Shown here: positions 1 through 64,000 of the stretch, one piece after another
How positions within the stretch are numbered: position 1 is the first letter of the stretch
Layout of the letters: the number at the start of each line of letters is the position of its first letter
Origin: Parvularcula mediterranea
GTDB lineage: Bacteria; Pseudomonadota; Alphaproteobacteria; Caulobacterales; Parvularculaceae
Assembly (NCBI RefSeq): GCF_013085255.1
Contig: NZ_JABFCX010000002.1
Coordinates: forward strand, 1,044,501 to 1,108,500
Reading direction: 5' to 3'
Length of the DNA: 64,000 nucleotides
Program-made: the position numbers and the translations under genes
Notes under the pieces: model-generated
Databases searched by the model: none
What the model was told of the DNA's origin: nothing
The model's input: only the letters and a program-made list of their open reading frames with translations

Positions 1-1221
1 ATCGACCTCAAAGACTACAAGGATGACGTCGATAAAGACTCCGAGGGGCGTAATCAGGTGATGAAGCCATACCTCGTCCCTTACGCTCTCAGGACAACCC
101 TGGCGCTGGCCTGCCAAGACCTTTTGCGACCAAACGATACCGATAGTGATTGGGGCATCACAATCGAACGTATGCGGTATTTCTTTGACCACAAGTCATT
201 GCGTAGCGAGTACGAAGAGAAGGTTTGGAAGAACAAAAGCCTCTCCTTCTCGAAAAGTGACCTGCGGTCACTTTTGCCTCACCTGGATGTCTCAGGCGAC
301 ATTTCCTACTTCACGATAAGCGACACCGAGAACAAGTACATCAAGATATTCTTCCTCGATGGAAGTGCAGACCCGACAGTTGCACTCCGTATACAGCACG
401 ATGAACGCCTTGGTGTTGTTTCAGAGATGACGTCATTGCTGGAGCGTAGAGGAGCCAACATCGAAAGTACCTATAATCGCCTACAGAAGATGGGGGACCG
501 AGCCTATTGGAACGTCCTTTTTGATGTGGCGGAGCAGGAAAAAGTCTACGGCATCATTGAGCAGTTTTCTCATCTCGACAGTGTGCTGAGCATCGATATC
601 AAGCGGACGCATAACGTCGACCGGAAGAAGTTGTTTGAGAAATTCGACAGCTTTCCCAAGGTCCGCCTGGTCAATGCAACGCCGCCGCAGGCACCAAACG
701 GACGAAAGAGCAAGGCTGATGCAGAGGGGTTAAGGCTCGAGCCTGTTTGGGAAGGTAAGGACTTCAGTTTCGATCCAAGGCAAGCCTTCGTCGCTATGCC
801 ATTCAGAGAGGACTTCCAAACGCTCTTTGATGAAGTGCTCGTGCCATGTGCGAAAGAGGCCGGCTTCGATGCCGTTCACGCAGATGTACCGAAGCAGGTT
901 CGTCGAGGCGAGAAGCTTTTCGACCGCATACTGAGAATGATTCACGAGTCAGCGTTTGTTATTGCCGATGTCACAGGGGCGAACCCGAACGTTATTTATG
1001 AGCTTGCCGTCGCACAGACGATCGGGAGAGACGTCATTCTGATCTGCGACGAGGATAAGTCTGGCCCTGAGGACCATGATGCCTTCGCTCAGATCCCGTT
1101 CGATCTGAAGAATTTCGAGATCATCTTCTATCGCTTCGCCTATCGAAACCAACTGCTCGGCAAGATGGCAAAACGCATGGATGCTATGGGGCTTGGCTCA
1201 AGGGAAGTCGGGCGCAGCTAG
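1..1221 (+). CDS. ACT domain plus nucleoside 2-deoxyribosyltransferase-like protein, 5' truncated
   Basis: The frame is open from the first base, so the gene probably begins outside the window; a GTG at 58 and an ATG at 61 are possible internal starts. Counting from 58, residues about 108-185 look like the ligand-binding ACT domain found at the end of RelA/SpoT proteins (DERLGVVSEMTSLLERRGAN, ending near VLSIDIKR). Residues about 245-375 carry the AFVAMPF, IADVTGANPNVIYELAVA and PFDLKN motifs of a Rossmann-like nucleoside deoxyribosyltransferase/TIR-like fold that recurs in stress and defence proteins. A sensor-effector protein is inferred, but substrate and ligand are unknown. It converges on the next gene with a shared CTAG. 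What lies upstream of the ACT domain cannot be seen. Confidence 0.75.
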   Translation: MDLKDYKDDVDKDSEGRNQVMKPYLVPYALRTTLALACQDLLRPNDTDSDWGITIERMRYFFDHKSLRSEYEEKVWKNKSLSFSKSDLRSLLPHLDVSGDISYFTISDTENKYIKIFFLDGSADPTVALRIQHDERLGVVSEMTSLLERRGANIESTYNRLQKMGDRAYWNVLFDVAEQEKVYGIIEQFSHLDSVLSIDIKRTHNVDRKKLFEKFDSFPKVRLVNATPPQAPNGRKSKADAEGLRLEPVWEGKDFSFDPRQAFVAMPFREDFQTLFDEVLVPCAKEAGFDAVHADVPKQVRRGEKLFDRILRMIHESAFVIADVTGANPNVIYELAVAQTIGRDVILICDEDKSGPEDHDAFAQIPFDLKNFEIIFYRFAYRNQLLGKMAKRMDAMGLGSREVGRS

Positions 1222-1490
1222 TGGTCTCGCGCTTCAGCCTGTTCCACCAACGCTTCGAGGGCTGATTGCTGGCGTTCGAGGACGTCGGAGAGGCGGGCGA
1301 TGGTTTGTTGATCGCGCTCGCGTTCGGCCTTCAGGAGGTCGAGTTCTTCTTCGAGATCGCGGCGGATCCTGACACGCATTTGCTCGAAGGCGGCGCGGGC
1401 GACGCCTGAGCCGGGGACGAAGTCCATGGCGACCTCGGCGAAGGAGCGGTACCAGCTCTTGCGCTCGCGATCATCCGTTCCGTTCACGGA
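1218..1490 (-). CDS. Small coiled-coil hypothetical protein
   Basis: I recognise no family. The roughly 90-residue protein has a short N-terminal part (RKSWYRSFAEVAMDF) and a long charged helix rich in Glu, Arg, Leu and Gln from about residue 40 to the end, which is likely a coiled coil. The GTG start is chosen because a GGAGG lies 6 bases upstream of it; an upstream TTG at 1508 has no such site. The start overlaps the end of the preceding gene, and it is last in the PhyH-NudC operon. Product and role are unknown; it may be a structural or adaptor protein. Confidence 0.6.
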   Translation of the reverse strand, partial: SVNGTDDRERKSWYRSFAEVAMDFVPGSGVARAAFEQMRVRIRRDLEEELDLLKAERERDQQTIARLSDVLERQQSALEALVEQAEARDH

Positions 1491-1713
1491 GGGCCTCCAC
1501 TCTCGCAATCAGAGCGCTTGACCGGTCCATCACGCGGTCCGCCGCTTCACGGGCTTCGGTGCCGCCAAGGACGGTGCCTTTGACGGCTCGCTTCTCGGCC
1601 TTGAGCCAATCCTTGTAGTCGGGGCCCAGGAGCTCTGCATCGGACATGCCTTTGATGTCGCGCCCGTTCCATGCGACGATCTCCTTGGACTTATCATCCG
1701 TAGGCGTCGTCAT
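1471..1713 (-). CDS. Small conserved-looking hypothetical protein
   Basis: A hydrophilic protein of about 80 residues with no signal peptide, membrane segment or recognised motif. Its first half contains EIVAWNGRDIKGMSDAELLG and its second half is helical and charged (EAADRVMDRSSALIARVEAL). The ATG is placed so that it shares ATGA with the stop of nudC, which implies translational coupling; the frame stays open further upstream but would run into nudC. It sits between nudC and the coiled-coil gene in one operon. No function can be assigned. Confidence 0.6.
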   Translation of the reverse strand: MTTPTDDKSKEIVAWNGRDIKGMSDAELLGPDYKDWLKAEKRAVKGTVLGGTEAREAADRVMDRSSALIARVEALRERNG

Positions 1714-2618
1714 TTCTCGTTGTCGAGCCAGTGCTTGATCAGCTGGTGCGCGATGGCCATGGGCGGAGGACATTGGATTTCGTGGTCGCCATCCATCACC
1801 GCCTGCGCTTCGTCGCGGTCAAACCAGCGGGCGGCTTCGATTTCGTCAGGGTCTAGCGTCAGTTCGCGGCCTGAGACCTCGGCGATGAACCCCATCATCA
1901 GCGAGGACGGAAACGGCCAAGGCTGGCTGAAGAGGTAGCGCATGGAGGTGGCCTGAAGGCCTGCCTCTTCGAAGAGCTCCCGCTCGCCGCATTGCTCGAG
2001 GGTTTCCCCGGGCTCAAGATAGCCGGCGAAGGCGCTCATGAAGTTCTCGGGGAAGTGCGGGCCACGGCCAAGGCAGATGCTGTCGCCATGGACGGGCAGG
2101 ACGATCGCCACGGGATCGGTGCGCGGAAAATGTTCCGCACCCGTCTTTGTGTTAACGCGCTTGAAACCGCCCTCGCGGCTTTCGGTCCGGTCGCCGTCCC
2201 GCGCGCAGTAGCGGTGGTTCTGGTGCCACTGGAGGAGCCACGCAGCTTGGCCGGCAGCTGAAACCTCCTGGGGCGGAAGATAGGGTGCGCACTTTCTGAG
2301 CGTTGCGTACTCCGCGACATCGGAGAAAGGCGGCTTCTCAGCACCCGAAGCGTCCGCCGCGAAGATCGGCGCGCCATCCCAGAGGCCGAGAAAGACCACT
2401 TCCTTGTCCATCGGCAGTGATTTGAGCGCTGGCATCGCCAGCCACTGGATTTCCGATGTCGTCGGCTGGCGGTCGATTAAAAGCTCGCCCCGCCAGAACA
2501 GCATGAGCCGCGCCTTGGGGTCTTCACGCTGGGCCTTCAGCCATGTCTCGTTCTTGCGGAGCACCCCCGCCCGGTCGAGCGGGTTCTGGCAGAAGGCGTT
2601 GGGATTGCCGTGCAGCAT
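1710..2618 (-). CDS. nudC: NADH pyrophosphatase / NAD-cap hydrolase NudC
   Basis: Nudix hydrolase that splits NAD(H) into NMN(H) and AMP and, in characterised NudC enzymes, removes NAD caps from RNA. The Nudix box occupies about residues 199-221 (GYLEPGETLEQCGERELFEE) and is followed by the NudC signature SQPWPFP at 231. The length of 302 residues is slightly above the bacterial norm. The zinc-ribbon region is degenerate: only C138 remains of the usual two CxxC pairs (YCARDG, then no second pair), so zinc is probably not bound there. The start follows directly on the stop of the PhyH gene, indicating one operon. Confidence 0.88.
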   Translation of the reverse strand: MLHGNPNAFCQNPLDRAGVLRKNETWLKAQREDPKARLMLFWRGELLIDRQPTTSEIQWLAMPALKSLPMDKEVVFLGLWDGAPIFAADASGAEKPPFSDVAEYATLRKCAPYLPPQEVSAAGQAAWLLQWHQNHRYCARDGDRTESREGGFKRVNTKTGAEHFPRTDPVAIVLPVHGDSICLGRGPHFPENFMSAFAGYLEPGETLEQCGERELFEEAGLQATSMRYLFSQPWPFPSSLMMGFIAEVSGRELTLDPDEIEAARWFDRDEAQAVMDGDHEIQCPPPMAIAHQLIKHWLDNEK

Positions 2619-3467
2619 TTAGTCGTCCTGAAGGCAGCGTTTGGGATGCATACCGTTGACCATGCCGATGAAAGGGGGGTGAACGGAGTAGCCAAGGAGG
2701 CGCTGCATCGCTTCGTCCCGGCTCTTCACCATCTCCTTGGGGACGGCGAGGAAATAGTTCTCCTGGGTCCGGCACCAGGGCTCGCAATATTGCGCGGTGA
2801 AGGCGAGGCGCGGCTTGTCCGTCTCGTTTCCGCCGCCGCCGTGCCAGGTGGTCCCGAGGAAGAGAACGCAGGAGCCTTCAGGCATCACGGCTTTGACGAC
2901 CTTGGCATCCGCAGGCGGTGCGCCCGGCCCCCATTTGTGGCTGCCCGGATAAACGACCGTCGCGCCATTATCCTCGGTGAAGGCGTCGATGGCCCAGATC
3001 GTGGCGGCGCCGAGATGGGGGCGGGGCCTTGGCCAGTGGTAGAAGGCATCGTCGTGGTGGATCGGCTGGGCCACTTCGCCGGGGAGGATGTTGATCCCCT
3101 GGCCCTGGCTGAGAAGGAAGTTCGGCCTCATGACCCGGTCGAGGACGGCCATCACCAGCGGGTGGGCGATCATCGGGTCAGCGGCATAGATCTTGCCTGG
3201 AACGCCATAGACACGCTGGGTCTTATCGCCTTCGAAATTATTCCTGCCCGTGCGGGTCAGGTGGGGCATGATCTCTTCGCGATAGGTGTCGAGCTGTTCC
3301 TTAGAGATGATGCTCTCAAGGATGACGTAGCCGTTCTCGTTCAACTCTGCCGCGAGGGCGTCGACCTGCTTGTCGTCGGCCGAGCCGATCCCCGCGGTCG
3401 ATTTGAACGTGCCCGCGAGGTCGGCGTCGAGATAGTCGAGGGTGAGATTGCCAGTCTTCTGGTTCAC
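2619..3467 (-). CDS. Phytanoyl-CoA dioxygenase (PhyH) family protein
   Basis: Fe(II)/2-oxoglutarate-dependent dioxygenase of the PhyH family, cytoplasmic. The iron triad is visible as HHD in QPIHHDDAFYHW and a distal His in TTWHGGGG, with a downstream Arg (KPRLAFTAQ) suited to 2-oxoglutarate. The GTG start at VNQKTGNL is chosen because GGAGG lies 8 bases upstream; an upstream ATG would add 20 unlikely residues. It is first in an operon with nudC and two small genes. Substrate is unknown; PhyH relatives hydroxylate acyl-CoAs, ectoine or other small molecules. Confidence 0.85.
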   Translation of the reverse strand: MNQKTGNLTLDYLDADLAGTFKSTAGIGSADDKQVDALAAELNENGYVILESIISKEQLDTYREEIMPHLTRTGRNNFEGDKTQRVYGVPGKIYAADPMIAHPLVMAVLDRVMRPNFLLSQGQGINILPGEVAQPIHHDDAFYHWPRPRPHLGAATIWAIDAFTEDNGATVVYPGSHKWGPGAPPADAKVVKAVMPEGSCVLFLGTTWHGGGGNETDKPRLAFTAQYCEPWCRTQENYFLAVPKEMVKSRDEAMQRLLGYSVHPPFIGMVNGMHPKRCLQDD

Positions 3468-3530
3468 CGCTGTTTCCTCCGTGATCTTTTTGGGAGGGAG
3501 GGTGCCACGCGCGGGCCTGCGCTCCAAGCT

Positions 3531-3827
3531 CTAGCCGAGGAGAGGTTTCAGGGCGTCGAGGTAGCTTTCGAACGCTGCCCGTCCATCCTTGGTCAGGTGG
3601 ATCGTCGTCAGGGGGCGGCGGCCCTCGAAGCTCTTCTCCTGGGTGACGTAGCCTGCGTCCTCGAGCTTCCTGAGATGGGTCGAGAGGTTCCCGCCGGTGG
3701 CGCCGGTGGTGTCCTTCAGCTCGTTGAAGGTCGCAGGGCTCGCCTGGGAGAGATACGCCATGATCCCAAGCCGCAAGCGGCCGTGGATGGCGTCGTCCAG
3801 CTTCCCGGCGTCGAACTCCTCGCTCAT
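3531..3827 (-). CDS. Winged-helix transcriptional regulator (HTH_27/MarR-like)
   Basis: A 98-residue single-domain DNA-binding protein. Residues about 14-75 form a winged helix: RLRLGIMAYLSQ, then the recognition region FNELKDTTGATGGNLSTHLR, then the wing LTTIHLTKDGRAAFESYL. This matches the short winged-helix family often paired with a membrane protein under common control. It shares ATGA with the preceding membrane gene, so the two are translated together. Target promoters are unknown; autoregulation of this two-gene operon is the simplest guess. Confidence 0.85.
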   Translation of the reverse strand: MSEEFDAGKLDDAIHGRLRLGIMAYLSQASPATFNELKDTTGATGGNLSTHLRKLEDAGYVTQEKSFEGRRPLTTIHLTKDGRAAFESYLDALKPLLG

Positions 3828-4450
3828 GCTTCCTCTGGCAGCGATTTGGGCTCGGCGAGCAACAGCCGGATGCCGGGGACGAGGCTGACGGCAATGACGG
3901 CCGCAGCGCCGAACAGGTAGACTTCAGGGCGACCGGCAAGGATCGGAATGACGCCGACGGAGGCCATCGCCATATAGGCAGGGGTCTTCAGCCACCTCGC
4001 TCCAGACAGGCTAGCCGTGGTGTAGAGCGCTATGCCGTATCCGGTGAAAGCGACGGCAAGGATGTAGTCGAAGGCGACGACACTCACCTGCCCGGTCGCT
4101 GTCCCAAAAAGGATGCCCGCGAAGAAGATCCCTATGGTGAAGCCCGCGATCATCCAGCTAGCAGCCTCTGCCTTGTTGCCAGCTGCGCCCCGGCCTGGCT
4201 TGCGCTTCAGGGATCTGAGGAGGAGCGGCATCCCTACGGCGATAGCGATGCCGAAAGCGATCCAGATGAAGGCGATTGTCACCGGAGGCAGGCCGAAGCG
4301 GCCATCCAGCACCATCCACTGGCCGGCATAGGCGAGGGGGATCAACGTTCCGAAGAAGACGAAGAAGCGGCCGCCGAGAAGTGGCGCGGAGCTTCCTGCT
4401 TCGGCCATATCTCGCATGAAGGCGAGGTCGTCGCGGGTCTGCTCGTTCAT
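3824..4450 (-). CDS. Polytopic membrane protein paired with winged-helix regulator
   Basis: About 208 residues with five to six hydrophobic segments (FFVFFGTLIPLAYAGQWMVL, VTIAFIWIAFGIAIAVGMPL, MIAGFTIGIFFAGILFG, then three more) and a short hydrophilic N-terminus beginning MNEQTRDDLAFMRDMAE. The ATG is favoured by AGGAG 6 bases upstream. No enzyme motif is seen. Because it is coupled to a winged-helix regulator, it resembles the membrane-protein/regulator pairs common in alphaproteobacteria, whose role is largely undefined. Confidence 0.75.
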   Translation of the reverse strand: MNEQTRDDLAFMRDMAEAGSSAPLLGGRFFVFFGTLIPLAYAGQWMVLDGRFGLPPVTIAFIWIAFGIAIAVGMPLLLRSLKRKPGRGAAGNKAEAASWMIAGFTIGIFFAGILFGTATGQVSVVAFDYILAVAFTGYGIALYTTASLSGARWLKTPAYMAMASVGVIPILAGRPEVYLFGAAAVIAVSLVPGIRLLLAEPKSLPEEA

Positions 4451-4539
4451 CACTGGCTCCTGTCCTTGGCAGAATAGTTTGTAATTCAAACCATCGGATA
4501 TTGCAACCCCTGTTTCCCGTCGGGCGAACGGTCTAGACG

Positions 4540-5061
4540 ATGCTTATGAGCCGCCTTGCCGTCTTCTCTCTCGCTGCCCTCGCGCTCGCATCCTGTGCCG
4601 AGGAGCTGCTGGTCGCGCCCTCCGCGCCGGGGCTTGAGGGTGCGCTGACCGATGGCCGCTGGGAGCATCGCCAGAGGACGGCGGCCACTTTCTGGCCCCC
4701 GACGGTCGGCGAGACGCGGTTCTCCGAAATGATCGACTTCACCTGTGTCGAAGGCGCCAAGGGTCAGGTCCGGGTCGTGATTACCGGCGATACCGAGAAG
4801 ACCGGCCTATGGATCGCGGGCGAGCGCATGAGCGAAAAGACCGTGGTGGTCGAAACCGCCCGGGGCTCGACGGATCTCGCATTCTCGGCAGGTGAGCTGA
4901 TGCTGCCTTTCAGGGTGGTGCGAACCGATGCTGACTGGCTCCAGCCGCTGAAGACCCCTGGTACGCGGGTGGCGATCAATGCCTATGGCGACCGCATCTA
5001 CCGCTTTGACGTGACCGAGAAGCTGAGCCGGACCCTCAGCCGTTGCGGGAGCCCCCAATGA
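4540..5061 (+). CDS. Predicted lipoprotein of unknown function
   Basis: A 173-residue envelope protein. The N-terminus is a lipoprotein signal (SRLAVFSLAALALASCAEE) with the lipobox LASC, so the mature protein starts at the Cys near residue 19. The rest is a soluble, mostly beta-rich domain with two further Cys. A second ATG two codons downstream is an equally possible start; neither has a clear ribosome-binding site. The stop overlaps the start of the next gene as ATGA, so it is co-translated with the alpha/beta hydrolase. Confidence 0.7.
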   Translation: MLMSRLAVFSLAALALASCAEELLVAPSAPGLEGALTDGRWEHRQRTAATFWPPTVGETRFSEMIDFTCVEGAKGQVRVVITGDTEKTGLWIAGERMSEKTVVVETARGSTDLAFSAGELMLPFRVVRTDADWLQPLKTPGTRVAINAYGDRIYRFDVTEKLSRTLSRCGSPQ

Positions 5062-6050
5062 GACGACCGCTTTTCCTGATCCCGTGCGGCATCCTCGCGG
5101 TGCTGGCGATCTTCATCATCATCCTCTGGACGCCGGACACCGACCGCGAGGCCATGAAGGCGAAGTATGGCGGCGAGGCTGCGCGGTATTCCCTGACCGA
5201 TAGCGGTATGGAGGTGCACTACCGGGTCTCAGGGCCTGAAGATGCGCCGGCCCTCATCCTGATCCACGGCACCTCGTCGAGCCTCCACACATGGGAGCCG
5301 CTGAGGGCTCTCCTCGATGACCGCTACCGCGTGGTGGCGTATGACCAGCCAGGACACGGCCTGACAGGCCCGCACCCTGAGCATGACTATACCTACCCCG
5401 GTATGGCCGCAGGTCTCGATGCGGTTTTCGAGGCCGAGAGCATCGAACGAGCGGTCCTGATCGGCAATTCGATGGGCGGCTGGGTCGCCTGGGTCGATGC
5501 CCTCGAGAACCCTGAGCGGGTCGAGGCCCTCGTGCTGATCGACGCGCTGGGCATACCGGAGACCGTCGATCCCCACGCCAATCCTGCTTTCGGGATCGCC
5601 CAGTCGGCAGCTGGCAGGCTGGCGATGCGCAAGGTGACACCGCGCGGTGTGGTGGCGTCCTCGATCGAGGCGACGGTGGCCGATCCCAAGCTTGTCGATG
5701 ATGCGATGATCGACCGCTATTGGGAGCTCCTGCGCCTTCCAGGCAACCGTCGCGCCGCCGGTGAGCAGTTCATAAGCCCCCGGGCCGAGCGGTCGGATAA
5801 GCTCTCCCAGATCGAGCAGCCAACCCTGATCATCTGGGGTGAGGAGGATGCGCTGATCTTTCCGCTGGCTGCAGACGAGTTCGAGCGCAGAATCCCGAAC
5901 GCCCGTTCGGTGACCTATGCCGATGTTGGCCATCTGCCGATGGAGGAAGCGCCTGCGCGCACGGCCCGGGACATCTCCGAATTTCTCGAAGCGAATCTTG
6001 CCGGTGCCCCCCTTGCGCCCATCGGTTCGGCCAGCGATATACCCCTCTAG
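5058..6050 (+). CDS. Membrane-anchored alpha/beta hydrolase
   Basis: A 330-residue alpha/beta-hydrolase-fold enzyme. An N-terminal hydrophobic segment (LFLIPCGILAVLAIFIIILW) should anchor it in the inner membrane or act as an uncleaved signal. The oxyanion region is HGTSSS at about 70. The nucleophile elbow GNSMGG puts Ser138 as nucleophile, with Asp264 (WGEEDAL) and His292 (GHLPMEE) completing the triad. The start overlaps the lipoprotein stop. It could be an esterase, haloalkane-type hydrolase or related enzyme; the sequence does not decide the substrate. Confidence 0.85.
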   Translation: MRRPLFLIPCGILAVLAIFIIILWTPDTDREAMKAKYGGEAARYSLTDSGMEVHYRVSGPEDAPALILIHGTSSSLHTWEPLRALLDDRYRVVAYDQPGHGLTGPHPEHDYTYPGMAAGLDAVFEAESIERAVLIGNSMGGWVAWVDALENPERVEALVLIDALGIPETVDPHANPAFGIAQSAAGRLAMRKVTPRGVVASSIEATVADPKLVDDAMIDRYWELLRLPGNRRAAGEQFISPRAERSDKLSQIEQPTLIIWGEEDALIFPLAADEFERRIPNARSVTYADVGHLPMEEAPARTARDISEFLEANLAGAPLAPIGSASDIPL

Positions 6051-6052
6051 GA

Positions 6053-6145
6053 GAGCCGCGCGGACGTTGCCCTCGCCAACCCGGTCAGGTCCGGAAGGAA
6101 GCAGCCGTAACGAGTTTCCGCAGCGGGTCGCGTCGGCTTTCCGCC
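6053..6145 (+). ncRNA. ffs: Signal recognition particle RNA, small bacterial (4.5S) type
   Basis: The invariant Ffh-binding core GTCCGGAAGGAAGCAGCC lies at about 6089-6106 on the plus strand and is preceded by CAACCCGGTCAG, as in other 4.5S RNAs. The outer arms AGCCGCGCG near the 5' end and CGCGTCGGCT near the 3' end can pair, giving the expected long hairpin capped by the GGAA tetraloop. The RNA forms the SRP with Ffh and targets membrane proteins co-translationally. Its ends are estimated from pairing to within about 10 bases. Confidence 0.92.
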
Positions 6146-6169
6146 TTATTCCCAGCTTCGCAGGTCCCC

Positions 6170-6442
6170 ATGCTTGAGCAGATCTTCGTCACGCTCGCAG
6201 CGGTCCTGACGACCGCGAGCTTCATCCCCCAGGCGGTCAAAGTGCTCCAGACCAAGGAGACCGAAGGCCTGTCGGCGACCATGTACACGATGTTCACCGT
6301 CGGGGTCGGCTTCTGGCTCCTCTACGGCATCGTCGTGGGCTCCTGGCAGATCATCATCGCCAACACGATCACCCTGACCCTCGCCAGCATCATCCTCTTC
6401 ATGAAGCTGCGCGCGGTCTTCGGCGCCTCTCCAAAACCCTAG
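6170..6442 (+). CDS. SemiSWEET/PQ-loop family transporter
   Basis: A 90-residue protein with three membrane helices, the size of a single SemiSWEET triple-helix bundle. The PQ motif is visible in TTASFIPQAVKVLQTKETEG, followed by helices TMYTMFTVGVGFWLLYG and IIIANTITLTLASIILFMK. Family members dimerise and move small sugars such as sucrose by facilitated diffusion across the inner membrane. The specific cargo cannot be read here. It begins shortly after the SRP RNA and appears monocistronic. Confidence 0.9.
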   Translation: MLEQIFVTLAAVLTTASFIPQAVKVLQTKETEGLSATMYTMFTVGVGFWLLYGIVVGSWQIIIANTITLTLASIILFMKLRAVFGASPKP

Positions 6443-6465
6443 CCTTTCTGCGGGTCCCAGCTCCG

Positions 6466-6531
6466 CAATGTGCGAAATACGCGCCTCCATGTAAAAAATA
6501 CCTTGCATAAAGTTCGCTGATGCGCACATTG
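6466..6531. promoter_or_regulatory. Candidate operator/promoter region upstream of the XRE operon
   Basis: A perfect 9-base inverted repeat, CAATGTGCG and CGCACATTG, encloses 48 bases. Inside it is an imperfect repeat ATGTAA-N8-TTGCAT (5 of 6 matched). The region is clearly AT-richer than its surroundings and lies just upstream of the first gene of an operon that encodes an XRE regulator, so an autoregulatory site is inferred. No -35/-10 pair is clear enough to name. Confidence 0.4.
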
Positions 6532-6563
6532 AGAGGGAGCGGAACTTGAAGGAGGGAAAGCTC

Positions 6564-6965
6564 ATGGTGATGCGTGAAAAGGTGACGGCGGGGGTGCTGG
6601 CGGTCCTGGTTGTCCTCGCGGTCTGGTTCGGGTTCGAGATCATGGCGCGGGGCATCGAAGCCTCCACCGGGTGGCAGATGCTCGTCGCGGTCCTTGTCTT
6701 CGTCATGCTGTCCGGCGGGATCGCAGCGGTGATCGCGCTGTCCGGGCGCTCGAAGACCCAGCAAGTGGATGAGCGGGACAACCGTATCGCCCTCCAGGCC
6801 CAGAGCCTGAGGGGCTTTCTCTACCTCGCCCTGTCGTTTCTCGTCCTTGGGCTCGCCATCGGGAACGGCGACTTCGGCCTGGCGAACAGGCTGTTCCTTG
6901 CCATCCTCGGCATCGAGATCGTCAGCGGTCTCGGCATGCTCATTCTCTACCGCATCAGCGCCTGA
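6564..6965 (+). CDS. DERD-motif integral membrane protein (DUF2178-like), first of pair
   Basis: A 133-residue protein with four likely membrane helices: two before and two after a cytoplasmic loop containing QQVDERDNRIALQAQS. This DERDxxI loop between helix pairs is typical of small membrane proteins encoded with YozG-like XRE regulators. The ATG at LMVMREK is preferred because GGAGG lies 8 bases upstream; a TTG further upstream has none. It is first in a four-gene run. Function of the family is unknown; a membrane sensor feeding the regulator is a guess. Confidence 0.75.
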   Translation: MVMREKVTAGVLAVLVVLAVWFGFEIMARGIEASTGWQMLVAVLVFVMLSGGIAAVIALSGRSKTQQVDERDNRIALQAQSLRGFLYLALSFLVLGLAIGNGDFGLANRLFLAILGIEIVSGLGMLILYRISA

Positions 6966-6979
6966 AGGGAGGCGGACCC

Positions 6980-7381
6980 ATGTCTTTCGGTGAAAAAAGC
7001 AACTTCGCGATCCTCGTGGCGCTCTTGGTGAGCCTTGCGCTTTACGGCGCGCACCTGACGGGCTTTGGCCTCAGGATCGGGGCCTTCTCCTCGATCCTCG
7101 GCGCCGTGATCGGCTTCATCGTGCTGGCGGTAATCGGGCACATCATCATCGCCATCGCAGGCGGGAAAGGCTCGGACCTCAGCGATGAGCGCGACCGGGA
7201 CGTTGATCTCAAGACCGACCGGTTGAGCGAGTTGACCCTGACCGCTGTGATCCTTGGGCTGATCGCCTACGGCATCGCGCAGGATGACATGCTGCTCGCC
7301 AATATCGCCTTCTTCGGCCTCTTTGGCGGGGCGCTGGTGAAAGCCATCGCCAAGCTTGTCCTCTACCGGATGGCGGCATGA
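6980..7381 (+). CDS. DERD-motif integral membrane protein, second of pair
   Basis: A 133-residue paralogue-like partner of the preceding gene: two helices, a loop with DLSDERDRDVDLKTDRLSE, then two more helices, and a matching C-terminal LVLYRMAA (LILYRISA in the first gene). The two probably arose by duplication and may form a heteromer. Its stop shares ATGA with the XRE regulator start, so sensor-like membrane protein and regulator are co-translated. No catalytic residues are apparent. Confidence 0.75.
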   Translation: MSFGEKSNFAILVALLVSLALYGAHLTGFGLRIGAFSSILGAVIGFIVLAVIGHIIIAIAGGKGSDLSDERDRDVDLKTDRLSELTLTAVILGLIAYGIAQDDMLLANIAFFGLFGGALVKAIAKLVLYRMAA

Positions 7382-7605
7382 GCAAGGCGAAGAGCCGGCT
7401 GCAGAACAGGGTGCGGGAGCTACGCTTTTTCGCAAACGAAATGACCCAGGCCGAGCTCGCGGAGAAGGTCGGAGTCACCCGCCAGACGATCGCAGCCATT
7501 GAGAAGAACAAATACGCGCCGTCTCTCGAGACAGCGTTTCTCATCGCCGAAGCCTTCGGAAAACCGATCGGTGATGTCTTCAGCTTCGGGCCCAAGGAGG
7601 GCTAG
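7378..7605 (+). CDS. XRE-family (YozG/YgzD-like) transcriptional regulator
   Basis: A 75-residue single helix-turn-helix protein of the Cro/CI type. The HTH spans roughly residues 20-45 (MTQAELAEKVGVTRQTIAAI), followed by EKNKYAPSLETAFLIAEAF and the ending PIGDVFSFG typical of the YozG/YgzD subgroup. It is translationally coupled to the DERD membrane protein. Control of its own operon is inferred from the inverted repeats near 6.5 kb. Confidence 0.9.
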   Translation: MSKAKSRLQNRVRELRFFANEMTQAELAEKVGVTRQTIAAIEKNKYAPSLETAFLIAEAFGKPIGDVFSFGPKEG

Positions 7606-7609
7606 AACC

Positions 7610-7939
7610 ATGGGACTTTTACGACCGTCGCTGCTCGGTTTCGGCTGGGCATCGTTTGTGGGGAGCGTCGCAGACGCCCTCATCCTCAGCCACCATCTCA
7701 TCCTGTCGGTCAGCGGCGAGAGCGCCATGATGGCTTCGGTCAGGGACCATATCCTGGATCATCTGCCGTTCCTCGCCTGGCTGATCCCGCTCGCGCAATG
7801 GATCCTGCCTGAGGGATGGGCGGACTGGCTCTTTGCGCTGCCTGCGGTGGGCTATTTCCCGGTGCGGATCCTCTTCAGCATCGTCACTGGCACCCTCGCG
7901 CTCCGTTGGGCGGCGCGGATCAAGGCGGCTAGAAGCTGA
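7610..7939 (+). CDS. Small membrane protein of unknown function
   Basis: A 109-residue protein starting MGLLRPSLLGFGWASFVG, with about three hydrophobic stretches (FVGSVADALILSHHLILSV, FLAWLIPLAQWILP, FPVRILFSIVTGTLALRWA). AAGGAGG about 9 bases before the ATG supports this start. It follows the XRE gene by 4 bases, so it belongs to the same operon. I recognise no family. Its 3' end overlaps the convergent next gene by 11 bases. Confidence 0.6.
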   Translation: MGLLRPSLLGFGWASFVGSVADALILSHHLILSVSGESAMMASVRDHILDHLPFLAWLIPLAQWILPEGWADWLFALPAVGYFPVRILFSIVTGTLALRWAARIKAARS

Positions 7940-8210
7940 CCCTGCGGTTGAGATTGCACCGGACGAAGGCCCAGTCGATGCGGCTGAAATAGCGGTGCCA
8001 GGGCTTGGGCGCGATGAAGCCGATCTTCTCGCCATCGGGCCACAGGGGAACCACGGTTCCCTTGAGCCCCGCCCGCACGGCGGCGTCGGCATAGCCTTCG
8101 AGAAGAGCTCTCCGCCTTGCGTCGCCTTCTCTTGCGAAGGTCTCGTCGAGGGGGACGAGGATCATGTCCTGCCCCTGCTCGTTGATATGCGCACACGCGA
8201 AAGAGCCCAT
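7929..8210 (-). CDS. Hypothetical protein
   Basis: A soluble protein of about 94 residues. Visible features are an early MILVPLDETFAREGDARRRAL segment (cut here), a central TVVPLWPDGEKIGFIAPKPW and a Trp/Arg-rich C-terminus ending FVRCNLNRRVSF. The ATG with GAGG 5 bases upstream is chosen over an earlier one. It converges on the membrane gene with an 11-base overlap and is divergent from dnaX. No family is recognised. Confidence 0.6.
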   Translation of the reverse strand: MGSFACAHINEQGQDMILVPLDETFAREGDARRRALLEGYADAAVRAGLKGTVVPLWPDGEKIGFIAPKPWHRYFSRIDWAFVRCNLNRRVSF

Positions 8211-8358
8211 GATCGCCTCACCGATTGCTCGCTCAGGGCACAATTGTGGCCAATTTCCGGCGCCCTTGGCCATAGTCTCGCCGAATGTGGCAAACGAACC
8301 GTTGCTACGGGGTGCTGAACCCCTTTCGCGGCGCGTCCCATGAGGGTTAAGAGAGGCA

Positions 8359-9945
8359 GTGACTGACGCTGTCCCCTACCAGGTTCTCGCCCGGAAATAC
8401 CGGCCTACCAGCTTCGATGACCTGCTCGGTCATGACGTGATGATCCGTACCCTCAGGAATGCGTTCGAGGCGGGCCGGATCGCCCACGCCTTCATCCTGA
8501 CCGGCGTGCGCGGGGTCGGGAAGACCACCACCGCCAGGATCATGGCGCGGGCGCTCAACTACGAGACCGACGAGATCGACCGGCCCACCGTCGATATCAA
8601 GGAAGAGGGCCGCCACTGCCGCGCCATTGCGGAAGGCCGCCATCCTGATGTCATCGAGATGGACGCTGCGAGCCGGACGGGCGTCGACGATATCCGTGAG
8701 CTGATCGAGGGCGTGCGCTATGCGCCGACCGTGGGCCGCTACAAGGTCTACATCGTGGACGAGGTCCACATGCTCTCGAAGAACGCGTTCAACGCGTTCC
8801 TCAAGACCCTCGAAGAGCCCCCGGCCCATGTGAAGTTCATCTTCGCCACCACCGAGATCAGGAAGGTGCCGGTCACGGTGCTCTCCCGTTGCCAGCGGTT
8901 CGATTTGGCGCGGTTCGATGCGGTGCAGCTGTCGGGCTACCTAAAAGACATCGCGGAGAAGGAAGGCGTCCCCGCCGAGGATGAGGCCCTGATGCTGCTC
9001 GCGCGGGCGGCCCAGGGTTCGGTCAGGGACAGTTTGAGCCTCCTTGATCAGGCGATCCTCTCGCGAGAGGGAGACGCGATCGAGGCGGAAGCCGTGCGCC
9101 GGATGATCGGCCTTGCCGACCGGGGCTACAGCTGGGGCCTCTTCGAGGCAGTGCTCAAGGGTGAGAGCCAACAGGCGCTGGAGCTGTTTCGCCATCAATA
9201 TGATTATGGCGCGGACCCTGCCGAGGTCATCCGTGACCTTCTCGACGTCTGCCATCTGACCACCCGCACCAAGGCCGCAGGGCCTGAGGCGGCGTCCGAT
9301 GGCCCAGGCGGATCGACCGATGCCGCGGCCGCGCAAAGGCTCGCGGGCGCGCTCTCCATGCCAGCGCTGACCCGCTGCTGGTCGCTGTTGATGACGGCGC
9401 TTAGTGAGACCCAAGGCGCGCCGGATCCTGCGGCGGCAGCCGAAGTGGGCCTTATACGTCTAGCCTATGCAGCGACCCTCCCGACCCCCGCGGAGGTGCT
9501 GGCTGGCGCGCCCCTCAAGGAGGCGCCGGGAAAGCCTGAGGCGGCGCGCGAAGCGCCGGAGCGGCCCCCAGCGCCTGAACCTGAAAAGCACCAGCTGCCG
9601 ACGAGCCTCAAGGAGATCGCAGCGCTCGCGGGGGCTCATGGTGACCTCCTCCTGAGGCAGGAGATCGATCAGAAGCTGCGGCTTGTCGCCTTCGAAGGGA
9701 CGAAGCTCACCGTGGCTGTCGAGGCCGGAGCGCGGGCAGGGCTGCCCGGGCGTCTCCAGAAGGCACTGATCGAATGGACCGGCACCACCTGGGACGTCGA
9801 ACCGGGTGACCCGATGGCCGCTGAACCTACCTTGAAAGAGGCGCGCGAGAAGGCCATCGAGGAGCATCCGCTGGTCAAGGAAGCCCTCAAGACCTTTCCC
9901 GGCGCCACCATTTCCCAGATCCGCCCCATCGGCGGTAAGGAGTAG
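8359..9945 (+). CDS. dnaX: DNA polymerase III subunit gamma/tau
   Basis: Clamp-loader ATPase of the replicative polymerase. Residues 49-60 hold the Walker A motif (GVRGVGKTTTAR), and YIVDEVHMLSKNAFNAFLK is Walker B with sensor region; ATTEIRKVPVTVLSRCQ contains the SRC motif. The C-terminal half has a Pro/Glu-rich linker and a tau-like domain, and the length of 528 is at the short end for alphaproteobacteria. The start is GTG with GAGAGG upstream. No slippery A-run for a gamma frameshift was noticed. It leads the dnaX-ybaB-recR cluster. Confidence 0.97.
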   Translation: MTDAVPYQVLARKYRPTSFDDLLGHDVMIRTLRNAFEAGRIAHAFILTGVRGVGKTTTARIMARALNYETDEIDRPTVDIKEEGRHCRAIAEGRHPDVIEMDAASRTGVDDIRELIEGVRYAPTVGRYKVYIVDEVHMLSKNAFNAFLKTLEEPPAHVKFIFATTEIRKVPVTVLSRCQRFDLARFDAVQLSGYLKDIAEKEGVPAEDEALMLLARAAQGSVRDSLSLLDQAILSREGDAIEAEAVRRMIGLADRGYSWGLFEAVLKGESQQALELFRHQYDYGADPAEVIRDLLDVCHLTTRTKAAGPEAASDGPGGSTDAAAAQRLAGALSMPALTRCWSLLMTALSETQGAPDPAAAAEVGLIRLAYAATLPTPAEVLAGAPLKEAPGKPEAAREAPERPPAPEPEKHQLPTSLKEIAALAGAHGDLLLRQEIDQKLRLVAFEGTKLTVAVEAGARAGLPGRLQKALIEWTGTTWDVEPGDPMAAEPTLKEAREKAIEEHPLVKEALKTFPGATISQIRPIGGKE

Positions 9946-9949
9946 ACTG

Positions 9950-10273
9950 ATGAAAAACTTCGCCGACATGATGAAGCAGGCGCAGAACCTCCAGAAACAG
10001 ATGCAGGACGCGCAGGAAAGCCTCGCCGCTCTCGAAGCAGAAGGGGTCGCTGGCGGCGGTCTCGTCCGTGTCCAGATGAACGGCAAGGGCTATGCCCGCA
10101 AGGTCGAGATCGATCCGAAGATGTTCTCTGAAGAGGACAAGGAAGTGCTCGAGGATCTGATCACCGCCGCAGTCAATGACGCCAAGGCGAAGCTCGAAGA
10201 GCAGTCTGCGGAGAAAATGAAAGAAATGACCGCCGGGCTGCCCCTACCGCCGGGTATGAAGCTGCCTTTTTAG
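9950..10273 (+). CDS. ybaB: YbaB/EbfC nucleoid-associated protein
   Basis: A 107-residue DNA-binding protein that works as a dimer. It starts with the long helix MKNFADMMKQAQNLQKQM and continues with the conserved VRVQMNGKGYARKVEIDPK, ending in the Met/Pro-rich MTAGLPLPPGMKLPF. AAGGAG about 7 bases before the ATG and the 4-base gap after dnaX support an operon. Orthologues bind DNA non-specifically and are usually encoded between dnaX and recR, as here apart from one inserted gene. Confidence 0.95.
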   Translation: MKNFADMMKQAQNLQKQMQDAQESLAALEAEGVAGGGLVRVQMNGKGYARKVEIDPKMFSEEDKEVLEDLITAAVNDAKAKLEEQSAEKMKEMTAGLPLPPGMKLPF

Positions 10274-10294
10274 GGACTGAAGAGCAGGTCACTC

Positions 10295-10606
10295 ATGCTT
10301 CATGCCGCAGGGCTCTTCGTCTATCTTCTGGCGACTTATCTTCTCGGGCGCCTCGTAGGCCGATCTTTGGATTGGTTGGGCGAATTATCTGCGTGGCTTC
10401 CGTTACTGGCATTAATCGTGGGTATGGCGCTCCTTGTCTTTCCGGGCCTGCTAATTCTCGATTTCCTAGTGGCCGGTGTGCTTCCCGGAGATAGAGCGAA
10501 TGCGTTGGAGCCACTTGTTTTCTTCGGAGGTGTTCTCGGTCAGGTCATGTTCTTTCTCCGTGGTGAGCGTGATGAGCGCAGCCCGCTTCACGCAGGGAGA
10601 CGCTGA
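10295..10606 (+). CDS. Small membrane protein inserted between ybaB and recR
   Basis: A 103-residue protein with two or three hydrophobic helices ([47 protein letters not shown]) and a charged, probably cytoplasmic tail ([18 protein letters not shown]). I recognise no family. Its codons differ from neighbours: TTA, CTA, ATT and TTT appear repeatedly whereas adjacent genes strongly prefer C/G endings. Its TGA overlaps the recR ATG by one base (TGATG), so it is coupled to recR. Confidence 0.65.
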
Positions 10607-11211
10607 TGCCTAGAACTACCGCAGGACCCGAGCTCGACCATCTCATCAGCCTTCTGAGCAAGCTGCCGGGCTATGGCCCGCGTTCGGCAACGCGGGCGGC
10701 GCTGCATATGCTGAGGAAGCGCGACGCGGTCATGCGGCCGCTGGCTGACGCTCTCTCAAAAGTAGCGGAGACAGTGAAGGCGTGCTCCGTCTGCGGAAAC
10801 TGGGATGCGTCCGATCCGTGTACGATCTGCTCTGATGAGGCGCGTGACCGATCGGTGATCTGCGTGGTGCAGGACGTCTCCGATGTCTGGGCGCTGGAGA
10901 GAGCGCGGGCGCACCGGGGGCTCTACCATATCCTTGGCGGCGTCATCTCGCCGCTCGACGGTATCGGCCCTGATGATTTGCGCATCGACAGCCTCTCCGA
11001 ACGAGCGTCGGAGATAGAGGTGCGGGAGATCATTCTGGGCATGTCGGCCACCGTCGATGGTCAGACTACGGCGCATTACGTCACCGAGCGGCTCGAGGGC
11101 CGGGGCCTCACCATCACCCGGATGGCCCACGGCGTGCCCGTCGGCGGCGAGCTTGATGTCCTCGACGAAGGCACCCTCGCAGCGGCGCTCAAGGCACGGC
11201 GGCCCTTTTAG
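10606..11211 (+). CDS. recR: Recombination mediator RecR
   Basis: A 201-residue RecR, which with RecF/RecO loads RecA at single-strand gaps. An N-terminal helix-hairpin-helix ([20 protein letters not shown]) is followed by a C4 zinc finger ([16 protein letters not shown]) and a Toprim domain ([16 protein letters not shown] through [14 protein letters not shown]). Length is normal. The start overlaps the previous stop by one base. Its position after dnaX and ybaB is the classical order. Confidence 0.97.
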
Positions 11212-11260
11212 GTTTTCGGTCACACGATTTCCGCTAAGTGGGACCTCGAGAGGAGCCCCT

Positions 11261-12223
11261 ATGACCAAGAAGCGCCGCGCTTTCATGTGCATGGGCGCCT
11301 TTGCGCTTCCTTATGCGAAGAAGGCGATCACGTCGCTTCTTGAGGGCTCGCTTGAGCCTGTGGCGATGGTGATCCTGACCGACGGTCCAGACGATGTCGC
11401 CGCCGTCGAGGCGGCGCTGGCGGACGAGACGATCCCGGAGCAGCATTCGGTTCGAGTCGTTGGCGAGGAAGAGTGCGCGGCTGTGGCCGAAGAGCGCTGG
11501 GCCGACTGGCCGGCGCTCCGGCAGTTCCGGGCGGGTCACCCTTGCTGGCGCAAGATCTCTGATCCGCTCCTCTTCTCGGAAGGCTCCGAGGAGATCATCG
11601 TCCTCGACCCCGATCTTTATTTCCCTGGTCCCTTCAGTTTCGAGCCGACGCCGGAGGAGGGGATCCTCCTCATGTGGCAACGGAACAATTGCCTTGGGCC
11701 AGTGCCTGCCGTCTGGCGTGCGTTTGAGAAGGGCTACCGCCTCGCGCACCATGTCGATATCGGTGCGGCGCAGCTGCGGGCAGACACGATCGACTATCAA
11801 TGGTTCTCGGACTTCGTGACTGATCTTCAGACGGAGGAGTTCACCCGGTTCATGCATATAGAGGCTGTCTTTTGGGCGGCCCTCGCGATGAAGGTGGGCG
11901 GCGGTTACTATGACAAGGACCGCTGGTTCTGCTGGCAGCGCGGGCAGATCAAGCGGGTGGCTATCCGCCTCGGGATGCCGGGGCCGATGTCCCTCGGTTT
12001 CGAACCCATTGAGGCGTCGAAATGCTCGCATCTTTCAGGGCCATCCAAATGGTGGATGGCTGAGCTCGTCAAGCAAGGGAAGCTCCGTGAGCGGAGCGAA
12101 GAGCTTGCTGATCCCTCGCCGGTCACCCCGTTCGTCGAGCTGACGAAGGACGACTTCGCCAAGGAGCAGCGGGTCAAGGGGTTGGCGCGGAAGCTCGGGT
12201 ACCAAAAGTTCGTCGGCAACTGA
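11261..12223 (+). CDS. Glycosyltransferase-like protein (GT-A-like)
   Basis: A 320-residue soluble protein. The N-terminal part (RRAFMCMGAFALPYAKKAIT, VAMVILTDGPDDVAAVEAAL) looks like a nucleotide-sugar-binding Rossmann half, and EEIIVLDPDLYFPGPF carries a DxD motif expected for metal-bound sugar nucleotides. No signal peptide or membrane helix is present. The ATG with GAGAGGAG upstream is chosen over an earlier frame extension that runs into recR. A strong terminator follows. Donor and acceptor are unknown. Confidence 0.6.
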   Translation: MTKKRRAFMCMGAFALPYAKKAITSLLEGSLEPVAMVILTDGPDDVAAVEAALADETIPEQHSVRVVGEEECAAVAEERWADWPALRQFRAGHPCWRKISDPLLFSEGSEEIIVLDPDLYFPGPFSFEPTPEEGILLMWQRNNCLGPVPAVWRAFEKGYRLAHHVDIGAAQLRADTIDYQWFSDFVTDLQTEEFTRFMHIEAVFWAALAMKVGGGYYDKDRWFCWQRGQIKRVAIRLGMPGPMSLGFEPIEASKCSHLSGPSKWWMAELVKQGKLRERSEELADPSPVTPFVELTKDDFAKEQRVKGLARKLGYQKFVGN

Positions 12224-12246
12224 TCGAGACGCGAGCGCTCAAAGAA

Positions 12247-12273
12247 AAAGGCGGCCCTTGGGCCGCCTTTTTT
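12247..12273 (+). terminator. Rho-independent terminator after the glycosyltransferase-like gene
   Basis: A 10-bp perfect stem, AAAGGCGGCC paired with GGCCGCCTTT around the 4-base loop CTTG, runs into a six-T tract. The 24-base distance from the preceding stop fits termination of the recR-side transcript. The A-run on the other side means it may also act weakly on transcripts from the opposite strand (ahcY). Confidence 0.9.
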
Positions 12274-12279
12274 GTTTCG

Positions 12280-12309
12280 ATGGATCCTGGATCAAGTCCA
12301 GGATGACGG
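12280..12309. repeat. Short dispersed palindromic repeat, copy 1
   Basis: An intergenic element with core CCTGGA-TCAAG-TCCAGG followed by ATGACGG. It resembles two other copies near 52.85 and 52.91 kb in which the stem bases differ but pairing is kept. It sits between a terminator and the ahcY stop codon. Such short repeats are scattered between genes in many alphaproteobacterial genomes. Confidence 0.75.
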
Positions 12310-12318
12310 TGGCGCTGC

Positions 12319-13719
12319 TTAGTAGCGGTACTCTTCCGACTTGAAGGGCCCCGCTTGCGGCACGCCGATATAGTCAGCCTGGTCTTTCGTCAGCTCGCTG
12401 AGGTCCGCGCCGACATGGGCGAGGTGGAGGGCCGCGACTTTCTCGTCGAGGTGCTTGGGCAGGACGTAGACTTCGTTCTTGTACTTGCCGTCTTCATTGT
12501 TCGCCCAGAGCTCGATCTGCGCGAGGGTCTGGTTGGTGAAGGACGCGGACATCACGAAGCTCGGGTGGCCCGTGGCGTTGCCGAGGTTCACGAGGCGGCC
12601 CTGTGAGAGAAGGATGATCCGCTTGTCGTCCTTGATGTGGACCATATCGACCTGGTCCTTGATATTCGTCCACGGATAGTTCTTCAGCGCATCGACCTGG
12701 ATCTCGTTATCGAAGTGGCCGATATTGCAGATGATCGCCATGTCCTTGGCTTCACGCATGTGATCCGCAGTCAGGACGTCCTTGTTGCCCGTGGCAGTCA
12801 CGACGATGTCCGAACGCTTGATGGCGTCTTCCATGGTGGCGACTTCGTAACCGTCCATTGCGGCCTGAAGAGCGCAGATCGGGTCGATCTCAGTGACAAC
12901 GACGCGGCAGCCTGCGCCGCGAAGCGAAGCAGCCGAGCCCTTGCCGACATCGCCGTAGCCAGCGACGGTGGCGACCTTGCCGGCCATCATGACGTCCGTA
13001 CCCCGACGGATCGCATCGACGAGCGATTCCTTACAGCCATACTTGTTGTCGAACTTCGACTTGGTGACCGAGTCGTTGACGTTGATGGCGGGGAAAGGAA
13101 GGGTGCCTTCCTTGGCGCGCTGGTAGAGGCGCATAACGCCGGTGGTGGTCTCTTCGGTGACGCCTTTGATCGAGGCTTTGACGCGGGAGTAGAAACCCGG
13201 GTCGCGGGCGAGGCGCTTCTTGATCGTCGAGACGAAGGCTTCTTCTTCTTCGTTCTGCGGGTTCTCAAGAACCGAAGGATCGGTCTCAGCCTGCGCGCCG
13301 ATGAGGATGAGCATGGTTGCGTCGCCGCCATCGTCGAGGATCATGTTGGCAAGGGAGCCGTCCTGCCATTCCCAGATGCGGTCGCAGAAGTCCCAATACT
13401 CTTCCAGCGTCTCACCCTTGTGGGCGAAGACCGGCGTGCCAGAGGCCGCGATGGCGGCAGCGGCGTGATCTTGCGTCGAGTAGATGTTGCAGCTCACCCA
13501 ACGGACCTCGGCGCCGAGCGCTTCGAGGGTGCGGATCAGGACCGCAGTCTGGATGGTCATGTGCAGCGAGCCAGCGATCTTGGCGCCCTTGAGAGGCTTC
13601 GCCTCGCCGTACTCGGCTCGGGTCGCCATCAGGCCCGGCATCTCGTGCTCGGCAATTGCAATTTCCTTCTCACCGAACTCGGCGAGGCTGATGTCCTTGA
13701 CGGCGTAATCCTGTGCCAT
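12319..13719 (-). CDS. ahcY: Adenosylhomocysteinase
   Basis: S-adenosylhomocysteine hydrolase, which reversibly cleaves SAH to adenosine and homocysteine and so relieves product inhibition of methyltransferases. At 466 residues it is full length. Visible are the substrate region [37 protein letters not shown] with the catalytic Lys, the NAD-binding [19 protein letters not shown], and the C-terminal [13 protein letters not shown]...PFKSEEYRY. It is followed by a repeat and preceded by a strong palindrome that may regulate it. Confidence 0.98.
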
Positions 13720-13792
13720 GGGGTCTCTCCATTCCGTGCAGGCCCTGACGCCTGCCTTGTCCTGAGGGCGCGGGTAGCAAAGGCACAGGAGG

Positions 13793-13812
13793 ATATAAAG
13801 CTTTCTTTATAT
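13793..13812. promoter_or_regulatory. Palindromic operator candidate upstream of ahcY (SahR-like)
   Basis: A perfect inverted repeat, ATATAAAGctttCTTTATAT, with 8-base arms and a 4-base spacer stands out as AT-rich in GC-rich surroundings. It lies about 75 bases upstream of the ahcY start and a similar distance from the divergent dienelactone hydrolase gene. In proteobacteria an ArsR-type, SAH-responsive repressor (SahR) controls ahcY and methionine-cycle genes; assignment to SahR is inference, and another dimeric regulator is possible. No such regulator gene is visible nearby. Confidence 0.5.
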
Positions 13813-13890
13813 GACCTGCCCGGGCCATCGCAGCCAGGGACGGGACAGGGCGCAGGGCCGCCCTAAATGCCGAGGCTGGAGGAGTCCCCC

Positions 13891-14760
13891 ATGACCCAAG
13901 CGACCCCGCCGCAAGGCGCCTATGACCTTTATGACCGCTATTGCCACGGGCAGATCGACAGGCGGGCCTTCTTCGACGGGCTGGGGCGCTATGCCGTGGG
14001 CGGGCTGACGGTAGCGGGGATGGCCGCCTCGCTGATGCCGAACTATGCGAAGGCACAGCAGGTCGACCCCGGCGATCCCTCGATTGCGACGGAGCGCTAC
14101 AGCTTTGAGGCAGGCGGGAAAACCATTGAGGGGCTCATGGCGCACCCTAAGCGTGGGGACCGGTTCCCTGCGGTGCTGGTTGTTCATGAGAACCGCGGAC
14201 TCAACCCCTATATCGAGGACGTGGCGCGGCGCCTCGCCAAGTCGGGCTACCTGGCCTTGGCGCCTGACGCGCTGTCACCGCTTGGCGGTTATCCGGGTAA
14301 TGATGATGATGGCCGGGCGATGCAGCGCCAGCGGGACCGCGGTGAGATGCTGGACGAGTTCGCCACCGCTGCGCGGCTTCTGGCTACGCACCGTAAGAGT
14401 ACCGGCAAGGTTGGCGCTGTTGGCTTTTGCTTCGGCGGCGCGGTCTGCAACAGGCTGGCGATTGAGGTCGAAGAACTCGCAGCCTCGGTGCCCTATTATG
14501 GCGGTTGGCCAGCGGTGGAGGATGCCGAGAAGGTTGGCTGTCCACTGATGATCCATCTGGGTGGCCTCGATGAGCGGGTGAATGCGGGCTGGCCGCCTTA
14601 TGAGGCTGCGCTGCTGTCAGCGGGGAAGGAATATTCCGTCCACGTCTATGACGGCGTCAATCACGGCTTCCACAATGATTCGACAAGCCGCTATGCCGAG
14701 GAGGAAGCGGAGCTCTCCTGGCGCAGGACGCTGGCGTTCTTCGGGACCTACCTCGCTTAG
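13891..14760 (+). CDS. Dienelactone hydrolase family protein with Tat-like signal
   Basis: A 289-residue dienelactone-hydrolase-type alpha/beta hydrolase. The N-terminus has RRAFFDGLGRYAVGGLTVAG, which looks like a twin-arginine export signal, so the enzyme may act in the periplasm. The catalytic set is Cys in GFCFGGA, Asp in GGLDERVN and His in NHGFHND. The start is placed by GGAGGAG about 6 bases upstream; an ATG 24 bases earlier lacks one. It diverges from ahcY and its stop interlocks with that of the convergent epimerase gene (TTAG). Confidence 0.88.
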   Translation: MTQATPPQGAYDLYDRYCHGQIDRRAFFDGLGRYAVGGLTVAGMAASLMPNYAKAQQVDPGDPSIATERYSFEAGGKTIEGLMAHPKRGDRFPAVLVVHENRGLNPYIEDVARRLAKSGYLALAPDALSPLGGYPGNDDDGRAMQRQRDRGEMLDEFATAARLLATHRKSTGKVGAVGFCFGGAVCNRLAIEVEELAASVPYYGGWPAVEDAEKVGCPLMIHLGGLDERVNAGWPPYEAALLSAGKEYSVHVYDGVNHGFHNDSTSRYAEEEAELSWRRTLAFFGTYLA

Positions 14761-15641
14761 GCGTCCGATCCTTTGTAAATCGCGCTGAGGCCTTCCCTAT
14801 ACGAAGGATAGTGGAGGTCCCCGACGAGTGCCTTGAGGCGGTCGTTCTTGAGCCGCTTGTTCTCGGCATAGAAGCTGCGCGCCATGGGGGAGAGTTCGTC
14901 CTCGATATCCTCGAAGCGGACTTCCGGCGGGGGCTCGATGCCGAGGAGCTCTGCTGCGTAGGTGATGGGCTCGGCGGGAGGCGTCGGAAGATCGTCGGTA
15001 AAATTGACGATGCCCGGCGTGGCGCTCGCATCGATCAGAGCTTTCAGTCCCCTGACGATGTCGTCGCGGTGGATGCGATTGAAGACCTGTCCCGGTTTGA
15101 TCAGCCTGCGGGAAAGGCCTGCCCGAGCGCCCGGTGTGTCGCCTCGCAGACTGTCCACGGCACTGCGCCCGGGGCCGTAAATGCCTGCTAGGCGGCAGAG
15201 GGTGAGGTCGGCGCGGGTTTCGTCAGCGAGCGCTTGCCAGCCCTTCTCGGCAGCCAGCCTGTCGCGCCCCCGCTCAGTGCCGGGATTGCAGCGTGTCTCT
15301 TCGTCCACCCACTCGCCGCCAAAATCTCCGTAGACGCCGGATGAGCTGAGATAGAGGAGCTTCGTATCCGACATGAACGGCCGGAACGGCACGGCGCTGA
15401 GCGCTGGGCAGGTGCCGTCCTTCGGTGCCGTGCTGATGACCACAAGGTCCGCTGTCTCGAAAGGCTCTTCGGGCAAAGGCGCAGGCGCTTCCCAGACGAG
15501 CGGCCTGATGCCGCCCGCCGTCATGGTCATCGCCTTGGCGCGGTCCCGGGTGGTGCCGGTGACCTGCCAGCCCTCGCATGCCAGTTCCTCCGCAAGCGGA
15601 CGGGCCGTGTAGCCAAGCCCCAGGAAGACAGCCTCAGCCAT
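14757..15641 (-). CDS. NAD-dependent epimerase/dehydratase-like protein (YeeZ-like)
   Basis: An extended short-chain dehydrogenase of 294 residues. It opens with a variant Rossmann glycine motif (FLGLGYTARPLAEELACEG) and has LLYLSSSGVYGDFGG with the Ser and Tyr of the catalytic site, but the usual Lys four residues after Tyr is not clear, as in many YeeZ-like members. A C-terminal part contains NRIHRDDIVRGLKALID. It overlaps the upstream phosphatase gene by 8 bases and is last in its operon. Substrate is unknown. Confidence 0.8.
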   Translation of the reverse strand: MAEAVFLGLGYTARPLAEELACEGWQVTGTTRDRAKAMTMTAGGIRPLVWEAPAPLPEEPFETADLVVISTAPKDGTCPALSAVPFRPFMSDTKLLYLSSSGVYGDFGGEWVDEETRCNPGTERGRDRLAAEKGWQALADETRADLTLCRLAGIYGPGRSAVDSLRGDTPGARAGLSRRLIKPGQVFNRIHRDDIVRGLKALIDASATPGIVNFTDDLPTPPAEPITYAAELLGIEPPPEVRFEDIEDELSPMARSFYAENKRLKNDRLKALVGDLHYPSYREGLSAIYKGSDA

Positions 15642-16077
15642 TCTGCTTCAGTTCCGCTATCAGCGCGTCGATCCCGTCCTCGAGAAGGTCAAGAACCTCC
15701 TCGAAGCCCTGATCGCCGCCATAATAGGGGTCAGGGACATCGCGATCCAGCAGCATACGGACGTCCGCTGTCCAGTCAGGTAAGCGCCTGTCCTCGATAT
15801 CGGCGAGGTTCGAGGCATCCATGGCGAGGATGTGGCTGAAGGTATAGCCATCGCCATCGTCGATCTTCCGGGCCCTGATCGGTGAGAGGTCGTATCCCCT
15901 CGCCGCAGCCGCCTTCATCATGCGTGGGTCAGGCAGGGCGCCTTCGTGCCAGCCGCCCGTGCCAGCGCTATCGATCGCCACGTCCAGCCCAGCCTCTGCC
16001 GCCCGTTTGCGGAAGACGCCTTCCGCTGCGGGAGAGCGGCAGATGTTGCCGAGGCAGACGAAGAGGACGCTGGTCAT
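15634..16077 (-). CDS. Low-molecular-weight protein-tyrosine phosphatase
   Basis: A 147-residue LMW phosphatase. The P-loop CLGNICRS near the start gives the nucleophilic Cys and binding Arg, and DVPDPYYGG supplies the general-acid Asp. Length is standard for this family, which dephosphorylates tyrosine kinases or, in some cases, arginine phosphate. It shares ATGA with the upstream DUF885 gene and overlaps the downstream epimerase. No kinase partner is present in the window. Confidence 0.93.
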   Translation of the reverse strand: MTSVLFVCLGNICRSPAAEGVFRKRAAEAGLDVAIDSAGTGGWHEGALPDPRMMKAAAARGYDLSPIRARKIDDGDGYTFSHILAMDASNLADIEDRRLPDWTADVRMLLDRDVPDPYYGGDQGFEEVLDLLEDGIDALIAELKQNG

Positions 16078-17849
16078 GCAGCCTTGTGCTCTTCGATCCA
16101 GGCGTCGATCACTTCCTCAAGAACACTGAGCGGCACGGCCCCGTGGCCGAGCACGGCATCGTGGAAGAGCCGCACGTCGAAATCATCGCCCAGCTGCTCC
16201 TCAGCCTTTGCCCGGAGCTGACGGATCTTCAGCTCACCGATTTTATAGGCCAGCGCTTGGCCCGGCCAGGTGATGTAGCGGTCGACCTCGCGGATGATAT
16301 TGACCTCCGACAGTCCTGTGTTCTCCAGCATGAAGTCGATCGCTTCCTGCCGGGTCCAGCCCTTGGAGTGCATACCTGTATCGACGACAAGGCGGCAGGC
16401 GCGCCACATCTCATACGAGAGGCGGCCAAAATTGGTCTCCGGGGTGTCGTAGAACCCGACTTCCATGCCGAGCCGCTCGGAGTAAAGACCCCAACCTTCC
16501 GTAAACGCCGTAAAACCGCCAAAGCGGCGGAAGGGCGGCAGGTCCAATTCCTGGCTCAGCGCGATCTGGTGGTGGTGGCCCGGCACCGCCTCGTGCAGCG
16601 TCAGCGCTTCCAGCTCGTAAAGCGGACGGCTCTCAAGCTTTGTCGTGTTGATCCAGTAGGTCCCGGCGCGCGTGCCGTCAGCGGCGGGGCCCGAGTAATA
16701 GGCCGTGGTCGTCCCTTCTGCGACATCGAGCGGAATGGGCAGGATGTCGTAGGGCATGCGCGGGAGGACGGTGAAGAGGTTCACCATCTGGCCATCCATC
16801 CGCTTGGCAATGGTCGACGCCTTCGAGACACGCTCCTCAGCGGTCTTGGGATAGTACTCTTCCGACGTCCGAAGGTGCTCCTGGAAGGCGGAGAGCTCGT
16901 CGAAGCCAGCCTGGCCAGCAACCTCGGTCATCTCCGCCCTGATCCGCGCAACCTCTGACAGGCCGATCTCGTGAATCTCGTCCGGCGTCATGTCGGTGGT
17001 GGTATAGCTCCGTGCACGGTAGGCGTAGAAAGCATCACCGCCGGGCAGGCTGCCAACGCCTGCGGTCTGGCGGCAGGCTGGGGTGTAGGTCTCTTCGTAG
17101 AAGGTGCCGAAGCGTTCATAGGCCGGAACGATCCCCTCACGGATGGTTGTCACGGCCCGGGCGCGGTCGTCATCGCTGACCCGGGTGTTGCCAACGAGCG
17201 GTTGGTAGAAGACGGACGTCTCGGGATCCTCGACGATGTGGGTGCGGTAGGTGCGCTCGAACCCCTGGAGTGCCTCACAGGGCTGGGTCCAGCCTTCGGA
17301 GATGCCTTCTTCGAGGCGGGCGATCACCGAGTCCATCACACCCGGCATGGCGTCGAGGCGATCAAGATAGCTGTCCACGTCCTCGTCGCGGCGCAGGCGT
17401 GCTCTCTCTGCGACGCGAGCGAGGCTGAGGTGCGGTGCGGAGTAGGTGGTGAACATGAGATAGCGGCCTGGGTGCTCGCTCGCCTCGATGTCCCCAGCGA
17501 TCTCGGAGCTCAAGAGCCGGTGGTTGAGGCGCTCTTCATCGGTCAAGGCCGAGGTGTCGATGGCGTCCAGCCGCGCTTCAAGAGCGCGCCGGGCTTCGAT
17601 CCCCTCCCAATAGCCTTCGAGGGAATAATCCGACAGGCGGCCCCGTCCGCTCTCTTCGCCAAGCTGCTCGGCAAGGATTGGGCTCTCCTCGAGGGACAGC
17701 GCCCAGTGATCGTCCATGACGCTGCGGAAATCCCGCGACGCCGTGCTTTCGGTGGCTTCGGTCTCCGCAGCGGGGCCATCGGGCGAGGGCTCCTGGGCAC
17801 AGGCGGCGAGAGCGAGGGTGGCGGCGGTGATGGTCAGGCGCTTGAGCAT
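16074..17849 (-). CDS. DUF885 family lipoprotein (putative metallopeptidase)
   Basis: A 591-residue envelope protein with a lipoprotein signal ending in LALAACAQ, so anchored to a membrane after the Cys. The DUF885 signature is present: TLHEAVPGHHHQIALSQEL followed downstream by GFTAFTEGWGLYSERLG, giving His/Glu ligands of an HExxxGHxxQ type zinc site. Relatives act as peptidases in some organisms, but the substrate here is unknown. It heads the operon with the LMW phosphatase and epimerase. Confidence 0.9.
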   Translation of the reverse strand: MLKRLTITAATLALAACAQEPSPDGPAAETEATESTASRDFRSVMDDHWALSLEESPILAEQLGEESGRGRLSDYSLEGYWEGIEARRALEARLDAIDTSALTDEERLNHRLLSSEIAGDIEASEHPGRYLMFTTYSAPHLSLARVAERARLRRDEDVDSYLDRLDAMPGVMDSVIARLEEGISEGWTQPCEALQGFERTYRTHIVEDPETSVFYQPLVGNTRVSDDDRARAVTTIREGIVPAYERFGTFYEETYTPACRQTAGVGSLPGGDAFYAYRARSYTTTDMTPDEIHEIGLSEVARIRAEMTEVAGQAGFDELSAFQEHLRTSEEYYPKTAEERVSKASTIAKRMDGQMVNLFTVLPRMPYDILPIPLDVAEGTTTAYYSGPAADGTRAGTYWINTTKLESRPLYELEALTLHEAVPGHHHQIALSQELDLPPFRRFGGFTAFTEGWGLYSERLGMEVGFYDTPETNFGRLSYEMWRACRLVVDTGMHSKGWTRQEAIDFMLENTGLSEVNIIREVDRYITWPGQALAYKIGELKIRQLRAKAEEQLGDDFDVRLFHDAVLGHGAVPLSVLEEVIDAWIEEHKAA

Positions 17850-17939
17850 GGCGAGGCCTTAACGGCTCTCAACTGTTTTTGCACGTCCGCCTCCTGCAGA
17901 GTGCCGCCCCGCGCGATGGCGTGCTAGTGATGAGAGACC

Positions 17940-20138
17940 GTGACGCTGCTCCTCGATGATGCCCCCAAGACCCGGCTTCGGGTGAAGGTCCTGCTGCCGA
18001 TGCCGGCAGGAGATGGGTACGACTATGCCGTGCCCGAGGGGATGGAGCTTTCGCCCGGGGACATCGTGACCGTGCCGCTCGGGCCGCGTCAGGTGACTGG
18101 TGTCGTCTGGACCGATGCTTCCGATCCGAACGTGCCCGACGCCAAGCTGAAGGCGATCATTGAGCGCTATGACGTGCCGCCATTGGCGCCGCAGCTTCTG
18201 GCGTTCGTGGACTGGGCCGCGCGCTATTATATGGTGCGGCGTGGGGCGTTGCTGCGAATGGTGCTGCGGGGGGAGCAGGGGCTCTCCGATGTGCGCGGCA
18301 AGACAGGGTTTCGGAAAGCTCCGCTGCCTGACGATGTGCGCCTGACGGCAAAGCGGATGGCCGTGCTGGAGGCGGCGGGTGAGGCGCCGCTGACGGCGAA
18401 GGACTTGGCTGAGCGCGCGGGTGTCACCGAAGCGGTGGTGCGCGGCCTCGCCAATGCCGGGGCCTTGGAGCGGACGGTGTTTGACCCCGACCCGCCCTTC
18501 GATGCACCGCAGTATGGCCTCCCCGGACGTGCGCTATCGCCAGAGCAGTCTGCGGGTGCTGGGGAACTCCGTGAGCTGATTGCTGAGGGTGCAGGCACGG
18601 CGCTGATCGACGGGGTCACGGGCTCCGGCAAAACGGAGGTCTATCTCGAAGCGGTGGCCGAGGCGTTGAGGGCCGACCCTACGGCGCAAGTGCTGGTCAT
18701 GCTGCCCGAGATCGCACTGACCTTGCCCTTTCTCGCGCGGCTTGAGGACCGGTTCGGTGTGCCGCCTGCGCACTGGCATTCTGATGTTTCCTCCGCCCAA
18801 AGACGAAGGGTTTGGAAGAGGGTCCTCGACGGCTCCTGCCGGCTTGTGGTGGGCGCGCGGTCAGCGCTGTTCCTACCCTGGCAGAACCTGAAGCTGATCA
18901 TCGTCGATGAGGAGCATGACCCTGCCTACAAGCAGCAAGACGGCATCCTTTATCATGCCCGCGACATGGCTGTGGCGATGGGCGCGCGTCAGCGTTTTCC
19001 AGTGGTCCTCGCCTCGGCGACGCCGTCGCTGGAGACGGTGCTCAACTGCGAAGACGGACGCTACAGACGGGTGGAGCTGCCGAGCAGGTTCGGTCCTGCG
19101 GTGCTGCCGGAAATCCGTGTGCTGGATATGCGCGGCGAGGGGTCGGAAAGCGGGCGCTGGCTTGCGCCAAAAGCTGTCGGCGCGATCAATGAGACGCTGG
19201 CGAAGAAGCAGCAGGTTCTCCTCTACCTCAACCGCAGAGGCTATGCGCCAGTCACCCTTTGCCGCCGTTGCGGCGAACGGATGACGGCGCCCGACAGCGA
19301 CACGTGGCTTGTCGAACATAAGTACACGAACCGTCTGGTCTGCCACCAGACGGGCTTCTCCATGCCCAAGCCTGACAAGTGTCCGCACTGTGACGCGGAG
19401 GGTACGCTTGCGCCCTGCGGACCAGGCGTGGAACGGGTGGCCGAGGAGGCGCAGGAGCGCTGGCCCGATGCCCGGGTGGAGATTTTCTCATCAGATACGG
19501 TGGATCGTCCGGGGTCAGCGAAGGACCTCCTGAAACGCATGACGGCAGGTGAGATCGATATCCTCGTCGCGACCCAGGCGGCAGCGAAGGGGCATAACTT
19601 CCCTGCACTGACTTTAGTGGTGGCTGTTGATGCAGACCTCGGCCTCTCAGGCGGCGACTTGCGCGCGGCAGAGCGGACCTACCAAGTGCTTAGCCAGGTC
19701 TCAGGTCGCGCGGGCCGCGCGGCGGACAAGGGCCGTGTGCTCCTCCAGTCCTACCAGCCCCAGCACCCAGTCGCCGCGGCGCTCTCATCTGGTCTTCGCG
19801 ATGATTTTCTGAATGCGGAGCTTCTCTCGCGGGAGGAGATCGGCATGCCGCCCTTTGGCAGGCTGGCCGGGATCATCCTCTCAGCCCAGGAAGAGCCCAA
19901 GCTGATGGAGGATGCGCGCGCGCTGGCCCAGGCTGTTCCCCATGCGGACGGTATCGAGGTGTGGGGCCCTGCCCCCGCCCCCTTCTACCGCCTGCGCGGG
20001 GTCTATCGTCAGCGGTTCCTCGTGCGGGGGACGAAGCGCTCGAACCTCCAGGCGTTTATTTCGGACTGGCTGGGTGCCGTCAAACCGAAGAACGCCGTCA
20101 GGAGGGTCGTGGACATCGACCCCTATAATTTCTTCTGA
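17940..20138 (+). CDS. priA: Primosomal protein N' (replication restart helicase)
   Basis: A 732-residue PriA helicase, which recognises stalled forks and reloads the replisome. An N-terminal 3'-binding domain precedes the helicase core: Walker A GVTGSGKTEVY near 225, DEEHD Walker B, and later motifs through GRAGRAADKG. The paired-Cys zinc region is present (CRRCGERM then CPHC) with an unusually long spacer containing VCHQTGFSMPKPDKCPHC. The start is a GTG after GAGAG. It is divergent from the DUF885 gene and almost abuts the convergent SDR gene. Confidence 0.96.
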   Translation: MTLLLDDAPKTRLRVKVLLPMPAGDGYDYAVPEGMELSPGDIVTVPLGPRQVTGVVWTDASDPNVPDAKLKAIIERYDVPPLAPQLLAFVDWAARYYMVRRGALLRMVLRGEQGLSDVRGKTGFRKAPLPDDVRLTAKRMAVLEAAGEAPLTAKDLAERAGVTEAVVRGLANAGALERTVFDPDPPFDAPQYGLPGRALSPEQSAGAGELRELIAEGAGTALIDGVTGSGKTEVYLEAVAEALRADPTAQVLVMLPEIALTLPFLARLEDRFGVPPAHWHSDVSSAQRRRVWKRVLDGSCRLVVGARSALFLPWQNLKLIIVDEEHDPAYKQQDGILYHARDMAVAMGARQRFPVVLASATPSLETVLNCEDGRYRRVELPSRFGPAVLPEIRVLDMRGEGSESGRWLAPKAVGAINETLAKKQQVLLYLNRRGYAPVTLCRRCGERMTAPDSDTWLVEHKYTNRLVCHQTGFSMPKPDKCPHCDAEGTLAPCGPGVERVAEEAQERWPDARVEIFSSDTVDRPGSAKDLLKRMTAGEIDILVATQAAAKGHNFPALTLVVAVDADLGLSGGDLRAAERTYQVLSQVSGRAGRAADKGRVLLQSYQPQHPVAAALSSGLRDDFLNAELLSREEIGMPPFGRLAGIILSAQEEPKLMEDARALAQAVPHADGIEVWGPAPAPFYRLRGVYRQRFLVRGTKRSNLQAFISDWLGAVKPKNAVRRVVDIDPYNFF

Positions 20139-20141
20139 TCC

Positions 20142-20825
20142 CTACCAGGGGATCTCTTTCCCGGCGTAATCGAGGAAGGCAGCTTTGTCCGCAGGCTGAA
20201 GGCCATCGATGACCTTGGCGAGGCCCTTGGCGCTTTCCTCCGGCGAAATGTTGCCATTGGGGCCGCCCATATCGGTCCTGACCCAGCCGGGGTGCAGCGT
20301 GCCAACTGCGATGCCCTCACCCTTGAGCTCAAAGGCTCCCGCGGACATGACCATGTTGAGTGCCGTCTTGGACGCCCGGTAGGCAACAGCGCCTCCCGAA
20401 GCATCCTCGATCGAGCCCATCTTCGACGTGATCGCGACCATCTTCTTACCTTCGCCCTTGCGGACGTGGGGTAGGAAAGCCTGAAGCGTCTTGAGGGATC
20501 CCGTGACGTTGACATTGAGGGTATAGTTCAGCTCGTCAGCAGACAGAGCTTCAAAGCTCTGCTCCGAACGTGACCGTCCGTAAACGCCAGCATTGGCGAT
20601 GACGATATCGACCGGCTCTTCGATGCTGTTGGCCACCGCATCGAGCTGGCCTTGGTTGGTCGTATCAAGCGCGTGCACCGTGACGTCGCCAGAGACGGCC
20701 TTGAGATCACGTGCCTCCTCCGGCGTTCGGCAGCAGGCATGAACCTTCGCGCCTTCGCCAGCATAGTGGCGGACAAACTCGAGCCCGATGCCCCTGTTGG
20801 CACCTGTGATGAGAACTGTGGTCAT
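20142..20825 (-). CDS. Short-chain dehydrogenase/reductase
   Basis: A 227-residue classical SDR close to the C-factor subgroup. It has the cofactor motif TGANRGIGLE, NAGVYG, a Ser in ITSKMGSI and the YxxxK catalytic pair in YRASKTALN. The ATG at MTTVLITG is preferred over one 30 bases upstream because it gives the standard N-terminus and has CGGAG about 9 bases before it. It ends 3 bases from the convergent priA stop. Substrate is unknown. Confidence 0.92.
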   Translation of the reverse strand: MTTVLITGANRGIGLEFVRHYAGEGAKVHACCRTPEEARDLKAVSGDVTVHALDTTNQGQLDAVANSIEEPVDIVIANAGVYGRSRSEQSFEALSADELNYTLNVNVTGSLKTLQAFLPHVRKGEGKKMVAITSKMGSIEDASGGAVAYRASKTALNMVMSAGAFELKGEGIAVGTLHPGWVRTDMGGPNGNISPEESAKGLAKVIDGLQPADKAAFLDYAGKEIPW

Positions 20826-20963
20826 GGCAAAGCGCTCCGAATGCGAGCGCGTCATTTAGGGTGCCTAACGCTTTCAGCAACGGTGTGCCGCCTCGCCGGC
20901 TGAGACGGTTCCTTGCGCGCGATGGCGTTGCCGCTCATCTTCGTCGCGGGCGAGGAGAGAGCG

Positions 20964-21698
20964 ATGACCGATACCAAGCGCGCGATGATCGGCCTCGACG
21001 ATATCTTTGGGGACCTGTTTGGCCTGAATATCAAAGGTATGCGGAGTATCGTGGACGTCTGGATCAAGCCAGCGACCTACGCGAAAGCCGCCCGTGATGA
21101 GGGCTGGGAAGGGCGTTACACCCCATCGATCCGGCTCTGGCTGTCCATGATGGCTGTGGGTTCGTTCCTGCAGTTTCTGTGGATCAGCGATGATGCACCC
21201 ATAACCAAGGTCTTTGCCGAAGGATTTAGGGACGCGGGTCTGAGCGCTCCTGAGGGCATTACGCTTACGGAGCTGGGCCAGGAAGCGGCGGTCTGGACCT
21301 ACGGGCTTATGCCTGTCGTCCAACTCGTGTTCCTGATGTTCCTCGCGGTGTTCTGGCGCTTATGGGGAGCGCCTACGACGGTCGGTCTGCGTGTCCGCTA
21401 CTTGCTCGGCGTTATGATCCCGTCCGGCTCGCTGATGCTTGCGATCCTGCCGGTCCTCGCCGTCATGCCCGAGGCTTACATGACCGCCTACGGATTGTTG
21501 CTCGCAGTTCTTGCTGCGCTCGTCGATTGGCAAACGTCTGCGCGAGGCTTCATCACCGCGAAGGCGCGCGGAGGAAAGCTCCTTCGCGCGCTGGCCCTCG
21601 CAGTGATGATCTTCGTCGTGAATGTCGGCGTCAGCATCATCGTCCAGGTGGCTGGCGTGATCATTGTCGCCAACAAATATGGCCTGAGCCCCGCCTAG
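20964..21698 (+). CDS. Polytopic membrane protein (Yip1/DUF3667-like topology)
   Basis: A 244-residue protein. The first 50 or so residues are hydrophilic (LDDIFGDLFGLNIKGMRSIV, DVWIKPATYAKAARDEGW), followed by RYTPSIRLWLSMMAVGSF and then four further hydrophobic segments to the C-terminus. The arrangement resembles Yip1/DUF3667-type membrane proteins, but this is a topology match only. The ATG has GAGGAGAGA upstream. It converges on the thiolase gene with a shared CTAG. Confidence 0.7.
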   Translation: MTDTKRAMIGLDDIFGDLFGLNIKGMRSIVDVWIKPATYAKAARDEGWEGRYTPSIRLWLSMMAVGSFLQFLWISDDAPITKVFAEGFRDAGLSAPEGITLTELGQEAAVWTYGLMPVVQLVFLMFLAVFWRLWGAPTTVGLRVRYLLGVMIPSGSLMLAILPVLAVMPEAYMTAYGLLLAVLAALVDWQTSARGFITAKARGGKLLRALALAVMIFVVNVGVSIIVQVAGVIIVANKYGLSPA

Positions 21699-22885
21699 AG
21701 TAGCTCAACCCCGACAGCGGTCGCTTCGCCGCCGCCGATGCAGATGCCTGCTGCGCCGCGGGACAGGCCGCGATGCTTGAGGGCGTTGACGAGGCCAGAG
21801 ACAATCCGTGCACCGCTCGCGCCAATCGGGTGGCCGAGGGCGCAGGCGCCGCCATTGACGTTCATGCGGTTGTGCTTGATGCCGAGCTCTTCCATCGCTG
21901 CCATCGGGACCACGGCGAAGGCTTCGTTGACTTCGAAGAGGTCATAGTCCGACTGCGAGGTGCCTTCGGCATCGAAGAGGTTCTGGAGGGCGCCCACCGG
22001 AGCCGTGGTGAACCATGCAGGCTCCTGGGCATGGCTCGTCATGCCAGTGAGCTTGGCGATCGGCGACAGGCCGCGTGCATCGGCTTCACTCTTCCGCATA
22101 AGGACGAGAGCCGCCGCGCCGTCGGAGATTGAGCTGGCGTTCGCTGCCGTGACCGTGCCGCCATCCCGGCGGAAGGCAGGCTTGAGGGTCGGGATCTTCT
22201 CCGGGCGGGCTTTGAAGGGCTGTTCGTCCTTGGTGTAGGTGGCGGAGCCCGAACGGCTCTCAACCGTCACGCCGACGATTTCGTCCGTAAACTGCTCTTC
22301 GGAAGCGGCAATCGCCCGGTCGAGGCTGGCGATCGCGTATTCGTCCTGCGCTTCGCGGGAGAACTCGTATTTATCAGCACACAGCTCAGCGAACGTACCC
22401 ATCAGGCCGCCTTCGTAGGCATCCTCGAGGCCGTCGAAGAACATGTGGTCGATGACCTGACCGTGACCCATCCGGTAGCCCGAGCGCGCCTTTGGCAGGA
22501 GGTAGGGGGCGTTAGACATGGACTCCATGCCGCCAGCCACGCCGATCTTCACCGACCCGGCTGCGATCGCCTGGGCCAGCATCATGATCGTCTTCATGCC
22601 CGAGCCGCACATCTTGTTGACGGTGGTGCAGGGGACGGAGGTCGGCAGGCCTGCGTGGATGGCCGCCTGCCGCGCCGGGGCCTGGCCCTGACCAGCGGGA
22701 AGGACACAGCCCATCAGGACTTCGTCGATTTCCGAGCCTTCGACCCCGGCGCGATCGACCGCGCCCTTGATGGCCGCCGCACCAAGGCGGCTCGCAGGAA
22801 GGGAGGAAAGCTCACCCTGCAGACCGCCCATGGGCGTTCTGGCATGAGAAACAATGACAATCGGGTCGTCTTGAGGAAGGAGCAT
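21695..22885 (-). CDS. Acetyl-CoA C-acetyltransferase (thiolase)
   Basis: A 396-residue thiolase. The acyl-accepting Cys lies in [10 protein letters not shown], and the C-terminal active-site blocks are [20 protein letters not shown] and [12 protein letters not shown] with the second catalytic Cys. It condenses or cleaves acetoacetyl-CoA, feeding polyhydroxybutyrate or degradation pathways. The ATG at MLLPQDD is chosen for its AGGTGA; a GTG nine bases upstream lacks a ribosome-binding site. It is monocistronic, tail to tail with the membrane gene. Confidence 0.95.
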
Positions 22886-22941
22886 GGCCGTCACCTGTTT
22901 ATCGGTTTCGGCCTGCGTCTAGCGCGCCTATGAGGCTCGCG

Positions 22942-23145
22942 TCACCCGCGGTTGGTGCTCACATCCTTGCGCGGACGCCAGGCGAGGGCCATCGACAGGG
23001 CCATGACGGCGAGGAGGGGCCAGCTCGGCGCGCCGTCTGCCTCGACAGCAGCGGCAGCAGGAGCTGCAACGGCTGCTTCCGCTGCCGTAGAGAGCATAAT
23101 CAACCCAACCATCATGCACTGCACATAGCACGTTCTGGCAAGCAT
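22942..23145 (-). CDS. Small secreted/membrane-anchored protein with C-terminal hydrophobic anchor
   Basis: A 67-residue protein, too small to classify. It has a signal-like N-terminus (CMMVGLIMLSTAAEAAVAA), an Ala/Pro linker, then SWPLLAVMALSMALAWRPRK, meaning a hydrophobic helix followed by a basic cluster. That tripartite ending resembles processing signals of the CTERM kind, but the linker has no clear PEP or VPLPA motif. AGGTGAAGAA directly precedes the ATG. It is 78 bases downstream of the ThiF-like gene on the same strand. Confidence 0.55.
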   Translation of the reverse strand: MLARTCYVQCMMVGLIMLSTAAEAAVAAPAAAAVEADGAPSWPLLAVMALSMALAWRPRKDVSTNRG

Positions 23146-23223
23146 TTCTTCACCTTTCGCGTCACAACGGCGCGATGGCCGTTCGCTGTTGCGAAAAGGA
23201 CGCTGCAAGCGAGGTGCCAGCGG

Positions 23224-23949
23224 TCAGCCGCCGCAGACGGAGCAGCCGGGATCACGGGGAAGCCCCACCCTGCGGACTTCTCCTGTCCTGAGGTCAGCTG
23301 TGAGCATATGGCCGGAGAGAATGGGCTGAACGTCGCATAGAAACTTGATCGTTTCGATAGCCGCAAGACTTCCAACTGCGCCGACAACGGGCCCAAGGAC
23401 ACCATCACGATCGCAGAGGCCATCCTCTTCGGCGTCCTCTGGCACAAGGCAGGCGTAGCAGGCCGAATTCGCGTCAGACGGGTCAAAGAGGGTCACTTGT
23501 CCCTCAAAACGGGACGCTGCGGAGGAGAGGAGCGGGATCTTCGCCTCCCGGGAGAGCCGGTTGATGAGGTGGCGGCCCGCGATCCTGTCGATGCCTTCGA
23601 CGATGAGATCAGCGCCCTCGATGAGGGAGAGGCCGTTCTCAGCCGTCAGCATCTGCGGAACGGGGCGCACTTCGATCCCCGAGTGCTGAGCGCGAAGACG
23701 CCTGGCTGCAGCGATGGCCTTGGGCCGACCGACATCCGCTTCGGTGTAAAGGATCTGCCGCTGGAGGTTCGAGGTCTCTACCTCGTCGCCATCAATGATG
23801 GTCAGATGGCCGACACCTGCCGCGCCGAGATAGGCAAGGATGGGGCAGCCGAGCCCACCGGCGCCAACCACCACGACCTTCGCGGCGGCAAGGCGCTTGA
23901 TGCCCTGACCGCCGATCTCGGGAAGGAGGAGGTGGTGCTTGTCGCGCAT
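23224..23949 (-). CDS. ThiF/MoeB/HesA family adenylyltransferase
   Basis: A 241-residue E1-like enzyme that would adenylate the C-terminal Gly of a ubiquitin-like sulfur carrier (ThiS/MoaD type). It contains VVVVGAGGLGCPILAYLG for ATP, DGDEVETSNLQRQILY with the conserved Asn-Arg-Gln, CYACLVPEDAEEDGLC and a terminal CSVCGG that pairs with it as a zinc site. The Cys before DRDGVLG corresponds to the conserved SCAEAGVLG position. It follows dut by 14 bases. Whether it serves molybdopterin or thiamine synthesis cannot be told. Confidence 0.92.
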   Translation of the reverse strand: MRDKHHLLLPEIGGQGIKRLAAAKVVVVGAGGLGCPILAYLGAAGVGHLTIIDGDEVETSNLQRQILYTEADVGRPKAIAAARRLRAQHSGIEVRPVPQMLTAENGLSLIEGADLIVEGIDRIAGRHLINRLSREAKIPLLSSAASRFEGQVTLFDPSDANSACYACLVPEDAEEDGLCDRDGVLGPVVGAVGSLAAIETIKFLCDVQPILSGHMLTADLRTGEVRRVGLPRDPGCSVCGG

Positions 23950-23963
23950 GGCGCCCTTTGGGC

Positions 23964-24410
23964 TCAGACCCCGGTGGAGCCGAAGCCGCCCGTACCGCGC
24001 ACGGTCTCCGGCAACTCGTCGGCGGTCTCTTCAAAGTCCGCGCGAATGTAGGGGGCGACCACGAGCTGAGCGATGCGCATACCGCGCTCAACCGTGAAGT
24101 CTTCCGTGCCAAGATTGATGAGGCTGACCTTCATCTCGCCGCGATAGTCCGCATCGACGGTACCCGGGGCATTGATCACGGTGATGCCGAACTTGGACGC
24201 AAGGCCAGAGCGCGGGCGGACCTGGCCTTCGGTGCCCTTGGGCAGGGCGATGGAGAGGCCCGTCGGGATCATCGCCTTGGCGCCGGGGATCAGGACAATA
24301 TCATTGTCGATGGCGGCGCGGAGGTCTGCGCCCGCAGAATCTTCGGTCTGATAGCTCGGAAGGTCAAGACCTTCAGCATGCGGAAGACGTTTGATAAGGA
24401 CCTTGGCCAT
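23964..24410 (-). CDS. dut: dUTP diphosphatase
   Basis: A 148-residue trimeric dUTPase converting dUTP to dUMP and pyrophosphate. All five motifs are visible: [45 protein letters not shown] and the C-terminal [11 protein letters not shown] that closes the active site. The length is standard. In many alphaproteobacteria dut follows coaBC; here it is about 15 kb away and is instead flanked by folC and the ThiF-like gene. Confidence 0.97.
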
Positions 24411-24424
24411 AACGGGTTCTCCGG

Positions 24425-25756
24425 TTACTCGGCGTTCTTCTGCAGCACCTCTCCCGCAAGGTAAAGCGAGCCGCAGATGAGGACTCTCGGCTGGCCTTCG
24501 CCCGACTTGCCAAAGGCTTCCACGGCATGGGTCAGGGCTGCCTCAACGCTGTCCATCGGCTTGGCGGGGAGCCCTGCGCGCTGAGCCGCTTCGGCGAGCT
24601 GGCCTGCATCCATCGCAGCGGCGTGTTCGGCCTTCACTGTCAGCACTGTCGAGGCGAGGCCCTCGAAGGGTGCGAGGAACTCTTCGGCATCCTTGTTCTT
24701 CTGGATACCGACGATCAGGACGAGAGGGCGGGGGCTCCGCTCTTCGAGGTCCGCGAGGGTTCTTGCGAGGGCGCGGCCTGCATGGGGGTTATGTCCGCCA
24801 TCGAGCCAAAGCTCACCCGGGTCGCCCTGGTGTTTCGTCACGATGGAAGTGAGTTTGCCGTGGCCCAAACGCTGGAAGCGCGCGGGCCACTCAGCAGCTT
24901 CGATCCCCATGCTGATGAAATCATCGTCCGGCGCGAGGCCAGCCTTCTTGAGGGCCGCCACTGCAAGCCCTGCATTGTCGATCTGGTGCTGACCCACCAG
25001 GCGCGGCAGCTTGAGGTCGGAGAGCCCGTGCTCATCCTCATAGGTGAAACCGCCGCCTTCGCGGACGAGCTGCCAGTCTTCGCCAAGCAGATGCTGGTCT
25101 GCGCCGAGCGCGAGTGCCCTGTTGCGGAGGACGTCTAGAACCTCAGGGCGCTGAGCACCTGTCACTAGGTTCGATCCCTGCTTGATGATCCCGGCCTTCT
25201 CGAAGGCAATTTCTGCAAGGCTGTCGCCCAGCCAGTCCTGATGGTCGAGGCCAATCGGAGTGATGACGCAGGCGCGGGGGTCGGGGACGACGTTGGTGGC
25301 ATCGAGCCTTCCTCCGAGCCCCGTCTCCAGCAGCAAAACATCAGCAGGCGTCTCTGCAAAGGCTAGGAACGCTGCGGCCGTTGCGGCCTCGAAATAGGTC
25401 AGCGGCAAATCACCCGCTGCCGCTTCGCAACGGCCGAGCACGGACGCCAGCTTCTCATCGGAGATCTGCTCGCCAGCAAGAACGACCCGCTCATTGAAGC
25501 GGACGAGGTGGGGCGAAGTATAGACATGCACGCGCCGCCCGGCCGCTGCGAGGATCGTGCGCATGAAGGCAATGGTCGAGCCCTTGCCATTGGTTCCTGC
25601 CACATGGATCGTGGGCGGAAGGTTCCTGTGCGGATCACCAAGGCGCCCGAGCGCCTTCTCGATACGGTCGAGGCCGAGAACGATCTCGGCCGGGTTCGTG
25701 TTCTCGAACCTCGTGAGAAGGCGTTCGACTTCTGCCTTGGCGGCAGGGGTGTTCAT
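24425..25756 (-). CDS. folC: Folylpolyglutamate synthase / dihydrofolate synthase
   Basis: A 443-residue Mur-ligase-fold enzyme that adds glutamate to dihydropteroate and folates. The P-loop [15 protein letters not shown] is followed by [15 protein letters not shown] and [10 protein letters not shown], typical of FolC. The ATG lies directly next to the accD stop, and the order accD-folC is the usual alphaproteobacterial one. Dut follows 14 bases later, so the run trpA-accD-folC-dut-thiF-like may be one transcript. Confidence 0.96.
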
Positions 25757-26713
25757 CTACTCGGCAGCCTTCGGAAGCTCGTCAGCGGCAGCTTCGGGAG
25801 CGGCGTCATTGGCAGGCTGGGTCGTCGCCTCGGCAATCGGCTCGGGCAGCTCCCGCTGGACAGCGCCGGTCGGGGCCATCAGCACGCTGAGAATATTGCC
25901 AAGCTCGGCAGCCATCTCGCGCCGGTCGGTGACGCGGTCGAGCATGCCCTTGTCAAGGAGGTATTCGGACTTCTGGAAGTCCTCAGGAAGCTTCTCGCGG
26001 ATCGTCTGTTCGATGACGCGCGGGCCTGCAAAGCCGATGAGCGCGCCGGGCTCGGCCATGTGGACATCGCCCAGCATGGCATAGCTCGCGGTGACGCCGC
26101 CCGTGGTCGGGTTCGTCAGGATCACGACGTAAGGAAGGCCAGCCTCGCGGACCTTCTGCACGGCGATGGTCGAGCGCGGCATCTGCATCAGGGAGAGGAT
26201 CCCCTCCTGCATCCGCGCGCCGCCCGATGCTGTGACGACGATCAGCGCCGCGCCTGCATCAACGGCTGCGTCAGCCGCGGTGAGGAGGCCCTCGCCGATG
26301 GCGGTGCCCATGGAGCCACCCATGAACTTGAAGTTCTGGACCGCCACGACAGCCGCGCGCTCGCCCAGCATGCCCTTGCCGACGACCAGCGCGTCACGCT
26401 CGCCGGTGCGCTTGCGATAGTCCTTGAGGCGCGCAGGGTAGGGCTTGGTGTCCTTGAACTTGAGGGGGTCGTCCGGCGTCTCGGGCAATTCCAGCCGCTC
26501 CCACTCCTCGCCGAGGAGGTGGAAGAGCCGCATGACCGGAGTGATCGGGTGGTGGTGGCCGCAATTGGGGCAGACCATCTGCTCGGCCTCGAGGTCCCGG
26601 TTGAACGTCATCTGCTCGCATGACGGGCAGCGGGTCCAGAGTGCCTGCTGGTCGTCTTGCGCCCGAAACATCTTCTTGATGCCGGGAGGCGTGATGTCGG
26701 TGAGCCAGTTCAT
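25757..26713 (-). CDS. accD: Acetyl-CoA carboxylase carboxyltransferase subunit beta
   Basis: The 318-residue beta subunit of the carboxyltransferase that makes malonyl-CoA for fatty acid synthesis. An N-terminal C4 zinc ribbon is clear (RCPSCEQMTF and VCPNCGHHH). The crotonase-like core has GGSMGTAIGEG and VTASGGARMQEGILSLMQM. A low-complexity Ala/Glu/Pro tail follows residue 290. It shares ATGA with trpA. Confidence 0.97.
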   Translation of the reverse strand: MNWLTDITPPGIKKMFRAQDDQQALWTRCPSCEQMTFNRDLEAEQMVCPNCGHHHPITPVMRLFHLLGEEWERLELPETPDDPLKFKDTKPYPARLKDYRKRTGERDALVVGKGMLGERAAVVAVQNFKFMGGSMGTAIGEGLLTAADAAVDAGAALIVVTASGGARMQEGILSLMQMPRSTIAVQKVREAGLPYVVILTNPTTGGVTASYAMLGDVHMAEPGALIGFAGPRVIEQTIREKLPEDFQKSEYLLDKGMLDRVTDRREMAAELGNILSVLMAPTGAVQRELPEPIAEATTQPANDAAPEAAADELPKAAE

Positions 26714-27507
26714 GAGCCTTCTCCCATTCCGTGCGTGGCAGCAGCGATGTCGCGCGCCAGTTCCAGAGCTGCGTCAGGGCCTTCTACCGCAAGCGTTTTA
26801 ACGATGGCTGAGCCCACGACCACTGCGTCGGCGTGTTGGGCCGCAGCCCTTGCCGATGCGGCGTCCTTGATGCCGAACCCGGCGGCGATGGGCAAGGAGG
26901 TCTTCGTGCGCAATCGCGCGATGGCTTCGCCCAGCTCGTCCGCGCCAGCAGAGCGGTCACCCGTCACGCCTGCCACGGCAACGTAGTAGAGGAAGCCCGA
27001 AGCCCGCTCGACAACCCTGTCGATCCGCTCATCGCGGGTCGTGGGCGTGGCGAGGCGGATGACGTCGAGGCCAGCCTTTTTCGCTTGCGCGTCAAGGGTT
27101 TCGCTCTCTTCAGGCGGCAGGTCGACGAGGATCAGGCCATCGGCGCCCGCTTCAACGGCATCGCTCGCAAAGCTCTCGCCATGCTGTAGCACCGGATTGG
27201 CGTAGCCCATGAGGACGATAGGGGTCTCGTGACCGGCCTCACGGAAACGTTTCACCATCGAAAGCGTGCCCTGAAGCGTTTGCCCCAGGGCAAGGGCGCG
27301 CTGGCCTGCCTCGGCGATGATCGGGCCGTCCGCCATTGGGTCGGTGAAGGGAAAACCAAGCTCGATCACGTCCGCCCCGGCCTCGGGAAGCGCGTGGAGC
27401 AGCTTCTCCGTGGTCTCGGCGTTCGGGTCACCGGCCATGATGAACGGAACAAAGGCCGTGCGGCCCTCGGACTTGAGGCGGTCAAAGGTCTGAGAAAGTC
27501 GTGTCAC
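26710..27507 (-). CDS. trpA: Tryptophan synthase alpha subunit
   Basis: A 265-residue TIM-barrel subunit that cleaves indole-3-glycerol phosphate to indole. Catalytic Glu is in ADVIELGFPFTDPMADGP and Asp in GLILVDLPPEE; phosphate-binding GFGIKDAAS is present. The start is a GTG with no convincing ribosome-binding site. Unusually it is not adjacent to trpB: a repeat element, a 2.4-kb lipoprotein gene and a small membrane gene lie between them. It is coupled to accD through ATGA. Confidence 0.96.
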   Translation of the reverse strand: MTRLSQTFDRLKSEGRTAFVPFIMAGDPNAETTEKLLHALPEAGADVIELGFPFTDPMADGPIIAEAGQRALALGQTLQGTLSMVKRFREAGHETPIVLMGYANPVLQHGESFASDAVEAGADGLILVDLPPEESETLDAQAKKAGLDVIRLATPTTRDERIDRVVERASGFLYYVAVAGVTGDRSAGADELGEAIARLRTKTSLPIAAGFGIKDAASARAAAQHADAVVVGSAIVKTLAVEGPDAALELARDIAAATHGMGEGS

Positions 27508-27578
27508 GGGCTGTGCGTGCCGTCTGTGCGTGGTGAGCGCAAGGGGTTTGAGGAGGACTGAGATGGAAGGTGCCGCCT

Positions 27579-27683
27579 CCCTCTCCCAATGGGAGAGGGA
27601 TTGAGGGTGAGGGCCTTCGAGGGCAGTCCATCACCTGCCCTCACCCGAAATCTGCAGATTTTGACCTCTCCCTGAGGGAGAGG
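27579..27683. repeat. Composite inverted repeat element (two hairpins, REP-like)
   Basis: Left hairpin CCCTCTCCC-AAT-GGGAGAGGG and right hairpin CCTCTCCC-TGA-GGGAGAGG face each other. Between them GGGTGAGGG on the left pairs with CCCTCACCC on the right, and the right half also contains the 14-base perfect palindrome AAATCTGCAGATTT. The arrangement is of two related short repeats placed tail to tail, as in BIME-type intergenic elements. It fills nearly all the space between the metalloprotease stop and the trpA start region. Confidence 0.85.
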
Positions 27684-27688
27684 TGGGC

Positions 27689-30055
27689 TCAGTTGCCGCC
27701 GATTGGGCTTCCCGGCGGGACCTGCGGATCGGCTGGCTTCGGCGATGCCGGCTGCGCAGGGGCAGAGAGATGCGCTTCGATCTGCCGCGCGAGGAAGGCC
27801 GAGTGGCTGTCCGTGCGGTCGTCGAGTTCATCCTGAACCCGCGCAAGGGCTCGCTGCACCTCGGCACGAACAGGCGTCGAGGCATTGCCGCTGTCCACAT
27901 CCATCAGCGCTGCGACGAGCCTCGCTTCGACGAGCGCCGCCAGCGCTTCGCCCTGAGCCGTCTGTGGCGAGGCGGAAAGGATCGCGTCGAGGGTGTCTTC
28001 CAGCACCTCCTCGAGCGAAGGGTTGGCGTCATCCCGGGCTGCGAACTGGTGGAGCCGCTCAAGCCTGCGGGGGGCGAGGATCGCGCCGAGGCTGATGTCA
28101 GCGGAGGCTTCGGCTGCGCTCATCAGGTCAAAGATCTCGCCCGTCCGGCTGCCAAAGGCTTCGCGGCTCGAAACACCGACCATGGCGCCTGCGCCCGGCG
28201 GCAGGATCGTGAGGAGCTCATCGGGAAGGTCAAGGAAGTTGGGGTCGAGCGTCCGAAGGATGAGATCAAGCGCCGTGCGCTGACGTTCTGGCGAGACGAT
28301 CTCAACTTGGGGGACGACATCGCCGACCTGTCCATATGTATAGCGTGCTCCGCCGAGCGACTTGGCTGCCGCGACCACTTGATAGCGGTGGTAGAGATAG
28401 ATCGGCACCAGCGCCTGACGCAGGCGCTCCGTCCCTTGACCATCGGCCACACGGCTCGTGTCGAAGCCTTCGAGGCCGAGCGCCCTGACGGCGATGACAT
28501 TGGCAAGCTCCGTCACAGGATCTGCACCATTGTCCCAGACGGCTGCTTCAGGATGGGCCGAACCGACGCCGCGGCCGTGGCTGTCCTGAATGAAGGGAAC
28601 GCCCGCCTCGCGTGCCTCTTCCATCAGCTCCGACGCGTCCTCACCGCCATAAAGCCAGCGCACAGTCAGCTTGTCCCATTCGCCAAGGCCGGTGGCGTAG
28701 GTCTCGGAGAAATCGAGCTGGCCGTTCCGTGCACGAACGTAAGGGGCGGGATAGTCCATCACCGACGCCCTGTCCGCGGTCGAGGCTGCGAAATTATGGT
28801 CAAAGCCAAGCGCGTGCCCGACCTCGTGGGCAGAGAGCTGGCGGATCCTTGCAAGGCTCAACTCGATGGGGTCATCCGCATCGCCGCTGCCTGTGCCCGA
28901 GACGCCCGCCAGGCCTTCGAAGATCATGCGGTCCTGGCGCACCCGCTGGGAGCCGAGGATCACATTGCCCTTTAGCATTTCTCCTGTACGCGGATCAGCC
29001 ACGGCCCCGCCATAGGACCAGCCGCGTGTCTGGCGGTGGACCCAACGGATCACGTTGTAGCGGATGTCGGCGGGGTGGATACCTTCGGGCAGCTCTTCGA
29101 CGCGATAGGCATCAGGCAGGCCAGCGGCCTCGAAACCTTCCGCCCACCACATGGCCCCTTCGATGAGGGCCGACTTGATCGGCTCCGGCGCGCCTCGATC
29201 GACGTAGAAGACGATGGGCTCGCCTTCCTCGATCCGATGGCGCATGGCGAAGCTGCGCGGCACTTCCTCCGCAAGCGGAGCAGAGAAGTCATAGACAACC
29301 TGCTCAAACGCGCCGAGGCGGCTGTCATTGCGCTTGGGCTCATAGCCCTCCTCGGGAAGCCTCGCGAGGGTGTGGTGTACGGACAGGGTGACAGCCTTGG
29401 AGAAGGGCGCAGTGCGCCTCACCTCGATGCCGGGGTCGGAGCCTGCGAAAGTCAGCTCGGTATCGATCTCGGTGTTGTCGGGAAAGCCGAGAATGCCTCC
29501 CGGCATGATCATCGAGCGGTCCTTGGCGAGGGTGAAGCCGCCCAGCCCCTCGCCAACACCGAAGAGGTCGGTGAGGAACAGGCCTGAAAGGTCGACCCTC
29601 ACCCCTTCGTCGCTGACCTTCTCCGCTACGCCTGACCAGAGGATCGAGCGGCCGAAGCTTTGCTCCGTAGCAAGACGTTCGTCGTTGTTCTCCGCGCTGG
29701 CACGGAAGGTCGTGTTCTCAGCCTCGGCCGTGACCCGCTTGCCGATGATCCGGAAGCGGATGACCCGCCCCCGCTCGCCAAGGCCGCGGTCGAGGCCGAG
29801 CGGGTTGGAGCCTAGCCCTGCCGAAAGCGACATGGCGTGAATGGCGCGCAGGCTCACCCCGTCCGTGTCCGGCACGGGGAGGGTCGCGATGAGCTTGCCG
29901 TCTTCGGTCAGTTCCAGCGGGACAAAGCCGCCGGATTGGGCGAGGAGCGCTGGCTTTTCGACCGCCTCGCTCGCGGGGCTTTCTGTGGGCGGCTCGCCTC
30001 CTCCGCAGGCCGAAAGGGCGAGAACGGCGGCGGAAAGGACCAGCCAGTGACGCAT
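27689..30055 (-). CDS. Zinc metalloprotease lipoprotein (DUF5117/DUF4953-like)
   Basis: A 788-residue secreted protein. The lipobox VLALSACGGG near residue 17 predicts a lipid anchor. A large beta-rich N-terminal half is followed by the metzincin-type zinc site HEVGHALGFDHN and the downstream SVMDYPAP acting as Met-turn. Marine proteobacteria and Bacteroidetes carry similar DUF5117/DUF4953 proteins. It splits trpA from trpB on the same strand, a composite repeat follows its stop, and nothing links it to tryptophan synthesis. Substrate is unknown. Confidence 0.88.
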   Translation of the reverse strand: MRHWLVLSAAVLALSACGGGEPPTESPASEAVEKPALLAQSGGFVPLELTEDGKLIATLPVPDTDGVSLRAIHAMSLSAGLGSNPLGLDRGLGERGRVIRFRIIGKRVTAEAENTTFRASAENNDERLATEQSFGRSILWSGVAEKVSDEGVRVDLSGLFLTDLFGVGEGLGGFTLAKDRSMIMPGGILGFPDNTEIDTELTFAGSDPGIEVRRTAPFSKAVTLSVHHTLARLPEEGYEPKRNDSRLGAFEQVVYDFSAPLAEEVPRSFAMRHRIEEGEPIVFYVDRGAPEPIKSALIEGAMWWAEGFEAAGLPDAYRVEELPEGIHPADIRYNVIRWVHRQTRGWSYGGAVADPRTGEMLKGNVILGSQRVRQDRMIFEGLAGVSGTGSGDADDPIELSLARIRQLSAHEVGHALGFDHNFAASTADRASVMDYPAPYVRARNGQLDFSETYATGLGEWDKLTVRWLYGGEDASELMEEAREAGVPFIQDSHGRGVGSAHPEAAVWDNGADPVTELANVIAVRALGLEGFDTSRVADGQGTERLRQALVPIYLYHRYQVVAAAKSLGGARYTYGQVGDVVPQVEIVSPERQRTALDLILRTLDPNFLDLPDELLTILPPGAGAMVGVSSREAFGSRTGEIFDLMSAAEASADISLGAILAPRRLERLHQFAARDDANPSLEEVLEDTLDAILSASPQTAQGEALAALVEARLVAALMDVDSGNASTPVRAEVQRALARVQDELDDRTDSHSAFLARQIEAHLSAPAQPASPKPADPQVPPGSPIGGN

Positions 30056-30195
30056 GAGGTGTGCTCCTGAAAACTAAGACGCCGGACGGTAGGAACCGGC
30101 TTTCTCAGGCGCAACGGTGAATAGCGGTTATCGGGAAGGGCCATGGGACGCGCCCGCCCGCTTGGCCTAGTCTCTCGGGGGAACGGAGGGACGTC

Positions 30196-30558
30196 ATGGA
30201 AACGCTCACCAAGGTCTCGTGGGGGCTTCTCGCCCTCCTGCATCTCGCGCCAGCAGCGGCAGTTTTCTCGCCATCGGTCGTCGGCAAGCTTTACGGCGTC
30301 GATCCCGCAGGGGATGTCGGCGTGCTGCTCATCCATCGCGGCGCGCTGTTTCTCGCGGTGCTGCTGGTCGCTCTTTACGCCATCATCAGTGTCGATGCCC
30401 GGCGTGCTGCGTCCCTTGTCGCGATCGTCAGCATGCTTGGCTTCCTGATTGTCTACGCGCGGGCGGGCATGCCCGCGGGACCGCTCAAGAAGATCGCGGT
30501 TGCAGACCTCGCAGGGCTTCTCCCGCTGGCGTTCGTCAGCTGGCAGGCCTGGCGCTAG
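30196..30558 (+). CDS. Small four-helix membrane protein
   Basis: A 120-residue protein with four hydrophobic segments ([68 protein letters not shown]). No motif is recognised beyond a general resemblance to small DoxX/DUF4345-like proteins. It lies on the opposite strand to its trp neighbours and its stop interlocks with that of trpB (CTAG). Confidence 0.65.
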
Positions 30559-31802
30559 ACCTCGACGCCCAGCGCTGCCGCGACGGTGAAGACGTCCTTG
30601 TCGCCCCGGCCGCACATGTTGAGGAGGAGGATCTGGTCCTCATCCATCTCCGCTGCGACCTCGAGGGCGCGGGCGAGGGCATGGCTTGGCTCGAGGGCGG
30701 GGATGATCCCTTCCGTCCGTGCACAGAGCTGGAAGGCTTCGAGCGCTTCGGTGTCCGTGGCAGAGATGTACTCCACCCGCCCGCTCTCATGGAGCCATGC
30801 GTGCTCTGGGCCGATACCGGGATAGTCGAGGCCCGCCGAAATTGAGTGGGCGTCGTCGATCTGTCCGTGCTCATCTTGCAGGAGGTAGGTCTTGTTGCCG
30901 TGGAGGACGCCCGGCTTGCCGCCGGTGAGGCTCGCAGCATGTTCCGTCGTCTGAAGACCTTTCCCTGCCGCCTCGACGCCGATGAGGCGCACTTCCTTGT
31001 CATCAAGGAATGGGTGGAACAGGCCGATGGCGTTCGAGCCGCCGCCAATGCAGGCCATGGCAACGTCGGGCAGGCGGCCTTCTGCCTTCATCATCTGCTC
31101 TTTGGCCTCTTGTCCGATCACGGATTGGAAGTCCCTGACCATCATCGGATAGGGGTGCGGGCCCGCCGCGGTGCCGATGCAGTAGAAGGTGTCCGCAACA
31201 TTGGTCACCCAGTCGCGAAGTGCCTCGTTCATGGCGTCCTTGAGGGTACCCTTGCCGGAAGTGACAGGGACGATCTCCGCGCCCAAGAGCTTCATCCGGA
31301 AGACGTTCGGCTTCTGCCGCTCGACGTCCTCAGCGCCCATATAGACAACGCACGGAAGACCCATCAGGGCACAGACGGTTGCTGTCGCAACGCCATGCTG
31401 ACCAGCGCCGGTTTCGGCGATGATCCTTGTGCGCCCCATTCTCTTGGCAAGGAGGATCTGCCCGACGCAATTGTTGATCTTGTGCGCGCCCGTGTGGTTC
31501 AGCTCGTCCCGCTTGAGAAAGATCTTCGCGCCCTTGCCTTTGCCTGCAGACTTGCGGGCATGCTCGGTGAGGCGGCCCGCATAGGTGAGGGGCGAGGGGC
31601 GTCCTACATATTCGTTCAGTAGGCGGTCTAATTCTTCCCTGAAGTCCGGGTCTGCTTTCGCGTCCTCGTAGGCGCGGCCGAGCTCGAGGATCAGCGGCAT
31701 AAGCGTCTCGGCGACGTAGCGGCCACCGAACGTGCCGAAGTGTCCCGTATCGTCGGGCCCATTGCGGAAGCTGTTGAGCGGGGTGCGTGGGTCGTCGGCC
31801 AT
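30555..31802 (-). CDS. trpB: Tryptophan synthase beta subunit
   Basis: A 415-residue PLP enzyme joining indole and serine. The PLP Lys lies in [16 protein letters not shown], the Gly-rich phosphate site in [13 protein letters not shown], and the channel residues in the [17 protein letters not shown] block. The ATG with AGGAG 6 bases upstream gives the expected N-terminus [12 protein letters not shown]. It is separated from trpF by an opposite-strand GNAT gene and from trpA by 3 kb. Confidence 0.97.
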
Positions 31803-31933
31803 CGAAATCTCCTGAGGGGCGGGGCCTAGCAGCGCAAAGCCCGATCTTCCAAGGGGTTCCGGCGCGGAGATGCGCCCTCTGTTTGTCGCAGGAGGCCCCG
31901 CTCTTCTAAGGTGTCTCCTTCCCAAGAGGCCCC

Positions 31934-32374
31934 ATGACCAAATTTCGACCCATGAGACCCAGCGACCGGTCGAGCATCATCGCTATGCTCGATGCCAATA
32001 TCCCGGAGGCGTTTGCCCCCGGGGAGCGGGAGGTCTTCCTCTCCTTCCTCGACGCGATTGGCGAGCGCTACCGGGTGTTCGAGGAAGCCGGTGAGGTTCT
32101 GGCTGCCTACGCACTGTCCCCCGATGACGAGACGGGCGAGGCGCGGATCCAATGGTTCATGGCGCACCCGGCTGCCCACGGCCGGGGCCTCGGCAGGGCG
32201 ATGATGGCAGAGGCCATGACAGGGGCTCAGGCGATGGGCGCTAGGTGCATCCACATTGCCGCGAGCCATGTCTCGGAAGGCTTCTATGCCCGTTGCGGAG
32301 CCGAAACAGTACAGAGAAAGAGGGATGGTTGGGCCCCCAGGATGCACCGGGTCGATATGGAGCTGAAGCTCTAG
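31934..32374 (+). CDS. GNAT family N-acetyltransferase
   Basis: A 146-residue single-domain acetyltransferase. The acetyl-CoA pyrophosphate-binding motif is [16 protein letters not shown], followed by a motif-B-like [20 protein letters not shown]. No second domain is present. It lies on the plus strand between two minus-strand trp genes, and its stop interlocks with that of trpF (CTAG). The acceptor amine cannot be predicted. Confidence 0.9.
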
Positions 32375-33024
32375 GCCTCCTTTGCGGCTTCGATGAAGGC
32401 CTTGATGAGGCCCGCGTCCTTCACGCCCTTTCCCCGCTCGACGCCGGAGGAGACATCGACGCCCACGAAGCCGCTATGCTGGCGGGCGGCGCGGATGGCT
32501 TCGGCGACGTTTTCGGGAGTGAGCCCCCCTGCGAGGAGGAACTTCCGCTCGCCTTTATAGCCAGCGAGTGCGTCCCAATCGAACGCGACGCCGTGGCCGC
32601 CTTTCTGGGCGGAGCCTTCAGGCGGCTTAGCATCGAAGAGGAACGCGCTGGCGTGGCGCCTATCCGCTGCTTCGGCTTCTGCTGCCGTCGCGACCGGGAT
32701 CGCGCGCAGGACGGGCAGGCCGATCTCCTTTTCAATCCGCTCGGCGAAGGCATCGTCTTCGCCGCCGTGGAGCTGGATGCGGTCGAGACCCACGGCATTG
32801 TGGGTGGCGGCGATCTCCTCGAAGGCATTGTCAGCGAAGAGGCCGACCACTTCTGCGTTGCCGAAGAGGATGTCCCTGACCTTGTGCGCCTCGCGCAGGT
32901 TCACCCGGCGCGGGCTCGCCTGGGCAAAGACCAGCCCGCCAAGCTGTGCGCCATTGTCGACAGCGGCCATCGCGTCCTCAGAGGTCCTGAGCCCGCAGAT
33001 CTTGATGAGGAGAGGGCTCGTCAC
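32371..33024 (-). CDS. trpF: Phosphoribosylanthranilate isomerase
   Basis: A 217-residue TIM-barrel enzyme that isomerises PRA to CdRP in tryptophan synthesis. The catalytic Cys is in IKICGLRTSED and the Asp in FVGVDVSSGVE, with QLHGGED and LAGGLTPENV also typical. It shares ATGA with the LapA-domain gene. Its usual neighbour trpB is only 0.6 kb away but separated by the GNAT gene. Confidence 0.96.
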   Translation of the reverse strand: MTSPLLIKICGLRTSEDAMAAVDNGAQLGGLVFAQASPRRVNLREAHKVRDILFGNAEVVGLFADNAFEEIAATHNAVGLDRIQLHGGEDDAFAERIEKEIGLPVLRAIPVATAAEAEAADRRHASAFLFDAKPPEGSAQKGGHGVAFDWDALAGYKGERKFLLAGGLTPENVAEAIRAARQHSGFVGVDVSSGVERGKGVKDAGLIKAFIEAAKEA

Positions 33025-33359
33025 CTGACAGCCGGGAGGTTGGTGCCGCCTTCGGAGGTGGCTGGCCGTTCGTTCGCCAGCTTCACTTCGCGCTCAAGCT
33101 CACGCACGCGGCGTCTCTGCTCTTTGGCGTTCTTCCTGAGGCGGGTGTTCGAGATCCACATACCCACCGCGCCGAGGACGAAGCCCACCAGCAGCGTTCC
33201 GGAAAGCCCAGCCCAAAGCGGTGCCGTAAAGGCGAGCGCTGGCTCCTCAAGAGAGGTCGGGTCGAAGCTGATCGTCACGAGGCTCCGGTTGGCCACGAAG
33301 AAGGCCACCAGAACGGGCGCGAGCAAGATGAGGAAGACGGTCGTCAGAAAGCGCGGCAT
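33021..33359 (-). CDS. LapA-domain (DUF1049) membrane protein
   Basis: A 112-residue protein with two N-terminal membrane helices (TTVFLILLAPVLVAFFVA, WAGLSGTLLVGFVLGAVGMW) separated by a short loop, then a charged coiled coil (LRKNAKEQRRRVRELEREVK). This is the LapA/YciS type, linked in other bacteria to envelope assembly. Its place between ihfB and trpF is the standard alphaproteobacterial order. It is translationally coupled to trpF. Confidence 0.87.
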   Translation of the reverse strand: MPRFLTTVFLILLAPVLVAFFVANRSLVTISFDPTSLEEPALAFTAPLWAGLSGTLLVGFVLGAVGMWISNTRLRKNAKEQRRRVRELEREVKLANERPATSEGGTNLPAVR

Positions 33360-33398
33360 GTCCGCTATGTGGCGAGGTTGGGCGCTAAAGGAAAGCCG

Positions 33399-33728
33399 TT
33401 AGGCCTGCGCTGCCTTGGCACTGCTCCGGCTTGTGACCGGATGGCCCGCGCGTTCATTGATACGCTCGCGAATTTCCTTGCCGGCCTTGAAGAACGGCGC
33501 CCATTTTTCCTCGACCTCGACAGTGTCGCCGGTACGCGGGTTTCTGCCGACGCGGGCTTCGCGGTGGCGGACGGAGAAGGCACCGAAGCCTCTCAACTCC
33601 ACGCGGTCGCCATTGCACAGAGCATCGGTGATCTCGTCGAACACGACGTTGACCATTCTCTCGACGTCTTTTGCAAACAGATGGGGGTTCTCTTCTGCGA
33701 GGATCTGGATCAACTCGGACTTAATCAC
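33399..33728 (-). CDS. ihfB: Integration host factor beta subunit
   Basis: A 109-residue DNA-bending HU/IHF-family protein. The N-terminus [16 protein letters not shown] and the DNA-arm region [26 protein letters not shown] are characteristic of IHF-beta, with a short Ala/Ser/Lys tail. The GTG start is supported by GGAG 8 bases upstream and by the family N-terminus; longer reading frames would add an AT-rich, non-conserved extension. IHF bends DNA in replication, recombination and sigma-54 promoters. Confidence 0.95.
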
Positions 33729-33872
33729 AACAGTCGCTCCAAGCGCTTTTGGTGGGACAAGTATCCTGAGGAACTCTTTCAGGAATAAACCTGTGCTAAG
33801 ATTCACACAAAGCATGAACCGTGACTATGGGTCAACTCTTTGGACCTTAAATGCGATAGTGCTCTCAACACT

Positions 33873-33886
33873 TTGACCTGCATCAA
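33873..33886. promoter_or_regulatory. FNR/FixK-type binding site
   Basis: TTGACCTGCATCAA matches the Crp/Fnr-superfamily consensus TTGAY-N4-RTCAA at every specified position. It lies in the 267-base gap between ihfB and the divergent TonB receptor, about 110 bases upstream of the receptor start and 145 from ihfB. The rest of the gap is AT-rich with no gene. Control of the receptor by an oxygen- or nitric-oxide-sensing regulator is inferred; the exact promoter is not resolved. Confidence 0.55.
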
Positions 33887-33995
33887 GGAAATGGAACCTT
33901 TTCCACGGGGTGCGGCGATCCTCCGGGTGAAAATAGCATGGAAAATTTGAGTAATTTCTGCGAGGCGGCGCCGGTTCGCATCGCGTGGAGTTCCC

Positions 33996-35975
33996 TTGAA
34001 GCCTTCTCTCCGTCTCGCAGCGGTCTCCGCTGTCGCCCTCCAGGCTGCTTCCGCCCAGACCGTTGACCGGATCACTGTCAGGGCCGCTCCGCCCGAAAGC
34101 CTCGACGACCGGCCAGCCAGCCTCAGCCTCTTGGATGGGCCCATTCAGGAGCTGATCTCACCCCGCGCGCCAGCGGAGCTTTTGAACCGCGCTCCCGGCG
34201 TCTTCGTTCAGTCAGGCTCGGGCCGTGAGCATCTGACCGCGATCAGGTCCCCAGTCCTCACAGGAGGAGCGGGCGCAGGCTCTTTCCTCTTCTTGCAGGA
34301 CGGCATTCCCCTGAGAGCGGCAGGCTTTGCCAATGTAAACGGCCTTTTCCACGCAGGTTTCCCGTTTGCCGAGAGCGTCGAGGTCCTGCGCGGGCCGGGG
34401 GATGTGGCTTATGGCGCGAACGCCCTCCACGGTGCGATCAATGTCCGCTCAGCAGCCCCAGGCGAGGGCGACACTGCCTTCACGCTGAGCGCCGGAAGCT
34501 TCGACCGCGGCAGGGCCATCGGCTCCTTGAACCGCGAAGGGCTCTCCGCCGGGCTCAGCGTTCTCCAAGATGGCGGTTACAGGGCCGATTCCGGTGCGCT
34601 CGAGCTTAAAGGCCAGCTCGCAGCAAAAATAGGCGAGGGCACGCTGAGGCTCTCGGTCCATCATCTGGAGCAGGAAACAGCAGGCTTCGTCCTCGGCGAT
34701 GATGCCTTCAAAGACGACGCCCTGCGCCGCTCCAACCCCAATCCGGACGCCTTCAGGGATGTCCGGCACGCTCTTGTCAGCTTCGAGCAGCCTTTCTCCG
34801 CTGGCGGTTGGGAGGGCACCGTGACGCCCTTCGCCCGGGCGACGGATATGGAATTCAGGATGCATTTTCTCCCCGGCACGCCGCTGGAAGAAAATGACCA
34901 CGCGAGCATTGGCGTCCAGAGTATTGCCTTTCGGAGCCTGTCAGACGCCATGCAGGTAGCTGTTGGTTTCGATGCCGATATCACTGAAGGTGCCCTGACG
35001 GAGATCCAAACGGCCCCGACCCGCTTCTCGTTCGTCCAGGGCGTCCACTATGATTTCGAGGTGGTCGCGCAGGAGGCAGCACCCTTCGCCAAGCTCCTCT
35101 GGGAGGCTTCGGACAGGCTGGCTCTCGAAGGCGGGGTGCGCCTCACGCACACGCGCTACGATTATGACAACAACACAGCGGCCAATGTTGTTGGCCGCTT
35201 CCGCCGCCCTGCCGACCGCGAGGACGACTTCACGACCGTGACCGGCAAGCTCGCAGGCACATTTGCGATCTCTCCCGGGCAGTCGGTCTACGCCTCCCTC
35301 GCAAGGGGTGCCCGGGCACCGCAGATCGCCGAGCTCTACCGGATCCAGGTGAACCAGGACCCGGAAGGCATTGAGCCTGAAACCCTCGACAGTGCGGAGC
35401 TTGGCTGGCGCGCAGGGGGCGGCTGGGGCCAGCTGGCGCTCACGGCATTTGCCATGCGCAAGGAGAACGTCTTCTTCCGCGACGCCGACGGTTTCAACGT
35501 CACCGATGGCGAGACCACGCATGTCGGGGTCGAGGGCGAGGCGACGTTCAGCCTCCACGAAACCCTCTCCTTGAGGCTCAGCGGGACCTATGCCGAGCAT
35601 CGGTACGGCTTTGACCGGAATGTCGGGAACGCCTCCGAAGTGATCACTGACGGGGACACGGTCGACACGGCGCCGGAAACCCTGGGCACGGCGCAGCTCA
35701 CTTGGACGCCATCGTCTGACTGGCTCGTCGAGCTGGCAGCGACCCATGTCGGGGATTATCCGATGAACGCTGCGAACACCGTCACCTATGAAGGCCACGA
35801 CCTTCTCGACCTGAGGGTGCAGAAGCAGCTTGGCGACAAGCTCTCTTTGACAGGCATTGTCCGCAATGCACTCGACACCCGGTACGCAAGGCGAGCAGAT
35901 TTTGCTTTCGGAAACGAAAGGTTCTTCCCCGGCGAGGAACGGGCCTATGAGCTGGTTCTTTCCGCGAAGTTTTGA
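33996..35975 (+). CDS. TonB-dependent outer membrane receptor
   Basis: A 659-residue receptor. A signal-like N-terminus (LRLAAVSAVALQAASAQ) leads into a plug domain with PAELLNRAPGVFVQSGSGRE and SVEVLRGPGDVAYGANALHG, followed by a beta-barrel ending in the terminal Phe (YELVLSAKF). The start is a TTG with GGAG 5 bases upstream. Substrate is not readable; an FNR-type box upstream makes a metal such as copper or iron needed under low oxygen one option. It precedes ubiE but is probably a separate unit. Confidence 0.9.
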   Translation: MKPSLRLAAVSAVALQAASAQTVDRITVRAAPPESLDDRPASLSLLDGPIQELISPRAPAELLNRAPGVFVQSGSGREHLTAIRSPVLTGGAGAGSFLFLQDGIPLRAAGFANVNGLFHAGFPFAESVEVLRGPGDVAYGANALHGAINVRSAAPGEGDTAFTLSAGSFDRGRAIGSLNREGLSAGLSVLQDGGYRADSGALELKGQLAAKIGEGTLRLSVHHLEQETAGFVLGDDAFKDDALRRSNPNPDAFRDVRHALVSFEQPFSAGGWEGTVTPFARATDMEFRMHFLPGTPLEENDHASIGVQSIAFRSLSDAMQVAVGFDADITEGALTEIQTAPTRFSFVQGVHYDFEVVAQEAAPFAKLLWEASDRLALEGGVRLTHTRYDYDNNTAANVVGRFRRPADREDDFTTVTGKLAGTFAISPGQSVYASLARGARAPQIAELYRIQVNQDPEGIEPETLDSAELGWRAGGGWGQLALTAFAMRKENVFFRDADGFNVTDGETTHVGVEGEATFSLHETLSLRLSGTYAEHRYGFDRNVGNASEVITDGDTVDTAPETLGTAQLTWTPSSDWLVELAATHVGDYPMNAANTVTYEGHDLLDLRVQKQLGDKLSLTGIVRNALDTRYARRADFAFGNERFFPGEERAYELVLSAKF

Positions 35976-36053
35976 CCCTGCGGCTGATAGGTTTAGAGAC
36001 CCTTCGCCCCTCCCGGCCTATGTCCGCCTAAGACCTTCAGAAAGTCCCGTCCG

Positions 36054-36803
36054 ATGAGCGAAGAGAAGACCGTCCCCTTTGGTGCCCGCGATGTCTCGCG
36101 GGAGGAGAAGGCGCCTCTCGTGCGCGAGGTCTTCCGTTCGGTCGCGACCTCCTATGACGTGATGAATGACTTCATGTCCGGCGGCATGCACCGGGTCTGG
36201 AAATCGGTGACGGTGGACAGGATGAACCCCCAGCCGGGACATCACCTGATCGACGTGGCTGGCGGCACAGGAGACATTGCTGCGAGCTTTTTGACGCGCG
36301 CGGGTGAACGTGATCCTCGCGGGCGCGCTCCAGCCGAGGCCGTGGTCTGCGACATCAACCATGCGATGCTCGATGCGGGGAACGGCCGTGACCATGCGGC
36401 GCGGGTCTGCGGCGATGCGGAAAAGCTTCCGTTCACGGATGGCATGTTCAGCCACTATTCCATCGGCTTTGGCATTCGAAACGTCACAGACAGGGCAGCC
36501 GCCTTCCGCGAGGCCTTCCGTGTGCTGCGCTTCGGCGGAAGGCTCTTCGTCCTCGAATTCAGCCAGCCTCCGACAGAAGGCTTTCGCGCGGTCTATGATC
36601 GCTATTCTGATGAAGTCATTCCGCGCCTCGGAGAGGCTGTGGCGGGCGATCGGGAGAGCTATCAATATCTCGTCGACTCCATCAGGCGCTTTCCGGGCCC
36701 TGACGATCTGGCGAGCGAGATCCGTGCCGCAGGGTTTTCACGCGTGAAGTATGAGCGCTTCACGGGCGGCATCTGTGTCCTCCACATGGCGGCGAAGATC
36801 TAA
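36054..36803 (+). CDS. ubiE: Ubiquinone/menaquinone C-methyltransferase UbiE
   Basis: A 249-residue SAM-dependent methyltransferase acting on the ubiquinone ring. It shows SYDVMNDFMSGGMHRVWKS, the SAM motif HLIDVAGGTGDIAASFL, DINHAMLDAG and GIRNVTDRAAAFREAFRVL, all standard UbiE blocks. Length is standard. It is followed after 3 bases by ubiB, forming a ubiquinone operon. Confidence 0.97.
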   Translation: MSEEKTVPFGARDVSREEKAPLVREVFRSVATSYDVMNDFMSGGMHRVWKSVTVDRMNPQPGHHLIDVAGGTGDIAASFLTRAGERDPRGRAPAEAVVCDINHAMLDAGNGRDHAARVCGDAEKLPFTDGMFSHYSIGFGIRNVTDRAAAFREAFRVLRFGGRLFVLEFSQPPTEGFRAVYDRYSDEVIPRLGEAVAGDRESYQYLVDSIRRFPGPDDLASEIRAAGFSRVKYERFTGGICVLHMAAKI

Positions 36804-36806
36804 CTT

Positions 36807-38327
36807 ATGTTCCGAGGGCTGAGCGATCTTCTGAGGCTGTTGCGGATCACATGGATCCTGGCGCGTCATGACGCGCTGATCCCGCGTGAGTTCGACCGTC
36901 AGGTCCCCTCATGGGTGCGCCTTGTGGGCAAGGTCACGCGTTTCGGTACCCGCGCGCGGGGGCGTCGCCCGGGCCAGCGTCTCGCCGATGCGTTGGCGGG
37001 CCAAGGGCCTGCCTACGTCAAGTTCGGCCAGCTCCTCGCTACAAGGCCTGACATTATCGGCCTCGAAATGGCGGAGGACCTGGCGAAGCTTCAGGACCAG
37101 ATGCCGCCCTTCCCGCAGGCCGAAGCCATCCGCGAGATCGAGCGTTCCTTCGGCAAGCCAATCGCGGAGCTGTTCACGTCTTTCTCGGAACCGGTCGCCG
37201 CGGCATCGATTGCGCAAGTCCACCGTGCACGGACGCTTTCCGGGAGTGACGTGGCCGTCAAAGTCCTCCGCCCCGGCATCGAGAAGACCGCGAGACGGGA
37301 ATTCAGGACACTCCTCTTGGGCGCGAAGCTGACCCAGCGTTTCGTGCCTGCGGCCCGGCGTATGGAGCCGGTGAAGTTCATCCGCACCCTGATGCAAAGC
37401 TCCGAGCTTGAGCTTGATCTTCGGATCGAGGCAGGCTCGGCTTCTGAGCTTCGCGAGAATCTTGCTGAGTATCCTGACCTCGTCATTCCCGAGGTTGATT
37501 GGCAGCATTCCGCCCGGCGCATTCTCACCCTTCAATGGATCGAGGGTACGCCAGTCACCGATCTCGAAGCGCTTGGTGCACGGAATATCGACCGTTCGAA
37601 GCTCGCCATCCTCGCGATGCGCTCGTTCCTGAGCCAGGCCCTCGACCACGGCTTCTTCCACGCCGACATGCACCAGGGGAACCTCTTCGTCGACGAGAAG
37701 GGGCGGCTTGTCCTCATCGATTTCGGCATCATGGGCCGGCTCGATGAGAAAGCCCGACGTGCCTTTGCCGAGATCATCTACGGCTTCATCCGGCGGGATT
37801 ATCGCGCAGCGGCGCTTGCCCATTTCGAGGCGGGCTATGTGCCCGAGCATTTCAACGTGGATGCCTTCGCCACGGCCCTTCGCGCGGTGGGCGAGCCGAT
37901 CTTCGGAAAGAAAGCGGACCAGCTCGACATGAGCAGGGTGCTCCAGCAGCTCTTCGACGTGACCGATGTCTTCGACATGCACCTGCGGCCGGAGCTCGTT
38001 CTGCTTCAGCGCACGATGGTGGTGGTGGAAGGCGTAGCGCGGGTCCTCGATCCGGAGATCGACCTCTGGGCGACCGCCGAGCCGATCGTCAGGGACTATG
38101 TGAAGCGCGAGGTGGGCGGCAAAGCCTTTGCCCGCCAAGCCAAGGCCAACTTCGACGCCGCCAAGGACTTGGTGGAAGCATTCCCCGAGTTCGCCCAGGC
38201 TGCGGAGAACGTCGCGGGCCAGCTCGCCAATGGCGGGCTCCGCCTCTCAGACGACTCCATCGAGCGGCTAGCGCGGGCCATCAAGGGCAAGCCTGTCCGC
38301 CCGGGCAAAGACAAGCCAAGCGCCTGA
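36807..38327 (+). CDS. ubiB: ABC1/UbiB atypical kinase for ubiquinone synthesis
   Basis: A 506-residue UbiB/COQ8-family protein needed for ubiquinone biosynthesis. The KxGQ motif appears in AYVKFGQLLATRPDIIG, the Ala-rich nucleotide loop in VAAASIAQVHRA, and catalytic blocks in FFHADMHQGNLFV and LIDFGIMGRL. Family members usually end in a pair of membrane helices; here the C-terminus (RLARAIKGKPVRPGKDKPSA) is hydrophilic and no such pair is visible, so membrane association may depend on partners. It follows ubiE by 3 bases. Confidence 0.95.
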   Translation: MFRGLSDLLRLLRITWILARHDALIPREFDRQVPSWVRLVGKVTRFGTRARGRRPGQRLADALAGQGPAYVKFGQLLATRPDIIGLEMAEDLAKLQDQMPPFPQAEAIREIERSFGKPIAELFTSFSEPVAAASIAQVHRARTLSGSDVAVKVLRPGIEKTARREFRTLLLGAKLTQRFVPAARRMEPVKFIRTLMQSSELELDLRIEAGSASELRENLAEYPDLVIPEVDWQHSARRILTLQWIEGTPVTDLEALGARNIDRSKLAILAMRSFLSQALDHGFFHADMHQGNLFVDEKGRLVLIDFGIMGRLDEKARRAFAEIIYGFIRRDYRAAALAHFEAGYVPEHFNVDAFATALRAVGEPIFGKKADQLDMSRVLQQLFDVTDVFDMHLRPELVLLQRTMVVVEGVARVLDPEIDLWATAEPIVRDYVKREVGGKAFARQAKANFDAAKDLVEAFPEFAQAAENVAGQLANGGLRLSDDSIERLARAIKGKPVRPGKDKPSA

Positions 38328-38357
38328 TCCTCTCTCATCGCGACAGGTAGGCAAAGA

Positions 38358-38383
38358 AAAAGGGCGAAGCCGAAGCTTCGCCC
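38358..38383 (-). terminator. Rho-independent terminator of the outer-membrane beta-barrel gene
   Basis: A 9-bp perfect stem, GGGCGAAGC and GCTTCGCCC around a CGAA loop, with a run of A on the left that reads as a T-tract on the minus strand. It stands about 30 bases past the stop of the minus-strand porin-like gene. It may also slow ubiB transcription from the other side, but no T-run follows there. Confidence 0.85.
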
Positions 38384-38413
38384 TCTTCAATCTGCGGCGT
38401 CAGCTGCTGAAGC

Positions 38414-39190
38414 TTAGAAGCTCCAGCGGTAGCCGACTTCGGCGATGAACTGGTCAACGTCGATTTCGAGATCCGAGACGAGGCCGAGTGCGCCGCCGGT
38501 TTCGACTTCAACGCTTTCAGCTGCGCGGTAGCGGAAGCCAGCGTGCAGGGCCGTGGTTGCGGACAGGTCGTAGTCGACGCCAATCATGGCCTGCCAGCCG
38601 AAGCCGGTGCTGTTGTCGTCAACGAGGCCGAGGCCCGAAGGATCGTAGTCGACGTTGGTGTTCACGACACCGATGCCGAGGCCGATGAACGGGTGCACGT
38701 CTTCGGAAGGAACGGTGAAGTCGTAGTAGCCATTGACCATGAAGCCGATCGTGGAGACCGAGCCCTGAGCGTCTTCGATGACGCGGCCGATGTTGATGCC
38801 GAGCGGCTCGGTCGCGCCGACGAGGACGCCTGCGTCCACAGCCTGGAGGCTGCCGCCGAGAGCGCGGAAGTCGTCATGGTCTTTGACGTTGGCGCGGGTG
38901 TAGCTGAGCTCGAGCTCGCTGCGGAACGGGCCGAGGGCCGTTGCTTTACCGAGAGCGATCGAAGCGAAGCCGCCGACTTCGAATTCGGAGTCGAAGACGT
39001 AGTTGGCGTCGCTGGTGAGCGTGCCAGCGTCGAGGCCGAGAACGAAGTTCTCGCCGACATCGCCGGAGTTGCTGCTGTCGGCGCTGAGAAGGAAGCCCAG
39101 CTTGCCTGCGACGTAGTAGTCTTGGGCTGCGGCGCCGGCCGAGGCCATTGCCAGACCAGCAGCGGTCATCATCATGAGAGTTTTCGTCAT
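38414..39190 (-). CDS. Outer membrane beta-barrel protein
   Basis: A 258-residue OmpA/OmpW-like barrel. The signal peptide is MTKTLMMMTAAGLAMASAGA with cleavage near AQDYY. Alternating beta strands follow (FEVGGFASIALG, RSELELSYTR, HPFIGLGIGVVNTN, ALHAGFRYRA), ending VGYRWSF with the C-terminal Phe needed for barrel insertion. AGGAGG 6 bases before the ATG is a strong ribosome-binding site, and a terminator follows, suggesting high expression. No pore specificity is evident. It is divergent from coaBC across 244 bases with no gene. Confidence 0.88.
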   Translation of the reverse strand: MTKTLMMMTAAGLAMASAGAAAQDYYVAGKLGFLLSADSSNSGDVGENFVLGLDAGTLTSDANYVFDSEFEVGGFASIALGKATALGPFRSELELSYTRANVKDHDDFRALGGSLQAVDAGVLVGATEPLGINIGRVIEDAQGSVSTIGFMVNGYYDFTVPSEDVHPFIGLGIGVVNTNVDYDPSGLGLVDDNSTGFGWQAMIGVDYDLSATTALHAGFRYRAAESVEVETGGALGLVSDLEIDVDQFIAEVGYRWSF

Positions 39191-39434
39191 TTTTGGCCTC
39201 CTCAGGCGCCCTGCCGTTACGATTCGCAGGCGCAGTTGATTCATGGCGCGTGCATGCGCGCGCTCTTCCGATAAAGCGTTCAACGTTGCGTATTCAAGTG
39301 AGTTCCCGCAGTGCACCCCAAGAAACCTCAGCGGGCGGCAAAAACGCAACAGAGGAAATTAACGTAACGGCTTCCCTTTTCGCGCGAACGACGTGCCAGA
39401 CAAAGGCTTGCCAGCGTAAACAGGGAGACAAACC

Positions 39435-40652
39435 ATGACGTCAGAAGAGCACCGGTCACGCCGCGTCCTTTTGGTCGTGGGAGGCGGGATCGCGGCGTAC
39501 AAGTCGCTGGAGCTCGCCCGTGAGTTGTCAAAACGCGGCGTGACGGTCACTTCCGTGCTCACCAAGGGCGGTGCCGAATTCGTCACGCCCCTCTCTCTTT
39601 CGGGCCTCACCGGCGAGAAGTGCTACACCGATCTTTTCAGTCTCACCGACGAGGTGGAGATGGGCCATATCGAGCTCAGTCGCTCCGCTGACCTTGTTCT
39701 CGTGGCGCCCGCGACTGCTGATCTCATGGCGAAAGCGGCCCAGGGGCTGGCCAACGATCTCGCATCGACCCTTCTCCTGGCGACGGACAAGAAGGTGCTC
39801 TTCGCCCCCGCCATGAATGTGAAGATGTGGGAGCACCCTGCCACCCGGCGGAACCTCGCGCAGCTCAGGGAAGACGGCGCAGAGTTCGTTGGCCCGGGCG
39901 AAGGCGCCATGGCCTGCGGCGAATTCGGCGAAGGCCGCCTCGCGGAGCCGTGGGAGATTGCCGACGCTGCCGAAAAGCTTCTTCCCGCCCCCCAAGGCAG
40001 GCTGTCTGGCAGAAAAGTGGTGATCACCGCAGGCCCGACCCATGAGCCGGTGGACCCGGTTCGCTTCGTGGGCAACCGCTCGTCGGGCAAGCAGGGCTAC
40101 GCGATCGCCGCTGCCTGCCGGAACGAAGGAGCAGATGTGACCCTGATCTCCGGCCCCGTTTCCCTGCCTGCGCCGTCGGGCTGCGACGTCATCCATGTGC
40201 AGACGGCGCGCGAGATGATGGCCGCAACGGAACAGGCGCTACCAGCCGATGTCTTCATCGCCTGCGCTGCGGTGGCCGATTACCGCCCTGCGGTCGAAAC
40301 GCCGCACAAGGTCAAAAAAGAGCGGGGCGGCCTGACGGCCATCGATCTCATCGAAAACCCTGACATCCTCGCGACGATCTCGCAGCTCGATGTGGGGAGG
40401 CCGCAGCTGGTTGTCGGCTTTGCGGCTGAAACTGACGATGTGCTCGGCCATGCTGAGACCAAGCGCGCCCGGAAGAAGTGCGACTGGATCGTCGCGAACG
40501 ACGTCTCGCCGGGCACCCCCTCCATGGGCGGTGACAAGAACGAGGTCACGATCATCACCGGCGACGATGACGAGAGCCTGCCGATGATGGCGAAGGACAT
40601 GCTCGGCGCCCACCTCGCAAGGCGGATCGCCGACAAGCTCGATCAGGGGTGA
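39435..40652 (+). CDS. coaBC: Bifunctional phosphopantothenoylcysteine decarboxylase/synthase
   Basis: A 405-residue bifunctional coenzyme A enzyme. The CoaC flavoprotein half has VVGGGIAAYKSLELAREL, the catalytic His in MGHIELSR, PAMNVKMWEHPA and the ACGEFGEGRLAEP loop with its Cys. The CoaB half has VITAGPTHEPVDPVRFVGNR, SSGKQGYAIA and a late Lys in KVKKERG. Order ubiE-ubiB-coaBC is retained except for the intervening barrel gene. Confidence 0.97.
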   Translation: MTSEEHRSRRVLLVVGGGIAAYKSLELARELSKRGVTVTSVLTKGGAEFVTPLSLSGLTGEKCYTDLFSLTDEVEMGHIELSRSADLVLVAPATADLMAKAAQGLANDLASTLLLATDKKVLFAPAMNVKMWEHPATRRNLAQLREDGAEFVGPGEGAMACGEFGEGRLAEPWEIADAAEKLLPAPQGRLSGRKVVITAGPTHEPVDPVRFVGNRSSGKQGYAIAAACRNEGADVTLISGPVSLPAPSGCDVIHVQTAREMMAATEQALPADVFIACAAVADYRPAVETPHKVKKERGGLTAIDLIENPDILATISQLDVGRPQLVVGFAAETDDVLGHAETKRARKKCDWIVANDVSPGTPSMGGDKNEVTIITGDDDESLPMMAKDMLGAHLARRIADKLDQG

Positions 40653-40655
40653 CGG

Positions 40656-41645
40656 CTAGAGACGCTCGACGTCGTAGCCGCGGCCCCTGAGCATGTCCTG
40701 CAGCGACGCGTCGCCTGCGAGGTGGCCAGCGCCGACGGCGACGACGAAGGTACCGGGCTCATCGGTCAGGACCCGGTCGATCTGCTGAGACCAGTCCGCG
40801 TTGCGGTCGGTGATCAGACGCTCGCGCAGCTTGGGATAATCGGCGAAGGCACTGTTGATCAGGTAGTCGACCCGCTCGACATCCCCTTCGTACCAGGCCC
40901 CCATGAGGTCGGCGTAGTAGGCTTCGCCCTCTTCAAGATCATCAAGGACTTCAAGGAAATAGGCGGCATCGCGCTCGTCATCGCCATTGGCCAGCATCTG
41001 TATCTGCTGGGCTGCGGTCTCGAGGTAGCGGAGCGGCACGCCGCGCTCGAGCATCTCGCGGGAGATGATGACGTCAGCGCCTGAGGCTGGATCGCCGCCC
41101 GCCTTGATGAGCGAGAGGACGCTCATCTGCATGGTCGCGAACCAGGGACGGAAATTGTTCAGCTGTGAGAGGCTGAGGTCCAGCTCGCCGAGCGCCTCGT
41201 CGATCCTCTTCTGGTCCTTCTTCTCGAAGAAGTCCGACAGCGTCATGTCGTTCTTGAGCTCTGCGGTCTGGGTGACGACCAGGCCCATCGCCCTCTGCGC
41301 TTCACGGGAAAAGACGTCGGCTTCCAGGAAGACGGCCTCGGCCTGGTTGAAGGCGGTCCTGATGTCCTGGGTCTGCCATTCGACCCCGGGCTTCATCAGG
41401 TGGACCGTGCCGAGGAGGTAGACGACAGTGTCCTCGTCGGAGACCTGCCAGATGGCGACGTTGCTTTCGCCTTCTGTGGCTTCATCGAGGTTGGAGGGGC
41501 GATCCTTGCCGCCAACCGGTTCTGCAATCTCCTGCTGACCGCCGAGTTCCTCGATGACGATATCGCCCGAGGCGGCGTCATCTGAGCACGCGCCTAAGAG
41601 GCCCGCAGAAAAAGCCGCCAGGGCAAGCGGGAATGAAAAGCGCAT
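40656..41645 (-). CDS. TraB/GumN family lipoprotein
   Basis: A 329-residue envelope protein with lipobox FSAGLLGACSDD. The TraB/GumN core is visible in VYLLGTVHLMKPG, LEADVFSREAQ and the C-terminal FVVAVGAGHLAGDASLQDML, which carry the conserved GxxH and GAGH elements. GAGGA 6 bases upstream fixes the start. It lies 3 bases from the convergent coaBC stop and diverges from the flagellin gene. Family members are thought to be erythromycin-esterase- or peptidase-like, but function is uncertain. Confidence 0.9.
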   Translation of the reverse strand: MRFSFPLALAAFSAGLLGACSDDAASGDIVIEELGGQQEIAEPVGGKDRPSNLDEATEGESNVAIWQVSDEDTVVYLLGTVHLMKPGVEWQTQDIRTAFNQAEAVFLEADVFSREAQRAMGLVVTQTAELKNDMTLSDFFEKKDQKRIDEALGELDLSLSQLNNFRPWFATMQMSVLSLIKAGGDPASGADVIISREMLERGVPLRYLETAAQQIQMLANGDDERDAAYFLEVLDDLEEGEAYYADLMGAWYEGDVERVDYLINSAFADYPKLRERLITDRNADWSQQIDRVLTDEPGTFVVAVGAGHLAGDASLQDMLRGRGYDVERL

Positions 41646-41859
41646 GGAGATTCCTCTTTTTGGTCGCCACGGAGTTAGCACGATCCAGGAAGCGAACCGT
41701 GTCCGAAAGACAACGTCCGGTGCTTCCTGGAACCCAGCCAAAACAGCCTTAATTCCGTAAACAAACCTTACCTGCGTGCTTACCATAGTTTGCACTCACA
41801 TTAACGCGATAGGCACGGTTGGTCCTCTAGATACTATCACACGGAAGGGAGGGATCGCT

Positions 41860-43401
41860 GTGCTACTGACAAATGCCTCGGCACAAGTCGCGTTGAAGAC
41901 ATTGCGCACGGCGAATGTGAACCTGCAGACGACGCAGGACCGCATCTCCACTGGTCTCAAGGTTGCGTCGGCCGACGACAACCCGGCCTTCTTCCTCGTC
42001 TCAACGACCCAGCGTTCCGACGTGGTGGTTCAGGACGGCATCCGCGAGAATCTGCAGGTCGGTCTTGGCGCGCTCCGCACCGCGATGGCAGCGCAGCCAG
42101 CGATCGATGACGCCATCCTCAACATCAAGAACGCGATTGTCGCCCTCGAAAACGGCACTGCCGAAGAAGAGCTGACGACGATCATTGAACAGCAGATCGA
42201 TCAGGTCCGCGAAGTCCTGAAAGCTGCGAGCTACAACGGCCTCAACCTTCTCGACACGCGCGAAGCCCAGACGATGGTCATCGGCGCTGAACGCGACGGT
42301 GGCAGCTACGACTTCCAGACGCTTGAGCTTGTTGGCGCAGGTCTCGGCATCAGGCCGACCGTTGCCTCGCCCACCGTGGCGCCGTTTGCGGGGTCCGTCC
42401 TCGACCTCAACTCAACCCGGGATAACGGCACCGAGGGTACCTATGGCGGCTACACCGTTGGTACGGTCAATGGCGTCAACACCGGCACCAACGGTTCTGG
42501 CGGTGTCGACGAGCGGACCTTCGGCATCAGCTTCGAGACCGGGTCGGACATCACGACCCAGCAGGTGATCTACGAAGAGGGCGGCAACGTCCGCGGCCTC
42601 AACATCTCGATCCGCAACGGCCTTCTCGTTTTCGGTGGCTACAACCTGCCAACGGGCGACCCGGGCACCGAGTGGACCTACCGCGAGGTCCAGGTCTCGA
42701 TCGAAGCCAACACACGCTACACCGCGCAGCTCGTCCTCGATGGCGACGCCGCAGCGACGGGTGAGTTCCGGGGCTATCTCAACGGCGAGTTCGTTGATCG
42801 CGTCGGCGGCGTCGGCGTCCTGTTTGACCACCCCGGCGGTATCGGCGTTGGCCGGATCAACGGCAACGCTGTCGTCAATGGCTCTGTGGTCAACCGCATC
42901 ACCGGTCCTACGGGTAACGACTTCCAGGGGTCGGTGGACAAGGTCATCGCCTACAACTCGATCTTCACGACGACCGAGTTCGACATCATCAACAGCTACC
43001 TCGCCGAGGACTGGCTGCCTGAGCGCGGGATCCAGTACTATATCGGCTCCGAAGAGCGTCAGGAGACAGCGTCCCTGATCCAGCTTCTCGAAGCTGTGGT
43101 GCCGATCGATCAGGACGGCTTCTCGACTTCCGCCGCGCTCGAAGTGCTCGACGCAGCGTCGAAGAAAGCCAACCGCGCGTTCAGCACCTTTGGCTTCTAC
43201 GAGGCCCGGCTCGAGCGTCAGCAGGACTACCTCTTCAACCTCTCCGGTTCGATGGAGAGCGGGATCGCGGCGCTTGTCGAAGCGGATCTCGCCGAGGAGT
43301 CCGCCAAGCTGCAGGCCTTCCAGGTCCAGACCCAGCTGGCGCAGCAGAGCCTCCTGATTGCCAACCAGCGGCCGCAATCGCTCCTCCGGCTTTTCGCCTG
43401 A
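41860..43401 (+). CDS. Flagellin with inserted LamG/concanavalin-like domain
   Basis: A 513-residue flagellin. The N-terminal D0/D1 core is clear (ALKTLRTANVNLQTTQDRIS then GLKVASADDNPAFFLV), as is the C-terminal core (EESAKLQAFQVQTQLAQQSL, ending SLLRLFA). Between about residues 168 and 392 is a beta-sandwich with LamG hallmarks: RTFGISFETGSDITTQQVIY, GLLVFGGY, YRGYLNGEFVD-like strand FRGYLNGEFVD and TEFDIINSYLAEDW. The GTG start has GGAGG 7 bases upstream. No other flagellar gene is nearby. The inserted domain would face outward on the filament; glycan binding is inference. Confidence 0.88.
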   Translation: MLLTNASAQVALKTLRTANVNLQTTQDRISTGLKVASADDNPAFFLVSTTQRSDVVVQDGIRENLQVGLGALRTAMAAQPAIDDAILNIKNAIVALENGTAEEELTTIIEQQIDQVREVLKAASYNGLNLLDTREAQTMVIGAERDGGSYDFQTLELVGAGLGIRPTVASPTVAPFAGSVLDLNSTRDNGTEGTYGGYTVGTVNGVNTGTNGSGGVDERTFGISFETGSDITTQQVIYEEGGNVRGLNISIRNGLLVFGGYNLPTGDPGTEWTYREVQVSIEANTRYTAQLVLDGDAAATGEFRGYLNGEFVDRVGGVGVLFDHPGGIGVGRINGNAVVNGSVVNRITGPTGNDFQGSVDKVIAYNSIFTTTEFDIINSYLAEDWLPERGIQYYIGSEERQETASLIQLLEAVVPIDQDGFSTSAALEVLDAASKKANRAFSTFGFYEARLERQQDYLFNLSGSMESGIAALVEADLAEESAKLQAFQVQTQLAQQSLLIANQRPQSLLRLFA

Positions 43402-43410
43402 TCTTGATTT

Positions 43411-43434
43411 CGTAACGCCCCTGTGGTCCGTAAC
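43411..43434. promoter_or_regulatory. Direct repeat upstream of the metal-receptor operon
   Basis: CGTAACgCCC recurs as CGTAACaCCC 18 bases further on, in the short gap between the flagellin stop and the small His/Cys protein. Spacing near two helical turns is compatible with a tandem-binding regulator. It does not resemble the published palindromic alphaproteobacterial Zur box, so any link to zinc control is a guess. Confidence 0.3.
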
Positions 43435-43460
43435 ACCCGGTCAACAAACCGATCGGGTGC

Positions 43461-43739
43461 ATGTCGAAAGCCGTCCACATCCTCTTGGCCATCTGGCTAC
43501 TCGTGACGCCGGCACTCGCCGCGCATCATGATGCGGAGCATCTGGACGATGCCATCGCCGATCATACCCAGTGCGTTCTCTGTCAAGTTGGCGAGCGCGA
43601 CGATGACCTGCTCGCATCAGGAATTGCGCCGCAGACGGCAACTTTTCAGCCACAGAACCCTGAGGCGCTGAAGCCCCAGGCCGGGCTGACCCATTACCTG
43701 CAATCGGAAAGCATCAGGGGACCCCCGGCGTCTCTCTGA
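43461..43739 (+). CDS. Small secreted His/Cys protein (DUF2946-like) next to TonB receptor
   Basis: A 92-residue protein with a signal peptide (ILLAIWLLVTPALA, cleavage before AHHD). The mature start has His22, His23, His27 and His35 followed by Cys38 and Cys41 (HTQCVLCQ), suited to binding a soft or transition metal. The size, CxxC and C-terminal RGPPASL recall DUF2946 proteins, which often precede metal-related TonB receptors. It is 72 bases upstream of the ZnuD-like receptor, so the two are probably co-transcribed and share a metal. Confidence 0.7.
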   Translation: MSKAVHILLAIWLLVTPALAAHHDAEHLDDAIADHTQCVLCQVGERDDDLLASGIAPQTATFQPQNPEALKPQAGLTHYLQSESIRGPPASL

Positions 43740-43811
43740 CACCGAACCTCCCATTCAGCTTTCCAATGAAGTCCCGCGCCGGAAAGGCCCGGGCATGCAG
43801 GGTATTAGACC

Positions 43812-46037
43812 ATGAAACGCAATCTCCTCCGCGCCAGCTGCGCGATCCTTCCGCTTGCCATCGCTTCGGCCCACGCCAACACGGGCGCTGCCCACGATCC
43901 CGACGAAGACACCATCGTCGTCACCGCAACGCCGCTCGACAAAACCGCAGGTGAGCTCCTTGCTCCGGTCTCGGTTCTCGATGGCGACGAGCTCCGTCGC
44001 CAGGCCCGTGAGAGCCTCGGTGAGACGCTTCGCCGCGAACCGGGCGTCAGCACGACCTTCTTCGGCCCGGGCGCCAGCCGCCCCATCATTCGCGGCCTCG
44101 GCGGTGACCGGGTCCGGACGCTGACCAACGGCATCGGCACCATCGATGCGGCGGCAGCCAGCCCTGACCACGCCACCCCGATCGAGCCCGCTCTCGCTGA
44201 GACCATCGAAGTCGTCCGCGGCACGGGCCTCCTGCGCTATGGCAGCTCTGCCGCTGGCGGTGTCGTCAACGTCCTCGATGGCCGCATCCCGCAAGAGGTT
44301 CCTGAAGGCGGCGTCGATGCTGCGGTCAGCGCGGGCTACTCGACCGTCGACGAAGGCACCTTCGTCTCCGGTGCCGTTCAGGCGGCCATCGCCAAGCTCG
44401 GCAACCATGACCTCGTGATCTCGCTGCAGGGCAGCCGCCGCGACGCGGATGATTACGAGATCCCGGGCTTCGCCGAGTCCGAAGCTTTTATGGAAGCTGA
44501 AGAGGAAGAGGAGCACGACGAAGGCGATGAGCACGGTGACGAGCATGGCGATGAGGAAGCCGAAGGCATCCTTGAGAACTCGTTCCTCGAAACCTCGACC
44601 TACGCCGCTGGCCTGTCGCTTGTCGGTGACCGCAGCTTCCTCGGCTTCTCGGTCCAGCAGGTGAGCTCCGAGTACGGAATTCCTGCCGGTCATGGTCACG
44701 GCCACGGCGAAGAGGAAGAAGAGCACGGCGACGAGCACGGTGAGGAAGAAGAGGGCGGCGTCACCCTCGACCTCGAGCAGACCCGCTACGACATCAATGG
44801 TCGTCTCGAGTTTGGCGGCTTCATCCAGGCAGCGAACCTTTTTGCGGGCTATGCTGACTATGAGCACACCGAGTTCGAGCCCGACGGCGAAGCCGGTACG
44901 GTCTTCTCGAACGAAGGCTACGAGATCCGCATCGAGGCCGTTCAGGCCACCATCGGCGGCTGGAGCGGTGCGTCGGGCATCCAGCTTCGCTCGCGTGATT
45001 TCTCGGCGGTTGGCGAAGAGGCCTTCGTGCCGGAAACCGAGACCGAACAGTTCGGTATCTTCACCTTCCAGGAGGTCGAGAACGGCCCGCTCCTCCTCGA
45101 AGCCGCCCTGCGCTACGAACATAATGAGCAAAGCCGTGCGCCTGCTGACGAGTTCCTCGTTATTGCAGGTGAGCCCGCCATCGTCGAAGCCATTCCGGTG
45201 ATCGAAGAACGGACCTTCGACACCTTCTCAGGCTCGGCCGGTGCACGCTTCCAGCTCTCGGAGACCGTATCGGTCAACGCGCAGCTCTTCCGTACAGAGA
45301 GGGCTCCGGTCACCGAAGAGCTCTTCTCCGGCGGTCCGCACCTTGCGACCCAGAGCTTCGACATCGGCAATCAGGACCTCGACATCGAAGAAGCCGTTGG
45401 TCTTGAGTTCGGCCTGCGCTTTGCCGGTGAGAACGCATCGGTCCGCGCCAACATTTTCCGCACGGATTATGATGGCTTCATCTACCAGCGGAACACCGGC
45501 CTCGGCGGCGGTGCGATCCTGGCCTTCGAAGGCGAGGACGACCCCGAAGAGCTCGAAGAGTTCGGTGAGCTGACGGTGCTGCAGTTCGACCAGGCCGACG
45601 CGATCTTCACCGGTTTCGAGATCGAGGCCTCGGCCAATCTCGGCACCACGGGTCCGATCAGCTGGTCGGGCGACATTGTTGCTGACTATGTCGAAGCAAA
45701 GCTCGACGAGGCGGATGCGTCGGGTAACGCACAGCTTCCCCAGATTCCGCCCTTCGGCGTGATCGCAGGCATCGAAGCTGACATGGCGCAGCTCTCGCTG
45801 CGTGCAGAGGTTGAGCACAATGCCGAGGCCGACGAAGTCTCGCGCTTTGAGCTTCCCACCGAAGCCTTCACGATGACCAACCTCTATGCTGACTATCAGC
45901 TGACGGAGCGTGTCACCCTTTCGGTTGCAGGTCTCAACCTCACCGATGAAGAGGCGCGCCTTCATACGTCTTTCCTTAAAGACCAGGTGCCACTGCCCGG
46001 ACGGAACTTCCGTTTCTCTGTTCAGGTCTCCTACTGA
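43812..46037 (+). CDS. ZnuD-like TonB-dependent metal receptor with His/acidic stretches
   Basis: A 741-residue TonB receptor. The plug holds SLGETLRREPGVSTTFFGPG, RPIIRGLGGDRVR and SPDHATPIEP, as in the ZnuD zinc-receptor family. Two long, low-complexity His/Glu/Asp segments at about 227-252 (EEHDEGDEHGDEHGDEE) and 294-316 (HGHGHGEEEEEHGDEHG) would form surface loops able to catch zinc or another divalent cation. The barrel ends FRFSVQVSY. Zinc is favoured by family, but nickel or copper is not excluded. A terminator hairpin follows. Confidence 0.88.
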   Translation: MKRNLLRASCAILPLAIASAHANTGAAHDPDEDTIVVTATPLDKTAGELLAPVSVLDGDELRRQARESLGETLRREPGVSTTFFGPGASRPIIRGLGGDRVRTLTNGIGTIDAAAASPDHATPIEPALAETIEVVRGTGLLRYGSSAAGGVVNVLDGRIPQEVPEGGVDAAVSAGYSTVDEGTFVSGAVQAAIAKLGNHDLVISLQGSRRDADDYEIPGFAESEAFMEAEEEEEHDEGDEHGDEHGDEEAEGILENSFLETSTYAAGLSLVGDRSFLGFSVQQVSSEYGIPAGHGHGHGEEEEEHGDEHGEEEEGGVTLDLEQTRYDINGRLEFGGFIQAANLFAGYADYEHTEFEPDGEAGTVFSNEGYEIRIEAVQATIGGWSGASGIQLRSRDFSAVGEEAFVPETETEQFGIFTFQEVENGPLLLEAALRYEHNEQSRAPADEFLVIAGEPAIVEAIPVIEERTFDTFSGSAGARFQLSETVSVNAQLFRTERAPVTEELFSGGPHLATQSFDIGNQDLDIEEAVGLEFGLRFAGENASVRANIFRTDYDGFIYQRNTGLGGGAILAFEGEDDPEELEEFGELTVLQFDQADAIFTGFEIEASANLGTTGPISWSGDIVADYVEAKLDEADASGNAQLPQIPPFGVIAGIEADMAQLSLRAEVEHNAEADEVSRFELPTEAFTMTNLYADYQLTERVTLSVAGLNLTDEEARLHTSFLKDQVPLPGRNFRFSVQVSY

Positions 46038-46063
46038 GCTTACTGAACATTGCTCACACTCTG

Positions 46064-46089
46064 CGAGGAGGGTTCACAAACCCTCCTCG
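46064..46089 (+). terminator. Hairpin terminator after the ZnuD-like receptor
   Basis: An inverted repeat GAGGAGGG-N8-CCCTCCTC about 27 bases past the receptor stop makes a stable GC-rich hairpin. Only a short T stretch follows (GTTAGGTATT), so termination may be partial. It separates the metal-receptor genes from the haloperoxidase gene. Confidence 0.6.
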
Positions 46090-46111
46090 TTAGGTATTCT
46101 CGCCTCATAGG

Positions 46112-46153
46112 GAGAGCCACTGTTTAGCGGCTGCGAGGGGCAGCCTGGCTCTC
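46112..46153 (+). other. Nested hairpin in the haloperoxidase leader
   Basis: GAGAGCCA and TGGCTCTC form an 8-bp outer stem, and the enclosed segment contains GCTGC and GCAGC that can pair as an inner stem. The structure ends about 20 bases before the haloperoxidase ATG, just upstream of its ribosome-binding site. It could be a leader structure or only a chance fold; no known riboswitch is recognised. Confidence 0.3.
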
Positions 46154-46172
46154 TGCAATGAGGGAGTGATCT

Positions 46173-47861
46173 ATGGAAATCAAAGACAAGGCCCAAGGGC
46201 CTTCGAGAAGAACTGTGCTCGGTTCAGCGGCTGGTGCTGCGAGCGTTGCCGGAGCGATCGGGCTCAGTTCCGCTGCATCCGCAAAGAGTGGCCGGGGCGG
46301 CCCGCCGCCCGCCAGCAACGGCCACCCGATCCTTGCCGATAAGAACACCCACCGGAAACTCGATGCCGTCCGCCTGCGTTTCAAGGCTGCGCGGGACCTG
46401 CTGAACCCCGGCCTGCCGCGTCAGGAGACCAGCGGCGACGATAGTTACGCTGACCGCCGCGCGAGCTTCACCAAGACGCTCCCGCATAACGAGTTCGGCG
46501 AGGTCGACACGGCCGCGTACCAAAAGCTTCTCGATGCGCTCGCCAGCCGCGAGCAGGACGATTTCGACGCGATTCCGCTCTCGCCGCTCGCGGACCGGAA
46601 GCTTGCCAACCCGCAAGGCGCCTACAAGTTCGAGCTGACTGGGCTCGATGGCCAGCTCACATGGATGCGCCCCGCACCGAAGTTCTCGGGCCTCGAAACG
46701 GCTGCGGAGATGGGAGAGCTCTACTGGAAAGCCGCTTGCCGCGATATTCCGTTCTCGGATTATGAGACCAACAACCGCATCGCGAATGCGGCCGCCGATC
46801 TCAACGGCTTCTCCGAAACCGTGGGGCCGAAGGATGGCGGTTCCGTCACCCCGCTGACGATCTTCCGTGGTGAGACCCCGGGCGATCTTACGGGTCCCTA
46901 TATCAGCCAGTTCCTCCTCAAGCCGATCCCGTTCGGTAATGGCCGGATCGAGCAGCGCTATGACCGTCCTGCGCGGGGCGATGACTTCATGGATGACTGG
47001 GCCAGCTATCTTGCCGTCCAGCGCGGTGTTGCACCGACGCCGCTCGTGAAAGGCAATCCGCGCTACATCACCAACGCCCGGGCGCTTGGCGAGTTTGTGC
47101 ATGTCGACTTCACCTTCCAGGCCTATCAGTCAGCGGCGCTGATCCTGCTCGGTATTCCGGGTGCGTTCGATATCGGCAACCTCTACAACACGAACGCGAC
47201 GCAAGGCGCGTTTGTCTCGCTCGGTGGTCCGGACGTTCTTGACCTTGTCTCAAAGGCGGGCAACCTCTCGCTGACCGGTGCCTGGTACCAGAAGTGGCTG
47301 GTCCACCGCCGCCTCCGTCCCGAAGCATACGGAGGAAAACTCACCCAACAGATGCTTGGCAATAGGGACTACGGCCTGCCTGACGAGATCATGGACAGCC
47401 GTGCGGTCCGCCGCACCCAGCGGGTGCAGGGCAACGCGCTTCTGAGTCAGGCCTTCCCAGAGGGCTCGCCGACGCACCCTGCTTATCCTGCAGGCCACGC
47501 GACCATCGCAGGCGCTTGCTGCACGGTACTCAAGGCCTTCTTCGAAGAAAGCCTCGAAATCCCGAACCCGGTCGTGGCCAACCGCAACGGTACGGCGCTT
47601 GATCCTTATGCGGGTACGCTGACGATTGGCGGCGAGATCGACAAGCTCGCCAACAATATCGCCCTTGGCCGCGACTGGGCCGGTGTCCACTATCGCTCTG
47701 ACGGCGTGGACGGCCTTCTCGTCGGCGAGCAGCAGGCCATCGGCCTCCTGCGCGACTATTCAAGGACGTATAATGAGCGTTTTGACGGCTTCACGCTGAG
47801 GAAGTTCGACGGCACGCGTATCCGCATCAATGCCGGCGAGGTCTACGCCGCCGGCGCCTGA
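46173..47861 (+). CDS. Vanadium-dependent haloperoxidase, Tat-exported
   Basis: A 562-residue vanadium-dependent haloperoxidase-family enzyme, which uses peroxide to oxidise halides. A Tat signal (SRRTVLGSAAGAASVAGAIG) predicts periplasmic or extracellular location. Vanadate ligands are visible: KWLVHRRLRPE (Lys374, Arg380/382), PAYPAGHATIAGAC (Gly441, His442) and GRDWAGVHYRSDG (Arg500, catalytic His506). The usual Ser of the PSGH motif is Ala440 here. GGGAG 6 bases upstream supports the start. Halide preference cannot be told. Its 3' end overlaps the convergent ABC ATPase by 19 bases. Confidence 0.92.
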   Translation: MEIKDKAQGPSRRTVLGSAAGAASVAGAIGLSSAASAKSGRGGPPPASNGHPILADKNTHRKLDAVRLRFKAARDLLNPGLPRQETSGDDSYADRRASFTKTLPHNEFGEVDTAAYQKLLDALASREQDDFDAIPLSPLADRKLANPQGAYKFELTGLDGQLTWMRPAPKFSGLETAAEMGELYWKAACRDIPFSDYETNNRIANAAADLNGFSETVGPKDGGSVTPLTIFRGETPGDLTGPYISQFLLKPIPFGNGRIEQRYDRPARGDDFMDDWASYLAVQRGVAPTPLVKGNPRYITNARALGEFVHVDFTFQAYQSAALILLGIPGAFDIGNLYNTNATQGAFVSLGGPDVLDLVSKAGNLSLTGAWYQKWLVHRRLRPEAYGGKLTQQMLGNRDYGLPDEIMDSRAVRRTQRVQGNALLSQAFPEGSPTHPAYPAGHATIAGACCTVLKAFFEESLEIPNPVVANRNGTALDPYAGTLTIGGEIDKLANNIALGRDWAGVHYRSDGVDGLLVGEQQAIGLLRDYSRTYNERFDGFTLRKFDGTRIRINAGEVYAAGA

Positions 47862-48814
47862 TCGGAACCATAGGTCATCTCGAGGAAGACATCCTCGAGA
47901 TCGGCCTCCACGGTGGAGATGTCCTTCACCGAGACCCCTGCGGCGCTGACATTCGACAGGATGTCAGCGACCCGGGTCAGGGACGGGCGGTAATCGATAT
48001 AGAGGTTGCCGTCCTTCTTGATCTGCGCCCCCTCGATGCCGCGCACGGCTTCGTCGGAAAGCGCAGCCTCAGGCACCACCATCAGCGTTTTGCGGTCGAG
48101 GCTCTTGATCAGTTCATCCTTGGGCTGAACGGTTCGGACATTGCCCTTGTGGATGATGCCGATCGTATCGCAGAGCTCCTGGGCCTCTTCGAGATAGTGC
48201 GTGGTCAGAATGACCGTCACGCCTCTCTCATGAAGCTCCATCACCTGCTCCCAGAGCTGTTTCCTGAGCTCGATATCGACCCCAGCGGTGGGCTCGTCGA
48301 GGATGAGGACAGGCGGATCATGGACCATCGCCTTGGCAACGAGCAGCCTGCGCTTCATGCCGCCTGACAGTGTACGGACATAGGCCTCTGCCTTGTCCTC
48401 GAGGCCGAGGGAGCGGAGGATTTCCATGGTCCGGCGCTTCGACTTCGGTACGCCGTAAAGGCCGGCCTGAATCTCCAGCCCCTCGCGGGGGGTGAAGAAG
48501 ACGTCTGTGGAGAGCTCCTGCGGCACGACGCCGATCGAGGCGCGGGACTGTCGGGGGTTCTGATCGATGTCGAAGCCCCAGATCGAAGCCGTGCCGCTCG
48601 TCTTGTTCACGAGGCCTGCGAGGATATTGATGAAGGTCGACTTGCCTGCGCCGTTGGGGCCGAGGAGCCCGAAGACCGACCCGCGCGGCACATCGAGGTC
48701 GATACCTTCGAGCGCTACTTTCTCGGGCTGCCCCTTACCGCCCTTGTAGACCTTGCGCAGTCCGCGGGCGGAAATGGCGGCTTCGGGGGCGCTGTTCACT
48801 AGGGCATCGGACAT
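47843..48814 (-). CDS. ABC transporter ATP-binding protein (ABC-2/NatA/CcmA-like)
   Basis: A 323-residue ATPase. Walker A is GLLGPNGAGKSTFIN, the signature LSGGMKRRLLVAKAM, Walker B VLILDEPTAGVD, and the switch His is in LTTHYLEEA. A C-terminal extension of about 90 residues follows, common in ABC-2 exporter ATPases of the DrrA/NatA type. No permease gene lies beside it, so the partner must be encoded elsewhere. It overlaps the haloperoxidase tail to tail. Confidence 0.92.
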   Translation of the reverse strand: MSDALVNSAPEAAISARGLRKVYKGGKGQPEKVALEGIDLDVPRGSVFGLLGPNGAGKSTFINILAGLVNKTSGTASIWGFDIDQNPRQSRASIGVVPQELSTDVFFTPREGLEIQAGLYGVPKSKRRTMEILRSLGLEDKAEAYVRTLSGGMKRRLLVAKAMVHDPPVLILDEPTAGVDIELRKQLWEQVMELHERGVTVILTTHYLEEAQELCDTIGIIHKGNVRTVQPKDELIKSLDRKTLMVVPEAALSDEAVRGIEGAQIKKDGNLYIDYRPSLTRVADILSNVSAAGVSVKDISTVEADLEDVFLEMTYGSDQAPAA

Positions 48815-48906
48815 GGCGTGGGCATTTCGGCGAAGCCTCTCCCTGCGTCAACCGAGCGAACTGCCGTAAGCTTGCAGGCCCGCCGCCCCTCCGGCATAGG
48901 GGGGCC

Positions 48907-49239
48907 ATGGCGACGAAACTTCCAGCGCATAAAGAGCCCCGCAGCTACGAGCAGATTCTCACCGAGGTCATCCATGACCGCGATGCGCTGGAGGTGGTGT
49001 TCACCGACCACCGCCGGGTGGCCTGCATGGGCTCGGGCGGCGCGCTTGGGCACCCGAAGACGTTCTACACGATCGGCGACAAGGGCTATGTCGAGTGCGG
49101 CTACTGCGACCGGGTCTTCGTCTACGACAAGGAACGCGCTGGCGAAGAGCAGCACGGCCTTGAGGAGCGCAAGGCTCTTCCCGGCGACGGCGTTACCGAG
49201 AGCGCAACACCTCGTCCCGGAGAGTCCCTGGACGCTTGA
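48907..49239 (+). CDS. CHCC zinc-finger protein (NDUFS6-like)
   Basis: A 110-residue protein with the zf-CHCC pattern seen in mitochondrial complex I subunit NDUFS6: VACMGSGGALGHPKTFYTIG then YVECGYCDRVF, giving Cys, His, Cys, Cys. Alphaproteobacteria carry this small protein as the ancestral homologue; a role in complex I assembly or as an accessory subunit is inferred from family. A hydrophilic tail of about 30 residues is not part of the fold. Its 3' end overlaps the convergent membrane gene by 47 bases. Confidence 0.88.
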   Translation: MATKLPAHKEPRSYEQILTEVIHDRDALEVVFTDHRRVACMGSGGALGHPKTFYTIGDKGYVECGYCDRVFVYDKERAGEEQHGLEERKALPGDGVTESATPRPGESLDA

Positions 49240-49735
49240 GGTGATAGCGGCGCATCACCGCGTAGAACACGATCACCCAAAAGAGCAGTAGGCTGAAGAA
49301 ATTGAAGAACCCGCCCCATCCCTGAAGGATGAGCTGGAGGGCTTCGAGATCGGCTGTGCGGACGAGCCTGATCCCATCGGCTGAAAGCTGGATTTGCTGG
49401 GCCTGCTCGCCGGGCTGGGGGATAATGCCTGAGAGCTCCATGAAGCGGATGACCGTCGTCGTCAGCGCAAGGACCAGCGGCGCGAAAACGAGAAAGATCC
49501 CAACAGCCGTGAAGGTATAGAAGGGCGCCCGGGGCGCCTCAACCCGCGCGAAGATCTCGCGGAACCGGTCCTGGGTCAGCCCTTCAAGGAGCTTGGGCTC
49601 TTTCCGCTCGATGAGCTTCCACTCTTCCTCCGAGCCAATGCGGACATCCTCGTCGATCCGCTTCTGCCAAGTGCGGAGGACGCCGTACCAGGCGCCGAGA
49701 ATGACAAGGACGAGGAGGTAGTAGGTCAGCAGCAT
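49193..49735 (-). CDS. Membrane protein of unknown function
   Basis: A 180-residue protein with an N-terminal helix (MLLTYYLLVLVILGAWYGVL), a charged cytoplasmic-looking segment (RIGSEEEWKLIERKEPKLLE), two more helices (FYTFTAVGIFLVFAPLVLAL and FFNFFSLLLFWVIVFYAVM) and a short basic tail. I recognise no family. It follows the DUF817 gene by 9 bases on the same strand, so the two probably form an operon. Confidence 0.65.
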   Translation of the reverse strand: MLLTYYLLVLVILGAWYGVLRTWQKRIDEDVRIGSEEEWKLIERKEPKLLEGLTQDRFREIFARVEAPRAPFYTFTAVGIFLVFAPLVLALTTTVIRFMELSGIIPQPGEQAQQIQLSADGIRLVRTADLEALQLILQGWGGFFNFFSLLLFWVIVFYAVMRRYHLKRPGTLRDEVLRSR

Positions 49736-49744
49736 AGCCGCTTC

Positions 49745-50632
49745 CTAACCCCGCGCATGCGCCCCGTCACCTGAGGATTTGGGAGGGTGAACCACCGTCA
49801 CCAGTGCCCAGCTCAGGATCATCAGGATGAACCAGGCGGGGTATTTCTGCCAGCTCACCGGCCGCCAGACCTCTTGCTGGTCTGGGTAGAGCCAGATGCC
49901 CGCCAGCGTCGCGAGGTTCTCCGCAAGGAAGATGAACAGCGCCACGAGCGCGAAGCCAAGGAGCAGGGGCATTTTGTGCCTGAACCGCCAGACCCGGTAG
50001 TGCACCCAGGTCCTCCGGTAGATCCAGGCCGTCGCCGCCAGCAGCAGCCACCTGATATCCGGCAGATAATGGTGCGCAAAGAAATTCGCGTAGATGAGCC
50101 CTGCGACCACGAAGGTCTGCCAGCGCGCCGGATAGCGGTCGAAGCGGAACTCGAAGACCCTCATGCACCGCGCGAGATAGCTCCCGACAGCCGCGTACAT
50201 GAAGCCCGAGAAAAGCGGCACGGCGCCGATCCTGAGCATGCTCGCTTCGGGGTACGTCCAGCTGCCCGCACCCGTCTTGAAGACTTCCATCGCGGTTCCG
50301 ACGGCGTGGAAGATGAAGATGACCAGCGCCTCCTGAGGCCGCTCCAGCTTCGTCACGAGGAACAGCACCTGCACGGTCAGGGCATAGGCGAAGAGAAAAT
50401 CGTACCGCGCGACCGGGCTGTTCTCAGGCCAGAAAAGGGCGGTCAGGAGGATCGCTGCGAGGATCAGCCCGCCAAAGAGGCAGGCCCAGGCCTGCTTGAT
50501 CCCGAAGACGAGAAACTCGGTCAGGCCATTCGCCAGCCGTTCCCCAAGGGTACTTCGCAGGAACGCTTCCACCGGCACGAGCGCGCGCTGGAGAAGCTGG
50601 TCCACCCGGGAGATCTCTTGATTGCTCGTCAC
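49745..50632 (-). CDS. DUF817 family membrane protein
   Basis: A 295-residue polytopic protein with seven to eight helices. The DUF817 blocks are visible: FLVFGIKQAWACLFGG, FIFHAVGTAMEVFKTGAGSW, YPEASMLRIGAVPLFSGFMY and FFAHHYLPDIRWLL. The start is a GTG. The conserved Glu and His in membrane segments hint at a catalytic or transport role, but none is established for the family. Confidence 0.9.
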   Translation of the reverse strand: MTSNQEISRVDQLLQRALVPVEAFLRSTLGERLANGLTEFLVFGIKQAWACLFGGLILAAILLTALFWPENSPVARYDFLFAYALTVQVLFLVTKLERPQEALVIFIFHAVGTAMEVFKTGAGSWTYPEASMLRIGAVPLFSGFMYAAVGSYLARCMRVFEFRFDRYPARWQTFVVAGLIYANFFAHHYLPDIRWLLLAATAWIYRRTWVHYRVWRFRHKMPLLLGFALVALFIFLAENLATLAGIWLYPDQQEVWRPVSWQKYPAWFILMILSWALVTVVHPPKSSGDGAHARG

Positions 50633-50771
50633 GCTCGCGCCCCTCAGGCGATAGCCCTAGCCTGACTTGAGCGCGGTGGGCAGGCCTCGAAGGGCTGCTG
50701 GTCACGGCTTTGCGATGTGACCTCAGACGATGGGTTACCTAGAAGTTGAGGGGGAACTCTGGGGAGAGACC

Positions 50772-51428
50772 ATGAAAAAAATCACTGCACTGGCCGCCGC
50801 TCTTGGCGCGCTGACCATCACCGCGGCCCATGCCGCATCTTTGACTATCGCGCCCGATGCCGACGGCACGGTCCAGGTCTTCGGCGGCGACAGCGTCATC
50901 ACCGATGATGCATCGCTCAACGTGACCCAATCAGGCGGCCTCGCAAGAAACGCCATCTTCGAATTCGACCTCTCGGGCATCGGCGATGACGCGACCATCA
51001 CGGGGGCAACCTTCTCGATCACCCTGAGCCGGTTCGTCTCCAACACAGGCGGAAATCCGGCAGCCGTTGATCTCTTCGCCTATGGCGGCGACGGCGTCAT
51101 CGACATTTCGGACTTTGGTGCGGCTGGCGCTCAGGTCGTGGATACCACAATTCCGGCTGGCGGAAGCGGCGGCACGGTTTTCGACTTCACCTTCACGGAT
51201 GTTGCGACCCTCCAGAGCCTCTTGGTCTCGGACCTTCTGACGCTGAGAATGGAGACGGACAGCTTCGCGTCCATCGCGATACAGGCTCTAGAAGCCAGCA
51301 ATGGCGGGGCGGCGAGCCTGACGATCAATTTCGATGTCCCCAATGGCCCTGCAATCCCGATCCCCGCGGCGGCGTGGCTCTTTGCAGCGGGCCTCGGCGG
51401 CATCCTCCGCTTCCGCAGCAAACGCTAA
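50772..51428 (+). CDS. VPLPA-CTERM-like exported protein
   Basis: A 218-residue secreted protein. A signal peptide (KKITALAAALGALTITAAHA) is followed by a DNRLRE-like beta domain with FEFDLSGIGDDATITGATFS. The C-terminus AIPIPAAAWLFAAGLGGIL-RFRSKR matches the VPLPA-CTERM sorting signal: a short proline motif, a hydrophobic helix and basic residues. Such proteins are handled by an exosortase, none of which lies in the window. The ATG has GGAGAGA upstream. Role is unknown, perhaps in the cell surface or matrix. Confidence 0.85.
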   Translation: MKKITALAAALGALTITAAHAASLTIAPDADGTVQVFGGDSVITDDASLNVTQSGGLARNAIFEFDLSGIGDDATITGATFSITLSRFVSNTGGNPAAVDLFAYGGDGVIDISDFGAAGAQVVDTTIPAGGSGGTVFDFTFTDVATLQSLLVSDLLTLRMETDSFASIAIQALEASNGGAASLTINFDVPNGPAIPIPAAAWLFAAGLGGILRFRSKR

Positions 51429-51459
51429 GCGGCTTGGAAGTGTTTGGGACGGCGGCTCT

Positions 51460-51777
51460 TCAGGAGCCGCCGTTCTGCTGTCCGGCCCACCAGTCGGCGT
51501 AGCTTGAGTTCTTCGGGTGCTTCCGTGTTTCGTCAGGGGCGCCATCGTCCCACCAGACCGGGCCACGTTCACCGAGGGAGACCTTGGCTTCATGCACCTT
51601 GGCGCGGGCGGCCTTGGTCTCTTCTTCTGACGTGGCATCGCGCACGGCGCGGCGGGCCGCCTTCAGGTCTTCGACCAAGCCCTTGCGGGTTTCCTGATCG
51701 AGGCTGGGGTCTGACTTCCGCCAGAGGCGCTCCTTGGCCACGAAGTAGCGGCCATCGGGGGTCTCGGGGTATTTCAA
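51460..51777 (-). CDS. Small conserved soluble protein, coupled to DUF2244 gene
   Basis: A 105-residue hydrophilic protein with KYPETPDGRYFVAKERLWRK at the start, a central helix (RKGLVEDLKAARRAVRDA) and VWWDDGAPDE near the end, a pattern I recall from short conserved proteins sometimes labelled as TolA-like, though without real evidence. The TTG start shares TTGA with the stop of the DUF2244 gene, so it depends on translational coupling. Function is unknown. Confidence 0.7.
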   Translation of the reverse strand: MKYPETPDGRYFVAKERLWRKSDPSLDQETRKGLVEDLKAARRAVRDATSEEETKAARAKVHEAKVSLGERGPVWWDDGAPDETRKHPKNSSYADWWAGQQNGGS

Positions 51778-52322
51778 GGCGTTCGGGTTTTGCTGAGCGC
51801 GGCGGAAAGCGCATCGGCGAGCTCTCCGCGCTCCTTCGGCGAGAGAAAGCTCCCGATAATCAGTGTCTTGCCGCCTTCGGTGAGCTTCAGCTGGCTCTCA
51901 TGCTTCACGGGCCGATCGATCCACAGGCGCACCCAATAGGGCGACAGCTTCCACCGGGTCTCGTGGCCTGAAGGGAGCACGCGGCTCACCCAGAGCGCCT
52001 CGTCGGTGAGCATCACCCGCTCATGCCGCCGCCCTTGTGCGTAGGACAGGCGGAAGGCCCACCAGACGATCAGAATGTCGATCCCGCAGAAGAAGGCCAC
52101 AGGCCACGCGCCGAGGGTCAGATAGATGAACCCGTTCACAAGGTTGACCCCGATGACCACCGCCAGAACCCTGAAAAAGCCGTCCCGCGAGAGTGACCGG
52201 TTAGGATAGAGAAGCGCGTGGAACCTGAAATCATCCTCGGGCGCCACGGGGTCAGGACCGGAAAGCCTGGCCTTTCCGGTGGCGTGGGGCGGCATGGTCT
52301 CGATGGAGGTCGTTCTGGCCAT
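51774..52322 (-). CDS. DUF2244 family membrane protein
   Basis: A DUF2244 protein of about 182 residues. After a hydrophilic N-terminus come FRFHALLYPNRSLSRDGF and two helices (FRVLAVVIGVNLVNGFIYLT and AWPVAFFCGIDILIVWWAFR), then a cytoplasmic domain with HERVMLTDEALWVSRVL and YWVRLWID. The ATG is chosen as giving a normal length; an upstream GTG at 52427 adds 35 unlikely residues. It is coupled to the downstream small gene. Family function is unknown. Confidence 0.82.
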   Translation of the reverse strand: MARTTSIETMPPHATGKARLSGPDPVAPEDDFRFHALLYPNRSLSRDGFFRVLAVVIGVNLVNGFIYLTLGAWPVAFFCGIDILIVWWAFRLSYAQGRRHERVMLTDEALWVSRVLPSGHETRWKLSPYWVRLWIDRPVKHESQLKLTEGGKTLIIGSFLSPKERGELADALSAALSKTRTP

Positions 52323-52449
52323 GGGGGTGATCTGCCTCATCCAGCGCCAGAAGCAACGGCGCGCAATGTCGCCGCAATTCTGCGCCTTTCCCTTGCGCTT
52401 GAGGGCCGCAGCGCGCCAGTCTCCCACGACCTAACACTAGGAGTGAACC

Positions 52450-52782
52450 ATGGCTGATTTCGAAGAGCACCTCGCGGACGTCCGCAAATATGACAGCGGC
52501 GCCGATGAGGCCGTCGTAAAGAAGCTCTACAACCGCCTGCGCCTGACCATCTCGAACCGCGATGCGGCGACGGTGGCGTGCTCGGACAAGTCAGAGCTCG
52601 AGACCGTGCGCGACGGCTTCTGCAAGAAGACCCTCGGCCTCGACGCCAAGCATTCAGACGATGAGATCATGGGCGTCCTCGAGAATGTTTGCCAGGAGAT
52701 GTCCGACGAGAAGCGCGGCAAGCCGCGGGTGCCCTACTACTACCTCGTTGCGAAGCACACGGGTACGCTCGACAAGCTTTAA
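52450..52782 (+). CDS. DUF2853 family protein
   Basis: A 110-residue soluble, mostly helical protein matching DUF2853: ADFEEHLADVRKYDSGADEA, VKKLYNRLRLTISNRDAATV and the ending PYYYLVAKHTGTLDKL. AGGAG about 6 bases before the ATG is a good ribosome-binding site. It is monocistronic with a terminator after it. Structures of the family show a small helical fold of unknown role. Confidence 0.9.
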   Translation: MADFEEHLADVRKYDSGADEAVVKKLYNRLRLTISNRDAATVACSDKSELETVRDGFCKKTLGLDAKHSDDEIMGVLENVCQEMSDEKRGKPRVPYYYLVAKHTGTLDKL

Positions 52783-52805
52783 GTCTCTGAGATTGCTGGA
52801 TTATG

Positions 52806-52838
52806 GAGCGCGCGGGCAATGCTCGCGCGCTCGTTTTT
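52806..52838 (+). terminator. Rho-independent terminator after the DUF2853 gene
   Basis: GAGCGCGCG pairs with CGCGCGCTC across a 9-base loop, and GTTTTTG follows at once. It lies about 25 bases past the stop codon. Strong stem and T-run make it convincing. Confidence 0.88.
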
Positions 52839-52843
52839 GTCTG

Positions 52844-52872
52844 ATGGATGCTGAATCGAGTTCAGGATGACG
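52844..52872. repeat. Short dispersed palindromic repeat, copy 2
   Basis: Core CTGAA-TCGAG-TTCAG followed by GATGACGG aligns with copy 1 near 12.29 kb (CCTGGA-TCAAG-TCCAGG). The stem bases differ on both sides so that pairing is preserved. It lies in opposite orientation to copy 3, 25 bases away. Confidence 0.75.
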
Positions 52873-52897
52873 GGTGGGGAACAGACCTCGCAGTTAT

Positions 52898-52926
52898 CGT
52901 CATCCCGGACTTGATCCGGGACCCAT
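52898..52926. repeat. Short dispersed palindromic repeat, copy 3 (inverted)
   Basis: CGTCATCCCGGACTTGATCC contains the 7-base arms TCCCGGA and TCCGGGA around CTTGA; read on the minus strand it aligns with copies 1 and 2. Reading through it in frame gives the peptide RHPGLDPG, so apparent extensions of the nth gene into this element are spurious. Confidence 0.8.
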
Positions 52927-52978
52927 CACAGAAAGAGACCGCGCGAAGCGCTCCTTCGTCACGCTGGACATAAGCGCG

Positions 52979-53728
52979 ATGTCAGCCCTACTTCGCCCCA
53001 TGCCGCGCCCCATGAAAAAGGACGATATCGAGGAGTTCATCCGCCGCCTTTCCGAGGCGATGCCGGAGCCTGAGACGGAGCTTGAGTATCAGAGCCCGTT
53101 CGAACTCCTCGTCGCCGTGGCCCTGTCCGCGCAGGCAACGGACGTGTCGGTCAACGCCTGCACGCGGAAGCTCTACCCGGTGGCCAATACGCCCGATGCG
53201 ATCCTCGCTCTCGGTGAGGAAGGGCTGGCGGAATACATCAAGACCATCGGGCTGTGGCGGAACAAGGCGAAGAACGTCATCGCCCTCTGCCGCATCTTGA
53301 TCGACGAGCATGGCGGTGTGGTGCCGGAGACGAGGGAAGAGCTGCAAAGCCTCCCGGGCGTCGGGCGCAAGACGGCGGATGTCGTTCTCAACGTCGCCTT
53401 CGGTCAGCCGACGATTGCGGTCGATACGCACATCTTCCGCGTCTCGAACCGCACCGGGCTCGCCAGCGGCAAGACGGCCGACCAGGTGGCGGACAAGCTG
53501 CCCAAGCGCATCCCTGCGCCCTATCTTCAGGATGCCCACCACTGGCTGATCCTGCATGGGCGTTACGTCTGCAAGGCGCGGACGCCCGAATGCTGGCGGT
53601 GTGAGGTCAATGACCTCTGCGGTTTCAAACCGAAGACCCCTTCCCCCGAAGAGCAGAAAGCGGCGAAGAAGGCGGCTCCTAAACGCAAGGCGGTGAAGAA
53701 GGCCGCCAGGAAGAAAAAGGCCGCGTAA
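52979..53728 (+). CDS. nth: Endonuclease III
   Basis: Base-excision-repair glycosylase/AP lyase for oxidised pyrimidines, about 249 residues. The helix-hairpin-helix LPGVGRKTADVVLNVAFG holds the catalytic Lys, VDTHIFRVSNR the catalytic Asp, and the [4Fe-4S] cluster Cys are in CKARTPECWRCEVNDLC. A Lys/Ala-rich tail of about 25 residues (AAPKRKAVKKAARKKKAA) extends past the cluster and may aid DNA binding. The start is uncertain: ATGs at 52979, 53000 and 53012 are all possible, none with a strong ribosome-binding site. Confidence 0.94.
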   Translation: MSALLRPMPRPMKKDDIEEFIRRLSEAMPEPETELEYQSPFELLVAVALSAQATDVSVNACTRKLYPVANTPDAILALGEEGLAEYIKTIGLWRNKAKNVIALCRILIDEHGGVVPETREELQSLPGVGRKTADVVLNVAFGQPTIAVDTHIFRVSNRTGLASGKTADQVADKLPKRIPAPYLQDAHHWLILHGRYVCKARTPECWRCEVNDLCGFKPKTPSPEEQKAAKKAAPKRKAVKKAARKKKAA

Positions 53729-53731
53729 GCC

Positions 53732-54418
53732 ATGAAGGACAAGGTCATCACCGCCCTCGACCTCACCACCGTCGAGGAAGCCGAAGCGCTGGTGGCGCTG
53801 CTCGGTGACGAAGGCGTCGCCTATAAGATCGGCTACCAGCTTTTCCCGCTGGGCGGCTACGCGCTCGCCCGAAGGCTGGTGGAGCGAGGCAAGCAGGTCT
53901 TCATCGACGCCAAGCTCCTCGACATCGGTTCCACCGTCGAAAAGGGCGTCAGGAGCCTCACCAAGATCGGTGCGCATCTCCTCACCGTCCATGCCGACGG
54001 CGACGCGATCCGCGGCGCGGTGGAGGGGCGGGGAGACAGCCACCTGAAGATCCTCGCGGTCACGGTGCTGACGAGCTGGGACCAGGAAGCGGTGACAAGC
54101 CACGGGATCACCGACAGCGTCCCTGACCTCGTCCTCCGCCGGGCAGAGCTTGCTCTTAAATCCGGGGCAGACGGCCTGATTGCTTCGGCCCAGGAGGCAC
54201 CGGTGCTGCGCGAGCGGTTCGGATCGGAGCCCCTGATCATCACTCCGGGCATCAGGCCCGCAGGCTCTGCTGCCGGCGACCAGAAGCGGATCGTCACCCC
54301 TTCGGAAGCCATTGCCAACGGCGCGAGCGCGCTCGTGATCGGGAGGCCCATCACGGCAGCGGAGAGCCCGCGCGGTGCGCTCACGAAGATCTACGAAGAG
54401 CTCGAAGGCACGGCGTGA
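53732..54418 (+). CDS. pyrF: Orotidine 5'-phosphate decarboxylase
   Basis: A 228-residue OMP decarboxylase completing UMP synthesis. The catalytic charged network is in VFIDAKLLDIGSTVEKGV (Asp-Lys-Asp), and the phosphate site in TPGIRPAGSAAGDQKRIVTP and LVIGRPIT. It starts 3 bases after nth, and GTGA couples its stop to the start of proB. The N-terminal KDKVITALDLTTVEEA is standard. Confidence 0.96.
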   Translation: MKDKVITALDLTTVEEAEALVALLGDEGVAYKIGYQLFPLGGYALARRLVERGKQVFIDAKLLDIGSTVEKGVRSLTKIGAHLLTVHADGDAIRGAVEGRGDSHLKILAVTVLTSWDQEAVTSHGITDSVPDLVLRRAELALKSGADGLIASAQEAPVLRERFGSEPLIITPGIRPAGSAAGDQKRIVTPSEAIANGASALVIGRPITAAESPRGALTKIYEELEGTA

Positions 54419-55194
54419 ACAGCCCCGCATCTCTCCTGAGGGGCGCAAAGCGCCTCGTGGTGAAGGTCGGCTCGTCACTCGTCGCGGGGGGCGACATCTT
54501 TCGCCATGACGGGTTTGCGGGCGACCTTGCTGGCTTGAGCGCCGAAGCGGTCCTTATCAGCTCTGGCGCTGTGGCGCTCGGGCGGCGGGCCGCGCCTGAC
54601 GTGGCAGGTGAGACCCTGGCGCAAAGGCAGGCGCTTTCGGCCATCGGCCAGCCGCTCCTCATGGCGACGTGGGAGCAGGCGATGGGTGGGGCCAACGCGC
54701 GGACGGCGCAGGTCCTCCTGACCCCTGACGTGACGGATGATCCCAAGCGGCGGGAGAACGCCAAAGCGACCATCGAAGCGCTTCTGAGCGCCGGGATGCT
54801 GCCGATCGTCAACGAGAACGACACGGTGGCGACGGACGAGCTGCGCTATGGCGACAATGACAGGCTGGCGGCGCAGACGGCGGCGCTGGTCGGGGCGGAC
54901 CTGCTGGTCCTTCTCTCCGACGTGGAAGGCTATTTCGACGACGACCCCGGCAAGTCACCGGGTGCCAGGCACTGGCCGGTGATCCCACCTGAGGTGCTCA
55001 GCGATCCTGCAGCGCACATCCCGCAGGAAGCCTCCGCCCTCGGCACCGGCGGCATGCGGTCGAAAGTGGAAGCAGCCCGCCTCGCGGTGGAGGCAGGCAT
55101 TCCGGTGCTGATCGGTTCGGGGAGGGGGCAAAGGCCCCTTGGCCGCCTCGCGGGCGGTGAGGGCAGGGCCTCGATGGCCCTGCCGCAGGGTTAG
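54415..55194 (+). CDS. proB: Glutamate 5-kinase, short form without PUA domain
   Basis: First enzyme of proline synthesis, phosphorylating glutamate. The amino-acid-kinase motifs are complete: RLVVKVGSSLVAGG, LISSGAVALGRR, VNENDTVATDELRYGDNDRL and ALGTGGMRSKVEAARLA. The protein ends at 259 residues, about 100 short of the common form, and lacks the C-terminal PUA domain. The start is a GTG overlapping the pyrF stop. proA is not adjacent. Its stop interlocks with that of the convergent EF-hand gene (TTAG). Confidence 0.92.
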   Translation: MNSPASLLRGAKRLVVKVGSSLVAGGDIFRHDGFAGDLAGLSAEAVLISSGAVALGRRAAPDVAGETLAQRQALSAIGQPLLMATWEQAMGGANARTAQVLLTPDVTDDPKRRENAKATIEALLSAGMLPIVNENDTVATDELRYGDNDRLAAQTAALVGADLLVLLSDVEGYFDDDPGKSPGARHWPVIPPEVLSDPAAHIPQEASALGTGGMRSKVEAARLAVEAGIPVLIGSGRGQRPLGRLAGGEGRASMALPQG

Positions 55195-55964
55195 CCGGCG
55201 CGCGGAGGCATCGGCGGCTCAGGCATCGGGCGCGAGCGCATCTCCGCTTCGAGGTCAGCGAAAGCCATCTCGATCTCGGACTGGGTGGCGTTCGGGTCCA
55301 CCGTGCGGCTCTCGGCCATGATGGACAGCGACCGGCGTGCTTGGTCCTCAATGTCGTAGGTGACGATTTCGAGGGTGATCACCCGGCTCATCTCGCCGTC
55401 TCGTTCGATCGTTTCGACCGAGCGCTTGGAGAAGCTGCCCTGGGGCTCGAACTCTTCAGGGGACAGGGTGCCGCTCTTGTCGGTGTCGAGGGCTTCGAAA
55501 AGGCGGCTCATGCCATCAGCCGAGCGCGGGGCACGCGGCGCGGGCGGGGCTTCCATATTGCCCTTGCGCTTGACGATACGGACTTCCTCGACCTCGACAT
55601 TGTCCTCGGTCATCTGCCCGCGATCCGCGAACTCCGACAGGCTCAGCGCACCGTCGCCATTGCGGTCATAGGCGCGGAACGTTGAGTCATCGGCAAGGCT
55701 GACACCGGTGCCGAAGGTGGCGGCCGCAAGGGCTGCACCGATGCCGCCCGCAGCGGTCTTGAAGGGGTTGTTCTTAAACATGGACATAAGGCTTCTCTCT
55801 TCCTGGGTTGGAAGGGCCTGGGCCTCGAGGTCGTCGGCGATGAACTGCCTGACGATATCCGACGCGGTGACACCGCGCTCCTTGCAAGCCTCCATGAAGG
55901 CCCGCTTCTGGGTGTAGGGAAGCCTGATCTCCAAGCTCTCGGATTTCTTTTCCGGCCGTTTCAT
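55191..55964 (-). CDS. Ribbon-helix-helix plus EF-hand protein
   Basis: A 257-residue protein of odd make-up. Residues 8-48 resemble a ribbon-helix-helix DNA-binding unit (SLEIRLPYTQKRAF then RGVTASDIVRQFIADDL). A hydrophobic stretch at about 68-91 (TAAGGIGAALAAATFGTGVS) follows. Two canonical EF-hand loops come next: DRNGDGALSLSE near 100 and DTDKSGTLSPEE near 160, each with correct Ca2+ ligands. GAGGAG 6 bases before this ATG supports the full-length start, yet an internal ATG (55787 or 55781) would give a signal-peptide protein ending VSLA-DD. Either a membrane calcium-responsive regulator or two products are possible. Confidence 0.75.
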   Translation of the reverse strand: MKRPEKKSESLEIRLPYTQKRAFMEACKERGVTASDIVRQFIADDLEAQALPTQEERSLMSMFKNNPFKTAAGGIGAALAAATFGTGVSLADDSTFRAYDRNGDGALSLSEFADRGQMTEDNVEVEEVRIVKRKGNMEAPPAPRAPRSADGMSRLFEALDTDKSGTLSPEEFEPQGSFSKRSVETIERDGEMSRVITLEIVTYDIEDQARRSLSIMAESRTVDPNATQSEIEMAFADLEAEMRSRPMPEPPMPPRAG

Positions 55965-56111
55965 CATCGTCTCCTCATCGAGGTCCCGGGGCCCGGGTGA
56001 GGAAAGCCGAGCAGGAACCAGCGTCCCGAAGGTAGTGAATGTGCGCCCGGATGCACGTGAAATGCTGTCCGGACGCGCAGAATTGCTGCAGTTTTCGTGC
56101 CTGAGAAGGGC

Positions 56112-57122
56112 CTAATCAGCGTCCCGCTGTGCCCGCCATTCTTCGAGGCTCAGGCCCTCGCGGACGCCTTCGCAGACATATTTCTGGAGCTCGTCGGCGG
56201 CTTCCTGATCGTCGTCGAGAAGCTCTTCGGGCTGGATCGGCTTGCCGATCTTGAAGTCGAAGGTCTGGCCCTTCTTGTTCATCAGCTCGTGGAACAGGGT
56301 CATGTTCCTCAGCTCCTCGTCGATATTGTTGAACCAGTAGTAGAGCCATGAGTTGCGGCTCTTCAGGTTCACCGGGATCACCGGGCACTTGTAGCGTTTG
56401 GGCAGGTTGGCGACCGTCGACATCCAGGGGCGCTCGATGAGCTCCTTGTCGTCGTTCATGTAGGCGAGGCGGCCTGACGGGAAGAGGATGATCGACCGGC
56501 CCTGGTCGAAGGCTTTCTTCGTGGCCTTGAGGGTTTCACGGCTCTTGGCCCGGCTTTTCTTGTCGTCGCGCCACTCGACCGGGATCAGCTTGTCCGTGAG
56601 GCGCGGGTTGAGCCTGATCGCGTCGGCATTGACGAAGACGATAGGGTCGGGGCGCACCTCGGTGATGACGTCATGGAGCGCGAGGCCGTCAGCGATACCT
56701 GTGGGGTGGTTGCAGGCGATGATGCAGGGGCCGTCCTTGGGTATGTTCTCGATACCGTCGACCTCCAGCTTCATCTGGATCATGCGCGAGGCGTATCCGA
56801 AGGCCTCCTTGGCATCCATGCGGCCCGCCTCGTCGACCATGCGCTTGGCTTTGCCGTAGTCGAGGACGCCGTTGAGGGTCAGCCGGTAGAGCGGCCAGAA
56901 CGTCGACTGCGAAAGCTTGATCGCCCGCTCGCGGATCAGCTGGTCCACGATGTGCTGGTGGCGCGTCAGGTGACCCGTGTCTGTCGGGGGCCGCACATAG
57001 TAGGGGCTGGTCGACTGCCACTCATAGATCTCGCGGTCGGCCTCGCTGCCCTCAGGGGAGAGCGGCTTGGCGTCGGAGCCGAGCATGGTGTGGTCGATCT
57101 CGATAGGCGTCTTGTCGTCCAA
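56112..57122 (-). CDS. Lysophospholipid acyltransferase-like protein (PlsC superfamily)
   Basis: A 336-residue acyltransferase. The active-site block is IIACNHPTGIADGLALHD (His followed by Asp), and the acceptor-binding block is SIILFPSGRLAY. A long N-terminal region of about 100 residues precedes the domain, and no membrane helix is obvious, resembling hemolysin/ornithine-lipid-type acyltransferases. It follows rph by 3 bases. Substrate is unknown. Confidence 0.86.
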   Translation of the reverse strand: MDDKTPIEIDHTMLGSDAKPLSPEGSEADREIYEWQSTSPYYVRPPTDTGHLTRHQHIVDQLIRERAIKLSQSTFWPLYRLTLNGVLDYGKAKRMVDEAGRMDAKEAFGYASRMIQMKLEVDGIENIPKDGPCIIACNHPTGIADGLALHDVITEVRPDPIVFVNADAIRLNPRLTDKLIPVEWRDDKKSRAKSRETLKATKKAFDQGRSIILFPSGRLAYMNDDKELIERPWMSTVANLPKRYKCPVIPVNLKSRNSWLYYWFNNIDEELRNMTLFHELMNKKGQTFDFKIGKPIQPEELLDDDQEAADELQKYVCEGVREGLSLEEWRAQRDAD

Positions 57123-57125
57123 GGA

Positions 57126-57830
57126 TCAGACCTCGTTCTGCTTGGCGGTGAGCTCGGCGCAGCCCTGCTTGGCGAGGGCGAAGATGGCCTGGAACTGCTC
57201 TTCGGAGAAGGGATCGCCTTCAGCCGTGGCCTGAACCTCCACCAGACCGCCGGTGCCGGTCATGACGAAGTTGGCGTCAGCTTGAGCGTTGGAATCCTCG
57301 TCATAATCGAGATCGAGGACCGGGCCGCCACCATAGAGGCCGCAGGATACGGCTGCGATCGAGCCTGTGAGCGGGTCCTTGGTGATAACGCCGTCTTTCA
57401 AGGCCCAACGGATGGCTTCGCGTAGGGCGACGAAACCGCCGGTGATCGAGGCGCAGCGCGTGCCGCCATCGGCCTGGATGACATCGCAGTCGACGGTGAT
57501 CTGACGCTCGCCGAGGGCCTTGAAGTCGACCACTGCGCGCAAAGAGCGGCCAATCAGGCGCTGGATTTCCTGGGTCCGGCCGGACGGGCCGTTCTTGGTA
57601 TCGCGGCGACCACGGGTGTGCGTGGCCCGCGGAAGCATCGAGTACTCAGCCGTCACCCAGCCCGTACCCCGGCCGCGCATCCATGGCGGGACGTTCTCTT
57701 CCCAGCTGGCCGTACACAGGACGTGGGTGTTGCCCGCCTTGATCAGGCACGAGCCCTCGGCATAGCGAGAAACGCCTGTTTCTATAGTGACTTGGCGAAG
57801 TTCATTGAAGGTCCGACCGGACGGGCGCAT
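57126..57830 (-). CDS. rph: Ribonuclease PH
   Basis: A 234-residue phosphorolytic 3'-exoribonuclease that trims tRNA ends. It has [38 protein letters not shown] and [19 protein letters not shown]. The ATG is fixed by AGGAG 5 bases upstream and by the MRPSGR family start; an upstream GTG overlaps that site. No hrcA is adjacent, unlike many alphaproteobacteria where the two genes diverge. Confidence 0.97.
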
Positions 57831-58034
57831 GGGCACTCCTTAATCTTGAAGCGCACCCCTAGCGGGCGTCAGGCGCGGCGTCGATGGTGACTGGGTTACG
57901 CCCCTGAGAAGCTTCAGTTCCTACCGAATCGTCATCACGCGGCCACAGTTCCGCCTCTTGAGTGCCCCCGTTTTCTGGACAAGTGTTCCGCCCGGACCTC
58001 ACGGGAACGTGTGGGTGGGTAGGAGGAATTACCA

Positions 58035-59738
58035 ATGTTCAAGCTTCGGCTGACGGCCGGCGCCGCGTTGATGGCGCTTGTCTCGGGGTGTTTGCCCCAG
58101 GGCTCGGGGAGCGGCTCAGCAGGGGGAGCAGGAACTGGGGGCGGTCAGGCACCGCCGCCGCCAACATCTATCAGTCAGGCAGACGCCGTGCGCTTCTTGC
58201 AGCAGGCCAGCTTCGGGGGAACGCCCGAAGAGGTCAGCCAGCTCAGGAACAACGGCATCGAGCCCTGGCTCGTCGCGCAGCTCAACGCGCCTTACGCGCC
58301 TTACACGCCGCGGATCCAAGAGATCGACCGCTCGCGGTTCATTCAGACAAGAGACTATGTCGAGCTCTGGTGGGAGCGCATCGTCAATGGCGACGCCCAG
58401 CTTCGGGAGCGAATGGCCTATGCGCTTTCGCAGATCGTGGTTGTTTCCCTCCGGGACCCCGGCGTTGCCAAGCAGCGACTTGCATTTGCAACGTATACAG
58501 ATCTTATTCAGCGTGAGGCACTCGGGAACTATTGCGATCTCATCCGTGAGGTGACGATGACGCCCGCAATGGGCATCTTCCTCACGCACCTGGGGAATAA
58601 GAAGGCGGATGCCGAAACAGGCTTCGTTCCTGACGAGAACTACGCGCGTGAGATCCTTCAGCTCTTCACGATTGGTCTCGAAACGCTCGATGCCGCGGGT
58701 CGGAGTACGGGTGCTGAGACCTACACCCCTGAGGATGTGTCAGGACTGGCCGCGGTCTTCACGGGCCTCTCATGGGCGGATACAGATTTCGACCGTCCAC
58801 GGATTGATGAATTCAATCGCTACGCTCTGATGGAGGGTTACCGGGCAGAGCACGAGGCGATGCCGAAGAGCTTCCTCGGCACGACAATCGACTTCGGTGA
58901 GGACGCGGAGACGAGCGTTGCGGCCACGCTGGACTTCCTCCTGAGCCATCCGAACGTAGCGCCCTTCATCTCGAAGCAGCTGATCCAGAAGCTCGTGACG
59001 TCGAACCCCTCGCCGCAATATGTGCGCCGGGTGGCTGAGACGTTCGAGGCAGGCAGGTACACGCTGGCCAATGGCCAATCGATTGGAACGGGCAGGCGTT
59101 GCGACCTTGCGGCTACCGCGGCGGCCATCCTCACCGACGAGGAGGCGCGTCGTCCTGCCGGCAACGATTACGGAAAGATCCGCTCGCCCATCCTGCGCCT
59201 CGCTCAGCTCATACGAACCTACCGGGTCGATCAGGAAGTGACCCGCTTCGGTGAAATCCCGAACGCCTTCTTCATCAGCGATGCCGAGGACTCCGACAAG
59301 TTGGGCGTCAATGCCTTCCTGTCGCCCTCGGTCTTCAACTTCTACCGACCGGGTTATGTCGGTCCGGGTACGGAGAGTGCAGACCTCGACCTTGTCACGC
59401 CGGAGTATCAGCTCGCAACGACGCCTTCACTGGTTGGATACATCAACGCTGTCCGCCGGTATGCGTCCCAGCCGAACCGCGGCGTCACTGATTTTGACGT
59501 TGCTGTCATCGACTACCAGCGGCTCACCGATGTTGCTGACGATGCCACGGCCCTCCTCAACAGGGTGGATGGCGATCTGACGGGAGGTCTGCTTTCTGCC
59601 GAAAACCGAGAGAAGATTCTCTCCGTCCTCGAGATGATCGAGGTAAAGGGTAACGATGCCGACAATGATCGGAAGAAGCGGGTTGAGACCGCGCTCTTCA
59701 TGGTCGCCATCTCCCCCGAATATGTTGTTCAGCGTTAG
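58035..59738 (+). CDS. DUF1800 family lipoprotein
   Basis: A 567-residue exported protein. A lipobox (LMALVSGCLP) is followed by a Gly/Ser-rich linker and then the DUF1800 core: AVRFLQQASFGGTPEEVSQL, RERMAYALSQIVVVS, DENYAREILQLFTIGL and FISKQLIQKLVT. The start has AGGAGGA upstream. It is followed by a DUF1501 gene, and this pair recurs widely in marine bacteria. The role of both families is unsettled; involvement with surface or exported polymers is a guess. Confidence 0.92.
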   Translation: MFKLRLTAGAALMALVSGCLPQGSGSGSAGGAGTGGGQAPPPPTSISQADAVRFLQQASFGGTPEEVSQLRNNGIEPWLVAQLNAPYAPYTPRIQEIDRSRFIQTRDYVELWWERIVNGDAQLRERMAYALSQIVVVSLRDPGVAKQRLAFATYTDLIQREALGNYCDLIREVTMTPAMGIFLTHLGNKKADAETGFVPDENYAREILQLFTIGLETLDAAGRSTGAETYTPEDVSGLAAVFTGLSWADTDFDRPRIDEFNRYALMEGYRAEHEAMPKSFLGTTIDFGEDAETSVAATLDFLLSHPNVAPFISKQLIQKLVTSNPSPQYVRRVAETFEAGRYTLANGQSIGTGRRCDLAATAAAILTDEEARRPAGNDYGKIRSPILRLAQLIRTYRVDQEVTRFGEIPNAFFISDAEDSDKLGVNAFLSPSVFNFYRPGYVGPGTESADLDLVTPEYQLATTPSLVGYINAVRRYASQPNRGVTDFDVAVIDYQRLTDVADDATALLNRVDGDLTGGLLSAENREKILSVLEMIEVKGNDADNDRKKRVETALFMVAISPEYVVQR

Positions 59739-59750
59739 GAGGATATGATC

Positions 59751-61124
59751 ATGCTCGACAGACGCTCTTTCATGATGGGGACTGCAGGTGCCCTTGCGGC
59801 CTCTCCGCTCCTCCCCTCAGCAGCGCTTGCTGCTGACCGTTCCGGCTACAAGGCGCTTGTGTGCGTGATGATGCTGGGCGGCGCCGATACCCATGACCTC
59901 CTGATTGGTCATGACCAGCCCTCCTATGATGCGTGGGCGGATCAACGTCGCTCAATTCTCAACAATTACGAGGCAGGCGAAAACCCGACGGCACGTGCCC
60001 GGGACCGTCTCCTCCGGCTTGATCCGCTCAATGGGGGCGAGTTTGGCTCCAGGGCCTTCGGCATGCCGCCGGAGATGGCGTCGCTCAAGGACCTCTTCGA
60101 CAGGGGCGATATGGCCTTTGTACCAAATGTCGGCCCACTGATCGAACCGGTGACGCGCCAGCAGGTCAAGGACAAGACTGCTCGGGTCCCTTCCAAGATC
60201 GGCTCGCACAATGACCAGCGATCGACCTGGCAGGCCTTCTCTGGCGAAGGTGCCAAGGCGGGCTGGGGCGGCCTCATTCTCGATGCGGTGGGTGAAAGCT
60301 CTCCTTACACGGCGATTTCCGCGAGAAGTCAGACTGTGTTCCTGCAAGGTGAGGACACCGTGCAGCTTCAGGTCCCGTCCAATGGCCAGTTCAAGCGCGC
60401 CTACGGCATGGACAAGACGATCTACGGTAACGAAGAGATCACCCAGGCCATCCGGAGCTACTACAGCAATGCGGCTGACCACCTCTCCAACCCGCTGATG
60501 CGGGACATCGTTCGTGCACAGGGCAATGCCGTGGACAATATGGAGGTCCTCGCCGAGCTTCTGGATGGTCCCTCCATCGGAGATACGGTCCGGATCGAAG
60601 GCAATGGCTGGTCGCAACAGCTTGCGACGGTCGCCGACATGATCGGGCTCAGGAATGAGTTCGGTGTCAGCCGTCAGGTCTTCCAGGTGAGCGCGGGCGG
60701 GTGGGACACCCATAAGGACCAGCACGAGCGTATTCCTGGCCTCCTTGGGGGTCTCTCCCAGGCGATCGCCAGCTTCCAGGCTGCGATCGATGCGGCCGGT
60801 CTTTCAGATAGCGTAACGCTCTTCACGATGTCGGACTTTGGCAGGACCCTTCAGGCCAACTCGTCAGGGACAGATCATGGCTGGGGCGGTCACCACATGG
60901 TGGTTGGCGGCGCTGTCCGTGGTCAGAGGATTCACGGCCGTGTGCCTGAGTTTGCCCCTGACCACGACCGCGACTTCAAACGCGGCGCACTGATCCCTGA
61001 GATCTCCGTCGACCAATATGGTGCAGAACTGGCCCGCTGGTTCGGGCTCACCCAGAGCGAGCTGGATCTCGTCTTTCCGAACCGCCGCAACTTCGACCCG
61101 GGGGCGCTTCAGCTCTTCGCTTGA
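59751..61124 (+). CDS. DUF1501 family Tat-exported protein
   Basis: A 457-residue sulfatase-like-fold protein. It begins MLDRRSFMMGTAGALAAS, a Tat signal, and contains KALVCVMMLGGADTHDLL, SAGGWDTHKDQHERIPGLL and LFTMSDFGRTLQANSSGTDH with GWGGHHMVVGG, the DUF1501 blocks with possible metal ligands. Two ATGs six bases apart are possible; the second has AGGAGG at 8 bases, the first at only 2. It is paired with the DUF1800 gene and followed by a terminator. Confidence 0.92.
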   Translation: MLDRRSFMMGTAGALAASPLLPSAALAADRSGYKALVCVMMLGGADTHDLLIGHDQPSYDAWADQRRSILNNYEAGENPTARARDRLLRLDPLNGGEFGSRAFGMPPEMASLKDLFDRGDMAFVPNVGPLIEPVTRQQVKDKTARVPSKIGSHNDQRSTWQAFSGEGAKAGWGGLILDAVGESSPYTAISARSQTVFLQGEDTVQLQVPSNGQFKRAYGMDKTIYGNEEITQAIRSYYSNAADHLSNPLMRDIVRAQGNAVDNMEVLAELLDGPSIGDTVRIEGNGWSQQLATVADMIGLRNEFGVSRQVFQVSAGGWDTHKDQHERIPGLLGGLSQAIASFQAAIDAAGLSDSVTLFTMSDFGRTLQANSSGTDHGWGGHHMVVGGAVRGQRIHGRVPEFAPDHDRDFKRGALIPEISVDQYGAELARWFGLTQSELDLVFPNRRNFDPGALQLFA

Positions 61125-61147
61125 TGCGCTCAAAGGCCGATCGCAAG

Positions 61148-61186
61148 AAGGCCCCGCACGGATGTTCCGTGCGGGGCCTTATTTTG
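61148..61186 (+). terminator. Rho-independent terminator after the DUF1800-DUF1501 operon
   Basis: A 14-bp perfect stem (AAGGCCCCGCACGG with CCGTGCGGGGCCTT) around the loop ATGTT is followed by ATTTT. It ends the plus-strand operon and, with its A-side, could also affect the convergent VWA gene. Confidence 0.93.
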
Positions 61187-61209
61187 GTCTTTGCGGTGGT
61201 GCGAAGGGG

Positions 61210-61857
61210 CTAGCGCCAACTGAACTCGAGGCGCTCGAGGTCGTTGACCACCTGCCAGGTGCCGCCGCCTTCTTCGACACGGGCCTGCCAGTCTTCAAGC
61301 CGTTTCATGTACTCGCGCGGATCGACATTGTCCGACTTCAGCTTGGTCACATTGAGGGCGATGACATGGAAGCCGTCGAGGGTCAGGGGGATGTCCCTGA
61401 TATAGCCAGCGGGGAGATCTTCCTTGAGGTCCGAGAAGATGAAGATGACCTTCCGGCCCGTCTCCTTCTCGATCAGGAACTCCGAGGCCTGAAGAACGCC
61501 GCCTGTGATGTCCGTGTGGGAGGAGGGAGCGACGTCCTTGACGAAGCTGTCCACCCGCTCACGGAACTGGCGTTTCTGCTGGTTCGCGACCGAGGGACGG
61601 TCGTCGAAGTGCATCTTCGCGACGATGTCCCGCTCGGAGAAGCTGCCCGTATCGACGCGCGCGACGGCAAAGGCGTCGTCGGGTTCGAGGCGGGCGAGGA
61701 TCACGTTGATGATCTGCTGCGCCTGGTCGATCTCCCGGGTGTAGGTGCCCGACGTGTCGATCAGCATGTAGACCCCGGTGTTGGTCACAGGGGGCTCTCC
61801 ACAGGCAGCGAGGCTCGCTGCCATGGAGGTGGTCAGGGTAAGGATCGTTTTCCGCAT
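61210..61857 (-). CDS. von Willebrand A-like lipoprotein
   Basis: A 215-residue envelope protein. The signal ends in AASLAACGEP, a lipobox. The mature part resembles a VWA domain: GVYMLIDTSGTYTREID carries a MIDAS-like DxSxT, HTDITGGVLQASEF the distal Thr/Asp, and KVIFIFSDLKEDLP the later Asp. It is 10 bases downstream of the large membrane protein gene, with AGGAGG at the start. The pair may form one complex, with the VWA part in the periplasm. Confidence 0.85.
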   Translation of the reverse strand: MRKTILTLTTSMAASLAACGEPPVTNTGVYMLIDTSGTYTREIDQAQQIINVILARLEPDDAFAVARVDTGSFSERDIVAKMHFDDRPSVANQQKRQFRERVDSFVKDVAPSSHTDITGGVLQASEFLIEKETGRKVIFIFSDLKEDLPAGYIRDIPLTLDGFHVIALNVTKLKSDNVDPREYMKRLEDWQARVEEGGGTWQVVNDLERLEFSWR

Positions 61858-61867
61858 GGCTTCCTCC

Positions 61868-63322
61868 TTAGGCTGCCTTTTGTTCCTGAAGACGGGCTTC
61901 GGTGCTCTCCAGCATTTCCCGCGCGCCGGACGGGCTCTTCATTTCAGCGCGGACGTCGAGGAATCTGCGCTCTGCCCAGAGGGGAGCGAAGATCACGACG
62001 TCGTAGAGCTGGGCGAAGACCCGGCCGAATTCTTCGAAGACCCGGGCAAGGAGCCTCAGGCCAAAGGCGGAGACCATCAGCGTCCCCGATGCCATCCATC
62101 CGAGGACGGAGCGCATGGAATGGATGAAGGTCTCGAGCGGGATCGCGATGAAGGTGAGGGCGAAGGGCAGGATGAAGCCCATGCCCATCTGCGCCGCCGT
62201 GGTGATCCACAGGAAGGCGACTTCCTGGGTCTCGTCGCCACGAAGCACGGCCGAGGTCGCAAGCTCGTCCTGAAGGAGCAGTTCCCGCATATAGGCGAGG
62301 CCAGCCTCCACACAGGCGAGGGACAGGAGGAGCGTGAAACTGACCACCGCAAGGCGGTGCCTGACCTTGTCGGGCAGGGAGGCGATCACCGGGAAGAGCG
62401 AGGTGATCCTGAGGCATTCCATGAGGAAAAGGCCCATCGACAGCTCGACAAGGATGATGACGAGGGCAGCGATATCGGCGGTCTTGAAGCTGCCGATATA
62501 GGTGTTGCCGCCGACCATTTCGGACATGGGCCGGGCGATGAGGTGGAAGTTCACCACCGCGCCGCCTGTTGCGACGATAAGCACGAGGCCTGCGATAAAG
62601 AACTGGACCAGGGCCGATGACTGGAGCGCCATCGCCGCCTGATCGGTATCCTTATGAATATCCTCGAACTTCTTCATCGAGGCATCCACGGACGCAGCCC
62701 GCTCGTTGAGGCTCTCGACCCGGCCCTTGACGTCGCCGAGGAGCTTCACACTCTCCCGCCAAGCAGGGGCCATGTCGTGGAGATGCTTGTGCCGCTGTCG
62801 GCAATCCTCGCGGTAAGCCTTGTTGGCCTCCTCGCCGGCCTTCTTGAAGGAGCCGTGGATCGATTCGAGGACCTGCCGCAGAACCGGCTCCGCCTTGTCG
62901 GGCACAGCCGCGACGGCTTCCACCGCGTCGGCCCAGCCGGGAGGCGATGGCGGGTTGGAGGCAGACTTGGCGTAGTCTTCATCAAGGCGCGTGGCATGGC
63001 CTGCCAGTTCCTGATGAAGGGTTGGATAGTCGCCAAGGTCACGGCGGACCTTGTCGGAGAAGCGCTCATACTCTCGCTCCACGAGGCGGGCAGCGGCATC
63101 GCGGCCAGCGGCGAGAAGGACTTCGCGGTTCCGGGCGACCAGCCTTGTCCTGACACGGATCAAACTGCGTGAGGCAAAGCGTAGTCCTGCGCCGATGGCA
63201 GACGAGCTTTCGCTCAGAACGCTCTTGATGGGCACTCTTGCGAGATAGAGCGCCACGATGGCGCCTGTGATGATTGCAGCGGTGCCGGCAAAGCTGTCGG
63301 CGAAAAAAGTAGCGTCGGACAA
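61868..63322 (-). CDS. Polytopic membrane protein with long coiled coil, VWA partner
   Basis: A 484-residue protein. After one N-terminal helix (FAGTAAIITGAIVALYLARV) comes a charged, helical segment of about 190 residues (cytoplasmic or periplasmic coiled coil), then five membrane helices (VQFFIAGLVLIVATGGAVV, ALVIILVELSMGLFLMECLR, VVSFTLLLSLACVEAGLAY, QMGMGFILPFALTFIAIPLE, MVSAFGLRLLARV). A TTG start is chosen because GGAGG lies 8 bases before it; an ATG 27 bases upstream has a poor site. No known family. It is the first gene of an operon with the VWA lipoprotein. Confidence 0.75.
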   Translation of the reverse strand: MSDATFFADSFAGTAAIITGAIVALYLARVPIKSVLSESSSAIGAGLRFASRSLIRVRTRLVARNREVLLAAGRDAAARLVEREYERFSDKVRRDLGDYPTLHQELAGHATRLDEDYAKSASNPPSPPGWADAVEAVAAVPDKAEPVLRQVLESIHGSFKKAGEEANKAYREDCRQRHKHLHDMAPAWRESVKLLGDVKGRVESLNERAASVDASMKKFEDIHKDTDQAAMALQSSALVQFFIAGLVLIVATGGAVVNFHLIARPMSEMVGGNTYIGSFKTADIAALVIILVELSMGLFLMECLRITSLFPVIASLPDKVRHRLAVVSFTLLLSLACVEAGLAYMRELLLQDELATSAVLRGDETQEVAFLWITTAAQMGMGFILPFALTFIAIPLETFIHSMRSVLGWMASGTLMVSAFGLRLLARVFEEFGRVFAQLYDVVIFAPLWAERRFLDVRAEMKSPSGAREMLESTEARLQEQKAA

Positions 63323-63560
63323 GGGTAGCCCCTCCCGTTTAAAAACCATCGCCCACCGCAGGCGCGCAAAGGTCCGCACGCTGCCCATCGATCAGGGTGC
63401 TCACGGAAAAGGTCTGCATGCAGGCGAGTTCGCGGCGAAAGTGAGGCAAGCACCTGAGCGCCAGGCGTAGTCTAGTGTTGCAGCGCACAAGTATTCACTG
63501 CGTAACGCTCTTGATAGAGTGCGCGACAGCTGGTGGATTGTTCAGAAAGGGGAGAGGTTC

Positions 63561-64000
63561 ATGAAAAGGATAATCGGCGCGCTTGCCGCGATTTCTATGC
63601 TGTCCGTAGCTCCAGCTTATGCTGCAGTTTCCAGCACTTGTGGGGGCTCCAGTTGTACGCTGACCGAGCTGATTTCCGGCGAAACGATTACCATCGACGG
63701 TGTAACATTCAGCATCTCGGATTTCTTCGACACAAGCTCAGTGGCCCTCGATACCGACGTGATTACGGTCACCGGATCGTCTGAACCGGGGAAGGCGTCT
63801 TTGAAGTTCGAGGCAACACCGGCCCTCACCGTTATGGGTGATCTCGACTTTCTCGGTGCTGATTTCACGCTCGGCGCTGTGGTCGACATGATGTCGCCGG
63901 CGACGATCACAGGAGCATCCCTTGAGGCTGGTGCCGATGATCTTGCCATTTCAGGGCCCGGAGTTTCGTCGGCATTGTTCGACGTCGATGGCAGTTTCCT
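63561..64000 (+). CDS. Secreted protein of unknown function, 3' truncated
   Basis: The frame starts at an ATG with GGGGAGAGG about 4 bases upstream and stays open to the window edge, giving at least 146 residues. A signal peptide (KRIIGALAAISMLSVAPAYA) with cleavage near AYA-AVS is clear. The mature part is Ser/Thr/Gly-rich with two early Cys (STCGGSSCTLTEL), ITIDGVTFSISDFF and repeated short beta strands, as in CTERM-sorted surface proteins. The C-terminus that would decide this is outside the window. The 238-base gap before it shows no gene. Confidence 0.75.
   Translation, partial: MKRIIGALAAISMLSVAPAYAAVSSTCGGSSCTLTELISGETITIDGVTFSISDFFDTSSVALDTDVITVTGSSEPGKASLKFEATPALTVMGDLDFLGADFTLGAVVDMMSPATITGASLEAGADDLAISGPGVSSALFDVDGSF

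What the first reader, a model, noticed from the sequence alone, without database searches (positions are those of the whole stretch)
55191..55967. DNA-binding ribbon-helix-helix joined to calcium-binding EF-hands, with a possible second start
The N-terminal 50 residues look like an RHH DNA-binding unit, followed by a hydrophobic helix and two textbook EF-hand loops. If the helix spans the membrane, this would be a one-protein calcium-to-DNA signalling device with the ligand domain outside and the DNA-binding domain inside. Alternatively an internal ATG yields a secreted calcium-binding protein, because the same helix reads as a cleavable signal (VSLA-DD). One gene making a regulator and a secreted protein would be new. 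I know of no described family with this order.
Basis: partly seen in the sequence, partly recalled or inferred. Interest (0 to 1): 0.75.

Follow-up and report, generated by a model that had tools for sequence, protein, structure and literature searches.

The report
Exported calcium-loop protein carrying DNA-binding domain
A bacterial gene joins a DNA-binding domain to a membrane-crossing export signal and calcium-binding loops; many relatives share this layout and a common DNA palindrome in front of the gene, so it is probably a real, apparently undescribed regulator whose other half lies outside the cell membrane.

Summary
The gene lies on the minus strand (55967..55191, 258 aa): ribbon-helix-helix (RHH) unit, short hydrophobic stretch ending SLA-DD, two canonical EF-hand loops. 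It is not a chance fusion: of 120 distinct alphaproteobacterial members compared (75% clusters), 90 carry EF-hand loops, and among the genus relatives the RHH part is best conserved. New evidence makes the RHH half a likely sequence-specific regulator: the palindrome TGTCCGGACA (at most one mismatch) lies upstream of 71 of 122 members, first of all 1024 ten-base palindromes (next: 18). The window has a one-mismatch copy at 56066-56075. In Caulobacteraceae-type genomes a minimal form (RHH, helix, one EF loop) sits beside a second signal peptidase I gene bearing the same palindrome (39 of 40 loci, 27 in tandem); there the two genes occur together (18 of 23 genomes with two peptidases, 0 of 37 with one). 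Best reading: a signal-helix-tethered RHH autoregulator with an exported EF-hand domain. Calcium sensing and peptidase control are inferred, not shown.

The parts
55191..55967 (-). whole gene, 258 codons + stop
   Evidence: same neighbours in three relatives of the genus, proB match missing in one
55812..55967 (-). RHH DNA-binding unit, residues 1-52; K7 K8 R15 K21 S36 R40 invariant and E13 nearly so in 61 aligned members
55788..55805 (-). CAGGAAGAGAGAAGCCTT, weak Shine-Dalgarno-like stretch before internal ATG M61
   Evidence: sequence; dG -5.6, not better than codon shuffles
55785..55787 (-). internal ATG M61 (M63, 55779-55781, lies next to the Met kept in L002-L005)
   Evidence: sequence; alignment
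55692..55757 (-). hydrophobic signal-like stretch, residues 71-92, ending S-L-A before D93 (signal peptidase I-like site)
55632..55667 (-). EF-hand loop 1, DRNGDGALSLSE
55452..55487 (-). EF-hand loop 2, DTDKSGTLSPEE
55233..55442 (-). C-terminal beta-beta-beta-helix domain (residues 176-245), fold without a good match
   Evidence: model pLDDT about 87-97; no PDB match with E<=0.001
56066..56075 (.). operator-like palindrome TGTCCGGACG (one mismatch to TGTCCGGACA), about 100 bp upstream of the start codon
56044..56053 (.). second, imperfect copy (CATCCGGGCG on the gene strand), 22 bp nearer the gene
   Evidence: sequence; second half-site in the family logo

Best explanation
The gene encodes a signal-helix-tethered autoregulator. 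The RHH unit dimerises in the cytoplasm and binds tandem TGTCCGGACA-type palindromes in front of its own gene (in Caulobacteraceae-type genomes, in front of the neighbouring second signal peptidase gene). The helix inserts N-terminus-in; the EF-hand domain is exported and probably cut off after the SxA motif by signal peptidase I. Whether the chain is still intact, inserted and calcium-loaded then sets how much RHH stays at the membrane or on DNA, so expression is adjusted to the fate of the exported half. In many relatives an internal start also makes the exported protein alone. Shown computationally: architecture, conservation, operator, gene pairing, internal start signal at family level. 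Inferred: DNA binding by this RHH, its sign (probably repression), topology, cleavage, calcium as a signal.
For: Same order in many non-redundant relatives: 119 of 123 clusters have a hydrophobic segment after the RHH, EF loops in 90 of 120. RHH part under the strongest purifying selection in the genus relatives. TGTCCGGACA upstream of 71 of 122 members, rank 1 of 1024 palindromes, 62 of 71 at -54 to -120, also in members without EF-hands, so it follows the RHH. The same site before the second lepB in 39 of 40 loci, absent before two non-adjacent lepB copies. The only exact copy in G290, G278 and G054 is at the module (reversed-pattern control: 2, 3 and 2 copies). Search for the tandem site alone in 199 genomes hit 18; 15 have both genes beside it, among them 9 of the 12 whose DNA I had not held before. 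P-[small]-x-A in 79 of 120.
Against: No binding, localisation or cleavage data. The window operator has one mismatch, and the three exact copies in its genome lie elsewhere; exact counts in G000 (3 against 2 reversed control) and G113 (8 against 6) are near control. The hydrophobic stretch of the window protein is weak. Five of the nine other genomes of the genus have no match to the gene, so it is dispensable. 51 of 122 members lack the palindrome (7 of these have TGTCATGACA instead). Foldseek gave only weak RHH matches (best E 0.78).
Confidence: 0.68

Rival explanations
1. Calcium-to-DNA receptor: the chain stays uncut as a single-pass membrane protein and calcium binding outside changes RHH dimer binding inside. 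In the minimal forms the RHH dimer would pair two single EF loops outside.
For: EF positions 1, 5 and 12 invariant in 29 compact members; one EF loop per chain in most of these, and RHH domains dimerise (recalled); mean net charge +1.2 before and -0.1 after the helix in the 29.
Against: Signal-peptidase-like end of the helix in 79 of 120; 30 of 120 members have no EF loop by my pattern, two of these tested carry TonB_C, and EF-less members share the palindrome.
Confidence: 0.25
2. Signal peptidase capacity sensor: the chain is a test substrate. When peptidase is scarce the uncut RHH-helix chain persists and changes expression from TGTCCGGACA promoters, above all of the second lepB; when it is cut, the RHH stub is lost.
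For: P80 and A83 invariant in 29 compact members; lepB adjacent in 34 of 80 loci, as a second copy in 11 of 11 such genomes examined and co-occurring within that family; shared operator; lepB2 keeps the serine motif in 38 of 41 loci and an xKR lysine motif in 41 of 41 (a narrower lysine pattern gave 8 of 41).
Against: Large forms such as the window's have no lepB beside them. In other families of the order two-lepB genomes are common without such pairing. Cleavage not shown. In Caulobacteraceae-type loci the genes converge and are not an operon.
Confidence: 0.25
3. Plain autorepressor fused to a secreted calcium-binding protein: RHH only limits the amount made; no signal crosses the membrane.
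For: Operator at own promoter; the second half-site is followed by T-rich positions that could belong to the promoter; the reading needs no sensing.
Against: Does not explain why RHH is fused to the export signal, nor the lepB2 pairing.
Confidence: 0.3
4. The Shine-Dalgarno-like stretch before the helix is a translation pause that helps membrane targeting, not an internal start.
For: Such pauses have been proposed for E. coli membrane proteins (PMC4359368, title and start of abstract seen in a search listing). Members without a linker Met have similar best SD strength somewhere in the linker (-6.8 against -7.2).
Against: The stretch is placed relative to the ATG (hexamer end at -9..-5 in 41 of 70 against 275 of 3879 background ATGs, all three frames).
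Confidence: 0.15
5. Vestigial or annotation artefact: RHH and EF-hand parts are joined by chance.
For: None found.
Against: Open frame and order kept in relatives; dN/dS in the RHH part about 0.1-0.2 between the window gene and L002-L004, 0.3 against L005.
Confidence: 0.02

Closest known systems
One-component membrane-tethered regulators of the CadC/ToxR type and co-component VtrA/VtrC (PMC9214523: abstract, first part of the introduction and section list seen)
   Same: Cytoplasmic DNA-binding domain, one membrane helix, extracytoplasmic domain in one chain
   Different: They use an HTH/winged-helix domain (HTH in the passage seen, winged helix recalled); here RHH, EF-hands, a cleavable-looking helix, often an internal start
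RHH repressors with tandem palindromes (MetJ, Arc, CopG; recalled)
   Same: RHH dimer, short palindromes in tandem, likely autoregulation
   Different: Known ones are soluble (recalled); here the RHH heads a secretory protein
RelB/DinJ-type antitoxins
   Same: RHH sequence match, sub-threshold
   Different: No toxin gene beside it; helix and EF-hands instead of a toxin-binding tail
Bacterial secreted or periplasmic EF-hand proteins (lanmodulin, XopAW-like)
   Same: Canonical EF loops
   Different: NCBIfam scores far below cut-off (14 of 135, 31.5 of 120 bits); no RHH in them (recalled)

Membership tests
RHH (MetJ/Arc) superfamily | profile similarity to known RHH proteins | tested here: met
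   profile A1 against PDB: ORF56 E=2e-4, next five RHH-type or antitoxin names at E 0.008-0.08 (that these are RHH is recalled); RHH_1 over its cut-off in relative L111 (26.1 of 20.5 bits). The window protein alone is sub-threshold (RelB 16.4 of 22.4)
RHH (MetJ/Arc) superfamily | ribbon-helix-helix fold of a dimer | tested here: inconclusive
RHH (MetJ/Arc) superfamily | sequence-specific DNA binding | tested here: inconclusive
   conserved palindrome upstream in 71 of 122 members, no binding assay
EF-hand proteins | DxDxDG-type 12-residue loops | tested here: met
   Pfam cut-offs passed; 59 of 61 aligned members match EF-hand_5 at E<=0.1
EF-hand proteins | calcium binding | not testable with these tools
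   -
CadC/ToxR-type regulators | winged-helix DNA-binding domain | tested here: not met
   N-terminus is RHH-like
CadC/ToxR-type regulators | one membrane helix between DNA-binding and outer domain | tested here: inconclusive
   119 of 123 clusters have a hydrophobic segment after the RHH; the window protein falls just under the threshold
Type II antitoxins (RelB/DinJ) | toxin gene next door | tested here: not met
   neighbours in window and three relatives are housekeeping-like genes (gene names by my reading, not by a search)
XopAW | NCBIfam cut-off | tested here: not met
   31.5 of 120 bits
Lanmodulin | NCBIfam cut-off | tested here: not met
   14 of 135 bits

The most novel reading that the evidence does not exclude
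A regulator that is itself a signal-peptidase substrate: an RHH transcription factor fused in front of an export signal reads out export and cleavage capacity, and in Caulobacteraceae-type genomes controls a dedicated second signal peptidase I through tandem TGTCCGGACA operators, with calcium loading of the exported EF-hand as a possible gate. It would be a feedback sensor of protein secretion made of one protein.
Probability: 0.27. Interest if true: 0.92.

Novelty: new variant of a known kind. Interest (0 to 1): 0.78.

Why it matters
It would give a family of transmembrane regulators built on RHH instead of a winged helix, with EF-hands as the commonest outer part, in bacteria where direct calcium-to-gene signalling is poorly known (recalled). 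The named operator, the minimal 103-137 residue forms and the paired second signal peptidase make it testable in a laboratory Caulobacter-type strain. If cleavage is the switch, it would be a single-protein answer to how bacteria match signal peptidase supply to demand.

Tried and rejected
Toxin-antitoxin reading: rejected, no partner gene. Chance fusion or broken frame: rejected. Neighbour clustering was noisy because my simple ORF caller kept antisense frames; lepB was confirmed afterwards with tblastn. Promoter scans found nothing usable. GTG/TTG starts in members without a linker Met gave no consistent signal. Literature: no held paper has 'ribbon-helix-helix' together with 'EF-hand' (with 'transmembrane' added); the library holds open-licence PMC papers only. 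Listings (15 of 24 shown; 12 of 27; 10 of 25; 10 of 21; 15 of 73) showed nothing that I could see on this family; one search returned nothing.

Rows dropped: one search kept 123 of 155 distinct frames (one per 75% cluster); one search used 120 of the 123; one search used the 70 with a Met between RHH and helix; one search used 122 with at least 150 bp upstream, including three plain RHH proteins without helix; start codons there are my choice (nearest ATG or GTG). One search left out one of 41 lepB loci with short upstream DNA; the 40 include related loci, 39 with distinct upstream DNA, 38 of these with the site. The f3 tally leaves out G099 (weak hit E=1.4e-6); with it the table is 18/5 against 1/36. 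In one search the split by C-terminal type loses two members because loci with two members share a key. One search kept the best 80 of 134 relatives. In one search the Met with the best site was chosen in both data and codon shuffles; one search repeats the test without that choice. Synonymous shuffles do not remove relatedness; one search also gives cluster means.

Full report
WHAT IS THERE. The 258-codon frame lies on the minus strand, 55967 to 55191. It converges with a proB-like gene whose end overlaps its own by four bases, and lies about 140 bp downstream of an acyltransferase-like gene on the same strand (gene names are my reading). The order nth-pyrF-proB, this gene, acyltransferase, rph is kept in L033 and L035, and without a proB match in L034. 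The protein reads: RHH unit (1-52), linker with two internal Met (M61, M63), hydrophobic stretch 71-92 ending S-L-A-D-D, EF loop 101-112, spacer, EF loop 161-172, and a three-strand plus helix domain (176-245).

IS THE RHH REAL. Pfam alone is sub-threshold for the window protein (RelB 16.4 of 22.4 bits). The family profile finds an RHH protein first (ORF56, E=2e-4), followed by antitoxin or RHH-type names at E 0.008-0.08, and single relatives reach RHH_1 or NikA-like cut-offs (L111, L032). Invariant residues in 61 aligned members are K7 K8 R15 K21 S36 R40 and D101; E13 is nearly invariant. E13 and R15 alternate with the residues expected to be buried in the strand and would face DNA (inference from recalled structures). 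AlphaFold2 gives both helices. dN is lowest in the RHH part (0.144 against 0.409 in the C-terminal part for the closest pair; dS about 0.8 in both).

HOW WIDE IS THE ARCHITECTURE. Family search: 14 of 62 genomes matched. Order search with the N-terminal profile: 114 of 299 genomes at E<=1e-5, which includes some plain RHH matches. Class search at E<=1e-12: 4 of 289, two of them outside the order, and both of those are also RHH-helix-EF proteins. The named collection gave 134 relatives, best 80 kept; record titles include Parvularcula, Ponticaulis, Henriciella, Hyphomonas, Kordiimonas, Caulobacter, Brevundimonas, Phenylobacterium and Sphingomonas. After clustering, 119 of 123 have a hydrophobic segment after the RHH; the window's own falls just under my threshold, and the other three are plain short RHH proteins. 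EF loops are in 90 of 120 (4.5 expected by shuffling), and P-[small]-x-A after the helix in 79 of 120 (24.8 expected). Two EF-less relatives tested carry TonB_C (L058, L082); others tested there have no named outer domain. So RHH plus signal-like helix is the constant part and EF-hand the commonest outer part.

MINIMAL FORMS. 29 aligned compact members (103-137 residues) are RHH, helix, PSxA-like motif and EF loop; P80, A83, D97, D101 and E108 are invariant. The part beyond the motif is 27-56 residues.

OPERATOR. An enriched word upstream of 36 compact genes led to the palindrome TGTCCGGACA. Within 300 bp upstream it occurs with at most one mismatch in 71 of 122 members (51 exact), 62 of the 71 at -54 to -120. 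The density over all fetched loci, which is itself inflated by these sites, would give 0.078 per 300 bp. Among all 1024 ten-base palindromes it ranks first; the next, TGTCATGACA, has 18, and 7 of the 51 members without the first have TGTCATGACA. The logo shows a second half-site about 22 bp downstream. The window has TGTCCGGACG at 56066-56075 and an imperfect second copy at 56044-56053. As members with and without EF-hands share it, the site follows the RHH. Genome-wide, exact copies in G000 (3), G052 (5, one at the gene) and G113 (8, one at the gene) compare with 2, 1 and 6 for the reversed control; the three in G000 are not at this gene.

SECOND SIGNAL PEPTIDASE. LepB lies beside the gene in 34 of 80 named loci, all with compact forms (up to 161 residues), convergent except in L107 and L112, where it follows on the same strand. 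The 11 genomes of this kind that I examined have at least two strong LepB; three genomes with large forms, and the window's genome, have one. In the 60 genomes of family f3, 18 of 23 with two strong LepB have the RHH gene and 0 of 37 with one do (Fisher 4e-11; within genus g11 8 of 8 against 0 of 18; a weak hit in G099 left out). This holds for that family only: in f4 and f5 two-LepB genomes are common, and no pairing was seen in the loci I held from there. By coordinates the two genes lie within about 2 kb in all 18. The palindrome stands before lepB2 in 39 of 40 loci, in 27 as a pair 20-23 bp apart. In G290 and G278 the only exact copy in the genome is the one before lepB2; in G054 the only one is before the RHH gene (reversed control 2, 3, 2). 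As a check I searched 199 genomes for the tandem site alone: 18 hits (5 genomes for the reversed control); beside it 15 of 18 have both genes, one has lepB2 only, two have neither. It is only partly independent: for 6 of the 18 I had held the DNA before; of the other 12, 9 have both genes.

INTERNAL START. Taking the last Met before the helix without looking at its context, a Shine-Dalgarno hexamer ends at -9 to -5 in 41 of 70 members, against 275 of 3879 background internal ATGs (Fisher 4e-28); it falls in all three frames (19, 14, 8), and the excess holds for cluster means. Codon shuffles that keep the protein give weaker sites (mean -3.9 against -5.5 kcal/mol over 76 members). In two class-level relatives not used for the test the internal ATG follows CGGAG or AAGGGA. 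Against it here: the window gene and its three nearest relatives fail this test (0 of 4), and 44 of 120 members have no linker Met at all; only 3 of the 29 compact forms have one.

MECHANISM. Shown by computation: architecture, purifying selection, operator, gene pairing, start-site signal. Inferred: RHH binds the operator; repression is likelier than activation, from the usual habit of RHH autoregulators (recalled) and from T-rich positions just after the second half-site, with no promoter recognised; the helix is inserted N-in (basic before, near neutral after in compact forms) and is probably cut after SxA; the exported part reports back by its state. Calcium as the signal rests only on EF loop conservation.

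WHAT IS KNOWN. CadC and VtrA/VtrC work alike in layout (PMC9214523, abstract and start of introduction) but with another DNA-binding fold. No held paper joins the words ribbon-helix-helix and EF-hand. I rate it a new variant of the one-component transmembrane regulator; the peptidase-sensor reading, if true, would be more than that.

Noticed in passing
L058, L060, L078, L082, L083, L086, L089 (about 4000-4600): Henriciella-type relatives look to carry a TonB C-terminal domain in place of EF-hands, behind the same RHH and helix (Pfam run on L058 and L082 only); L060, L078, L082, L086 and L089 were tested for the palindrome and have it.
   Followed up: partly
L166, L177, L047, L156, L184, L032, L193 upstream regions: Variant palindrome TGTCATGACA at the place where others have TGTCCGGACA: possible RHH specificity switch that could be matched with RHH residues.
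   Followed up: partly
L225 position 1501 (window genome C1:621076-621085): Exact TGTCCGGACA between a secE-like gene and a gene for a secreted-looking protein in the window's genome (names by my reading); may be chance (3 exact copies in the genome, 2 for the reversed control).
   Followed up: no
L049, L135, L148, L191, L194: Two RHH-helix genes side by side, in L135 and L194 with different C-termini.
   Followed up: no
L038, L039, L040, L048, L054, L073, L075: In Kordiimonas-type loci a convergent gene for a lipoprotein-like protein follows the RHH-helix-EF gene; the three nearest distances shown are -5, 2 and 2 bases.
   Followed up: no
L050, L052, L057, L059, L066, L092 and L056, L071, L101, L105: gltA- and gltX-like genes (my reading) lie near the RHH gene in both Sphingomonas- and Brevundimonas-type loci, which suggests one old locus.
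   Followed up: no
G107, G174, G198, G214, G274, G707: Genomes with two strong LepB, or with lepB2 and the tandem site (G707), but no detected RHH-helix-EF gene; looked at beside the second lepB only in G107, G174 and G214. What regulates lepB2 there is open.
   Followed up: partly
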